Below the pieces are notes generated by a model. It saw only the letters and a program-made list of their open reading frames with translations. It had not been told where the DNA came from and ran no database searches. The translations under genes and the position numbers were made by a program. Positions 1 through 39,037 of a stretch of 39,037 nt of DNA are shown here, piece after piece. Position 1 is the first letter of the stretch, and every line of letters begins with the position of its first letter. Source of the stretch: a virus; the IMG/VR virus record IMGVR_UViG_3300037069_000794, positions 1-39,037 of that record, one strand, 5' to 3'.

Positions 1-127
1 AAGGTTGCAATGCTAATCCCAGCCGTTCCGTCGAAGTTCGCCGTACCTGTCACCGGCCCCGTTAATGCGATGGCGCGAGCGGTAGCAAGCTTGGTTGCCG
101 ATGCCGCGAGAGTTGAAGCCGCCGAAT
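1..127. repeat. Terminal overlap, left copy (circular contig)
   Basis: Bases 2-127 are identical to 38912-39037; base 1 is A while its counterpart 38911 is G. The reading frame of the tail-fibre gene continues without a break across the join. This is what an assembler leaves when it closes a circular or circularly permuted molecule, so the repeat is probably an assembly overlap rather than a biological terminal repeat. The unit length is about 38,910 bp. Confidence 0.9.
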
Positions 128-797
128 TGGCCGGCACGTAAACGGTCCAGTTCCCAGCAGCGAGCCCTGTGGAGTAATAAAGAACATTCGTATCAACCTG
201 GAAACCTAGCTGCCCTATGAAATCAGGAACCTTGAGCCCACGCGCTGTAGCGTTGGCCCATACCGAAAGAGGCAAGTTAAGGATCGGTGCCGGAAGAGAG
301 AGAAGCGATTGAGCTTGGCCGGGTGTGAGGAAAGCAGCGTTTCCATTGGCGTCCAGCGTCAGAAAGGTTAAAGCCGTTGGAATCCCGGCGCCAGGGGCTT
401 GGCTGGCCTCAGTCACCCGCATACAACTGGCGATTTGGCGGGCGTGCTGCTGGACCAAGTAAGTCAGCTTGTCCAAGGCTGCCTCATGAGAAGCTGCTGG
501 AAACTTGTCATTCTCGGCGTAGCTGGTGAGCTGGGTAGCTGGCACCTCGCGGTAAATGGTTACGGTATGGGTTGAATCCCAAGCGGCAACCGTAGTCAGG
601 TTTCCCCCGGCATCAAGCCCCGCGCCCGTTACGGTGTAATCCGTGGTTAGAACGAGGGTCGCCTGAACTCCGGTTGAATCGGTGACGACCGCAACCAAGT
701 CGGAGTTGTTGGCGAATTTGAACGGAACCGGGTAAGGCGTGACCGTGGAATTGTTCCCGGCGTAACTAATTTTACTGGTATCTGATTGGACGCTCAT
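1..797 (-). CDS. Tail fibre protein, N-terminal part (gene crosses contig ends)
   Basis: I translated this by hand from the ATG at 797. The frame stays open to base 1 and continues at 38910 down to the stop at 38457, giving one protein of about 416 residues. The N-terminus has the start typical of T7-like fibre proteins that attach to the tail: a short Ser/Thr stretch, then a YPVPFKF motif near residue 22, a VVTDSTG strand, a TDYTV motif and a YREVP motif near residue 80. After it comes a helix rich in Ala and Gln (about 95-120), then a fibre body. It follows the giant virion gene with 60 bp between them, and that gap holds a copy of the recurrent 12-bp motif (810-821). The role is inferred as the virion-anchored fibre that carries or links to the receptor-binding part. 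Confidence 0.8.
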   Translation of the reverse strand, partial: MSVQSDTSKISYAGNNSTVTPYPVPFKFANNSDLVAVVTDSTGVQATLVLTTDYTVTGAGLDAGGNLTTVAAWDSTHTVTIYREVPATQLTSYAENDKFPAASHEAALDKLTYLVQQHARQIASCMRVTEASQAPGAGIPTALTFLTLDANGNAAFLTPGQAQSLLSLPAPILNLPLSVWANATARGLKVPDFIGQLGFQVDTNVLYYSTGLAAGNWTVYVPANSAASTLAASATKLATARAIALTGPVTGTANFDGTAGISIAT

Positions 798-809
798 AGC
801 ACAAAACAG

Positions 810-821
810 GGTCGAGTCAAT
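810..821 (-). promoter_or_regulatory. Recurrent 12-bp motif, copy A
   Basis: The minus strand reads ATTGACTCGACC. This exact 12-mer occurs five times in the window, each time between genes. Here it is 12 bp upstream of the tail-fibre ATG. Read as a sigma-70 -35 box, it would put transcription start inside the gene, so an ordinary host promoter is doubtful at this copy; a phage-specific promoter or an operator fits better. Confidence 0.6.
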
Positions 822-857
822 TCATGGGGTTAGCTGGGTAAATGGCAAGCCAATTCG

Positions 858-3800
858 CTACCTGCGTTTGCCGGTTGGTTTGGTGTTTCCAGAGAGCTTT
901 TCAAGCTCCTTGCGGCGGTCGTTAATCAGTCGAGCACCGACCCCAAGGGATTCCATCCCGTTACCCATGCCGAAACCGACAAGGTTGAGCGCGTCGGCCC
1001 CCTTGTTCATGTACCATTTCCAAGGGTCCTTGTTTCGGTTTGCATCCTCATTTTTGGAAAGCTTTCCGGTGGCTGATTGGACGAGTTTCCAAACCGAATC
1101 CAGCCCTCTTTCGGCGCTGCCAACGGCGGTGTGAGCGGGTTTGCCTTCGAGATGAGCAATCAAATCCCGAAGCAGCGGCATTTCAGCCAGGGGGCCAGCA
1201 AGCGCGGCAATGGCAAAATCCCGAGGCTCCCAATCGTGCGCGTTGAAAAAGCTATCCTCTTGGTCGTCGTGAGCCGAACGCCAAGCCGAAGACATCCCGG
1301 CGGCCATCAAGCCGCCTACAACGTGAGTGACGAACATCACGCGTGCGAGCTCAGTTTTGGAGCCTTCGCCGCTCATTGCGTGCTGAACTGCAGTCAGGAA
1401 CATTCCGGCTTTCTGTCGGCCGGGGGTTGCGAATAGCCACAAAAGCTTGCCCATTGGAGAGGCCCCGATTTCCGCAAGGCTGCGCTGAGTCATTGAAGCC
1501 GGGTAGGCGGTGCGGTAAACCATGTCTTCCGTGGCGTGCATCGCCATTGAATCGGCCTGCTCCTTGGTCATTCCTGGCATCTTCATCGCCTCGTTGAAAT
1601 GGTAATCGTAGGCGATGGCCGCTCCCCCTGTGGTGGCTACGGTGTCCACGAACGGGAGAATGTGCGTTCCAAGGTCCAAGAAGAGTTGGCGGCGGCTAGG
1701 GGCGGTTTCCCAAGACTTCGCCATTGCGGCTTTTTGCTCAGGGGACCAATCCCCATGAAGCCGGTTTTGGATGAAATCGGAATTCCAAATGTGACCGACT
1801 TCCATTTGACCAGCCAGAAGCTTTGCGAATCCCTTGGCGTAGGCCCCAAGCGGCATCTCGGCGGCGGCATTGAATGCGGAGAGAAGATGCTTGGATGCGG
1901 TCCCAAGGTTCCACGCAAGCCCTAGGTAAGCCGATGCCCCTGAAAGATGGCGGGCGATGTTATCGAGTTCTTTCCCAAGGCTCTTGGCTTTCAAGCCGCC
2001 GTCATTGATGGTTTTGACCCAATCCAAAAGCGGGTCGAGAGTGCTTTTGCCTTTGGCGGCTTCAAGAGAGTTGCGAACATCCTGGGAGCGCATGGTTCCA
2101 TTCATCTCCCGGGCGAACTCGGCGTAAGCCTTGAAATGCTCGGTTGCGGCTACGTGCTGGAAATAGTTCGTGAGCGCGTCGGCAAGTTCGGGGCGTGCTG
2201 AATGATTCTTTCGGGTCCGAAGGAAGCCAGTGCTCATCCCGCCGTCAAACATCACGTCTCCACCATAGGGAGACTGCGTAGCCTCTGCGGTGTCATGCTT
2301 GAACCGGGCCGGGGCATAGCCATCTTCCCGCGGTAGGTCAATCCCGTGCATGGATTGGAAGATTCGATTTAGCGGCTCGTATCCCTTGGCGTAGTTATCA
2401 GCCATCCAAGACCGGATTGCCTTGGCCTCATCTGGAAGCATCCCCTCGATTTTTGCCATCACCTCGGGCGTCCACCCGTTCTTTTCAAGGGCCTTGGCGT
2501 ACCGGCTTTGGCCTGCAAGCTGTGTCAAATAAACCCCCTCCATAGCGGTAAGCGGAACGGTTTCGGTGGTTCCCTTGGATTTGACGGTATCAACGGTCAC
2601 AGATTCCCGGCGCGAATCACTTGAGGACCACGCATCAACCGCCGATTTCAAGTCGGCCCGGTCCTCTTCTTTAATCCCGAATGGCTCAGGCTCAAGTTTG
2701 CCGTCAAGGATGTCGCGGGCGGTGTCGATTGGAATATCAACGCTCTCGACCTTCCGGCCCTCGATCTTGTCCACCTTGATATTGCGCTCGGTGCGGAGAT
2801 CCCAAAGAGCGCGGCCCCGTTCAAGTCGGCTGGTCTTTTTCCCGTAAATGGATTTTAGAAGCTCCTGAAACTCCCGGTGAGAATCGACCAAAGCTGTTTC
2901 CTTTTGGCGGGAGGCTTTTACATCGGCTTCGTGCCAGCGTTGCGTCACGGCATTGTCACGACCAAGAGCAACCTCCAAAACCTGTGTGAATGACCGGAAC
3001 CGCTGCAAGAGCCCCTTGGAGCCTCCATTAAGACCGCTATCAGCATCCTTGGAGGCGATCAGTTCGGAATCGGTCCCTTTCTTGCCTGCGCCGTCGATGA
3101 TTGCGCCGCGAAGCGACTTGACCTGTTCAAGCCTGGATTGCTCTTGGGCGATCCATGAGGAACGGCCTTTTTCGTAAATCTCCTTTGCGAGCTTGAATGA
3201 GGAAGCCAGTTCATCGGCGGTTTTGCCCTTCAAATCCCCAAACGCTTCGAGGTAATGAGCTTTTTCAGTCAGCGCCAGGATTGCCTTGGTGTCAGCCGGG
3301 TCGGTATCGGCGTAAGCCTGATTGATCCCGTCAAGTTCCCGCTGAACATCATCGCCACTGAGTTGTGAAACTCGGTCGATTTCCTTAAATGCCCGGTGGC
3401 CTTCAACGCCGATCTTGCCTTTGACCTTCTCGCCCTTACCTCCTACGGGATGGGATTTCTCGATTAAGCCTTCAATCTGGCCGGCGTAATCCTTCTTTAA
3501 GACGCCTTCGAGGGCCCGGTCAACTTTGCCAAGCTGCTCATTTACGAACTTTGCTCTGGCTGCGTTTCCCTTGAGCTCTGCGAGCATCTTATAGGCGCTT
3601 CCTCCGATCTTTGCGCGAACCTCGGGCGGCAGGGTGGAGGCAACGGCGTCAAGCGTGGCGAAGGCGTGAAGCATTTCAGCGCGTCCCGCCTTCTCTTTTC
3701 CCATGACTTCGAGCGCAAATGGATAGAGTGATTTATCGGCCTTGTCCTTGAGGGCTTGAATCTTCTCGCTGGCCCGCTCGTAAATCTTCAGCCGCTCCTT

Positions 3801-6731
3801 GGGGTCGCGTTTAAGCGCGTCGATCTTGTCGGAAATCCGTTGGGTGTAATCGGCGCTTGAGAGGGTGGAGAACGAAACGCCAGCAATCTCCCCGGCTGCT
3901 TCATGGGTAGCCTGCGAAACATTGCGCTCGTCCTTCAAGCCAACGCTCTTTGCAAGGAAGTCCTCAAAGTTCCCGCTGAGCTTGCCCGAGTCGGATAGAC
4001 TCTTGAGAGTTCCGGCCCGCTTGAATACCTCTTTGAAGTAGGTCACGGCACGGGCAATAAAGCCCATGACGCTCTTGGGTAGGCCCTCGATTGCCTTTAG
4101 GTTCCCGAAGAACTTGGCTTTCACCATGTCGGCAACGCCTTCTTGCAGGGCGGTTTCCTGTTGGGTGGGCGTGGCGTTCTCAGGGATTGCAAACTCTGGG
4201 TGATGCTCGGCCCAAGCTTTCACGGCTGCAAGTGCGTCCTCCATTGAGAGTGAACCGTCAGAGAGGGCTTTCTTTAAATCCCCGTGGGCGCGTTCCTCGA
4301 TCATGGTGTCAACGCTTCCACCTTGGTAAATCTTGGAAACGTCCGTGAAGAGGTTTTCTCGAATATCGGCCACGTTCTCACCTAGCACACGGAACCCGCT
4401 TGCCGTATCGCCCGCCTGCGCCCCGGCAATCCGCATCCGTTCGGCTACCTGTTCAGGAGTGGCTTGATTCTCGCCAATGGCATCTTGAAGTGTCTTGGAT
4501 TCCTTGATGAGCTCAACGCGACGATTCGGGTCTTTCTCCTCAAAGAACGCTTTCAGGTCGTTCATCGCCTGCGCTTCGTGGTCGCCGGTGATGTCGGAAG
4601 TCGTGCGATCGGTAACAGCCGCAAGAGCCGCCGATTCATCGCGGGTTTCAAGCGTGACGTTTCCGGCCTTGTCGAGCACCTGATAGCCGCCGTCTGCCGT
4701 TGTGCGAAGCGTGGGGGCCTCGGGGCTCTCCTGCATGGTTTTGGCGTGGTCAAGGTCTGCCTGCATCGCAACGCCTGCGGCCTTGATTTCTGCCGGGGTC
4801 CTTGCCTGCCAGGCCTGCCGGAATTGCTGCTCGGCGCCTGCTGCGTCTCCGCTGGCGTGGGCTTGGGCGATTGCCTGCGCGTCCTCGGGCTTAATTCCGA
4901 ACTTTTGAAGCGCGTCGGGGTCTTGAATGATCTTTGAGACAAACCCGCTTTCGTTGGACGCCATCACCCCGGCCCCGACCATTGCCATAGGCAACGCCAT
5001 CCAGAAGGTTTCAGGGGTTTGTTTCCATGCGTCCCCGATTTGCTGTTTCCAATCCACTTGCGGAACATCCTTATCGAGTGCGGAAATCACGCTTTGAGAA
5101 GCCGCTGGGATCAGGTTGATTCCCGTAAGCATCGCCGTTTGCTCGGCTGTCCCTGCTGCCGTTCCGATTGCCGCCCGCGCCCAAAAGTTTGAAGTCGGCG
5201 TCATGAGGTCGGAAACGGCCTTGGAAAAGAAAGGAAGTTTCCCGGCCATCGCCTGCAACGGAAGCTTGAATGCTGCCGCCTGCGCAACCCCCGTCACCCC
5301 AGCAACCATCGCGGCCTTGGTCGGGTCAAGGTCTGGATATTTCACCCGAAGCGAATCATAGGCCCCGCCGCTCATGGAAACGGCGGATAGCGCCAAGCCG
5401 CCAGGGATTGAAGCCTCTGCCATTAGGGGCGCTGATCCGGCCATCATGTAGAGCCCTTTTTCGGCTGCGTTGGGGATTACCCCCGTGAGAACCGGCTTGA
5501 TCGGGTCTAGATTGGTTTCCGCAAAGTTGCGAAGCTCGCGCAAGACTTGGTTGGTCTGAATCTTGGCGTTAACCTGAGCCAGAAGCGCCTTTCGTTCGGG
5601 CTCGGTGGCATCCCTTACGGGTCCGTCGATATTCAACGCCTGCGGCATCCCGGTCGCGAATGAGCCGACTGCTTGGCTTTGCGCCTGAACGCTTAAAAGA
5701 TTGTCGAGTGAAGCATCTTTCCCGACGATCTGAGGAGAGCCATTTTCAAGCTCCTCCTTAATTTTCGTAAGCTGCAAATCGGATGCGGCCCCAAAAGCTC
5801 CCGTTGCCAAGCTGGACGCGCCCCGCTCAAAGCTCTTGCCAGTTTGACCCCCAAAGGTCGAAAGCTTGTCGATGAAATCAACCGGGTTCTTGGCCCCGTT
5901 TTCCTTGGCGAACAAGGTCAGCATTCCGAAGACCGATTGCTTATCCTGCGGGCTGAGTGCGGCGATGCGAGAGGCAGCTTCATCCAATGTTTCGCCGGTC
6001 TTGAGCTTATTGTCACCAACGTCCTGGTTGAGAACGTCCCGGGCAACGGTGAACAAATCCTTGTTGGCTGTTGCTAGTGCGTAGCTGCGATTATAGGAAG
6101 CCTGAACCGTTTTCCAATCCTCGCCATTGTCAAAGCTGGGCGAGCCTTCGGGCCGGAAAGCTGCCGCCGTTGCGTTCATTGCCTGAAAGTGAGGAGCCCA
6201 ATCAGCGGGCTTACCTTCAAGCGCATCATTCAACCCCGTGTTGGCGCTGGTGGTTGCTATCTTGGAAAGGAGATCGTTCTTGGCCTTCGCGTCGTTGATA
6301 TTGCTCTGGACCGTGTTGAAAAACTCTCCATCGGTGATTTCAGGCTTTCCGAAGCGTTCGCGGGCAATCTTGTCCCGAAGCATCGGATAAACGTCCGTCA
6401 CCTGATCACGAGGCAATCCCTGCTGGGCGGCAATCCATCCGATATTTGCAAACCGCTTTTTGTCGGCCTCCTCATCGCTGCCAAGGAGCTTGGATGTCTG
6501 CGAGTTCTCAGGTGTCCATTGGCCCCCAAGGGTCTTGGGATCTGTGAACATGCTTTGCGCGCTCTCGATCCCGGCTTGATAATTTGCCTGCGCCCGCTGC
6601 GCCCGGTCGGCGTCAAACTGCTGGGCAATCTGTTGTTGGCGCTCGGGGGTTGCGTCGGGCGCGTCATGCTCGGCCACTAGCGCGTTAATCTGGTCGGGAT
6701 TCAAGAGCCCGGTTTGGTCGGGTGCGCTCAT
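858..6731 (-). CDS. Giant virion protein, probable internal (ejection) protein
   Basis: At 1957 residues this is the largest gene in the genome. Its place between the smaller internal virion proteins and the fibre is where T7-like phages encode their large ejection protein (gp16 type). The N-terminal 300 residues are Gln/Asp-rich and helical. Residues of about 420-600 carry several hydrophobic Gly/Ala-rich stretches that could insert into membrane. A long charged helical region, probably coiled coil, fills the middle. The C-terminus has further Ala/Met-rich amphipathic segments. Around residues 810-890 there is EERAHGDL followed by EGVADM, which faintly recalls zinc-peptidase motifs but lacks a proper HExxH, so I do not claim activity. 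The ATG shares one base with the stop of the upstream gene (TAATG). The role as a DNA-ejection or trans-envelope channel protein is inferred from size, position and composition. Confidence 0.65.
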   Translation of the reverse strand: MSAPDQTGLLNPDQINALVAEHDAPDATPERQQQIAQQFDADRAQRAQANYQAGIESAQSMFTDPKTLGGQWTPENSQTSKLLGSDEEADKKRFANIGWIAAQQGLPRDQVTDVYPMLRDKIARERFGKPEITDGEFFNTVQSNINDAKAKNDLLSKIATTSANTGLNDALEGKPADWAPHFQAMNATAAAFRPEGSPSFDNGEDWKTVQASYNRSYALATANKDLFTVARDVLNQDVGDNKLKTGETLDEAASRIAALSPQDKQSVFGMLTLFAKENGAKNPVDFIDKLSTFGGQTGKSFERGASSLATGAFGAASDLQLTKIKEELENGSPQIVGKDASLDNLLSVQAQSQAVGSFATGMPQALNIDGPVRDATEPERKALLAQVNAKIQTNQVLRELRNFAETNLDPIKPVLTGVIPNAAEKGLYMMAGSAPLMAEASIPGGLALSAVSMSGGAYDSLRVKYPDLDPTKAAMVAGVTGVAQAAAFKLPLQAMAGKLPFFSKAVSDLMTPTSNFWARAAIGTAAGTAEQTAMLTGINLIPAASQSVISALDKDVPQVDWKQQIGDAWKQTPETFWMALPMAMVGAGVMASNESGFVSKIIQDPDALQKFGIKPEDAQAIAQAHASGDAAGAEQQFRQAWQARTPAEIKAAGVAMQADLDHAKTMQESPEAPTLRTTADGGYQVLDKAGNVTLETRDESAALAAVTDRTTSDITGDHEAQAMNDLKAFFEEKDPNRRVELIKESKTLQDAIGENQATPEQVAERMRIAGAQAGDTASGFRVLGENVADIRENLFTDVSKIYQGGSVDTMIEERAHGDLKKALSDGSLSMEDALAAVKAWAEHHPEFAIPENATPTQQETALQEGVADMVKAKFFGNLKAIEGLPKSVMGFIARAVTYFKEVFKRAGTLKSLSDSGKLSGNFEDFLAKSVGLKDERNVSQATHEAAGEIAGVSFSTLSSADYTQRISDKIDALKRDPKERLKIYERASEKIQALKDKADKSLYPFALEVMGKEKAGRAEMLHAFATLDAVASTLPPEVRAKIGGSAYKMLAELKGNAARAKFVNEQLGKVDRALEGVLKKDYAGQIEGLIEKSHPVGGKGEKVKGKIGVEGHRAFKEIDRVSQLSGDDVQRELDGINQAYADTDPADTKAILALTEKAHYLEAFGDLKGKTADELASSFKLAKEIYEKGRSSWIAQEQSRLEQVKSLRGAIIDGAGKKGTDSELIASKDADSGLNGGSKGLLQRFRSFTQVLEVALGRDNAVTQRWHEADVKASRQKETALVDSHREFQELLKSIYGKKTSRLERGRALWDLRTERNIKVDKIEGRKVESVDIPIDTARDILDGKLEPEPFGIKEEDRADLKSAVDAWSSSDSRRESVTVDTVKSKGTTETVPLTAMEGVYLTQLAGQSRYAKALEKNGWTPEVMAKIEGMLPDEAKAIRSWMADNYAKGYEPLNRIFQSMHGIDLPREDGYAPARFKHDTAEATQSPYGGDVMFDGGMSTGFLRTRKNHSARPELADALTNYFQHVAATEHFKAYAEFAREMNGTMRSQDVRNSLEAAKGKSTLDPLLDWVKTINDGGLKAKSLGKELDNIARHLSGASAYLGLAWNLGTASKHLLSAFNAAAEMPLGAYAKGFAKLLAGQMEVGHIWNSDFIQNRLHGDWSPEQKAAMAKSWETAPSRRQLFLDLGTHILPFVDTVATTGGAAIAYDYHFNEAMKMPGMTKEQADSMAMHATEDMVYRTAYPASMTQRSLAEIGASPMGKLLWLFATPGRQKAGMFLTAVQHAMSGEGSKTELARVMFVTHVVGGLMAAGMSSAWRSAHDDQEDSFFNAHDWEPRDFAIAALAGPLAEMPLLRDLIAHLEGKPAHTAVGSAERGLDSVWKLVQSATGKLSKNEDANRNKDPWKWYMNKGADALNLVGFGMGNGMESLGVGARLINDRRKELEKLSGNTKPTGKRR

Positions 6732-8656
6732 TATTGGTTGAATGCTGCGAGTTCTGCCTTACGGCGATTAACGAGCCCGGGAAGCTCAACCATTTGACCG
6801 CCTTGAGCCTGCTTGGTGTATTGGCTCATTCTGGCCTGTAAATCGGCTATTCCCTTGCTGCGTGAGAGAACGCTTGCGCCCGCGCCCGTGTTAAAGTCGA
6901 AGCTTACAAGCGCGTCCCGTTGGGCTTGAGTCAGGTTCCATCCTCCTTGTTTTGCCGCTGCATCAACGCTTTGTGCGCTGGTGGAAAGCTCCTGCCTCAA
7001 TCTGGCGTCGGCCTGAGGTTCGTCAATAACTTCACCGATGGACTTTGCCCGGGTGCCATAGCCGACGCTGTTTTGAGTGCCGTCATGGAAAGCGTTTGCG
7101 TTGAATCCCTCGCGCTCCTTGACCTGCTCAACCAGCGCGTCACTCACCCCGGCCTTCGCCGTAGGGCTTGCGGTGATTTGGTCGTAACGCGGGCTCAAGG
7201 AAACCGCGTCAGGGTGAGCGCCCCAAGTCGTTGGGTGCAGCAGGTGCCAAGTGTTATCATGGTAGACATCCGGCGCGGGCGGCGGCGTGGCCTGTTTCAC
7301 CTTGTCGTTGAGCCATTGCTCGGCATCCTTAAGGCTGGATTTAGGATTCTCCTTTGTCCATTGGGAAAGGTCGTACTGGATGGCCGAGGCGGCTTCCCAT
7401 GCCTTCCCGGCTGCGGCTGGGTCAACGGGTTGGCCGTTCTTCTTGGTCACGTCCCCGAATGTCCCCATTGAGGTAAGCTGCTGAATCCGGCTACTCAAGG
7501 TCTGCTTGATGGTCGTGTCCGGTGACTCCGAATGCTCAAGGGCTTTGCGGATAGGATCTTTCCAACCTTCTGGCAGCGCGTGAATGTCTCCCGTGATGGC
7601 GTAGAGTTTCGCGCCGTCAGGGTCCTTGGAAGCGTCGTAATTATTGGCCTTATAAAGCGTGTTGGCCCATTGCTCAGGGTCGGGCGGCTGGGTCTTGCCC
7701 ATCTTCGCCATGATGATGTCTTCATCCGTGTGGCTCAGATACCCACCGGCAAGCGTCTCGATCTGTTCTCTGCCACCGTTCAAGAGATTATTCTCGGCCA
7801 TCTGCACAATTTGATCCCTGCGCCGTCCTCGCTCGGTATAGGTCGCCCGGGTGGCTTCATCCTGTAGCTTCTCAAGCTGCGGGAGGGAAAGCTTTGAGCC
7901 CTGAACCTGCCCCTTGTCGTCCACCAACCCGGCAAGCTGCTGTTGAACGGCCATTGGGTCGGCATCAATGCCACGCTCCCACTGGTTGAGTTCGTGCTTC
8001 TGGTCGATGTGCTTGGCGTACTCGTCGATCACTTCCGGGTGGTCGATGTGTTGTGCCTTCATCTGATCCAAGGTCGCATGAGCCCCGGCAATGTCCCCCG
8101 CGTCGGTCTGATCGTTGACCCGGTTAAAGAAGGTCTGCTTGGCAAGCTCGGCCTCTTTGGAAGCTGCGGTAAGATTCAATTCGTCGGTGGTCTTGACGCC
8201 AAAGTGATTGGCGTACATCGAAAGCTGTTGTTTTGCCAAGGGCGACAAGTCGGGATTGCTGACGGTTGAGCTAATGACATCCGGTAGCCGGTCTTTCCAA
8301 CCCTGCGTGATCTGGTTGGGATCAAGCCCGGGTTGTTTGGCGACTTCCGCTTGATAATCCGAATAGGCTTTCCCGATGGCGTCTTGACCTTCCATCACTT
8401 GCCGCTGAACCCGAAGCTGTGCGGCCTTGTCGGCAATCTGGCCGGTTACACTTCCAATCTCGGACACGCCTTTTGCGACCTGCTGCAATCCTTCGTAGGG
8501 AGCGGAGAGAAGATCAATCGGGGCCTGCCGCTGTTGGAGTTGCTGTTTGGCCTCTCCGAACGTCTGCATGACGGAGCGTTGAGCCCCGCCCGTGTCTGGA
8601 ATGCCGGGGTTTGCTTGGGGAGCATTCGGGACCTCTGCCAGTGGGATATTAGGCAT
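6731..8656 (-). CDS. Internal virion protein with C-terminal GH24-type lysozyme
   Basis: The protein has 641 residues. Residues 1-490 are helical and Gln/Ala-rich with no recognised domain. Residues 504-641 resemble a T4/P1-type lysozyme. Glu516 is followed by Gly and, nine residues later, Asp525, then SVGYGTR, which matches the E-8-D-5-T layout of the family with Ser530 near the position of the usual catalytic Thr. A conserved LVSFDFNTGAG segment and a C-terminal GLVNRRKAE segment (around 626-635) complete the fold. It is probably carried in the virion and cuts peptidoglycan locally during DNA entry, like the transglycosylase of T7 gp16, although it could also act in lysis. The upstream gene starts at 9300 and stops 5 bp before this ATG. 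Confidence 0.75.
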   Translation of the reverse strand: MPNIPLAEVPNAPQANPGIPDTGGAQRSVMQTFGEAKQQLQQRQAPIDLLSAPYEGLQQVAKGVSEIGSVTGQIADKAAQLRVQRQVMEGQDAIGKAYSDYQAEVAKQPGLDPNQITQGWKDRLPDVISSTVSNPDLSPLAKQQLSMYANHFGVKTTDELNLTAASKEAELAKQTFFNRVNDQTDAGDIAGAHATLDQMKAQHIDHPEVIDEYAKHIDQKHELNQWERGIDADPMAVQQQLAGLVDDKGQVQGSKLSLPQLEKLQDEATRATYTERGRRRDQIVQMAENNLLNGGREQIETLAGGYLSHTDEDIIMAKMGKTQPPDPEQWANTLYKANNYDASKDPDGAKLYAITGDIHALPEGWKDPIRKALEHSESPDTTIKQTLSSRIQQLTSMGTFGDVTKKNGQPVDPAAAGKAWEAASAIQYDLSQWTKENPKSSLKDAEQWLNDKVKQATPPPAPDVYHDNTWHLLHPTTWGAHPDAVSLSPRYDQITASPTAKAGVSDALVEQVKEREGFNANAFHDGTQNSVGYGTRAKSIGEVIDEPQADARLRQELSTSAQSVDAAAKQGGWNLTQAQRDALVSFDFNTGAGASVLSRSKGIADLQARMSQYTKQAQGGQMVELPGLVNRRKAELAAFNQ

Positions 8657-8661
8657 AAATT

Positions 8662-9300
8662 TTAACTGGCCTTGTACATTGAACCGGCTGCGCTGCCTGC
8701 GGAGCTTAACAGGGTTCCTGCGGCCTTATACTCCCCGGCCTGCATGTCTGCCGATCCTTGTAGTTGGGTGAGGTTCGCCATCGCATTGGCATTTGCGGCC
8801 CCGGCTTTTGCCCCGTAGACATCGAGAGTGAGAAGCGATTTGCGGTAATCGGCCCCGTTGTACTCGTAGTTCAAGGCGTGATTTGCAACCTCGCTCTTAT
8901 AAAGCGTGTCAGACTGCGCAGTTTGGAACTTGGAAGCGGTATCGGAAAGAACGGCAAGTGGAGAGCCTTGCATGATAACCCCGGCCCCTGCATAGGCGGC
9001 TCGCTGCTTTGCCATGAGGGCGCTTTTCTCGGTTTCTGAGCGGAGAATTGCCTCTTTGGCTTGGGAGAGATTAGCGGCTTGCTGCTGGCGAATCGCGGTC
9101 TGCTGCTGGGTGTAGAGATTGCCCTGCGCCTGCGCCTGATTGACGGCCATCTGCTGATTGACAGCGGCGTTATTACGCTGAACGGCGGCGTTGTAATTCG
9201 CCATTCCCTCCTGCGTCTTCCCTTGCTCGTAGCTGGAATAAGCCGAGATTCCCCCGGCTGCAACAGATGCGACGATTGCAACTACTGCTAAAGCTGGCAT
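8662..9300 (-). CDS. Small internal virion protein (T7 gp14-like position)
   Basis: The protein has 212 residues. It begins with a hydrophobic Ala/Val segment (about residues 3-22), then a Gln/Asn/Ala-rich helix (about 30-90), and ends Gly/Ser/Ala-rich. This composition and the place just before the lysozyme-bearing protein match the small inner-core or ejection proteins of podoviruses, which go into the outer membrane during infection. I infer the role from position, length and composition; there is no catalytic motif. It overlaps the preceding GNAT-like gene by 13 bp. Confidence 0.6.
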   Translation of the reverse strand: MPALAVVAIVASVAAGGISAYSSYEQGKTQEGMANYNAAVQRNNAAVNQQMAVNQAQAQGNLYTQQQTAIRQQQAANLSQAKEAILRSETEKSALMAKQRAAYAGAGVIMQGSPLAVLSDTASKFQTAQSDTLYKSEVANHALNYEYNGADYRKSLLTLDVYGAKAGAANANAMANLTQLQGSADMQAGEYKAAGTLLSSAGSAAGSMYKAS

Positions 9301-9722
9301 GGGGCCTCCTTGGTGAGATTATTGACCATCATAGAGAGTTCAGTTTGGACACGCACAAACCCGAGCCGCTTGGATTCCCGTGCAAGCGCGCTATTGCAGA
9401 AGGTGATCATGGTTCCGTAGTCCAACCTGATTGCCTCGCTTTTCAGGAACCCTATGATTGAACCGATCGCATCGCGGGCCTGCGCCAACGTCAGCCCCGG
9501 GCGGGAAATTGTTCCCTCAAGGAAGCAGACCCCAACAGAGTTATCCATGTAAAGCCATGCGCAGGCATCAGGGGCCTCGCCTTCCCCGGGAATAGCCATC
9601 ACGCCAAGCTTCGGCAGAATGACCTTTGGCAGCGGATCAAACCCGCGATCCTTCCACCATTGGCAAACCGTGTCATAATCCGTCTGCGGATCAAACAGCT
9701 TTAAGAGGTATGCCTTTTCCAT
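9288..9722 (-). CDS. Putative GNAT-like acetyltransferase-fold virion-region protein
   Basis: The protein has 144 residues. Its layout (FDPQTDYDTVCQWWKDRGF, then LGVMA, a YMDNSVGVCFLEG strand pair, a helix, and C-terminal SKRLGFVRV) looks like a small acyl-CoA N-acetyltransferase fold, and similar small proteins sit in the tail-to-core segment of many podoviruses. No catalytic residue can be assigned, and it may be structural. It stands alone behind a short hairpin terminator (9762-9784) and a motif copy (9743-9754). Its start at 9722 is 21 bp from the motif, so it may open a separate transcription unit for the ejection proteins. Confidence 0.5.
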   Translation of the reverse strand: MEKAYLLKLFDPQTDYDTVCQWWKDRGFDPLPKVILPKLGVMAIPGEGEAPDACAWLYMDNSVGVCFLEGTISRPGLTLAQARDAIGSIIGFLKSEAIRLDYGTMITFCNSALARESKRLGFVRVQTELSMMVNNLTKEAPCQL

Positions 9723-9742
9723 AAACGGTTAGTATCGATCGA

Positions 9743-9754
9743 GGTCGAGTCAAT
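9743..9754 (-). promoter_or_regulatory. Recurrent 12-bp motif, copy B
   Basis: This is an exact copy of ATTGACTCGACC on the minus strand, with the same TGTATTGAC left flank as copy C. It lies in the 67-bp gap between the nozzle gene and the GNAT-like gene, just after a terminator-like hairpin, as expected for the start of a new transcription unit. Confidence 0.6.
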
Positions 9755-9761
9755 ACATGGA

Positions 9762-9784
9762 GAAAATGCGCTTGCTGGGCAAGC
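9762..9784 (-). terminator. Short hairpin terminator after nozzle gene
   Basis: The minus strand has the perfect 6-bp stem GCTTGC/GCAAGC with a 3-base loop, followed by GCATTTTCTCC. The T-run is only four bases, so termination may be weak. It starts 6 bp after the stop of the nozzle gene and is followed at once by motif copy B. Confidence 0.5.
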
Positions 9785-9789
9785 CTTCA

Positions 9790-12318
9790 TTAGTCACCCA
9801 GAACATCGAATTTGGGTAGGATGGCCAGAATCGTCATTGGGAGCGGCTGAAGCTGCCGGATATTGACATCAGCGGTTCGCCCAAAATTACCCGATAACGT
9901 GAGCTCAACCTCCCCTGAAAACACATTTGGAGACTGATCCATAACCGAATTGTGATCCCTGAAAACTATGGGATCAAAAACCCCTGGGGCCGATTCAAAT
10001 TCACCGCCCAAGCTGTTGTAAAGGCGAAGGTCGGCCCGGTGCATCCGGTAATGTCGCCCTTGGTCGGTTCCGCCCTGCATCTGGCCGATTGAAACCGATG
10101 TCGGCTTGATATAGGAGGCGTATTGCAACCCGATTTGCACCACGGATGCCGATATTTGAAGCGTAACCGATCCACCGGTAACGACCAAGCTAGGGTGAAC
10201 GGCCCCGTCTGCCAGGATGCTCACGGTCTGGCCTTCGAGATGATCCAACCCCGTCCAAGTCAACCCGTCCACGCTGGCAGCGTTTGTCGTGGTTGAATCC
10301 ACGTAAAGCCACGCCGTTTTATTGTTTAGGTCGATGGTGTCCCGGTAATCAGGATCGAACCGCTCCACAAATCGCTTGGTCTGTCCATTGATAAACCGAT
10401 TTGCTATCACCCAAACCTCATCCCCGGTGTTTGCCCCGTAGATGGTAGCCACGCTCTCAAAAGTCCCCTGCGTGGTATGTCGATGCCATCCTACCACGTT
10501 TTGGTTGCGGTCGTAGGTCATCCCAATGAGCACCCCGTTGCCGGTGATGCACCAGAGGATTGAATCGAATTGCTGTTGGTAGGCGTGCTGTACGATTCCG
10601 CCTGCGGTGATGTGGTCGCTTAAAAGAGTCAGGTCTTGAGAAATGAACCCGTCAATCTGCCAGTTATAGACCATCTCCTGCATCTTTCGCCCGTGGCGTT
10701 GGACGTAGAGAACGGCATTGTTCACCAAGACAGCCGGGAGATAAGCGCTACCGTACCGGCTTTGTCGTCTGGCATCGAGGTTGGTAGGCGTCAAAGCGGA
10801 GGATGAACCGGACGGCGCAAGAATGTATTCATCGCCGCTGGTGCCAATCACCAAGTTTTGTTTGAAACTGATCAGCCAGTTAATGACATTTTGCTCCACG
10901 GTCGATAGGGTAAGATTGAGCCCGCTATCGTCAAAGGTGGTGATCAGGAAGTTTTCAAAGTCGCCAATCACGCTGCCCCAAACCGTCACCGCATGGGCGG
11001 AATTTCCCCCGAAGAAAAGCCGTTGCTGATGGAGTACCACCGAACGGGGGAATCCGCGCCTGGTAGACCATTCACCTTCTGCCCATTGTGTCGTCGGAGT
11101 GCCTGCCCCGGCTGCGTAAAGGTCTTTTACTGAATCAGCCGTCGCAACGGTATTCGCAACCGTGGAAATTACGCCTGAGCCGGTGTAAGAGGCGTAGGTG
11201 ACATTCACCACGAAATGGCTTGAATCGACCACGCTCGCAACGTATTGCGTGCCGTTCAAGGCAATAGGAGTTGTTACCCCTGAAATGCTGATCACCTGCC
11301 CCGGCTGTAGCCCGTGTGCCGTGGCGTTGATGTTGCAGAAGCTTCCTGTGAAAGAAGCAATGCCCGTGATATTCACCGTTCGCACCGAAGGAACTGCCGT
11401 GACTTTCACCACGCCGTAAACCGTGGCCTCAACCGCATCGAGATAAGCATACGTCGGGGCCGTTGAGGAGGAGTGATTGGTCATCGTGACCCGCATCAGG
11501 GCCTCTTTCTCCTGCACCCCGGTCGTCGTAATGTTCCGGTCGCTGTCGCCATCAAAGGAGCGCACAGTTTCCCATGTGGTCCCCTTGTCGTAGCTGGCTT
11601 GAACCGCTACCGTCCCTTTCCAGACTCCGGTCGTGGTAAACTCCCAAGTGCCAAGCACGCTGATATTTGACCCGCTGCCATTGGCGGTTAATGCGATCTT
11701 AGAGGTAGTGGAACTGCGTTCATTGCCAATCCGGTAATATCCCCCAACGTCGCCCGGGTCGAAAATCGCGCTGCTGGCCGCAATGGTGATCCCGGTTCCG
11801 GTGGTCGCGCTGGGCGTTACGGTGGTATTTGTAACGTTCTCATCCCGAAATGCGGGGTAATCCCAACTCACGATTGAAAGCGTCCAATTCGTATCAGCCA
11901 GCCTGGAAAGCTTGTAAACGGGGTAATTCGCGTGCGCGATATACATCACGTCATTGATCTGGCAATATTGAAGCTGGAAAAGGTCTGCCGCCAGATAAGG
12001 AGAGGCGATTTCATACGGCACACTCGCAACCTGTACTTGAGCCCCGTTGGAATAGAACCGAACGTACTGATTTCCGAACTCCAAAACGAAATTCGTGGTA
12101 ATCGAGAAATTGAACCCGATCAGGCGAACGGCTTTGGTTGAGTCCTTAACCTCGGAAATGAATTCCGTTCCCGGCCTGCGGTTGATGCCCCCATAAGGCA
12201 TCACGATAAAGTTCTCAAGTCTGCGGCAACCGCTATTGTACTTGTCGAGGTCCACCCGCGACCAAAGGCGAGGGGAAAGCTCCCCGGTGTTGAAGCTTTG
12301 TAGGATCGAATTGATCAT
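9790..12318 (-). CDS. Tail nozzle protein (T7 gp12 / tail tubular B-like)
   Basis: The protein has 842 residues. The N-terminus, SFNTGELSPRLWSRVDLDKY followed by a Cys-Arg step and a GGINRRPGTEF stretch at about residues 43-53, is the signature of podovirus tail-tube nozzle proteins. The rest is beta-rich with inserted Ig-like or propeller-like segments, and there are repeated aromatic QRLFFGG and QSRYGSAYL motifs in the middle. It would form the hexameric nozzle below the adaptor and hold the fibres. Its ATG overlaps the stop codon of the adaptor gene at 12318, and the two are neighbours in most T7-like genomes. The length is close to that of gp12 (about 790 residues). Confidence 0.85.
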   Translation of the reverse strand: MINSILQSFNTGELSPRLWSRVDLDKYNSGCRRLENFIVMPYGGINRRPGTEFISEVKDSTKAVRLIGFNFSITTNFVLEFGNQYVRFYSNGAQVQVASVPYEIASPYLAADLFQLQYCQINDVMYIAHANYPVYKLSRLADTNWTLSIVSWDYPAFRDENVTNTTVTPSATTGTGITIAASSAIFDPGDVGGYYRIGNERSSTTSKIALTANGSGSNISVLGTWEFTTTGVWKGTVAVQASYDKGTTWETVRSFDGDSDRNITTTGVQEKEALMRVTMTNHSSSTAPTYAYLDAVEATVYGVVKVTAVPSVRTVNITGIASFTGSFCNINATAHGLQPGQVISISGVTTPIALNGTQYVASVVDSSHFVVNVTYASYTGSGVISTVANTVATADSVKDLYAAGAGTPTTQWAEGEWSTRRGFPRSVVLHQQRLFFGGNSAHAVTVWGSVIGDFENFLITTFDDSGLNLTLSTVEQNVINWLISFKQNLVIGTSGDEYILAPSGSSSALTPTNLDARRQSRYGSAYLPAVLVNNAVLYVQRHGRKMQEMVYNWQIDGFISQDLTLLSDHITAGGIVQHAYQQQFDSILWCITGNGVLIGMTYDRNQNVVGWHRHTTQGTFESVATIYGANTGDEVWVIANRFINGQTKRFVERFDPDYRDTIDLNNKTAWLYVDSTTTNAASVDGLTWTGLDHLEGQTVSILADGAVHPSLVVTGGSVTLQISASVVQIGLQYASYIKPTSVSIGQMQGGTDQGRHYRMHRADLRLYNSLGGEFESAPGVFDPIVFRDHNSVMDQSPNVFSGEVELTLSGNFGRTADVNIRQLQPLPMTILAILPKFDVLGD

Positions 12319-12920
12319 CAGAATGACCCGAAGCCAAATCGGGCATTAACAAGATCACTATTGACCCAAGGCAGCTTGCGCTTGTCGTGGTTCTCCATGC
12401 CGTCAATGCGCTTGGCCAGGGGCGCAAGGATCTGCTGATACTCGGTAAGGAACGCCTGCCCCTGTTCGCGTGAACCCGTCAGGGTGGTGACGAGCTCAGA
12501 AGCCAGAAGCACCGAGAACGCCTTTACAAAGAGCGGATCAAAAAGCGTGCTATCGACAACCCGATAAATATAAAGCAGCTCAATCGTGTCTTGATCGGTC
12601 AAAAGCTGGTTGCCCTCGATCACCCAATTATCATCGGCCTGATAAGACTCCCATTCATTCACGCGGACCTCACGAATGAAGTCGGCGGGAAGCTGGAAAG
12701 CGTTGCTCCAACCGAAGGCAGGAGCGGCGGAAAGCTTGGTGAGGGTCTGTCGCTGCTTGGCGAAGTTCCAAGTATGCGAGCGTAGAACCTCATCACGGGT
12801 CGGCTCGTAGAACAGCTTGCAAAACCGGGCCTGCTGGCTCGCATCGTCAATGGACATAATGCGAGATTCCCCGAGGCGCCCAAGGGCGAGATTGCAGATT
12901 GTAACAACGTCTACGGCCAT
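12318..12920 (-). CDS. Tail adaptor protein (T7 gp11 / tail tubular A-like)
   Basis: The protein has 200 residues. The opening VDVVTICNLALGRLGESRI and the following FCKLFYEPTRDEVLRSHTWNFAKQR pattern are typical of podovirus gatekeeper or tail tubular A proteins, which form the dodecameric ring between portal and nozzle. The C-terminal SDLVNARFGFG tail also fits. It lies after the capsid and decoration genes and overlaps the nozzle gene by one base, the usual order in these phages. Confidence 0.85.
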   Translation of the reverse strand: MAVDVVTICNLALGRLGESRIMSIDDASQQARFCKLFYEPTRDEVLRSHTWNFAKQRQTLTKLSAAPAFGWSNAFQLPADFIREVRVNEWESYQADDNWVIEGNQLLTDQDTIELLYIYRVVDSTLFDPLFVKAFSVLLASELVTTLTGSREQGQAFLTEYQQILAPLAKRIDGMENHDKRKLPWVNSDLVNARFGFGSF

Positions 12921-12949
12921 GGGAATTTAGGTGATGGTTTATTTGGAAT

Positions 12950-12984
12950 ACCGGGCTGGACGCCCATCAAACGCCCAACCCGGT
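12950..12984 (-). other. Strong GC hairpin after decoration gene
   Basis: An imperfect inverted repeat of 13-base arms (ACCGGGTTGGGCG on the minus strand, with G-U pairs to the other arm) encloses a 9-base loop. On the minus strand no T-run follows, so it is more likely a stabilising or processing hairpin at the end of the capsid mRNA than a terminator. On the plus strand it is followed by GATTTTTCCC, which could stop antisense transcripts. Confidence 0.5.
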
Positions 12985-13013
12985 GATTTTTCCCACAAAG
13001 GTTTCGCCTGGGA

Positions 13014-13454
13014 TTAGACGAAATATTCGATGTCAAACACGACTTTCTTTCCAGCCGTGAAAGACCCGCTCGCAAGGCCAATGGCCGCAACGAGCGCCGT
13101 AGCGCCATCAAAGGCAGCTACAGGCAACCCGGCAACCAGCGTAAGAGCGGTAGTGCCAGCAGAGGTAATCCCCACGGCGGTCGCGCTTAAAAGGCCAGCG
13201 GTTGCAACGGTTCCAAGGGTCGCAATCGTCCCGGTGGTTCCGCCGCAGGCTTCCGACCAAATACGGCCCCCGAGAAACTTTGCCCCGTTCGGCAAGGTTC
13301 CGAGGGTGATTGTGTCGGTTGCCACTTCGGTCCCAACGCAAACGTAAGTTGCGCGGAAGACCATTCGGCGGCCAGTTCGCAAGGAACCGTCGATGCGGGT
13401 GTCCCCCCGCGCGCTAGCTTCCTGCACTGCGATGTCAGCATTAAAATTAGCCAT
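13014..13454 (-). CDS. Probable capsid decoration (cement) protein
   Basis: The protein has 146 residues. It is rich in Gly, Ala, Thr and Val, with alternating beta strands and almost no charged residues in the second half. It contains DTITLGTLPNGAKFLGGRIW, a pattern seen in small proteins encoded just after the major capsid gene in podovirus-like phages. No enzyme motif is present. A capsid-surface or cement role is inferred from position, length and beta-rich composition. It lies 29 bp downstream of the capsid gene and has the upstream purine-rich site AAAAGGAG. Confidence 0.6.
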   Translation of the reverse strand: MANFNADIAVQEASARGDTRIDGSLRTGRRMVFRATYVCVGTEVATDTITLGTLPNGAKFLGGRIWSEACGGTTGTIATLGTVATAGLLSATAVGITSAGTTALTLVAGLPVAAFDGATALVAAIGLASGSFTAGKKVVFDIEYFV

Positions 13455-13483
13455 AACTTATAATCTCCTTTTCGTTGGTTGAA

Positions 13484-14386
13484 TTAAGCTTCGGAGCAGG
13501 CGATTTCGACCACTCGTTTTTCTTCCATCCGGGTCGCGCCGAGGCGAGCGGACACGCGCACTTGCAGCGCATGGCTGCGGGTGGGGAGAATGTCCATATA
13601 GGACTTCTTGCCACCGTCCGCGAACTTCAAGGCGCTCTGCGGGTAGGCGTAGCATGAGCGAATCGAGCTAGCCACGGGCATGAGTTCAGTGATGTGGAAG
13701 TAGAAGCCCATGAACGTGGTCACGGAACCTTCTTGCAGCGCCTTCACGTCCGCATAGCGGGTGTTGGCAACCTGATCCACGTTATTGAGAAGATCGTCGA
13801 TTTGCTGCTGAGAGCAGGCAAAAACAACGCGTTCCCCTGGTGCGATTGCTTCGGCCTTGCGCAGAATCGAACGGGCCTTGATCAGCTTGGCGAGGGTTAG
13901 CCCGCTGTTTGATCCGGTCGTGTTCGGAGCCACGAAGTTAACCGCGACTTTCTGCGCACTTGGGAGCGTGGTTCCAGTGGTTCCATCTGCCCCGGTGTAG
14001 GCGGTTCCGCCCAAGGCGAGAGCAATGGATTTATCAACCCGGCGATTGTAGGCCTGCATTGCGGCCCGCATGAACTCCGAGGTTGGCGAACTGACTTCAC
14101 CCAAGAAGGTATCATCCCACTCATCGCGAATGAATGCCTTGTCATAGATGCTGGTACGCAACCAGCGGTCAGGCAAAGCAATGTCGCTTTCAGTGGTGAC
14201 GGCTGCGCGGGTGGTAACGAGATCAAGCTCGGTAGAGTCGATCTGGTTGTATTTCTTTTCCTTGCCGTCGAACGTATCGACTTCAACGGTTTCGCGTAGG
14301 CGGGATTCGGTCTGCTGGACGAGATGTTTCCAAGTCGTATCGAACTTGGTAACGAAATGGTCTGGAATTTGTAAGACTGCGCTCAT
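13484..14386 (-). CDS. Major capsid protein
   Basis: The protein has 300 residues. Features shared with podovirus capsid proteins are the N-terminal ITKFDTTW-like segment, a LRETVEVDTFDGKEKKYNQI strand-and-loop region, the LPDRWLRTS turn, a long helix around the RRVDKSIALALGGTAYTG segment, and a late PTRSHALQVRVSARLGATR strand. It lacks obvious cleavage or prohead-protease features. It lies between the scaffold and the decoration protein, behind its own terminator and motif copy, with a long leader of about 160 bp and a good ribosome site (GAAAGGAG, 8 bp before ATG). This arrangement fits high, separately controlled expression of the most abundant structural protein. Confidence 0.85.
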   Translation of the reverse strand: MSAVLQIPDHFVTKFDTTWKHLVQQTESRLRETVEVDTFDGKEKKYNQIDSTELDLVTTRAAVTTESDIALPDRWLRTSIYDKAFIRDEWDDTFLGEVSSPTSEFMRAAMQAYNRRVDKSIALALGGTAYTGADGTTGTTLPSAQKVAVNFVAPNTTGSNSGLTLAKLIKARSILRKAEAIAPGERVVFACSQQQIDDLLNNVDQVANTRYADVKALQEGSVTTFMGFYFHITELMPVASSIRSCYAYPQSALKFADGGKKSYMDILPTRSHALQVRVSARLGATRMEEKRVVEIACSEA

Positions 14387-14562
14387 TATGAGGGCTCCTT
14401 TCTCTTTCGAGATTTAAGATTTGGTGTGTGGTCCCCCTCGGCTGCCGAGTGTCCGCGCTTGCGGGTCGAAAAACGGCTTTGGGAATGCCGAGTGAGGCCA
14501 AACCTTAAAAAAGGAGCGGGTGTCTTACTCAGGACGGTCTAAGCGCATAGCAAATGAAGCGG

Positions 14563-14574
14563 GGTCGAGTCAAT
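14563..14574 (-). promoter_or_regulatory. Recurrent 12-bp motif, copy C
   Basis: This is an exact copy of ATTGACTCGACC on the minus strand between scaffold and capsid genes. It lies 13 bp after an intrinsic terminator and 176 bp before the capsid ATG. Here a sigma-70 reading is possible: TTGACT, an 18-base gap, then TGCTATGCG as an extended -10. This makes a promoter for the capsid gene plausible. Confidence 0.65.
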
Positions 14575-14586
14575 ACATTCCGGCAT

Positions 14587-14624
14587 AAAAAAGCGCGCCT
14601 ACAGCAACTCGGCTATAGGCGCGC
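14587..14624 (-). terminator. Intrinsic terminator between scaffold and capsid genes
   Basis: The minus strand carries a perfect 9-bp inverted repeat (GCGCGCCTA and TAGGCGCGC), with a further AGC/GCT pairing inside, followed directly by six Ts. It is the best minus-strand intrinsic terminator in the window. It ends the packaging, portal and scaffold transcript 28 bp after the scaffold stop, just before motif copy C. Confidence 0.85.
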
Positions 14625-14651
14625 CCAACAAACAATCTGGTTTTGGTAGGT

Positions 14652-15584
14652 CTACCCGTTCTTAAGCAACTCCTCCACGGTCTTATTGGCTTCCTTGTCG
14701 CCCTTCATGTAGAGCGCATGGAGGCGAAGAATCTCAGGGTCGCTGCTCTTGCCGGTCATAATCGCCATTCCGCGATCTTTTCCGGGTGTGGATGAACCTG
14801 AGAACTCGCCATTGATGAGCTTATCCTCACTCACCATTCCGGCCATGTTCTTTAGCGCAATCACCACGTTAGGATCACTGAGCCCTGGTGAATTTGGATC
14901 AAGTCCAAGGGTCTTAGCTACACGGGTCGCAACCTTGAGATTCGTTTCAAAGTCGCCTTTCCATGCGTCTTGCAGGGTCGCTTTTCCCTTCTCAAGTTCC
15001 TGTTGAAATACCTGCTGTTGGGCGACTCCTCGGGATTGCTCCATGCCGGTGTAGGCCTCGACAAGTTCCTTCATTGCGTCGGGGGTGACGTTGTGCTTGT
15101 GGGCGATCCCGGCGAATGTCTTGCCGAATTCCTCATTCCACTCCATGCCTTCGGGAAGCTTCTCAGGCTTGAGTGTGTAGCCTTCGGGCTTGTCAGGTAT
15201 GCCGATGGCCTTGCGGTAGGCCTCCATCGAGGTTGCGTGATCAGCCTTCTCGGCATCGGTTGCACCGTCCTTGAGTGCGCCGGGGATCTTAATCAGCCCA
15301 TCCATCTTCTTGCCCACAAGCCGCTCGGCGTTGGTTAGGGCCTTGAGCGCGTCAGGAAGGGTCCGATACTTTCCGAGGATCTGCTTGGAGTCTGCGAAAT
15401 CAGGAGGTAGACGGTCCATCCAGCCCTCTTTGAATGCGCCATCGTCGCCAACGTAGCCGGTGTTCGATGGCGTCAGTGAGGGCGTTGGACTTGGCGAAGG
15501 AGACGGTGAGGGGCTTGGGCTGGGCGTAGGTGATGGAGTGGGTGAGGGCGTTGGATCGCCGCTGAGTAATGATGCTTCGGGCAT
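14652..15584 (-). CDS. Capsid assembly scaffold protein
   Basis: The protein has 310 residues, is acidic and Lys/Glu-rich with predicted long helices, and lies directly before the capsid gene. Two blocks mark phage scaffold proteins: WMDRLPPDFADSKQILGKY and the following helix LPDALKALTNAERLVGKKM, then PDKPEGYTLKPEKLPEGMEW. Residues 9-42 are an unusual run of Pro-Ser and Pro-Thr repeats. Scaffold proteins fill the procapsid core during assembly and then leave. The Pro-rich N-terminus is likely unstructured; whether it binds the portal or is removed is unknown. Confidence 0.8.
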   Translation of the reverse strand: MPEASLLSGDPTPSPTPSPTPSPSPSPSPSPSPTPSLTPSNTGYVGDDGAFKEGWMDRLPPDFADSKQILGKYRTLPDALKALTNAERLVGKKMDGLIKIPGALKDGATDAEKADHATSMEAYRKAIGIPDKPEGYTLKPEKLPEGMEWNEEFGKTFAGIAHKHNVTPDAMKELVEAYTGMEQSRGVAQQQVFQQELEKGKATLQDAWKGDFETNLKVATRVAKTLGLDPNSPGLSDPNVVIALKNMAGMVSEDKLINGEFSGSSTPGKDRGMAIMTGKSSDPEILRLHALYMKGDKEANKTVEELLKNG

Positions 15585-15589
15585 GATGG

Positions 15590-15904
15590 TTAGTTTTCTT
15601 GGGTTTCGGTGATGATGGTTACTGCTGACTTCTCCACGTTGCCATCACCGTCTGGGGTTGTGGTTTTCAAGATGGTTTCGACGTGAATAACAACCTGTCG
15701 TTGGCCGTCGCGCTGGGCGGCGCGGTAGGGGTCAAATCCGTTCGGGCCGGGAATGAATGCGGGTGATTCGGTCCCGAATGCCCTGCGAAAGTCCTCAAGC
15801 ACAAGTTGGCCGTCAGTCGTGTTGAAAGTGCGATGGTAGGCGTTAATCAATCGGGCCTTTTCGCGAGCCCTGTCCAAATCGCTCTTGGTGATTGCGTCAC
15901 TCAT
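15590..15904 (-). CDS. Small head-region protein, Bbp19-like
   Basis: The protein has 104 residues. The INAYHRTFNTTDGQLVLEDF segment, a later DPYRAAQRDGQRQVV segment and the conserved Gly-rich loop between them match small proteins found beside the portal in podoviruses such as Bordetella phage BPP-1 (Bbp19). The function is not known. I chose the ATG at 15904 because it overlaps the upstream stop by four bases (ATGA); an ATG 21 bp further up lies inside the previous gene. Confidence 0.6.
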   Translation of the reverse strand: MSDAITKSDLDRAREKARLINAYHRTFNTTDGQLVLEDFRRAFGTESPAFIPGPNGFDPYRAAQRDGQRQVVIHVETILKTTTPDGDGNVEKSAVTIITETQEN

Positions 15905-16179
15905 TTTACCCACTCTCCAACCCAAATAAGGCCGGGTTCGTTGGTTGTTTCGATGGTCATTCCTAACAGCGTCCCATCCTCGAAATAAACATGGTCCTTG
16001 AAGGTTAAAAGCTCTCGGCTAATCAGACAGTTCTTAGGGCTGGTTGCGTGGCCTTTTAGCCAACTTGCGCGGGCAGCAATCACCAGCTTTATCAATGGAT
16101 GGAAATGAGCCATTGCTTCAGCGTCTAGCTCTTGAGCTTCGCTGCTCATTCGATTATGAAGATCCTCAAAAGCACTCAT
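15901..16179 (-). CDS. Hypothetical protein of the portal-scaffold interval
   Basis: The protein has 92 residues. It starts with a helical, acidic segment (FEDLHNRMSSEAQELDAEAM), then a basic helix around residues 30-45, and ends in beta strands (DHVYFEDGTLLGMTI). It overlaps the portal stop and the next gene by four bases on each side, so it is translated with the head genes. I do not recognise the family. Confidence 0.75.
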   Translation of the reverse strand: MSAFEDLHNRMSSEAQELDAEAMAHFHPLIKLVIAARASWLKGHATSPKNCLISRELLTFKDHVYFEDGTLLGMTIETTNEPGLIWVGEWVK

Positions 16180-17843
16180 TTAGCCGCCCCTGAAAGCATT
16201 TGGCCAACGGTGCTCTCTGGTTTGATGTTCCCGGCTTTACCTGCGGCATCGGCCATCTGTTGGGCCTGCTCTATCTGCTGCTGTTGCGCCTGCTGTTGAG
16301 CGCGTTGAGCCCGAACCTGCGCCATCTTGCGCGAATCCATGAGCCAACGGGCCGGTACGTTGTTGTTGCGGGTCGAGTCGCGGAAAGCGGTGTCGAGGTC
16401 GAGATTATCCAGAATTTCAGGACGCGCTTGAATCATCGGTGTCCACATTTCAAGGGTGCGCTCAAACCCGGCGCTCTCAAGGGCCTTAATCGCCAGGGCG
16501 ATGCGGGAAGAGTAATTAACCTTCGGCTCTGGAATAACCGCCCCGGCTGCTGTTGGCATCAAGACTTCGTTTGGAGGTGGAGGAAAGTGTCCACCGCGCA
16601 GAAGGATTGAAAACACCCGCTGCAAAACAGGATTCAGAAACTCCACCGTGAGCCGGGAGAATGATGGTGAAAACTGATCAAGCTTTTCCGCGCTGCGTTC
16701 TGCAACCTCACGGGCCGTCATTTGCCGCTCGATATTGGCGAACATTTGGAAGACGTCGACGTAGAACGCCTTTTCGATGGCTGCGCGGCGAACCTCTGCC
16801 CTGTCCTTTCCGATGTCGTAGCGACCGCCCGTAATCCATTCCTTCGGGATCGCATTGGGCTGGCTGTGGTCAAAATACGTCACCCCATGAGCGCGAAGAT
16901 CAACCGACCCGGCAAATCCTTCAGGCAGCAGAATGCGAGGGAAAGCTGCGATTTCAGCCAGCGCGTCCATCTGCTTTTCGAGGAAATTGAGTTGGCGGGC
17001 CTCAGGTAGCGCCATCCATGACGGCGACCAACCATAAACAGACTTCGACCAGTGAAGGAATCTGGACGCCATGAAGGGCGTTTCATTGAACCCTCCCTCA
17101 CTCAGAAGATGCTTGTTCTTGGAATCCACGTAGCAGGAGGCAACCGGCATATTCTTGCCGTCGCGCAAGCGAGGGTCGTACTCCGAGGGATCGCGAGAAT
17201 AGATGGCGTGGACAATGGTGATTTTTTCCTCAAGTGCATGAGCGTCGTTGGAGTCCAGCTTGTCCTGTTGTTCTTTGTGCAGGTTCTCCTTGCCGAACTT
17301 GAGCGCCATCTGCCGCAAGGTCATGTCGAAGTCACGGTAACAGGTATCAATTCGCCCCTCATCGTCCTCACAAAGCGAGTACCGGCCAAGTTCCCAAGCC
17401 TCAAAGTTGAGCGCGTTTTTCTTGCCCTCGGCTACGAACATGCAGGCAGTTCCAAATCCTCCCCTGTCGAGGTAGAATTCGTGAGCCTCGGTATAGAAGT
17501 TGGATCGAGCCAGTTCGCGCCGTGCAATCTCGGTACAGGCCGCAAACCACTGCTTTGCCTCGTCGCTCTGCAAAAGGTTGTCAGGGCAATCGAAGGTGAA
17601 CCATGCTTGGCCCTGTGGCGTAATCCAAGACATGTGGCCGTTGGAAAGGATCTGATTTGCCCGAATTGCCGTGGAGTCGAAAAGCCGTTGCTCCTTACTC
17701 TGGTCGGGGTACATGCGCTGCGAAAGAATCTCACTCTTTCGGGGCATTACGTAGTTAGCCACATCCTGCCAGAAGGCCATAAAAGGCATTCGGTCGGATT
17801 TCAGTGCCTCGTTGCGCTTAACAATGGAATCTACATCGGCCAT
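16176..17843 (-). CDS. Portal (head-tail connector) protein
   Basis: The protein has 555 residues. It resembles the T7 gp8 type of portal: an N-terminal helix with WQDVANYVMPRKSEI, RLFDSTAIRANQILSNGHMS, a LDRGGFGTACMFV beta segment, the MALPEARQLNFLEKQMDALA helix, and MTAREVAERSAEKLDQFSP before the long C-terminal helix. The last 60 residues are Gln-rich (an AQRAQQQAQQQQ run), typical of a crown or barrel extension. It forms the dodecameric ring through which DNA is packaged. It lies 3 bp after a small proline-rich gene. Confidence 0.9.
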   Translation of the reverse strand: MADVDSIVKRNEALKSDRMPFMAFWQDVANYVMPRKSEILSQRMYPDQSKEQRLFDSTAIRANQILSNGHMSWITPQGQAWFTFDCPDNLLQSDEAKQWFAACTEIARRELARSNFYTEAHEFYLDRGGFGTACMFVAEGKKNALNFEAWELGRYSLCEDDEGRIDTCYRDFDMTLRQMALKFGKENLHKEQQDKLDSNDAHALEEKITIVHAIYSRDPSEYDPRLRDGKNMPVASCYVDSKNKHLLSEGGFNETPFMASRFLHWSKSVYGWSPSWMALPEARQLNFLEKQMDALAEIAAFPRILLPEGFAGSVDLRAHGVTYFDHSQPNAIPKEWITGGRYDIGKDRAEVRRAAIEKAFYVDVFQMFANIERQMTAREVAERSAEKLDQFSPSFSRLTVEFLNPVLQRVFSILLRGGHFPPPPNEVLMPTAAGAVIPEPKVNYSSRIALAIKALESAGFERTLEMWTPMIQARPEILDNLDLDTAFRDSTRNNNVPARWLMDSRKMAQVRAQRAQQQAQQQQIEQAQQMADAAGKAGNIKPESTVGQMLSGAAK

Positions 17844-17846
17844 GAA

Positions 17847-18215
17847 TTACCCCAAAAGCGACTTCTTAGCCGGTGCGTTCGCCCCGCCAGTTTCCCCAGC
17901 TAAGAGCGTGGAACCGATCCCCTTGCGGCTGAGTTGCTGCTTACGGGCATCTAAAGCGGCCTGATCTGCGGCAACAGCGGTCTGAGTGGGAGGCGGCGGG
18001 ATTGGTGGAGGGGGTGGAGGAGGCGCAGGAGGATTCGGGATTTGCTGCGGCTTGGGCGGTGCAGGAGTTCCGCCCTTGAGAAGTCGAAGCGGCATTGTTG
18101 CCGGGGTGATCTTTGGACGAACCCAGCCAAAGCCCTCGGCGGTTGACGGGGTTAGTTCACCGTCCCTTTGTGCAAGGATGGCGAGGAAAGCAAGACAGAC
18201 AAGGAGAAGCAGCAT
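17847..18215 (-). CDS. Membrane-anchored or secreted polyproline protein
   Basis: The protein has 122 residues. It begins with a strongly hydrophobic LLLLVCLAFLAILA segment (residues 2-15), a signal peptide or membrane anchor, followed by a proline-rich linker (residues 51-76, including a run of seven Pro). The C-terminus (ALDARKQQLSRKGIGSTLL then KKSLLG) matches a small soluble protein commonly encoded beside phage portals, here apparently joined to an N-terminal membrane segment. The role is unknown. A ribosome site (AAAGGA) precedes the ATG. The 103-bp gap upstream contains motif copy D. Confidence 0.6.
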   Translation of the reverse strand: MLLLLVCLAFLAILAQRDGELTPSTAEGFGWVRPKITPATMPLRLLKGGTPAPPKPQQIPNPPAPPPPPPPIPPPPTQTAVAADQAALDARKQQLSRKGIGSTLLAGETGGANAPAKKSLLG

Positions 18216-18306
18216 CGTTTTATCCTTTCATAACGGTAAATGCGGAGAGCGTTCTTGCGCTCGAAAGCAACATAGGTGAGCGGGTAGGGGGCAAAAGTAA
18301 AGAAGA

Positions 18307-18318
18307 ATTGACTCGACC
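18307..18318 (+). promoter_or_regulatory. Recurrent 12-bp motif, copy D (reversed)
   Basis: This is an exact copy of ATTGACTCGACC, but on the plus strand, opposite to copies A, B, C and E. It touches the stop codon of the gene ending at 18319. No plus-strand gene follows, so this copy argues against a simple promoter role for the motif, unless it makes an antisense transcript. Confidence 0.5.
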
Positions 18319-18669
18319 CTAGGTGATTAACCGGGCTGTCCTATCGTGGATTTCCTTACTTCGGTAGAATCTGAGCCTGTTTCTACGCTCAAATGACACC
18401 CACGGGAATTGATGAACATCGAACTTCCAAACCTCATTCACGTTCCCGGCTTGAAGGTATATGTGCCAGCAGTCGGGATTCTCGAAAACGTGCGATGGGT
18501 CAACGATTAGCGACGGTGGACCGTACCTCTCAACCGGGCGAGCCATGATGAAAAGCGTTGGCGTGTTGATTACCCAGCCGTTTAGAAGGTGATACTCAAG
18601 GTCCTCCTTGAACGTCCTCGCGCAATCCTCACGTTCGTAGACTGCTGCGGCTTGCTCAACAGGGGTCAT
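18319..18669 (-). CDS. Conserved phage hypothetical protein near terminase
   Basis: The protein has 116 residues. The layout TPVEQAAAVYEREDCARTF, then LEYHLLNGWVINTPTLFIMARPV, then DPSHVFENPDCWHIYLQAG is one I associate with small proteins beside terminase and portal genes in many podoviruses; their function is not known. I chose the ATG at 18669, which overlaps the upstream stop by four bases; the in-frame ATG 18 bp earlier is inside the previous gene. Confidence 0.7.
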   Translation of the reverse strand: MTPVEQAAAVYEREDCARTFKEDLEYHLLNGWVINTPTLFIMARPVERYGPPSLIVDPSHVFENPDCWHIYLQAGNVNEVWKFDVHQFPWVSFERRNRLRFYRSKEIHDRTARLIT

Positions 18670-18941
18670 TTCCCAGATGCCTCCCACAGCCTTAAAAAGC
18701 CGGGGTCCGTTTGCTCCTCCTCGTCTATTTCTCCGAGGAACTGAGATATGGCTCGGTAAGCGTTACAGCCAGTACACTCGCACTTGGTAGCTCCACCGAT
18801 AGATTCACCTGTCTTGTGGCAGTTCAGATAGGTGTACCAGCCCCCAGCAACAGCCGATAAAAGCGCCCGCGCCGTGTTGTCTGCTCCCTTGCCTATCTCG
18901 CTTGCTGGAACGTATGCAATGCCGTCGATTTCTACTTTCAT
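18666..18941 (-). CDS. Hypothetical Cys-rich protein
   Basis: The protein has 91 residues. Four cysteines at about residues 41-59 (C-x12-C-x-C-x2-C) could bind a metal, between a beta-rich N-terminus and an acidic C-terminal helix. It lies 4 bp after the large terminase and overlaps the next gene by four bases. I do not recognise the family. Confidence 0.7.
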   Translation of the reverse strand: MKVEIDGIAYVPASEIGKGADNTARALLSAVAGGWYTYLNCHKTGESIGGATKCECTGCNAYRAISQFLGEIDEEEQTDPGFLRLWEASGK

Positions 18942-18945
18942 AAAT

Positions 18946-20574
18946 TCAAAATATCACCCTCGCAGTTCCACCGAACGCCCCTCCTTCATCGTCGCCCCTG
19001 AATCCTGAAATGACCCGGGCTCCCATTCCGTTGCGCTTGCGACCATTTAGGGCCGTTGTGCTGCTGCCTTCAAGCATCCCGGCCATTTCCGCTTCTGCCA
19101 GGGTTCTAAGTCCGTCTGATGGATGGCTTGACCAATCGTGTACGGGAATGTCTTGGGAGATACCAGCCCCACTCTCGCGCCTTGTGTGGTAGTTACTCAG
19201 CGCCTCAATCCCGTGCTCGCAAGCCGGTAGCCTGAAAACGAAGGTCGGCATGAGTTGGCGAAGTCGGTTAATCCCCATCCAGACATCAACCGTTCGAGGG
19301 ACAACCCGCACGTTCTTAAGCCCTGCGGCGATTAGCTCGCTTTGGATGGTCTTGCCTGAGAATTCCGTCTGCTGGGCTGCGTGGGTGAGGTAATGCCACC
19401 CGTAATTGTAGCCCTTGCGGAGCATTCGAGCCACCCGCTCAACGATGGTTTCCGGTGGCGCGTCAAGCCCCCTTGGGATCATGTCGCAGTCAATAATCCT
19501 GATTTCCCGTCCAACCATTTGTGCGTACCAAACGCACGTATTTTGCGGGCTTCCCTCGTCCCAAAAGGTGTGAACCAAAGCCATTCCGTCCACGGGATAG
19601 CTGGTAATTGCGCCAGTTCCCCTGAGTTTATCAATCAAATCAGCGTAGATTGCGCCCTCGATTGGGGAGCGGAAGCACTCGTCAAGCGTCGATGGGAACT
19701 CGCGGAACCGGAAAAGCCCCTTCGCCCAAGCTACTTTGTAGTACCAAAGGCGCTGAGCATCGGATAACCGGCTCTTAATCGCTTCCTCAACCTCGGCAAG
19801 ATACTGAGCACAATCGGTTGGAATCTGCGAAGCGTCCCCGGCGAGCGCATAGCCCTTCTCGCCCCACCAAGGGAAGAAATAGAGGCTGTAATCCTCCTGT
19901 GTCCGGTGCTCCGGAGGAGTCTCCATGGCTCGCTTGGTGATTCCCCAAAGGTCGCCATTCTTGCCGCCCTTCCATGTTGTTTCGATAAACACCAAACCTT
20001 TCTTGGCGGCAGGCAGGGCCCCGGTAAGGATTTCTTGGGACCGCTTCGGATCTTCGTAGGCAATCGAACCCCATTCTGAGACATGAAGGATTTGGAAGGT
20101 ATCGCCTCGGGCGTTGGTCCCCGCCTGGACTTCGCTAGTCGCATCCTCTTCGCTGCTGGCTGAAATGGCAAAGAAATGGTCGTTATTCTTCCCGACCTTG
20201 ATCTTGTCTCGCATGTACTTGGGAAGCTGCTCAAAGGCGAAAACGATCTTATTGCGAAGCTTTTTGGTGGCGTCTCCCTGCGTCTGGTCAACGATTGCAG
20301 CCTGAACCCCGGCGTTCCAAATAATCGCGTCCAAAATGATGATTGCGATAACGGTCGAGATTCCAAGCTGTCGGGCCTTGGGAATCAGGATCTTCTTTTC
20401 CCCCCGAACGTGAACGGCGTTGATAATCTCCATTTGCTCCGGTTTAGGCCGGAACGGAACAGCTTTGCCGGTCACCTCGTCTTTGACGTGGTATAGGTTG
20501 CAGATTCGCCAAACGGGGCTCGCGAGCTTCTTTTTGTCCTCTGGTGAAAGCTTCTTTTGGCTTGACTGATTCAT
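18946..20574 (-). CDS. Large terminase subunit
   Basis: The protein has 542 residues. The ATPase domain shows a terminase-type Walker A (KARQLGIST, about residues 66-74) and a Walker B with its glutamate (ILHVSE, about 162-167), followed by the coupling motif region FIETTW. The nuclease domain has the first acidic residue in the TFWDEGSP strand (Asp339) and a second near IIDCD (about 362). It cuts concatemers and drives DNA into the prohead through the portal. It lies 16 bp after the small terminase. The circular, permuted form of the contig would fit headful packaging, but the strategy cannot be settled from sequence alone. Confidence 0.9.
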   Translation of the reverse strand: MNQSSQKKLSPEDKKKLASPVWRICNLYHVKDEVTGKAVPFRPKPEQMEIINAVHVRGEKKILIPKARQLGISTVIAIIILDAIIWNAGVQAAIVDQTQGDATKKLRNKIVFAFEQLPKYMRDKIKVGKNNDHFFAISASSEEDATSEVQAGTNARGDTFQILHVSEWGSIAYEDPKRSQEILTGALPAAKKGLVFIETTWKGGKNGDLWGITKRAMETPPEHRTQEDYSLYFFPWWGEKGYALAGDASQIPTDCAQYLAEVEEAIKSRLSDAQRLWYYKVAWAKGLFRFREFPSTLDECFRSPIEGAIYADLIDKLRGTGAITSYPVDGMALVHTFWDEGSPQNTCVWYAQMVGREIRIIDCDMIPRGLDAPPETIVERVARMLRKGYNYGWHYLTHAAQQTEFSGKTIQSELIAAGLKNVRVVPRTVDVWMGINRLRQLMPTFVFRLPACEHGIEALSNYHTRRESGAGISQDIPVHDWSSHPSDGLRTLAEAEMAGMLEGSSTTALNGRKRNGMGARVISGFRGDDEGGAFGGTARVIF

Positions 20575-20590
20575 AAAAATGACGGCTACC

Positions 20591-21052
20591 CTATTCCGAA
20601 CCTTCCTTTGATCCGCGCCGGATCAGCCCGAAGAATCCAGCGAAATCATCAGAGACATCGACCTCCACCTTTTCACGGAGCATTCCCTGTAGCTTCGCCG
20701 CCAGTTCAAGCGCCCGAAGCTTATCGCACATCTTTAATTCCCTCATGGTTTCAGTGTACTTGAAGCTCTGGCAAAGCGGGTTGTTCTCGTCGATAGAGCC
20801 GGGGGCAGTCAGTAGCGTAGAGCGAAGAAAATCGTGCATCTCTCGAAGCGTGAGCGCAACGCCATCGGCAGATTTGCTCTGCAACTCCTTGATCCGTTCC
20901 GATATGTCACGGTCTTTCATAAGCTCGCAAGCCCGCTGTCTCGCAGAAGCAACTTCTTTCCCGTAGCCTTTCCGGTAGGCGTCAGCGCCCTTTGATCCCT
21001 TTGCGACGGCTTGCGCAAAAGCTTCATGGCGAGGATTATCGAGACGAGGCAT
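20591..21052 (-). CDS. Small terminase subunit
   Basis: The protein has 153 residues. An N-terminal helix-turn-helix (about residues 6-45: HEAFAQAVAKGSKGADAYRK and the ARQRACELMKD helix) resembles the DNA-binding domain of small terminases. A helical oligomerisation region follows (about 60-125) and the tail is acidic then basic. It lies directly before the large subunit. The ribosome site TAAGGTAGAG overlaps a near-copy of the recurrent motif, so the regulatory and translation signals coincide here. Confidence 0.8.
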   Translation of the reverse strand: MPRLDNPRHEAFAQAVAKGSKGADAYRKGYGKEVASARQRACELMKDRDISERIKELQSKSADGVALTLREMHDFLRSTLLTAPGSIDENNPLCQSFKYTETMRELKMCDKLRALELAAKLQGMLREKVEVDVSDDFAGFFGLIRRGSKEGSE

Positions 21053-21054
21053 GA

Positions 21055-21066
21055 ATTGACTCTACC
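21055..21066 (+). promoter_or_regulatory. Near-copy F of the recurrent motif (reversed)
   Basis: The plus strand reads ATTGACTCTACC, one base off the 12-mer, with the same ATGA left flank as copy A. It lies directly upstream of the small terminase ATG, in the orientation of copy D, and overlaps that gene's ribosome site. It may be a chance match. Confidence 0.3.
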
Positions 21067-21615
21067 TTACGCGTCAATGGCTTCAAGGTTTCTGATTTTC
21101 TCAAGTAATCGGGCGTTTTGGCGGGTGGACTGTTCTAGCAGCAACTCGGACGCCCCGCATTTCTCCCAAGTGGTTTCAATCTCCATCTCAAGTCTATTGT
21201 TCTCCTGAGCTAATCGCTCACGGTCGGCTTGCAGGAACTTAATCTCCGCATCCTGCTTATCGCATTCTCCCCACGCAAGATTTAGCTCCGAGTCGTTCTG
21301 GTTGTCGGCTGCTATCAACCTGTCGATTTCGGTTTGAAGATGCGCAGAGAGTTTCTTTTCATCGGCAAGGACGGCGTTTGCCTTTGCTGCTTTGTCCATC
21401 TGTTGCGCGTGGTATTCGGCACCAGAGAAGTAAGCAAACTCCTTTCCGTCGCTTGTCACCCAGCGAGTCGCCTGCTGGATTTTATTCACTTCGGATTCCG
21501 CCGCTCGCGCCTCCTGTCCATTCCCGCTGTTTGCGGGTGGGGTGATTTCTATTCCTGAATTTCCTTCGTGGAATGCAATCTCTTCTTTCGTATCGTGGTC
21601 GTCTGGTTGTCTCAT
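21067..21615 (-). CDS. Coiled-coil protein of unknown function
   Basis: The protein has 182 residues. Residues of about 70-175 form a long charged heptad-like helix (LQTEIDRLIAADNQ, then LQADRERLAQENNRLEME). The N-terminal part carries RWVTSDGKEFAYFSGAEYHA, a small beta element. It is the last gene before the terminase and overlaps the gene upstream by four bases. No family is recognised. Confidence 0.75.
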   Translation of the reverse strand: MRQPDDHDTKEEIAFHEGNSGIEITPPANSGNGQEARAAESEVNKIQQATRWVTSDGKEFAYFSGAEYHAQQMDKAAKANAVLADEKKLSAHLQTEIDRLIAADNQNDSELNLAWGECDKQDAEIKFLQADRERLAQENNRLEMEIETTWEKCGASELLLEQSTRQNARLLEKIRNLEAIDA

Positions 21616-21812
21616 GCCTCTCCTTTGTTGGTTTCTAATTCCGTGAACTTAAAGCCTTCCGGCATATCCAAAACTGGAAGCTTTCCGCTATCCGACAATG
21701 ATCCTGCGAGCGTGACCAATACGCGCAACCTTTCTTGAGGAAGGGCCACAAAGTAAGGCTTTCCGTCGATCTCAACCGCGAATGATATGCGGCCTATTTT
21801 CCCCTCACTCAT
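21612..21812 (-). CDS. Small hypothetical protein
   Basis: The protein has 66 residues with a beta-rich first half (IGRISFAVEIDGKPYFVALP), a Leu/Val helix (residues 27-39) and an acidic end. It shares four-base ATGA overlaps with both neighbours, so it is translated as part of the chain. No family is recognised. Confidence 0.7.
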   Translation of the reverse strand: MSEGKIGRISFAVEIDGKPYFVALPQERLRVLVTLAGSLSDSGKLPVLDMPEGFKFTELETNKGEA

Positions 21813-21970
21813 TCCCTTCCCTCCAAGGTCTTAAGTTTCTTTGGTCTGCCCCTTGGTCGGCTCCCCGGCTTCGGCGGTATGGCTCCATTGGCCCTTACAG
21901 CCTCGGCCTTGGCCTCGGAGGTCTTGCGACCCCCAAGCCGCCCTAATGCTTGTGCTGCCTTATTTGGCAT
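21809..21970 (-). CDS. Small basic protein with AT-hook-like motif
   Basis: The protein has 53 residues. It has a short Ala/Gly-rich helix (AAQALGRLGGRKTSEAKAEA) followed by GSRPRGRPKKLK, an AT-hook-like stretch that could bind the minor groove of AT-rich DNA. I chose the ATG at 21970 because GAAGGG lies about 8 bp upstream; a longer reading from 22033 would overlap the previous gene by 74 bp. The DNA-binding role is inferred from composition. Confidence 0.6.
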   Translation of the reverse strand: MPNKAAQALGRLGGRKTSEAKAEAVRANGAIPPKPGSRPRGRPKKLKTLEGRE

Positions 21971-22259
21971 TTTTGAGCCCTTCAAGTTCCGAGTCAATTC
22001 CAGCGATAGCGATTTCAACTTCAGTGCGATCATCGCCTTTCAGCGCCCGCAACTCAATCGCAAGTACGGCGCGTGCGCCAAACAGGTTATCGCGCAGGGA
22101 TTGCTTGGATTCTGCAAGCTTCCTGGCGAAATAGCTCTCTTGCTTTTCGAGAGTCGCAAAAAGTTCGCCGTCCAGCGGAGATTTCATTGCTGCATCATAG
22201 GAGCGGACGTAGTAGCGGCTGGTGTTTGCGGAGGCGATTGCTTGTTCGGTTGTTTTCAT
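21960..22259 (-). CDS. Helical hypothetical protein
   Basis: The protein has 99 residues, mostly charged helix (FATLEKQESYFARKLAESKQ, then RALKGDDRTEVEIAIAGIDS). It follows a 48-bp gap and overlaps the AT-hook-like gene by 11 bp. It may be a small structural or regulatory helical protein; no family is recognised. Confidence 0.7.
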   Translation of the reverse strand: MKTTEQAIASANTSRYYVRSYDAAMKSPLDGELFATLEKQESYFARKLAESKQSLRDNLFGARAVLAIELRALKGDDRTEVEIAIAGIDSELEGLKNAK

Positions 22260-22307
22260 GACGCAAATAAAGCAAACCGCTTAGGTTATTGCAAGAGGAA
22301 AGTGAAA

Positions 22308-22649
22308 TTATTTTTCAAGGGCCATCGTTTTAAGGAATGCGCGGGCGTGGTCGAGGGCGGGAACGTGAATTAGCTTGAATGCCCCCTCGTAAGTTCCGGG
22401 TACGATTACCGAGCCAGAACAAAGTGTCGCTATGAATACGATTGCTTGCTCGGAGTCCAGCAGCTTCCTCGCCTCGCGCATTAGGTTGTCGTCGAGGGGA
22501 GGGCATTCCTTGAAGTTAGTAGTTGGGCGAGGAAAGCAACCCTTAAGCCCTCTGACTAATCCGGGTCTTATCAAACTCCACCCAAGCCGCTCCAAAACGG
22601 CTTTGTGGACTTGCTCTTCGGTTAGTGCGTCTATTTCGTTGTGGGTCAT
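22308..22649 (-). CDS. Hypothetical protein (113 aa)
   Basis: The protein has 113 residues. It opens with a helix (EIDALTEEQVHKAVLERLGW), continues with a Pro-rich linker, and ends with strands and a helix (EQAIVFIATLCSGSVIVPG). I chose the ATG at 22649, which overlaps the zinc-ribbon stop (ATGA) and has GGAGGA 7 bp upstream. A reading from 22754 is longer but would lie in another frame across the zinc-ribbon gene. No family is recognised. Confidence 0.65.
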   Translation of the reverse strand: MTHNEIDALTEEQVHKAVLERLGWSLIRPGLVRGLKGCFPRPTTNFKECPPLDDNLMREARKLLDSEQAIVFIATLCSGSVIVPGTYEGAFKLIHVPALDHARAFLKTMALEK

Positions 22650-22786
22650 TCTTGATCCTCCTCTGGTTGTTCTGATGGTTCGGGAATCTGACTGTTGCGC
22701 GCTCCACATCGCAGACATTCCGTGTGCGTGAATCCTGTGAACGGACCCTTCCATTCAACGCGACCTCGGCAGTAAGAGCATGTCAC
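22646..22786 (-). CDS. Zinc-ribbon micro-protein, GTG start
   Basis: The protein has 46 residues. I found it by reading the overlap zone. It begins with GTG, overlaps the upstream TGA (GTGA) and has GGGAGG about 8 bp before the start. Two Cys pairs at residues 3, 6 and 24, 27 form a small zinc ribbon, followed by an acidic Glu/Gln tail. It could mediate a protein or nucleic-acid contact. It is flanked by coupled genes on both sides, which supports it being real. Confidence 0.65.
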   Translation of the reverse strand: MTCSYCRGRVEWKGPFTGFTHTECLRCGARNSQIPEPSEQPEEDQE

Positions 22787-23352
22787 TTCCGTTCCTCCCG
22801 TTGTTGTTTGATTCGGGCGAGGTCTTCACAAGTATCCAGATAATCCGTTAACATTCCCGGTTCATTGGTGCCGAACGTTTCAAGCCTCTCCGCAACCTCA
22901 AGAAGCTCTGTGAGGGTGGATTTGAAGCCGTCACGTTCACAGATCAGCCGATACTTACACCCCTTCTTGTGGTGCTTGATCTCGTTCGTTTTGGTGTCGC
23001 AGTTGCAAGCGGCGATGATGGAGTCTGAATCGTCGGCAAACAGATACTTTTGAACCGCATCGCTTGCTCGCTTTAGCTGGTCGCGTTGCTCCTTCGCCTC
23101 CGCAAGCTCATTCCTTAGTCTCAGAAGCTCCTCCATCTCGGTTTCCCCGGCTACAGCCTCGGAGTAGTCAGAGACGAGTTTCGAGAGTGCGTTTTTGGTT
23201 TCCGCCAGATCATTCTTGGCCGCTTCAAGCCCGGCGTTGGATGCGGTCAGTTCGGTTTCGAGTTGCTGCGTAAACAAGTCGAACCTAATTGACCAATCTC
23301 CACCCATCCAAAATTCTCCCCTTGCGCGGTCTGTTCTCGGTGTCTCGCTCAC
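22783..23352 (-). CDS. Coiled-coil protein with TPRTD N-terminus
   Basis: The protein has 189 residues with a GTG start that overlaps the upstream stop (GTGA). The N-terminus SETPRTDRARGEF resembles that of the 65-residue protein at 27370-27567 and other phage proteins. Residues of about 25-95 form coiled coil (LETELTASNAGLEAAKNDLA, LRNELAEAKEQRDQLKRAS). A Cys-rich insert (CNCDTKTNEIKHHKKGC) may bind metal. The function is unknown. Confidence 0.7.
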   Translation of the reverse strand: MSETPRTDRARGEFWMGGDWSIRFDLFTQQLETELTASNAGLEAAKNDLAETKNALSKLVSDYSEAVAGETEMEELLRLRNELAEAKEQRDQLKRASDAVQKYLFADDSDSIIAACNCDTKTNEIKHHKKGCKYRLICERDGFKSTLTELLEVAERLETFGTNEPGMLTDYLDTCEDLARIKQQREERK

Positions 23353-24188
23353 TTGGTTTCCTCCTTGGCTTTGCTGATCCGGCTGTCTAGGTCGCTGGTT
23401 GTTAGGTTCATTCCAGCCTCCAAAGATTCAATCTCTCCAACAAACTTGAGCGGGTAAACTTTGCCTCTCTTTCGTGCATCGTAACCCTTGGAGCAATATC
23501 GCTCGAAAGCTTGGCGTGGAGTCTCGCCTTCCATCATGTCAATTCCGTGGCCGATTGTGCCGCCCTTCCATGATCCCTTTTCTGGTCCGACTTCAGCGCT
23601 GAATTGCAGATCGAGGGAACGCCGGATTTTCGCGGGCCAGAAGAATCCAAGCCACTTGAACCAGCCCTCGCCACGATGCCATTCCCGCTCGTCGATCAGG
23701 CATGTCGCGGTGATTCGCTCTCCATCGTAATCATCGAACTCGAATCGGGATGTTGGGCAGGTTTCCTTGATCCGCATGAACTCAAAGAACTTTCCTTTAC
23801 CCTTCTCCTCGCTGGCGAAGTGCTCCCCGGTGGGCGTGTAGCAGCTAAACCGGACGCAGCGCCATTGTTTCCAAGGCAAGTGCTTGCACCAATGCCTTTC
23901 AGTGCTGGTGTCGTGAGTCTGGGGGCCGTAATAGACTTGCACGAAGTCATAACCATTGCCCATGTCACTGATGCTGAATCCGTATCGTCGGCAGTGCTCG
24001 CCGTACTTGCCAAACGGCTTGATCGTAAATGGTAACCGCACTCGCAAAGCCCACCCGAATGCGGCAATCAGGAGGTTCGTTGTGCGGTCTTCATCATCTC
24101 CTCCGCTGATGTAGAACGAAAATGTCTTGCTCCATCTGGCCAGCGTAAAAGGCCCAAGGTTTCTGTCGTTGTCTGATAGTCGGCTCAT
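23349..24188 (-). CDS. Conserved phage protein beside DpdA, unknown function
   Basis: The protein has 279 residues and is rich in Trp, Tyr, Phe, His and Gly. Clear blocks are RNLGPFTLARWSKTF, GYDFVQVYYGPQTHD, LPWKQWRCVRFSCY, HRGEGWFKWLGFFW and SAEVGPEKGSWKGGTIGHGI. I recall this family as a widespread, uncharacterised phage protein, without a proven activity. Its place right after DpdA, 32 bp away, makes a link with DNA modification possible but unproven. I chose the ATG at 24188, which has AAAGGAAAAT upstream; an in-frame ATG at 24260 lies inside DpdA. Confidence 0.65.
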   Translation of the reverse strand: MSRLSDNDRNLGPFTLARWSKTFSFYISGGDDEDRTTNLLIAAFGWALRVRLPFTIKPFGKYGEHCRRYGFSISDMGNGYDFVQVYYGPQTHDTSTERHWCKHLPWKQWRCVRFSCYTPTGEHFASEEKGKGKFFEFMRIKETCPTSRFEFDDYDGERITATCLIDEREWHRGEGWFKWLGFFWPAKIRRSLDLQFSAEVGPEKGSWKGGTIGHGIDMMEGETPRQAFERYCSKGYDARKRGKVYPLKFVGEIESLEAGMNLTTSDLDSRISKAKEETK

Positions 24189-24220
24189 ATTTTCCTTTAG
24201 TTGGTTATTCTCTGATCGAG

Positions 24221-24949
24221 TTAAAAAGTTAGTTCCACTTGCTTGTTGTTTTCGATCCACACGGGGGCCGATTGGTGGGCTTCGATTCTTTGGGCTATAA
24301 CGTCCATTCTGGTTCCTTGGTTTGGAGCTGCGTAGACTCCGAATCTTCCGATTGAGCAGCCGTTGCGAACGGCGTTTGTTGAGTCGGCAGATGAAAGAGG
24401 CAGTCTTGTGAAAATGTCAGGCGAGAGCATTCGGAGTCCGTGAAGCTTGCATGGTGGCCTTCCATCGCTGTCACAGATTGAACCTATTGCCTCACTCATC
24501 CTTGCCCACCAAGATTCTGTACCTGGCGTTTCCCATTCGCCGCTAGAGCCAAGGCAGACAACCCGAAAGGAATCGCAGAGGCGTTTCAGTCGGTCGATTG
24601 ATTCGTGCATGTGCCAAACAGGAGCGCCGTCTAAATCGTCCGGCCAATCTGAAAGCATGGCGTCGTTTGCGGCCTCGTCGCCTTCGATTTCGTCCGGTAT
24701 GATCGCCCAATCAAAGGCGGGGTGTCTGTGCCATGTCCGGCAGAACTCGATATAGCCAGCAACGTCCAGTTTTCCGCCCTGCTTCCAGATGGTGAATGCT
24801 CCGTTGTCCAGAATGAACGACTGACAGACTTCGGCTGCTGTAGCTATGTCCTCGGGCCTTGGGAACGGAATCAGAATGTGACGGCCTTTCATAAATCGCG
24901 CCGCCTCCTCCCGTTTTCCTCCGCATGGTGTGCCGTGGTAATGGATCAT
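24221..24949 (-). CDS. dpdA: DpdA-like DNA transglycosylase (7-deazaguanine insertion)
   Basis: The protein has 242 residues. It has the layout I know from phage DpdA-type transglycosylases, relatives of tRNA-guanine transglycosylase: IHYHGTPCGGKREEAARF at the start, SFILDNGAF with Asp48, FDWAIIPDEIEGDEAAND with Asp86, a CLGSSGEWETPG loop (132-143), then KLHGLRML and SSADSTNAVRNG with Asp189. It exchanges guanine in DNA for preQ0 (or a derivative) without breaking the strand. The first Met in this layout is the ATG at 24949, which overlaps the queC stop by four bases (ATGA), so the two are coupled. Which Asp is the nucleophile cannot be told from sequence. Being shorter than tRNA-type enzymes is usual for phage forms. 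Confidence 0.75.
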   Translation of the reverse strand: MIHYHGTPCGGKREEAARFMKGRHILIPFPRPEDIATAAEVCQSFILDNGAFTIWKQGGKLDVAGYIEFCRTWHRHPAFDWAIIPDEIEGDEAANDAMLSDWPDDLDGAPVWHMHESIDRLKRLCDSFRVVCLGSSGEWETPGTESWWARMSEAIGSICDSDGRPPCKLHGLRMLSPDIFTRLPLSSADSTNAVRNGCSIGRFGVYAAPNQGTRMDVIAQRIEAHQSAPVWIENNKQVELTF

Positions 24950-25542
24950 ATCGAGAACCGAGTACCCGCCTGAAGGAATGCCTCTGTGCGCTTCTTGCAC
25001 GCTTCGCATGAATAGCATGGTTCTTGGCCTCCGATGTAGCAGGACCAAGTTTTATCGAACGGAACGCCGAGGCTTTGGCCGATCTGAACAACATCGCGCT
25101 TTGAAAGTATCTGGTAGGGCGTTTCGATCCTTGCGCTTAATCCAGCAAGCGAAAGTGATTGGTTCATTACGGTAACGAACATCGGTCGGCAGTCTGGGAA
25201 CCCGTCATAATCTTCCCGTGTGCATCCGTAGGTTATGATTCGCCTATTCTGCCCTTCCGCTATCGCTGCCGCCACCGACAGAAAAACCATGTTCCGGTTT
25301 GGAACCACGACGCTTCCGCTTCCTCCAAGCAGGCTTGAGCGGCTGAACACTCGGGCCAGTTGAACAAGCTCGAACGGAACCCTCAACTCTTCGCAAATCG
25401 ACTTTGCGGCATCAATCTCCTTGTAGTGGGTCTGCCCGTAATCGAAGCCGACGCACTTAACGTCAAAGCCCTTATTTATGTGGTCATAGAGCATTACGGT
25501 GGAATCAAGACCCCCGCTGTGTAGATGAACGATTCGTTTCAT
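24946..25542 (-). CDS. queC: QueC, 7-cyano-7-deazaguanine (preQ0) synthase
   Basis: The protein has 198 residues. An ATP-pyrophosphatase loop, SGGLDST, lies at residues 9-15. VPNRNM is at 80-85 and CTREDYDGFPDCR at 107-119. The zinc site is four cysteines at 168, 176, 179 and 182 (CYIGGQEPCYSCEAC), all diagnostic of QueC. It converts 7-carboxy-7-deazaguanine to preQ0 with ATP and ammonia. It is a little shorter than bacterial QueC but lacks nothing essential. FolE, QueD and QueE are not encoded here, so their product must come from the host. The ribosome site AGGGAG lies 8 bp upstream, and DpdA follows with a 4-bp overlap. Confidence 0.92.
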   Translation of the reverse strand: MKRIVHLHSGGLDSTVMLYDHINKGFDVKCVGFDYGQTHYKEIDAAKSICEELRVPFELVQLARVFSRSSLLGGSGSVVVPNRNMVFLSVAAAIAEGQNRRIITYGCTREDYDGFPDCRPMFVTVMNQSLSLAGLSARIETPYQILSKRDVVQIGQSLGVPFDKTWSCYIGGQEPCYSCEACKKRTEAFLQAGTRFSI

Positions 25543-25545
25543 AAA

Positions 25546-25695
25546 TTACTCCCTAATCCCCGGCAGAATCAGCTTGCCGTTGTGTTTCATTAAAAGTAGT
25601 TCGCGGGCTTTCGGCTTCCCGTTGTGGAGAGCCTTGAGCCGTTTGGCCTCGTGGCGCTTTGGGGCTTCTTTTGGTTGGGTGGCGCTGGTGTGCAT
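25546..25695 (-). CDS. Small basic hypothetical protein
   Basis: The protein has 49 residues, too short for most gene lists. It lies in the gap between the helicase loader (stop 25702) and queC (start 25542). It is Lys/Arg-rich (KEAPKRHEAKRLKALHNGKP) with a hydrophobic end (GKLILPGI). The queC ribosome site AGGGAG is at its 3' end. It may bind nucleic acid; no family is recognised. Confidence 0.55.
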   Translation of the reverse strand: MHTSATQPKEAPKRHEAKRLKALHNGKPKARELLLMKHNGKLILPGIRE

Positions 25696-25701
25696 GGTTG
25701 G

Positions 25702-26391
25702 TTAAATCGGTACAATTCGGCTAAACTCGCTCAGTCGCCTTACAATCGGTTCCCCCCGGTCTGAGCCGAACCGCTTCTCAAGCCACGCTCCTGACCCGTT
25801 TGCACTCCAAAGAATTGGTAATATGAAGGATGTTCGGTGCTCGATTAAGTCCTCAATCTCGGAATCTGCCCGCTCGGTCGATGGCGGTTTGCCAAGATCA
25901 TCAATCAGCAAGAAATTAGCGCGACGGAATGATTCAAGCTTTGCCTTGGCCTCCGCCTTCTCTTTGCCATCCCCGGCAAATGCTTCCTGCACGATTCGGG
26001 AGAATTTGGCGTGGGATACGGATGCGCAAGACTTTTGGGCATCAAAGGCGATTTTAAGAGCGAGGAACAAGGCTCTAGTCTTGCCAAGCCCGCTGCTTCC
26101 TGTGAGCCCAAGCCCCATTTTCAAATCGACATCGAACGATGCAGCAGCCTCCATGCATTTCGGGTGCAGCCGTTCAGGGTTGGTGTCGCGGTAAATTGGG
26201 GGGCAAATAGCGTTCCATGCGTCAGCCATTTCCCTTGCCTTAATTCGGTTTTTTTCGGCGTTTATTTCGGCGTCTGCGGCCCTGGTGCAATCCTCGCATT
26301 TCCGGTTTGCGAAAACCTCGCGTCCGTCAAAGATGATCGGAATGCCCATAAACTCCTTACCGCATACGCATTTGTAGAGTTTACCATCCAT
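25702..26391 (-). CDS. DnaC/IstB-like helicase loader ATPase with N-terminal zinc finger
   Basis: The protein has 229 residues. An N-terminal Cys cluster (8, 10, 32, 35) forms a small zinc finger, followed by a helical linker. The AAA+ domain has Walker A GSSGLGKT (98-105), Walker B LLIDDLGK (161-168), a sensor-like Asn near WSANG (198) and an arginine near the VRRL finger (219). It is like DnaC and the phage-encoded loaders that place the host DnaB helicase at the origin. I chose the ATG at 26391, which overlaps the upstream replication gene by 11 bp and starts the zinc finger; an in-frame ATG at 26556 lies deep inside that gene. Confidence 0.85.
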   Translation of the reverse strand: MDGKLYKCVCGKEFMGIPIIFDGREVFANRKCEDCTRAADAEINAEKNRIKAREMADAWNAICPPIYRDTNPERLHPKCMEAAASFDVDLKMGLGLTGSSGLGKTRALFLALKIAFDAQKSCASVSHAKFSRIVQEAFAGDGKEKAEAKAKLESFRRANFLLIDDLGKPPSTERADSEIEDLIEHRTSFILPILWSANGSGAWLEKRFGSDRGEPIVRRLSEFSRIVPI

Positions 26392-27124
26392 ATTTTTCGT
26401 GTTTCTGCTTGTGAAGCGCCTCGTCTGCGGCGCCTCTTTGGTTTCCGTTGAATTTAGGCTTAAGAGCAGCCTGCCTGCGGTCGGTTTCCTGGCATCCTCT
26501 CCACCACGAAGAGAGCAGCGGTTTCCATTTGCGAATTGGGATGTTGTTTCGATCAACCCAGCCGACTCCCTCCTTTTCCTCGTACCACTTGCGGGCCATT
26601 TCCTCGGGACATGGGGGAATGAGTCTTGATCCTTCCGAAATCACATCGTCCACGTTTGCGACAGCCTCGCGCTGTGTGTGGACTATTTCTTTATGTTCTT
26701 CCCCTTCTTCTTTATATATAGGCTGTCGTTCAAGTGTCGTTTGAGCGTCGTCTAATCGTCGTTTATCCGTCTTTTTTGTGTCCTGCAATGCGTTGTAAGT
26801 CTCGTAATTGCATAGCATTAGCACGGTGTTTCCGTGTCTTTTTTCCGTCTTAATCATGCCCTCGGATTTAAGGATTTCGAGAAACGAGCATACTTTCGTA
26901 TTTGACCACTTCCAGCGGCCAGAGAGGTAGCGCACTGAGGCGACAAGGCCCCCCCTCGGTATCTCGACTAACTTTCCGTCCACCAATCGGCTTTCCTGCT
27001 TCCAAGCTGCGGTGTGCAAGACATCCAGCCAAGCTTCGGCACGGGAAAACGCACGGTGCTCCGTCCACAACGCATGATTAAAGAACCTGCGCGAGAGTCG
27101 TATGAATGCACCAGGATCACTCAT
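26381..27124 (-). CDS. Replication initiator with winged-helix domain
   Basis: The protein has 247 residues. Residues 1-115 look like the winged-helix domain of phage replication organisers: FIRLSRRFFNHALW, AEAWLDVLHTAAW, IPRGGLVASVRYLSGRW and KVCSFLEILKSEGMI, with a following KTEKRHGNTVLML wing. An acidic, disordered middle follows, then a helical region (IPIRKWKPLLSSWWRG) that may contact the helicase loader. It lies directly before a DnaC-like loader, the usual initiator-loader pair. It may bind an origin within its own gene or the leader. I chose the ATG at 27124; the leader hairpin masks its ribosome site. Confidence 0.75.
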   Translation of the reverse strand: MSDPGAFIRLSRRFFNHALWTEHRAFSRAEAWLDVLHTAAWKQESRLVDGKLVEIPRGGLVASVRYLSGRWKWSNTKVCSFLEILKSEGMIKTEKRHGNTVLMLCNYETYNALQDTKKTDKRRLDDAQTTLERQPIYKEEGEEHKEIVHTQREAVANVDDVISEGSRLIPPCPEEMARKWYEEKEGVGWVDRNNIPIRKWKPLLSSWWRGCQETDRRQAALKPKFNGNQRGAADEALHKQKHEKYGW

Positions 27125-27129
27125 AGCGC

Positions 27130-27191
27130 AAAAAATCCCGCCCCTCAAGAGGTAGTCCCCGAAATGATGCGGCAACTTGAGAAGGCGGGAT
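27130..27191 (-). terminator. Terminator-like hairpin masking the start of the replication gene
   Basis: On the minus strand ATCCCGCC..CTCAAG pairs with CTTGAG..GGCGGGAT (15-16 base arms, 14 pairs and a small bulge) around a 26-base loop, and six Ts follow at once. The 3' arm also holds GAGGGG, the only ribosome site of the gene at 27124. The same hairpin can therefore stop transcription or block translation. Seven bases of the loop (TAGTCCC on the plus strand, 27153-27159) are complementary to 27217-27223, which could form a pseudoknot or an antiterminator. Confidence 0.7.
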
Positions 27192-27258
27192 AAGAAAAGT
27201 TATCATTTTAAATACCGGGACTAACGGCGGGGGTTATTCTTAGGGATAAACCTAAACG

Positions 27259-27270
27259 GGTCGAGTCAAT
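27259..27270 (-). promoter_or_regulatory. Recurrent 12-bp motif, copy E
   Basis: This is an exact copy of ATTGACTCGACC on the minus strand, 134 bp before the replication-gene ATG. It is upstream of the terminator-like hairpin and downstream of the three-way-junction element. It most likely opens the replication and DNA-modification operon. Confidence 0.6.
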
Positions 27271-27287
27271 TCTTTGCTTTGAAAAGG

Positions 27288-27392
27288 TTTTTGCGCGGCT
27301 TTTCCTGCCACACGGCAGGCTGAGCGTGTTATTCGCACCGGGGCCGGAATCCGTAACCAGCCCCGACTGTCACGGCTCATGCCGCGCAAAAA
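27288..27392. ncRNA. Candidate structured RNA: three-way junction with 12-bp closing stem
   Basis: A perfect 12-bp inverted repeat closes the element (27288-27299 with 27381-27392: TTTTTGCGCGGC and GCCGCGCAAAAA). Inside are a 6-bp hairpin with a 4-base loop (27304-27319), a stem TGAGCGTG with CAC-GGCTCA (27321-27328 with 27371-27379) and a further 6-bp stem (27339-27344 with 27360-27365). The strand is unclear. It overlaps the last 23 bp of the 65-residue gene. Some bases (GGTGCGAAT on minus, AGCCCCGACTGT on plus) recall cobalamin riboswitches, but their order is wrong for that family. It may be a novel element controlling the downstream operon. Confidence 0.5.
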
Positions 27393-27567
27393 TTGGTTGA
27401 TGCTTTTTCAGCGCCTCTTGAAGCTCAATTTCCAGCTTCCTTGCAAACGCTGCCGGGACATAAAGCCCGCTGCCGTCTGGTTTTCGGATCGCCACGGCGT
27501 TGAGCACTCCCGGCGCTCCTCCCATCGTGTCGCGGGTTTCTCTGTCGGTTCTAGGAGTAGTGGTCAT
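27370..27567 (-). CDS. Small hypothetical protein with TPRTD N-terminus
   Basis: The protein has 65 residues. The N-terminus (TTTPRTDRETRDTMGG) resembles that of the 189-residue coiled-coil protein at 22783-23352. The middle LYVPAAFARKLEIELQEALKK is a helix, probably binding a partner. It lies 5 bp after the helicase-methyltransferase gene, and its 3' end forms one arm of the three-way-junction element. The function is unknown. Confidence 0.65.
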   Translation of the reverse strand: MTTTPRTDRETRDTMGGAPGVLNAVAIRKPDGSGLYVPAAFARKLEIELQEALKKHQPIFARHEP

Positions 27568-27572
27568 GGCGG

Positions 27573-29780
27573 TTAAACGGCGAATAGGTCGCGGGTTTCT
27601 TCCTCGGCAAATCGCAGATATTCACAACCCGTTTTCCAGTAGGATTCCTTCAACTCCGACCCGATGAACTTTCGGCCCATGCGCACAGAGCAATAGCCCT
27701 CTGAACCAATCCCGCCAAATGGCGAAAAAACCGTGTCGCCTGGGGCGCTCCACATCAGCAATGCCCTCTCGATAACGTCGAGTTGAAGCGGGCAAATGTG
27801 CCGCTCGTCAGCCTGATCTCTGGATAGCTTCCCGTTGAGAACTCGCCCTTGGTCAACTGTCATCCAAACCGGCGAGGCGATTTCCTGCCAACGATCCAGC
27901 GGGAACGATTCGGGAGTGTGAGTGATTGGTTTCGGGTTGTCCCCTCGCTTTCTGAAGATTAGGAGATATTCAGCGGCTCTTACGCGGCTCTTGCTTGAAT
28001 CGGTCCTCAGCGTTTTATAAAGAAGACCGTGCGCCTTGGTGCGCTGCATTTCGGTAACTGGATCTTTCCAGATCGTGATTCGGGAATGGAACAGCCATCC
28101 ACGCTCACGGAACGCCGAAGAAATAGCTCCTGAAAAGTCCCTGAACTCAATGTCCCCGTCTTTCCATTTCGTAGCCAGCAAATCGCAGCAATGAACCGCG
28201 CACTCACGCCCCGGCATCGTTATTCGGTTAAGTTCATCAATCAGGAATCCGAATTGCTCCATAAAGGAATCAAGCCCATCACAATTCCCCATATCCTGAA
28301 CGTCATTTGAGTAGGTAAACAGGTCCGCGAATGGCGGAGAAAATACACTAAATCCAATCGAATTATCGGGGATTGTTTTGGCGACACGAACGCAATCTCC
28401 GTTGTGAAAGGACCAGTTGTCCGTTGAGAGTGTTTTTATATCGGTGTTCATGGCTGTAAATTCGCTATCGTTGGTTAGGTTTTCTCTTGTGAATTGCATA
28501 AATTCCCGCATCTTTTCGTGTTGATCGTTCTTTCGCATAATCGCCGCCATGACTCCATTTTCCGTGTCAGCTTGGACTATGTAGCGATGAACTGTTTTCT
28601 TTTGCCCGAATCGGTGAATGCGTTTGCTGGCTTGGTAGAACCGCTCGAATGAATGATTCATTCCAACGTAGATTTCTTGGCAACAATGCTGCCAGTTCAG
28701 TCCGAATCCTGTGATGCTTGCCTTGGTGATGATTACGCGAGCTTCACCGAGTGCGAACATTTCCAGCTTCTTTTCCTTATGATCCACTCGGTCGCTTCCG
28801 ATGATTTCAACGGCATCGGGAATCAACGAAAGCAATTCACATGATTCATCATTTGATTCACACCAAACCACGAACGGCCCGGTTGATTCGTTAACGATCT
28901 GCGCAGCGGATTGCACCCTGTCTTGCATCGTGCGCCGCTGCTCCCGGTGAAAGTCAGTAGCGGAAACGTGTGGGTTTACGAAAAGCTCTCCAGATTCAAA
29001 ACTCGCCCGGTGGTCAACTTCAACCGTGACAATATGAGTTTCGACTCGAGGCAGATTAAATCCATCATCAGAGAATCCTATATCGCTTGGCTTTCCGACA
29101 CACGCAGCCCAAGAGGAAACCCAACGCCAGAATGGTTCAACAGCATGGCCTTTAAGCCTCCATGTTCCCGTGTCGAACGTATCATTGATGAAATAGGTTG
29201 CGAGCATTTCAGCGGGCTTGCAAACCCCCAGGAACTCGGCGTGTTGTCCTAGTTCGGTAAAGTCATTAGGTGCAGGCGTAGCGGTGCAGCATAGGCGGTA
29301 AGGAGTCGCCGCGAACATATCCGTCAGGAGTCTCCGTGTCTTTCCGTTGAATCCCTTTAATATGCTCGATTCGTCTAGTACCACTCCCGCAAAATCAGCA
29401 GGATCAAATAGCGCGATCCTGTCGTAATTGGTAATATTAATTCCCGGCTTGGAGTCCTCCTGATTCCGGCAGAGATTGACCTTAATTCCAAACTTTTCTC
29501 CTTCCTTAATGGTCTGCGATGCAACCGCAAGAGGGCAAACAACGATCACGCTTCCGCCTGTGTATTCGCAGACGTGCCGCGCCCATTCGAGTTGTTGAAG
29601 AGTCTTTCCTAATCCGCAATCCTCGAACAACGCGCATTTTCCTACCTTTAACGCCCAATGAACGATGATCTTTTGCCATTCAAACAGGCTTGGATTCAAT
29701 TGTGATGATGGCTCGAATCCACTTGAACTGACTGCCTTTGATTTTGCCCTGATTAGGCTCTCGTATTCTGTTAAACTCAT
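27573..29780 (-). CDS. SNF2-type helicase fused to DNA methyltransferase
   Basis: The protein has 735 residues in two halves. The helicase half has Walker A GLGKT (56-60), motif II DESS (136-139), motif III TATPAPND (166-173) and motif VI QASKRIHRFGQ (383-393), the SNF2-like RxxRxGQ pattern. The methyltransferase half starts near residue 455 (FHNGDCVRVAKTIPDNSIGF) and has the catalytic SPPF motif (481-484) and the cofactor-binding FSPFGGIGSEG (685-695), in the order of beta-class enzymes that methylate N6-adenine or N4-cytosine. It could move along DNA and methylate it, protecting it from host restriction or marking it. No specificity domain or restriction nuclease is linked, so it is probably an orphan modifying enzyme. 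Confidence 0.85.
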   Translation of the reverse strand: MSLTEYESLIRAKSKAVSSSGFEPSSQLNPSLFEWQKIIVHWALKVGKCALFEDCGLGKTLQQLEWARHVCEYTGGSVIVVCPLAVASQTIKEGEKFGIKVNLCRNQEDSKPGINITNYDRIALFDPADFAGVVLDESSILKGFNGKTRRLLTDMFAATPYRLCCTATPAPNDFTELGQHAEFLGVCKPAEMLATYFINDTFDTGTWRLKGHAVEPFWRWVSSWAACVGKPSDIGFSDDGFNLPRVETHIVTVEVDHRASFESGELFVNPHVSATDFHREQRRTMQDRVQSAAQIVNESTGPFVVWCESNDESCELLSLIPDAVEIIGSDRVDHKEKKLEMFALGEARVIITKASITGFGLNWQHCCQEIYVGMNHSFERFYQASKRIHRFGQKKTVHRYIVQADTENGVMAAIMRKNDQHEKMREFMQFTRENLTNDSEFTAMNTDIKTLSTDNWSFHNGDCVRVAKTIPDNSIGFSVFSPPFADLFTYSNDVQDMGNCDGLDSFMEQFGFLIDELNRITMPGRECAVHCCDLLATKWKDGDIEFRDFSGAISSAFRERGWLFHSRITIWKDPVTEMQRTKAHGLLYKTLRTDSSKSRVRAAEYLLIFRKRGDNPKPITHTPESFPLDRWQEIASPVWMTVDQGRVLNGKLSRDQADERHICPLQLDVIERALLMWSAPGDTVFSPFGGIGSEGYCSVRMGRKFIGSELKESYWKTGCEYLRFAEEETRDLFAV

Positions 29781-29783
29781 AAA

Positions 29784-29915
29784 TTATTCCTTTGCTTCTC
29801 CGATTAGTGATTCAGCGTCGATGCGGTCAACCTCTGCAACTTCATCAATGGTAACGCAGTTATCTGAAATCAGCGCGTATTCCTGGGCCATGTTTAACCA
29901 CGCTGTTTTGTTCAC
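29784..29915 (-). CDS. Acidic micro-protein, GTG start
   Basis: The protein has 43 residues. Its GTG at 29915 overlaps the upstream TGA (GTGA). It has one helix with an AEVDRIDAESLIGEAKE end. The longer reading from 30047 would lie inside the zinc-ribbon and exonuclease genes and is less likely. No family is recognised. Confidence 0.5.
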   Translation of the reverse strand: MNKTAWLNMAQEYALISDNCVTIDEVAEVDRIDAESLIGEAKE

Positions 29916-30112
29916 GCTAAATTCTCCTCTTCCCATTGGTGGCCGCATGTTGGGCATTCGGCGCTGAACTTGTACCAACGCTTTCCGCGATGAGTGCCTC
30001 CCTTTGGGTTGCGAACAATGCAATCCTCGGCGTGACACTCGGGACACTCAGGGCCGACTGGATCATCCGGCGGGCTCATGTCGGGCGGTTCTATGGCGTA
30101 AGGGGATGTCAT
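29912..30112 (-). CDS. Zinc-ribbon protein
   Basis: The protein has 66 residues. Two CPxC knuckles at residues 23, 26 (CPEC) and 53, 56 (CPTC) form a zinc ribbon, preceded by a Pro-rich acidic tail and separated by a basic stretch (RNPKGGTHRGKRWYKF). Such small ribbons are common in phage early regions and may bind DNA. I chose the ATG at 30112, which overlaps the exonuclease stop (ATGA). Confidence 0.7.
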   Translation of the reverse strand: MTSPYAIEPPDMSPPDDPVGPECPECHAEDCIVRNPKGGTHRGKRWYKFSAECPTCGHQWEEENLA

Positions 30113-30945
30113 ATTGCCATTGCTCCTTCCAATTCCTTCTTGGCCCATCCAGGGAGTTCAAACTCGTCAATCTCCTGCGGGTATCCGGGCCATGAATTGG
30201 TTTTGAGGCAATGAGCCAGCGTGTAGAGCGCGGCGTTGTTCAGCTTGCGCCCGTATTCAATCAGTTCGTGAGGCGTGACGTATACGGAGCAAAGGTAAGG
30301 GGCTTCACTCTCGACCACAAAGAACAGGAACTCTTCGCGCTTGCGTTCGTCCTTGGTGGTCGCGTCATTCCAAACGTCCAGATAGTGCGGGGCCTGTTGG
30401 AAGTATTTGAAGTCCCAAACGGCCTTGCCGAATCCAGCAGGTGAGGCATCGCGGGCGCTTTTGAAGTCAACCAGCGCGTTTCCAATCGGCACGACATCAG
30501 GACGAGCCTTGAGCATCAACCCCGTGCCAGCGTGACGGCCGACTGCCGTAACCTCATGGCGAGCACCTGACATGATCTGGCGGTAAGAACTATGCGCTCG
30601 TGCGCTTGCTCCCATTCCAAGCAACCGCTCCCGGTCGTCTTTGGTTATGATGGTCTTTCCCTGCGCTGTTACCGTGTCGCGCCATTCGCGGGCTTCCTTA
30701 CTGCGGAAGTCGGGGTAAGTGCTCAAAACGTGCCGGGTGTCAAAAAGTTCCGGTTCAATCATCATCGTGTGAAACGCTTGGCCGAAGTCGAGAGCCTTGG
30801 TTGAGGCTTCCTCTTTGGTCGCAGCCTTCTCCCACTTGTACCGAGCTGGGGGCGACATCAAAAGCAGGTCGCTGCGGGAGACAGCCGTGTCGGCGCGATA
30901 AATATTCGGCGCAATCTTTTCGTGGATTCCTTCGGTCAAGCTCAT
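30109..30945 (-). CDS. RecE-like PD-(D/E)XK exonuclease
   Basis: The protein has 278 residues. It matches the phage exonuclease family related to RecE (exonuclease VIII C-terminus): SRSDLLLM at 23-30, DFGQAFHT with G55 and H59, E131, ARPDV with D150, VDFKS with D160 and K162, and Q184 in DFKYFQQAPHYLD. It digests 5' ends to leave 3' single strands, to which RecT anneals. The recT gene lies upstream, separated by one small gene, making a typical two-component recombination system. The neighbours are all on the same strand. Confidence 0.85.
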   Translation of the reverse strand: MSLTEGIHEKIAPNIYRADTAVSRSDLLLMSPPARYKWEKAATKEEASTKALDFGQAFHTMMIEPELFDTRHVLSTYPDFRSKEAREWRDTVTAQGKTIITKDDRERLLGMGASARAHSSYRQIMSGARHEVTAVGRHAGTGLMLKARPDVVPIGNALVDFKSARDASPAGFGKAVWDFKYFQQAPHYLDVWNDATTKDERKREEFLFFVVESEAPYLCSVYVTPHELIEYGRKLNNAALYTLAHCLKTNSWPGYPQEIDEFELPGWAKKELEGAMAI

Positions 30946-30959
30946 TTCTCTCCCTCCTT

Positions 30960-31217
30960 CTAGTTTGATTTGCCGGGGTTGTACTCATAAATTCTTCTGT
31001 CCTTTATTGCCGAATAGACACGGCAAGCGGCCATGTTCATAACCGCAATCGCTGGAATAAGTCCCCAGCAGTTAGCCGCATAGATTGACTTCTTTTCTTT
31101 GGCTAGTTCCGCGAGTCGGTCGATGGACTTAACGGAGTCGCCAATGCGGTCCATTGCTGTTCTATTGATCTTTTGGCGGCGGTTAATCTTCTGCTCAAGG
31201 GTGAGCTTTCGTTTCAT
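30960..31217 (-). CDS. Small protein with one membrane segment
   Basis: The protein has 85 residues. It has a basic helical start (KRKLTLEQKINRRQKINRTA), an amphipathic middle, a hydrophobic stretch (WGLIPAIAVMNMAACRVYSA) and a basic end (IKDRRIYEYNPGKSN). It lies between recT and the exonuclease; I chose the ATG at 31217, overlapping the recT stop by four bases. The membrane segment is weak and the role unknown. Confidence 0.6.
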   Translation of the reverse strand: MKRKLTLEQKINRRQKINRTAMDRIGDSVKSIDRLAELAKEKKSIYAANCWGLIPAIAVMNMAACRVYSAIKDRRIYEYNPGKSN

Positions 31218-32011
31218 TCCCATACAAATTCCCCTTTCTCGTTGCGCGTTTCGGCGGGTTCGGTTGGTTCGCTGGATTCTTGGAGTTGCTTCGGTTCATC
31301 CTCGCCAAACGTGAGGCTGTGCGCCTTCTTCTCTGGCAGCATCGGAGTCAGCCCCTTGTTATCGACCTCGATTGCGCGGTGAACGGTCGTCATACCCGAG
31401 AGTTGGAGGAGCTTGAGCATCCGTTTTACCACGCTCTTTTTGCGAAACTCGTCGGCCCATGTCTTGCTTGCGGGAGAGCGGGACAGCTTCATGATCTTGT
31501 CCAGCGTGTCGGCGTCCATGACTTCCACGCCCACGCCTCCGTTGATAAGCTCAATGCTCGCCCAAGCCCCTAGAAGCGGGCGGGATTCCCTGCCGCGCCC
31601 AAGGCGTTCCGTATGCTTCACAAAACACTCTTGAGTTCCCTTGGCGTAGTCGAACTGGTCGCCCTCACGAACCACCCCGGCCTTGATGATCTTCACTTGG
31701 TTGGTGTCATAAGCCAGCTTGCAAAAGCCCTTGTACCCAATCTGTAAGGTGCATTGATTGCCGTAGGGGATCAAGTAGGCGTAACCGTGCGGAGTGTTCG
31801 GCTCAAGGCCCACAGCAACGATGTCAAAGAGGCAGGCAAGGCGCGATTCCGGCGTTGTCCTAAGTAACTCAGGGTTCTTGTTTAAAGCAGTCAAGACCAT
31901 GCGGGCAAAGTGGGATGCCTTTTCCTTGTCAGGGCACGGCATCACCTTCGCCAGTTCGTCTAGGCGGTTGTCGAAGTGACCAGACGGGAGAGTTGATAGT
32001 TCGTTGCTCAT
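31214..32011 (-). CDS. recT: RecT-like single-strand annealing protein
   Basis: The protein has 265 residues and matches RecT: ASHFARMVLTALNKNPELLR, ESRLACLFDIVAVGLEPNTP, a GYAYLIPYGNQCTLQIGYKGF core (about residues 76-96), the VVREGDQF strand and MKLSRSPASKTWADEFRKKS with VVKRMLKLLQ. It binds and anneals complementary strands made by the RecE-like exonuclease 15 bp or so further on, in phage recombination and concatemer formation. The C-terminus is acidic and disordered. Confidence 0.92.
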   Translation of the reverse strand: MSNELSTLPSGHFDNRLDELAKVMPCPDKEKASHFARMVLTALNKNPELLRTTPESRLACLFDIVAVGLEPNTPHGYAYLIPYGNQCTLQIGYKGFCKLAYDTNQVKIIKAGVVREGDQFDYAKGTQECFVKHTERLGRGRESRPLLGAWASIELINGGVGVEVMDADTLDKIMKLSRSPASKTWADEFRKKSVVKRMLKLLQLSGMTTVHRAIEVDNKGLTPMLPEKKAHSLTFGEDEPKQLQESSEPTEPAETRNEKGEFVWE

Positions 32012-32012
32012 G

Positions 32013-32201
32013 TTAAAACGATTCCCATGGTTGGCTTGCCAGGGAGCTATGAGCCGCCTTGATGGTGTCGATAGCCGCTTCTGCTGCGAGCCGGGTTGCC
32101 GTGTCCAGATTCAGCGGTTGATTGCAAAGCGTGGTTAATGCCGTTTCCGCTTCGTTCAAAAGGAACTCGGCCCGTTCGCGCTGCTTTTTGGTGATTCTCA
32201 C
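32013..32201 (-). CDS. Small helical hypothetical protein
   Basis: The protein has 62 residues, nearly all helix, with ERAEFLLNEAETALTTLCNQP then TRLAAEAAIDTIKAAHSSL. It starts with GTG overlapping the previous stop (GTGA) and ends one base before recT begins, so it is co-translated with recT. The function is unknown. Confidence 0.65.
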   Translation of the reverse strand: MRITKKQRERAEFLLNEAETALTTLCNQPLNLDTATRLAAEAAIDTIKAAHSSLASQPWESF

Positions 32202-32557
32202 GGATTTACATCCTCCAGTTGAATCGGGAACTCGGTGGGATCGACGAGCATAACGGGGAGCGAGTTAAGTTGCTGAACGTGGTAGAGCATCACACCAACA
32301 CCAAGAAAGTTCTTGGTCCAAGTGTAGGCGCAACCGTCGAGTTTCTTCATCCATCCTTCGCGGCCTAGTTTTTCACCGATGAAAGAAAGCGCCTTGTCGC
32401 GGTCGATATGGCTGAAAAAATAGACCGTTGCCGTTCCTCCGTTTTCAGCGGACAGGCTGAAAATTGAAGCTTCTTCGCTGTCTCCAATCCGGTGGCTAAA
32501 ATCGAGAAGCTTCTTTGAAGCGGTTAAAATCCCGTCAATTTGTTCGCTGAGTTTCAT
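32198..32557 (-). CDS. Small early protein of unknown function
   Basis: The protein has 119 residues. It starts with a helix (KLSEQIDGILTASKKLLDFS), then a strand-rich part (ATVYFFSHIDRDKAL) and WTKNFLGVGVMLYHVQQLNS near the end. It is probably an alpha/beta fold, without a motif I recognise. It is coupled to the 62-residue gene. Confidence 0.7.
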   Translation of the reverse strand: MKLSEQIDGILTASKKLLDFSHRIGDSEEASIFSLSAENGGTATVYFFSHIDRDKALSFIGEKLGREGWMKKLDGCAYTWTKNFLGVGVMLYHVQQLNSLPVMLVDPTEFPIQLEDVNP

Positions 32558-32608
32558 TGTATTTGGGCGTAGTTGTCCTGTGGCGCGCGTGCGCGGTTTT
32601 GGTGATGG

Positions 32609-32761
32609 TTAAATCCGAATGCCTTTTCTTTTGGATGCGGCGATGTTTTCGCGTTCTATCTGTTCGGCCCGCTCGTCCTCTTGCTGTCGGACCACGAACC
32701 AAAGTAAGGTCAGAATGGCGATTACCGTAAGCTGCAAAAAGAAGGTGATTGCCTCACTCAT
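32609..32761 (-). CDS. Small single-span membrane protein
   Basis: The protein has 50 residues. Residues 5-24 (ITFFLQLTVIAILTLLWFVV) form a membrane span, followed by a charged helix (QEDERAEQIERENI). It looks like small early phage membrane proteins. It starts 2 bp after the ribbon-helix-helix gene ends. It is too small for ordinary gene lists but has clear coding structure. Confidence 0.6.
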   Translation of the reverse strand: MSEAITFFLQLTVIAILTLLWFVVRQQEDERAEQIERENIAASKRKGIRI

Positions 32762-32763
32762 GG

Positions 32764-32940
32764 TTAAGCCCTCTCCTTTTCGGCGGGTTGAGTCGCTTCA
32801 ACCAGAAGCTCAAGAACGAGGGCCGAGAGGCTTTTGTTCCGACTTGCGGCAAATTTCTTCGACCGCTTGAGTATTGCTGGCGGGAGAGAGATTCCCGCGC
32901 TCCTTGATTTCTTGCTTTCTGGAACCGTTGGTCTTGCCAT
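32764..32940 (-). CDS. Ribbon-helix-helix DNA-binding regulator
   Basis: The protein has 58 residues. A basic N-terminus is followed by a strand and two helices (SAGISLPPAILKRSKKFAA, then NKSLSALVLELLVEAT), the layout of Arc/CopG-like ribbon-helix-helix proteins. It would bind DNA as a dimer, and is the best candidate regulator encoded by this phage. It is in the early region behind an AT-rich upstream stretch (32941-33007) and 2 bp before the small membrane-protein gene. The recurrent 12-bp motif or the inverted repeats in the gap could be its targets, but that is speculation. Confidence 0.7.
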   Translation of the reverse strand: MARPTVPESKKSRSAGISLPPAILKRSKKFAASRNKSLSALVLELLVEATQPAEKERA

Positions 32941-33007
32941 GCGTCAATAAATGGCAATTCTTACCAAAGAACACAAGAAAATATTTAGGAAATAATAAAA
33001 GATTCCC

Positions 33008-33331
33008 CTATTCGGTCGGGAAAAGGAGCAAAAACCGGAGCAAAATAAGCGCGAGCCGTTGACATGAAAGGCCGATAAATACAAGGTTTGCGAGGATTTC
33101 AAGCGGTGATGGATCAGGTTCTTTTCGTGACGTTGTTTTAATCACTCGTCGCTTCTTCTTCGCTCTCCATTGTCGCAACATTTCGGCCCTGTGCGCCTTC
33201 ACTTCTGGCCGTTGATACCATTCAGCCTTTCGCGCAGCCTCCTTTTTCCTGAACGACCCGCTTACGGCATATCGGCGTTTTTGGCTATCGCGCTGGCGGG
33301 CCTTGCGTTGATCTGGATCGGCGTAGGGCAT
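33008..33331 (-). CDS. Basic DNA-binding-like early protein
   Basis: The protein has 107 residues and starts PYADPDQRKARQRDSQKRRY, an N-terminus common in small basic phage proteins. It is extremely rich in Arg and Lys through residue 75, then has a hydrophobic end (EILANLVFIGLSCQRLALIL) that may be a membrane or packing helix. No catalytic motif is seen. It is the first gene after the 538-bp gap and so the first gene of the early operon. Confidence 0.7.
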   Translation of the reverse strand: MPYADPDQRKARQRDSQKRRYAVSGSFRKKEAARKAEWYQRPEVKAHRAEMLRQWRAKKKRRVIKTTSRKEPDPSPLEILANLVFIGLSCQRLALILLRFLLLFPTE

Positions 33332-33401
33332 CAGTCAATTTAAGCCGGGGCCAGGAATATCGTCCATTGCCAGACCGCTGCAAATCGCCTAAGAAAAAAG
33401 A

Positions 33402-33530
33402 TAGTGACATATTGGGGTAAACCTGAAATTCTCCTTGCGTTCGCACGCTGGCACGTCGAATGTGAATTTCTTCGGAGGGAGACCTCCCGAAACCCGCAAT
33501 TAGGTGCCAGCCTATTGCGGGTTTTTTATT
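33402..33530 (+). ncRNA. Candidate plus-strand small RNA, about 125 nt
   Basis: A sigma-70-like promoter is visible on the plus strand: TTGCCA at 33367-33372, a 17-base gap, TAAGAA at 33390-33395. A transcript from about 33402 would reach a two-hairpin end at 33471-33527 with a run of six Ts. No coding frame is present. It would leave the early operon in the opposite direction, recalling OOP RNA of lambda. Everything except the terminator is inferred. Confidence 0.4.
33491..33530 (+). terminator. Plus-strand intrinsic terminator
   Basis: AACCCGCAATTAGG and CCTATTGCGGGTT (13 pairs, one bulged T) enclose a 6-base loop, and six Ts follow. It is preceded by a second hairpin with a GAGA loop (33471-33491). 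On the minus strand no T-run follows, so it stops plus-strand transcription. Confidence 0.85.
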
Positions 33531-33655
33531 ACCCACGCGAGCCGTAAGCAGTACCGCGTAGCGTGCTTCACAAAAGAGCGGCCAGCAACTTCATTGCCGC
33601 GCACCGGGAGCTTGACCTGAAACACGGACGCGAGCGGCCTAGTGAACTTCAATTC

Positions 33656-33687
33656 GAGCGGGGTTCAATTCCCTGCATTTACCGCCA
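33656..33687 (+). other. tRNA T-arm and 3'-end-like sequence
   Basis: CGGGG-TTCAATT-CCCTG forms a T-arm with the conserved TTCAA loop start, followed by CATTTACC, G and CCA. No matching 5' half (acceptor GGTAAATG, D arm or anticodon arm) lies upstream, so it is not a working tRNA. It may be a remnant, an attachment-site-like piece or a chance match. Confidence 0.35.
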
Positions 33688-33869
33688 TTGGCTCGCGCCT
33701 TGGATCGTTGCGATAGTCTTTACAGGATGACCGAAAGACGCCCGTTGCTGGGCAATGTAACGCCGAGAAATCGGGTGTTGGAAACCTCATGAGGAAACCT
33801 CAGGATTAATTCAGCAATCCACTCAGATAATGTGTGGATTGTGCCGTGTTCCTTCTCGTTGTCCTCGGC

Positions 33870-34286
33870 TTAATCAGGCTTTACTGAATCAATCGATCTA
33901 AGCAAGCAATGAACATCAGCAACCGACTTTGCGACGATCACAAGCCACCCATTTCGCCTCATTTGCTCGATGGCGTTAACCTGATCCCCTGAGAGTCTGC
34001 CAACTGAGGTTTTGGCCTCAATAGCACAAGCCTTGCCCTTGTAGCAGAAAAGAAAGTCAGGCGCTCCTTTTGTGCCGCTCCTGCGCTTTGCCATCGAGTC
34101 GCAATCGGTCCAAATGTCGTGAAGGCGAAGATAGGCGCGAATATCAGATTGAAGCCTCTTTTCCTGCCCTGCTGCGTACTTCTCCTGTGCCTCGGTAGCG
34201 GTCACTCCTGCGGCTCCAAGCGGCTGGCGCTGCTCGGGTGTCATTAGCCTTAGAACGTGCTCGGGTAATGGTCCTGTGAATCCCAT
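33870..34286 (-). CDS. VRR-NUC nuclease domain protein
   Basis: The protein has 138 residues. The VRR-NUC motifs are present: an early helix with ESDIRAYLR-like sequence, GAPDFLF with Asp77, IEAK with Glu90 and Lys92, then SGDQVNAIEQMRRNGW with Gln102. Members cut branched DNA and may resolve junctions in phage DNA before packaging. It is the last gene before the 538-bp gap. The stop is TAA at 33870. Confidence 0.8.
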   Translation of the reverse strand: MGFTGPLPEHVLRLMTPEQRQPLGAAGVTATEAQEKYAAGQEKRLQSDIRAYLRLHDIWTDCDSMAKRRSGTKGAPDFLFCYKGKACAIEAKTSVGRLSGDQVNAIEQMRRNGWLVIVAKSVADVHCLLRSIDSVKPD

Positions 34287-34300
34287 AAATGGCGGCAGGA

Positions 34301-34483
34301 TTAAGAATCGGACTTAATCGACGAGCTATCATTCGCCGGGGCCATCCCTGCCGGAAAGTCGTTGGTGTCTTTGATGATCTCCCTGTGGGCCTTTTCCAGA
34401 GCCATCAGGTGCCAGTGTTGCTCAAATACTTCCGGTTCCATGTTGCGAATGGTGTACCAGAAGTTTTGAAGGCTTAGATTCAC
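34301..34483 (-). CDS. Small hypothetical protein, GTG start
   Basis: The protein has 60 residues. Its GTG at 34483 overlaps the upstream TGA (GTGA). It is helical and Trp/His-rich at first (LSLQNFWYTIRNMEPEVFEQ) and ends Ser-rich. No family is recognised; its coupled position supports it being a real gene. Confidence 0.6.
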   Translation of the reverse strand: MNLSLQNFWYTIRNMEPEVFEQHWHLMALEKAHREIIKDTNDFPAGMAPANDSSSIKSDS

Positions 34484-34890
34484 GGCTTGCAGAATCCAGT
34501 TACGGCAACCCCGTCAATCTTGGTGTTCTCACCGTTCGGGCAGAATAGGTCGAACCGTCCACGAAGCGGAGGAAGGTGAAGTTTGGCGGCTTCCTCGTCG
34601 TTGGCGGTTAGGTCGTCCCATCGGCGGGTAAGCTGCATTCCGTTGGAAAGCCTCAAAACAACCATTCCACCAAGCTTAATCCCCTCGTCTTTAAGTGACT
34701 GCCGGATGTCGGGTGAAACCGCCAGGGATTGACCGTCCAGCTCGTTGTCATAACACCCGATGGCGTTGGAAGAGTTCCTGTCTTTAAAGCTGTCGGTCGG
34801 GTAGCCGTAGCGGGTAATGCGGCCGGTGATTGGAGTGAAGTCCATAGTCAGGGGTTTGGCGAACCAAGTGAAGGGATTCCAAAAGCTCAT
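34480..34890 (-). CDS. Double-psi-barrel-like protein (3D/RlpA-type), possible lysis protein
   Basis: The protein has 136 residues. After an N-terminal WNPFTWF segment it has ITRYGYPTDSFKDRNSSNAI, LAVSPDIRQSLKDEGIKLGG, MVVLRLSNGMQLTRRWDDL and FDLFCPNGENTKIDG, which resemble the double-psi beta barrel of 3D-domain and RlpA-like proteins that bind or cut peptidoglycan. The usual catalytic Asp triad cannot be confirmed. It is in the late region close to DUF1353 and membrane proteins, so a lysis role is possible. I chose ATG 34890 (overlaps the previous stop as ATGA, with AAGGA upstream) over the ATG at 34899. Confidence 0.55.
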   Translation of the reverse strand: MSFWNPFTWFAKPLTMDFTPITGRITRYGYPTDSFKDRNSSNAIGCYDNELDGQSLAVSPDIRQSLKDEGIKLGGMVVLRLSNGMQLTRRWDDLTANDEEAAKLHLPPLRGRFDLFCPNGENTKIDGVAVTGFCKP

Positions 34891-35042
34891 GATTCCCATC
34901 CTTGGTATTTGCGGTAGGTCGGCTGCACTTCGGGATCTTTCTTGGCTTTTCTGCGCTCAAGTCTGACGTGCCGCTTCTTGATGAATTGATGATGGCTGCT
35001 TGCACGCTTAGAGTGGCCGTCAGCTTGTTCGGGTTGGCTCAT
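34887..35042 (-). CDS. Small basic phage protein (51 aa)
   Basis: The protein has 51 residues. It is dominated by His and Arg/Lys (SKRASSHHQFIKKRHVRLER and RRKAKKDPEVQPTYRKYQGW), a pattern I recall from small conserved phage proteins of unknown function. It overlaps the next gene by four bases (ATGA) and lies 7 bp after a 49-residue gene. Not recognised further. Confidence 0.55.
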   Translation of the reverse strand: MSQPEQADGHSKRASSHHQFIKKRHVRLERRKAKKDPEVQPTYRKYQGWES

Positions 35043-35049
35043 AAAGAAA

Positions 35050-35199
35050 TCAGCCCCGCTTCCGGGTCGAACGTCGGCAGGGCTCTACGAAGCTACAGGT
35101 GCATCCGTTAGGAAGCGCCTGAGTAGGAGGGTCAATAGTCTCCGTATCCAGGTCAGCATGGGCATCACATCCTTTCTTTTCTGGTTGAGAAATGGTCAT
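35050..35199 (-). CDS. Small Cys-containing hypothetical protein (49 aa)
   Basis: The protein has 49 residues with four cysteines (11, 34, 36 and 43) and a basic C-terminus (CRRSTRKRG). It overlaps the DUF1353 stop by four bases (ATGA at 35196-35199). A small metal-binding fold is possible. No family is recognised. Confidence 0.5.
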   Translation of the reverse strand: MTISQPEKKGCDAHADLDTETIDPPTQALPNGCTCSFVEPCRRSTRKRG

Positions 35200-35615
35200 G
35201 CGCTTTTGCGATCAGCGTCGAATGAGGATTGGCCGAAGTCTTTGACGGCCAAGTAAGCTGCTTTTGCCAGAACGGGATCTTCACCTGAGAGCAGTTGCGC
35301 CTCCAAAAAGATGTCGTCGCACTCTTCCTTTGGTAGCGTGATCGGAATCCACTCGTTGGTAACTGGATTCAGCATCTCAAGCGTATCCCGGTAGCCTCCA
35401 TCGTGGATTCCACCGGCAAAGAAGTTCCCTTTGCTGACAGGGACGGCCGCTTGCACGAAAACCGGGATGCTTGGGCCGTCGCTGGTTCCACCGGATCGGT
35501 TCCTAAGAATCACCCCGTTCGGCCTGCAATAGACAAGCGGTTCGATGAAGGCGAAATTCAGGCCGTCCGAGTTCATTCGGATGGCGATGGTGTCTTGCTG
35601 GAATCCGGGTTTCAT
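35196..35615 (-). CDS. DUF1353 family protein
   Basis: The protein has 139 residues. It has the pattern of DUF1353, phage proteins of late regions: GVILRNRSGGTSDGPSIPV (about residues 35-53), then a HDGGYRD block with His72 and an Asp/Tyr pair, and a later hydrophobic CDDIFLEAQLL helix. The family is uncharacterised and often beside lysis genes. It overlaps the upstream gene by four bases. Confidence 0.7.
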   Translation of the reverse strand: MKPGFQQDTIAIRMNSDGLNFAFIEPLVYCRPNGVILRNRSGGTSDGPSIPVFVQAAVPVSKGNFFAGGIHDGGYRDTLEMLNPVTNEWIPITLPKEECDDIFLEAQLLSGEDPVLAKAAYLAVKDFGQSSFDADRKSA

Positions 35616-36286
35616 TGCGGAACAGTCGGGATTGCCGCGGCTTGGGAGTCAGCGATTACCAAGGCGACCTGTTGAGCGGATGCCGGGGAAAGGTTGGGAG
35701 GCACAAGAGCCGCCATTTGCGTCGTGGCGGTGTTGTTCCAAGCGTTGAGGTAATCCTTCAATGAATCGCTGGAAACGATGGTTTGCAGGCTGTCCCTGGC
35801 GTTGGATTGCAGGGCGTATCCCATGTTCGCGCTGAACCCGCTCTGCGCTTCGGTGGCGAGCGTTCCAGCGGCAATATTAAATGCATCCTTGGCGATGTGG
35901 TCCAAGGCCACTCCGCTGATTGCGTTGATCTGCCCTTGGTGTTTCTGAATCCAGGCGCAGCCGGTGAGGGATGCCATGGTTAGGATTCCGCCGATTACGA
36001 GTGCGCTGGCTGCGTTGGTGACGAGGTTTTTCATATTAGTTTTGTCTGGGGTCGGTTGCGTGGTATCCGGCTGCTTGATTGCATCCGAGAGTTGTCCGAA
36101 TAGGGTGTTGCTGAACGAGTGGAGGTTGTTGGCCACGGCGACGATGAACCCCGCCCAAAAGATGATCTTCTTTGCTCCGGTCATTCCGTCGGCGTAATTG
36201 CCGGTGAAATAGGTTCCCCCGGCTATCACGGCGGAAAGCATTCCGGTGAATGCCACCCTGAATAGAAGAAGTCGTTCACGGGTCAT
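35612..36286 (-). CDS. Holin-like protein in frame with a lipoprotein-like part
   Basis: The protein has 224 residues. The first part has two membrane segments (residues 8-28 and 41-53) with GGTYFTGNYADGM between them, like small phage holins. After a Pro/Thr-rich linker (71-84), residue 85 is a Met and the sequence KNLVTNAASALVIGGILTMA then SLTGC reads as a signal peptide with a lipobox (Cys109 or so). So the gene looks like a holin fused to a lipoprotein. An internal start at 36034 is possible but has no clear ribosome site. Confidence 0.65.
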   Translation of the reverse strand: MTRERLLLFRVAFTGMLSAVIAGGTYFTGNYADGMTGAKKIIFWAGFIVAVANNLHSFSNTLFGQLSDAIKQPDTTQPTPDKTNMKNLVTNAASALVIGGILTMASLTGCAWIQKHQGQINAISGVALDHIAKDAFNIAAGTLATEAQSGFSANMGYALQSNARDSLQTIVSSDSLKDYLNAWNNTATTQMAALVPPNLSPASAQQVALVIADSQAAAIPTVPQ

Positions 36287-36543
36287 GGTGTCACTTGCAC
36301 GGTTGCGCGTCCCTGGCTTCCAAACCTGCCGTTGACCCGCTCGGCTAGTTCGTAGATTTGGCCGCTGTGTTTATCAATTTCCTTGCGATTCTGAGCCGTA
36401 ACAAAGTGATCCTCTGCAACCGTGCGGTTAATGCTCCGCTGCTCGTTTATGCCCCACACGGCAATGCCCAAAAGAACGACAATCAGCTTTGCGTTGATGA
36501 GCAAAAGCCACGTATTGAGCTGGGATTGTCGGTGGGTCGTCAT
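36283..36543 (-). CDS. Single-span membrane protein with coiled-coil tail
   Basis: The protein has 86 residues. It has one membrane span (about residues 11-28: WLLLINAKLIVVLLGIAVWG) and then a charged helix (NEQRSINRTVAEDHF, KEIDKHSGQIYELAERVNGR). This recalls small phage lysis accessory proteins or i-spanins, though the order does not settle it. I chose the ATG at 36543, since the upstream ATG at 36615 lies inside the fibre gene. It overlaps the holin-like gene by four bases. Confidence 0.55.
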   Translation of the reverse strand: MTTHRQSQLNTWLLLINAKLIVVLLGIAVWGINEQRSINRTVAEDHFVTAQNRKEIDKHSGQIYELAERVNGRFGSQGRATVQVTP

Positions 36544-36589
36544 TGGCTTTAGTCCGAAGCTGTTGCTATGATGGCGCGGAATGGCATGG

Positions 36590-38452
36590 CTATCTCGAAA
36601 ACCAGTTGGTGCCATCGGTCATGATCGTGATCGATCCATAATTAGTGATGATCGGGGAAGCCGCTGAACCATTGACCGTTCCAGAAATCGCAATATTGTT
36701 GACCAGGGCCATGCCTCCGCCATCTTTGATAGTGAGCGTCTTTCCGTTCCTCGGCGTAGTCGCCAGCGGGAGGACAATGGTAGCGCCAGCCGTTCCCGTG
36801 ACTATTACAGTGCTGTCTGTAGGATAAGCTGTAGCTGTTCCGCTGGCTACCAAATGGGAAGAAATTTGAAGTCCATAAAGCTCCCGCAATGCATCCGTAG
36901 CAACGGGAGCCATAAGATCATAACCAGCGGGCAGTGGGTGGATTCCGTCCGAGTAAAAATAGGTTCCGCTGGCATTCGCCCCAAGAGCACCAACCTGCGG
37001 GATTGATCCATAGTCGCAAAGACCATCGGCAAATGACTTCCAGTTTGCGCGAACCCATGCGTTGTAGATTTGAGCCGCGTTATCCTCATCGTGCGAGAGG
37101 GTTTTAATACTAGGGATTGTGGAGATAATCAGCCGCTTATTGTAAAGGTGAGCATTCGTGCCGTAGGCCATTACGTTCGACTCAAGCAACGGAATAGCGG
37201 AAGTCCCGGTTCCGTTGATGTCGTTGGTTCCGACCATGTAGAGGATCGGCTCAGACGACGCACGTTGAGCGGGAGCCCATTTCGCCATCGTAGCCAACCG
37301 CCCCGTTGATCCTCGACCGCCAACGCCTATATCCACGATTTTTAATCCTAGGTTCTGCTTGTAAAGAAGGGTTTGAAGCGAATGTCCCCAAGTCGATTTT
37401 GTTCCAAGCGTGATCGAGTCCCCATCAAGGATTAAATCCGTCTGATTGAGTCGGTATTTCTCAACCAAATAGCGATTTACAGATCGAACCTCCACGTCAG
37501 TCAACGCCCGGTTGTAAAGTATCACCTCACTCACTTTTCCCTTGAAATAATAGACACTTGTGAGAACCGAGTTGTTCCCAATCCAGAATCCTCCTGCGGC
37601 ACTTGAAGCGGAAGTCGTCATGTCAGAATCAACCGATTTGCGCTCATTGAGCCAAGTTCCCAATGTGCCGCTGGCAGCGCCAAGCCTCCAACCAAACGCA
37701 ACAGGGTCGCTGGTATTTGAAAGCGCATGACCTGCGCGGGTGTTATTGAAGGCAGAAACCGTAATCCCTGCGTTTCCTACTTCGGTATCCGTGCCGGGAA
37801 GCACTAAGTTGAAGTTCGGCCACGTTGCCCCGAGAAGCTGGTTATAGTTGCCGTCAGGAGTGACTACAGATGTTTGAGCAACCACAAAACCTGTCATTGA
37901 GGAGTGGTCGATATTATCGAAGAATGAGGCGGTCGTAAGATATTGGGTTCCGCTGAATACCACAGAAGGAACTCCGCTGATTCCGTCCTTTGTGAGATAT
38001 GGAAGTTTCCCTGTCGTGCCTGTCAGTGTTACTGATCCGGTTCCAGAATCTACCCACGATGATACTAATGAGCCCTCCGTTCCTGTTAAAGTCTCAGCTT
38101 TAAGCCACAACGTCATATTGGCAATGGAGGATGGTGATATAACGGATGCCGAATCAGCCTTGATTCCTTGCGCTGCGGTGGCGTATGCGGTCGATGCAAT
38201 AAAGGCCGAACTCCCTAATGATGCGGTTTGCGCTGCCCCCACAATCCGTGAATCATCCCCAGCGGCAACGGTTCCGGCTGTGGTGCCTACAGTCATAATC
38301 GAAACAGCCCCTCCTGTGCTGCTCACAATCACAACCTTGTCGTAAGCAATCGGGTTGTTGCTGCCGTCAACGATTTGGACCTTGTTGTAAGCCTGCCCGA
38401 ATGCGGACAAGGCAGAGAAGGCGAGGGCGAAAAAGAGAAGGAGATATTTCAT
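36590..38452 (-). CDS. SGNH-hydrolase tail fibre or spike with lectin-like domain
   Basis: The protein has 620 residues. Residues 1-20 form a signal-like stretch (KYLLLFFALAFSALSAFGQ). Residues of about 110-335 are a LamG/concanavalin-like beta sandwich (TLWLKAE, GFWIGNN, YYFKGKVSEVILYNRALTD). Residues 340-525 are an SGNH/GDSL hydrolase with GDSI (344-347, Ser346), GTND (408-411) and DGIHP (Asp502, His505), the catalytic triad. A beta-helix-like C-terminus follows. It probably removes acetyl groups from host surface polysaccharide. I chose the ATG at 38452, 4 bp after the previous stop. The signal-like start is odd for a virion protein. Confidence 0.75.
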   Translation of the reverse strand: MKYLLLFFALAFSALSAFGQAYNKVQIVDGSNNPIAYDKVVIVSSTGGAVSIMTVGTTAGTVAAGDDSRIVGAAQTASLGSSAFIASTAYATAAQGIKADSASVISPSSIANMTLWLKAETLTGTEGSLVSSWVDSGTGSVTLTGTTGKLPYLTKDGISGVPSVVFSGTQYLTTASFFDNIDHSSMTGFVVAQTSVVTPDGNYNQLLGATWPNFNLVLPGTDTEVGNAGITVSAFNNTRAGHALSNTSDPVAFGWRLGAASGTLGTWLNERKSVDSDMTTSASSAAGGFWIGNNSVLTSVYYFKGKVSEVILYNRALTDVEVRSVNRYLVEKYRLNQTDLILDGDSITLGTKSTWGHSLQTLLYKQNLGLKIVDIGVGGRGSTGRLATMAKWAPAQRASSEPILYMVGTNDINGTGTSAIPLLESNVMAYGTNAHLYNKRLIISTIPSIKTLSHDEDNAAQIYNAWVRANWKSFADGLCDYGSIPQVGALGANASGTYFYSDGIHPLPAGYDLMAPVATDALRELYGLQISSHLVASGTATAYPTDSTVIVTGTAGATIVLPLATTPRNGKTLTIKDGGGMALVNNIAISGTVNGSAASPIITNYGSITIMTDGTNWFSR

Positions 38453-38456
38453 GAGA

Positions 38457-39037
38457 TTAAGCTTTGATTTCCTGCACGAGCATGGTTGAGGCGGCGATGC
38501 CACCAAAAAGGCGGGCGGAATTGGTTCCGTTTAGGCGCATGGTTCCGGTGTTGGCTCCAACTCGGAGGGTGAACGTAATGGGAGTTAACGCACCCACCGC
38601 CGCCGACTCATAAACGAGGTTGATCACCGTCGAGGAGGAAAAAATAACATTTCCAGAAACGGCCACCGCACTGCTTCCTCCGTTGAACAAAGCCGCTATT
38701 GCGGTATTTCCACTGGAAGCCGCCGACGCGATTGAGTTGAAGAAAACGCGGATTTTTGAAGTCGTCGAGGTGGGCGTAATGGAGACACTTAAAACCTGCG
38801 TCCCTTCTGTGTTTTGGGGGATGGTATCGTCTAGTGGGATGACGGTCGTTAGGTCGGCGTTCGCGGTATAAATCCCGGTAACGCTTTGAATCACCGCCCC
38901 GGCCAAAAGGGAGGTTGCAATGCTAATCCCAGCCGTTCCGTCGAAGTTCGCCGTACCTGTCACCGGCCCCGTTAATGCGATGGCGCGAGCGGTAGCAAGC
39001 TTGGTTGCCGATGCCGCGAGAGTTGAAGCCGCCGAAT
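38457..39037 (-). CDS. Tail fibre protein, C-terminal part (continues from 797..1)
   Basis: This is the 3' part of the 416-residue fibre gene. It contains a repeat-like segment rich in Gly, Thr and Ala with the phrase GPVTGTANFDG, typical of fibre and tail-tip shafts. The last 130 residues or so form a beta-rich head with a SKIRVFF strand and a TFTLRVGAN strand, resembling jelly-roll-like C-terminal heads of phage fibres. The last 127 bases of this interval duplicate the window start. The stop at 38457 lies 4 bp before the ATG of the SGNH fibre gene, so the two are probably co-translated and may form one fibre complex. Confidence 0.75.
   Translation of the reverse strand, partial: SAASTLAASATKLATARAIALTGPVTGTANFDGTAGISIATSLLAGAVIQSVTGIYTANADLTTVIPLDDTIPQNTEGTQVLSVSITPTSTTSKIRVFFNSIASAASSGNTAIAALFNGGSSAVAVSGNVIFSSSTVINLVYESAAVGALTPITFTLRVGANTGTMRLNGTNSARLFGGIAASTMLVQEIKA
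38911..39037. repeat. Terminal overlap, right copy (circular contig)
   Basis: This is the second copy of the 126-127 base overlap with the window start. The codon that spans the join reads TCC (Ser) in this copy. In the left copy the first base differs, which suggests that base 1 of the window is a trimming or assembly error. Confidence 0.9.

Follow-up and report, generated by a model that had tools for sequence, protein, structure and literature searches.

A QueC-DpdA gene pair in a closed podovirus-type phage genome: a probable host-dependent DNA base-exchange module

DpdA-only phages, full-pathway phages and a phage without one pathway step are already known, the last being Bipper, which lacks QueC (PMC6884629). 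The largest phage DpdA group has no pathway genes; Hutinet et al. left the 7-deazaguanine chemistry of that group open and found YhhQ uncorrelated with any phage group (PMC6884629). 7-Deazaguanines have been measured in the DNA of phages MED16, 7-11 and 9g (PMC8306585, PMC6884629). In MED16 DNA, 7-amido-7-deazaguanine (dADG) amounted to 0.13% of G and dPreQ0 to 0.001% (PMC8306585), while 7-11 DNA carried mainly dADG, at 0.02% of G (PMC6884629). Measured modification in the short DpdA clade is very low, at 0.02-0.13% of G in these two phages. With Gat-QueC and DpdA of 9g, a protected-DNA phenotype was obtained in delta-queC E. coli and none in delta-queD, and tRNA Q was not restored, which the authors read as channelling (PMC6884629). 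Type IV CBASS, with Cap9 and Cap10, is the one known system found to join QueC-like and TGT-like proteins for another function. A literature search of partial reach returned no description of a closed genome whose only pathway genes are QueC and DpdA, or of an exchangeable supply gene beside a short DpdA.

The window analysed here is a stretch of 39,037 nt comprising the whole virus record IMGVR_UViG_3300037069_000794. Because positions 2-127 (+ strand, 126 nt) are an exact copy of 38912-39037, the genome is closed, and the record is a complete circular genome with a closed length of about 38,910 bp. This 126-nt end overlap and the closed genome led us to reject a terminal-fragment artefact. 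A mismatch at the first base of the record may explain why the end repeats had gone unnoticed. Tail tubular proteins, a head-tail adaptor, a major head protein and terminases identified a podovirus-type phage. The phages nearest in terminase and tail proteins (about 31-42% identity) infect very different hosts, so no host was assigned. A 1957-aa protein encoded at 858-6731 on the minus strand had no PHROG or Pfam match and is probably an internal virion protein, judging by position and size.

In transcription order, the early block consists of RecT, an exonuclease, a helicase-methyltransferase fusion, DnaD-like and DnaC-like helicase loaders, QueC, DpdA and an Acb3-family gene. The QueC-DpdA pair forms the end of the early operon and the terminases come after it; its position downstream of RecT, exonuclease, helicase and helicase loaders bears out the placement of the pair inside a replication block in the earlier note. 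Upstream of queC lies the DnaC-like helicase loader (25702-26556, minus strand; PHROG 50, E 1.2e-15). The fusion gene (27573-29780, minus strand), which joins a SNF2-type helicase to an N6/N4 DNA methyltransferase (PF00176 plus PF01555, PADLOC MTase_II 1.4e-21), is a second DNA-modifying gene in the block. The helicase part of this fusion weakly resembles DpdE and DrmD, and a protein similar to the fusion was found near the DpdA of another contig (L072). Directly downstream of DpdA, the gene at 23349-24188 (minus strand) matched PF25187 with E 4.6e-65, and phages of Synechococcus, Sulfitobacter and Vibrio carry relatives of it. "Acb3 (CBASS inhibitor)" is the family name given by Pfam, and in a full-text literature search no paper was found naming Acb3 together with CBASS or phage. 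Judged by its family, this neighbour is likely a counter-defence gene lying outside the base pathway.

The queC gene (24946-25542, minus strand) encodes 198 aa, which matched PF06508 with E 1.1e-51 and scored 162.3 bits against the NCBIfam model TIGR00364, above its cut-off of 150.3. The complete ATP loop and zinc cysteines that had been claimed for it were present: the SGGLDS loop, YGQTHYKE, VPNRN, FPDC and four zinc cysteines in CY(x)6CxxCxxC were all intact, and the protein carries the canonical QueC signature defined in PMC13329287. The position read as YPDC in that signature is FPDC here, and the E. coli QueC Y131F mutant retained partial activity (PMC13329287). The zinc spacing is C(x)7C, a feature shared with other phage QueCs, instead of C(x)8C. 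An AlphaFold model (pLDDT 88.7) had the solved QueC structures 2pg3 and 3bl5 as its closest PDB entries (TM 0.82-0.83), with Cap9 next (TM 0.73). In a tree of 84 QueCs, from which one host row with a misread frame (L250) was disregarded, the window protein grouped with phage QueCs of QueD-QueC-DpdA operons (100/98), apart from bacterial QueCs. Since its branch is long (1.34), this placing is provisional and the grouping may partly be an artefact. A host origin of the gene was unsupported, the tree placing it with phage QueCs. By its motifs, profile scores and modelled fold, the product is a genuine QueC, with catalytic activity predicted.

The dpdA gene (24221-24949, minus strand) encodes 242 aa and belongs to a short, host-dependent clade. 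The profile search against DpdA and TGT families proposed in the earlier note gave PHROG 887, "queuine tRNA-ribosyltransferase", at E 1.1e-66; no Pfam model matched. Translation starts at the ATG at 24949, where homologues begin MIHYHGTP, and a longer reading from TTG 25048 was rejected because the homologous N-termini lie at MIHYHGTP. The claimed overlap proved to be an ATGA of 4 nt shared by the QueC stop and the DpdA start. Of the claimed aspartate motifs, D48, D86 and D189 were invariant in 40 diverse relatives, together with H170. blastp retrieved the DpdAs of MED16 (5e-42), 7-11 (4e-28) and 9g (4e-7), and identity was 62% to Epa33, 48% to BTP1, 38% to MED16 and 30% to 7-11. A DpdA profile had one significant match in the PDB, the DNA-guanine transglycosylase 7UI4 (E 4.5e-4), with an alignment covering the conserved His and catalytic Asp region; phmmer with the single sequence found nothing in the PDB, so that the profile was needed to reach 7UI4.

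Structure comparison with TGT divided. The predicted model was a barrel (pLDDT 84) that matched phage queuine-TGT and DpdA models in a viral structure library (E down to 5.5e-10), whereas Foldseek against the PDB returned generic TIM barrels as top matches, with TGT not first. The window protein is far shorter than bacterial TGT, and its profile gave no signal either way against proteobacterial TGT with TrpA as control, the alignments being too shallow. The DpdA tree separated a full-pathway clade including 9g from a short clade (100/100); the latter holds the window, BTP1, Pam5, 7-11 and the DpdAs of QueD-QueC-DpdA and QueC-QueE-DpdA operons, and MED16 falls with 7-11 inside it. The product of 24221-24949 is a DpdA-like transglycosylase, predicted to exchange 7-deazaguanine into DNA.

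Model searches of the closed genome detected no FolE, QueD, radical SAM/QueE, QueF, class-II GATase (GATase_7) or Vut_1/YhhQ, in agreement with the earlier claim that these biosynthetic genes and an amidotransferase are missing. The absence is meaningful because the genome is closed. The phage would thus depend on 7-carboxy-7-deazaguanine (CDG) from its host, as had been proposed, since the upstream steps are missing. Among bacteria carrying a short-clade DpdA, full-length QueC was present in 30 of 33 genomes, which suggests that such bacteria mostly possess the host pathway.

In order to place the pair among its relatives, 134 loci (80 viral, 54 genomic; some are near copies) were fetched using DpdA alone as query. 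A supply gene was scored as linked when it lay on the same strand less than 900 bp from DpdA, with the outer flanks (1.1 Mb) as control. Such a gene adjoined DpdA in 28 loci (24 YhhQ, 2 QueD, 1 QueE and 1 QueC, the QueC case being a virus near-identical to the window phage), compared with 1 supply gene per 1.1 Mb in the outer flanks. After de-duplication, 17 YhhQ, 2 QueD, 1 QueE, 1 QueC and 1 QueC plus QueE remained in a DpdA tree of 108 members including named phages. The partner labels on this tree required at least 16 changes; therefore, linkage between DpdA and a supply gene arose repeatedly.

At least 600 pattern matches to the window DpdA were found in viral contigs, nearly all of them relatives. 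A convincing QueC was present in only 1 of 50 DpdA-match records, that of a near-identical virus; the second contig with the pair (L005) is from a near-identical virus. One relative (G016) showed a 345-aa partial QueC match. Overlapping genes formed a QueC-QueE-DpdA operon at L092:8001-9963 and in L091, with DpdAs 49-51% identical to that of the window; QueD and FolE were not found in the 54-kb record of this operon. QueD-QueC-DpdA operons occurred in over a dozen contigs (L099-L115, L085, L089), where DpdA is about 210 aa long and divergent, and five whole records of this type contained no QueE and no FolE. In the pathway the QueE step falls between QueD and QueC. QueD stood with DpdA in Caulobacter phage DMCA, its PTPS match barely over the Pfam cut-off. 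DpdA was accompanied by YhhQ in Rhizobium phage RHph_N3_2 and Pseudanabaena phage Pam5 (Vut_1 above the Pfam cut-off), and Vut_1 beside the DpdA of K392 scored below it. YhhQ-type genes touched or overlapped short DpdA in several contigs (L063:7519-8001, L007:534-1040, L037:8603-9214 and others), either before or after it. A full-pathway viral contig (L137) carried two DpdA genes, at 6659-7426 and 7766-8542.

From these comparisons, the gene slot beside short DpdA has changed its occupant many times, and in the window QueC fills it. The repeated linkage to four different supply steps of a single pathway is the strongest evidence found here that short DpdAs probably use 7-deazaguanine.

We consider it probable that the two genes form a module for base exchange in DNA that depends on the host. 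CDG would come from the host enzymes FolE, QueD and QueE, and phage QueC would convert it with ATP and ammonia to ADG and then to preQ0. In phage DNA, the short DpdA would replace selected guanines by the free 7-deazaguanine base, a conserved aspartate serving as nucleophile as it does in tRNA-guanine transglycosylases, and would leave dPreQ0 or dADG in place. The ATGA coupling would keep QueC and DpdA in step and may favour direct hand-over of the base from one to the other; by analogy, the pair appears laid out for the same channelling as Gat-QueC and DpdA of 9g. Short-DpdA modules in general would carry at most a small supply part (YhhQ import, QueD, QueE, QueC or a pair of these), presumably the step that is limiting in the respective host. 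Protection of the phage DNA from restriction, which the earlier note took as frequent, is something we infer for this phage and is not a given: nearly all of the enzymes tried on MED16 DNA, which contains 0.13% dADG, were able to cut it, Dam-sensitive ones excepted (PMC8306585).

The same module may place dADG in DNA, either because DpdA uses the ADG intermediate of QueC or because inserted preQ0 is hydrated later. This is a sub-case of base exchange, so that the two confidences overlap, and taken by itself we hold it tentatively. MED16 and 7-11, the sole measured phages of the short clade, carry mainly dADG with little or no dPreQ0 (PMC8306585, PMC6884629), and QueC reaches preQ0 via ADG (PMC13329287); for these reasons we treat a stop at preQ0 as no more than plausible. 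Against dADG, YhhQ is a reported preQ0 transporter (PMC5372724) and is the commonest short-clade partner, which suggests preQ0 as the free substrate, as does the presence of QueC itself. 9g DpdA alone yielded dPreQ0 in E. coli (PMC6884629), and among the window's genes, many of them nameless, none could be identified as DpdB/DpdC-like. The balance between dPreQ0 and dADG is close to even.

The low levels measured in relatives would also be expected of a relic or idle pair, in which a precursor-starved DpdA leaves no more than traces of the modified base and QueC rides along. Modification was absent from Mycobacterium phage Orion, whose DpdA stands alone (PMC6884629). We regard such decay as unlikely, given that the catalytic motifs of both proteins are complete, the genes are ATGA-coupled, the pair is also present in the near-identical virus, and supply genes were gained repeatedly beside short DpdA.

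The homology to TGT and the hosts' own Q pathway would fit a pair that increases the preQ0 supply and acts on G in tRNA, by base exchange, for better phage translation, and Q boosting has been proposed for phages that have pathway genes but no DpdA (PMC6884629). Nevertheless, a delta-tgt strain was not rescued by 9g DpdA (PMC6884629), the substrate of bacterial TGT is preQ1 yet QueF was not detected in the phage, the relatives MED16 and 7-11 have the base in DNA, and no tRNA genes were found in the window. A role in tRNA is thus quite improbable.

A pair acting on protein, as Cap9 and Cap10 do, would handle or attach a deazaguanine at a protein N-terminus, or compete for CDG and so stop host Cap9 from activating CBASS. 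Type IV CBASS joins QueC-like Cap9 with transglycosylase-family Cap10 (PMC11996544), and the window QueC matched solved Cap9 (9nto, E 2.8e-11), is short, shares with Cap9 a zinc spacing of 7 residues, and lies near the Acb3-family gene that immediately follows the pair. Nevertheless, it is nearer true QueC both in sequence (83 bits, against 47 to Cap9) and in fold (TM 0.82 against 0.73). It keeps the H of YxQxHxxE, a full VPxRN and the CY of the zinc motif, whereas Y/FxQ(x)5E and CE are typical of Cap9 (PMC13329287). DpdA had no PADLOC match, and its profile found a DNA-guanine transglycosylase and no Cap10 chain. A CD-NTase or nucleotidyltransferase was not seen among the nameable genes of the genome, in which many genes are nameless, and the relatives' partners QueD, QueE and YhhQ make or import the free base or its precursors. 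Sequence, fold, motifs and partners favour QueC and DpdA, and we therefore give this protein-directed role very little weight. About as slight is the chance that, in addition to modifying DNA, the pair weakens a host type IV CBASS together with the Acb3-family gene, either by depriving Cap9 of CDG or by acting on deazaguanylated protein as Cap10 does.

Base exchange in DNA with host-supplied CDG remains our preferred reading. For the clade whose chemistry had been left open, the presence of QueC, QueD, QueE or YhhQ beside DpdA, far above the outer-flank rate, argues for 7-deazaguanine chemistry, and the linkage suggests that phages patch or top up a single limiting supply step in the host pathway. 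With its own synthesis step packed into a very small module, the QueC-DpdA pair offers a compact two-gene test system for the identity of the inserted base and for direct hand-over by QueC.

Among known systems, the type IV CBASS pair likewise unites QueC-family and TGT-family enzymes; Cap9 and Cap10, however, modify and bind a protein N-terminus, whereas the window pair is nearer QueC and DpdA in sequence and fold. The FolE-QueD-QueE-QueC-DpdA type of Escherichia phage CAjan and Mycobacterium phage Rosebush, which makes dPreQ0, resembles the window in having QueC and DpdA without an amidotransferase, and dPreQ0 is predicted for the window. That type encodes the entire pathway (PMC6884629), which the window does not, and full-pathway DpdAs form a separate clade. 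The DpdA-only phages Pantoea MED16, Salmonella 7-11, Lederbergvirus BTP1 and Pseudomonas Epa33 share the short DpdA clade with the window. No FolE, QueD or QueE is reported for MED16 and 7-11, where host precursor is used, and the window is alike in this; these two phages are without QueC, whereas in the window QueC is ATGA-coupled to DpdA. Similar in plan are DMCA, RHph_N3_2, Pam5 and the viral contigs with QueC-QueE-DpdA (L091/L092) or QueD-QueC-DpdA (L099-L115) operons, which combine a short DpdA with a small supply part as the window does, but differ in the supply step, which in the window is QueC alone.
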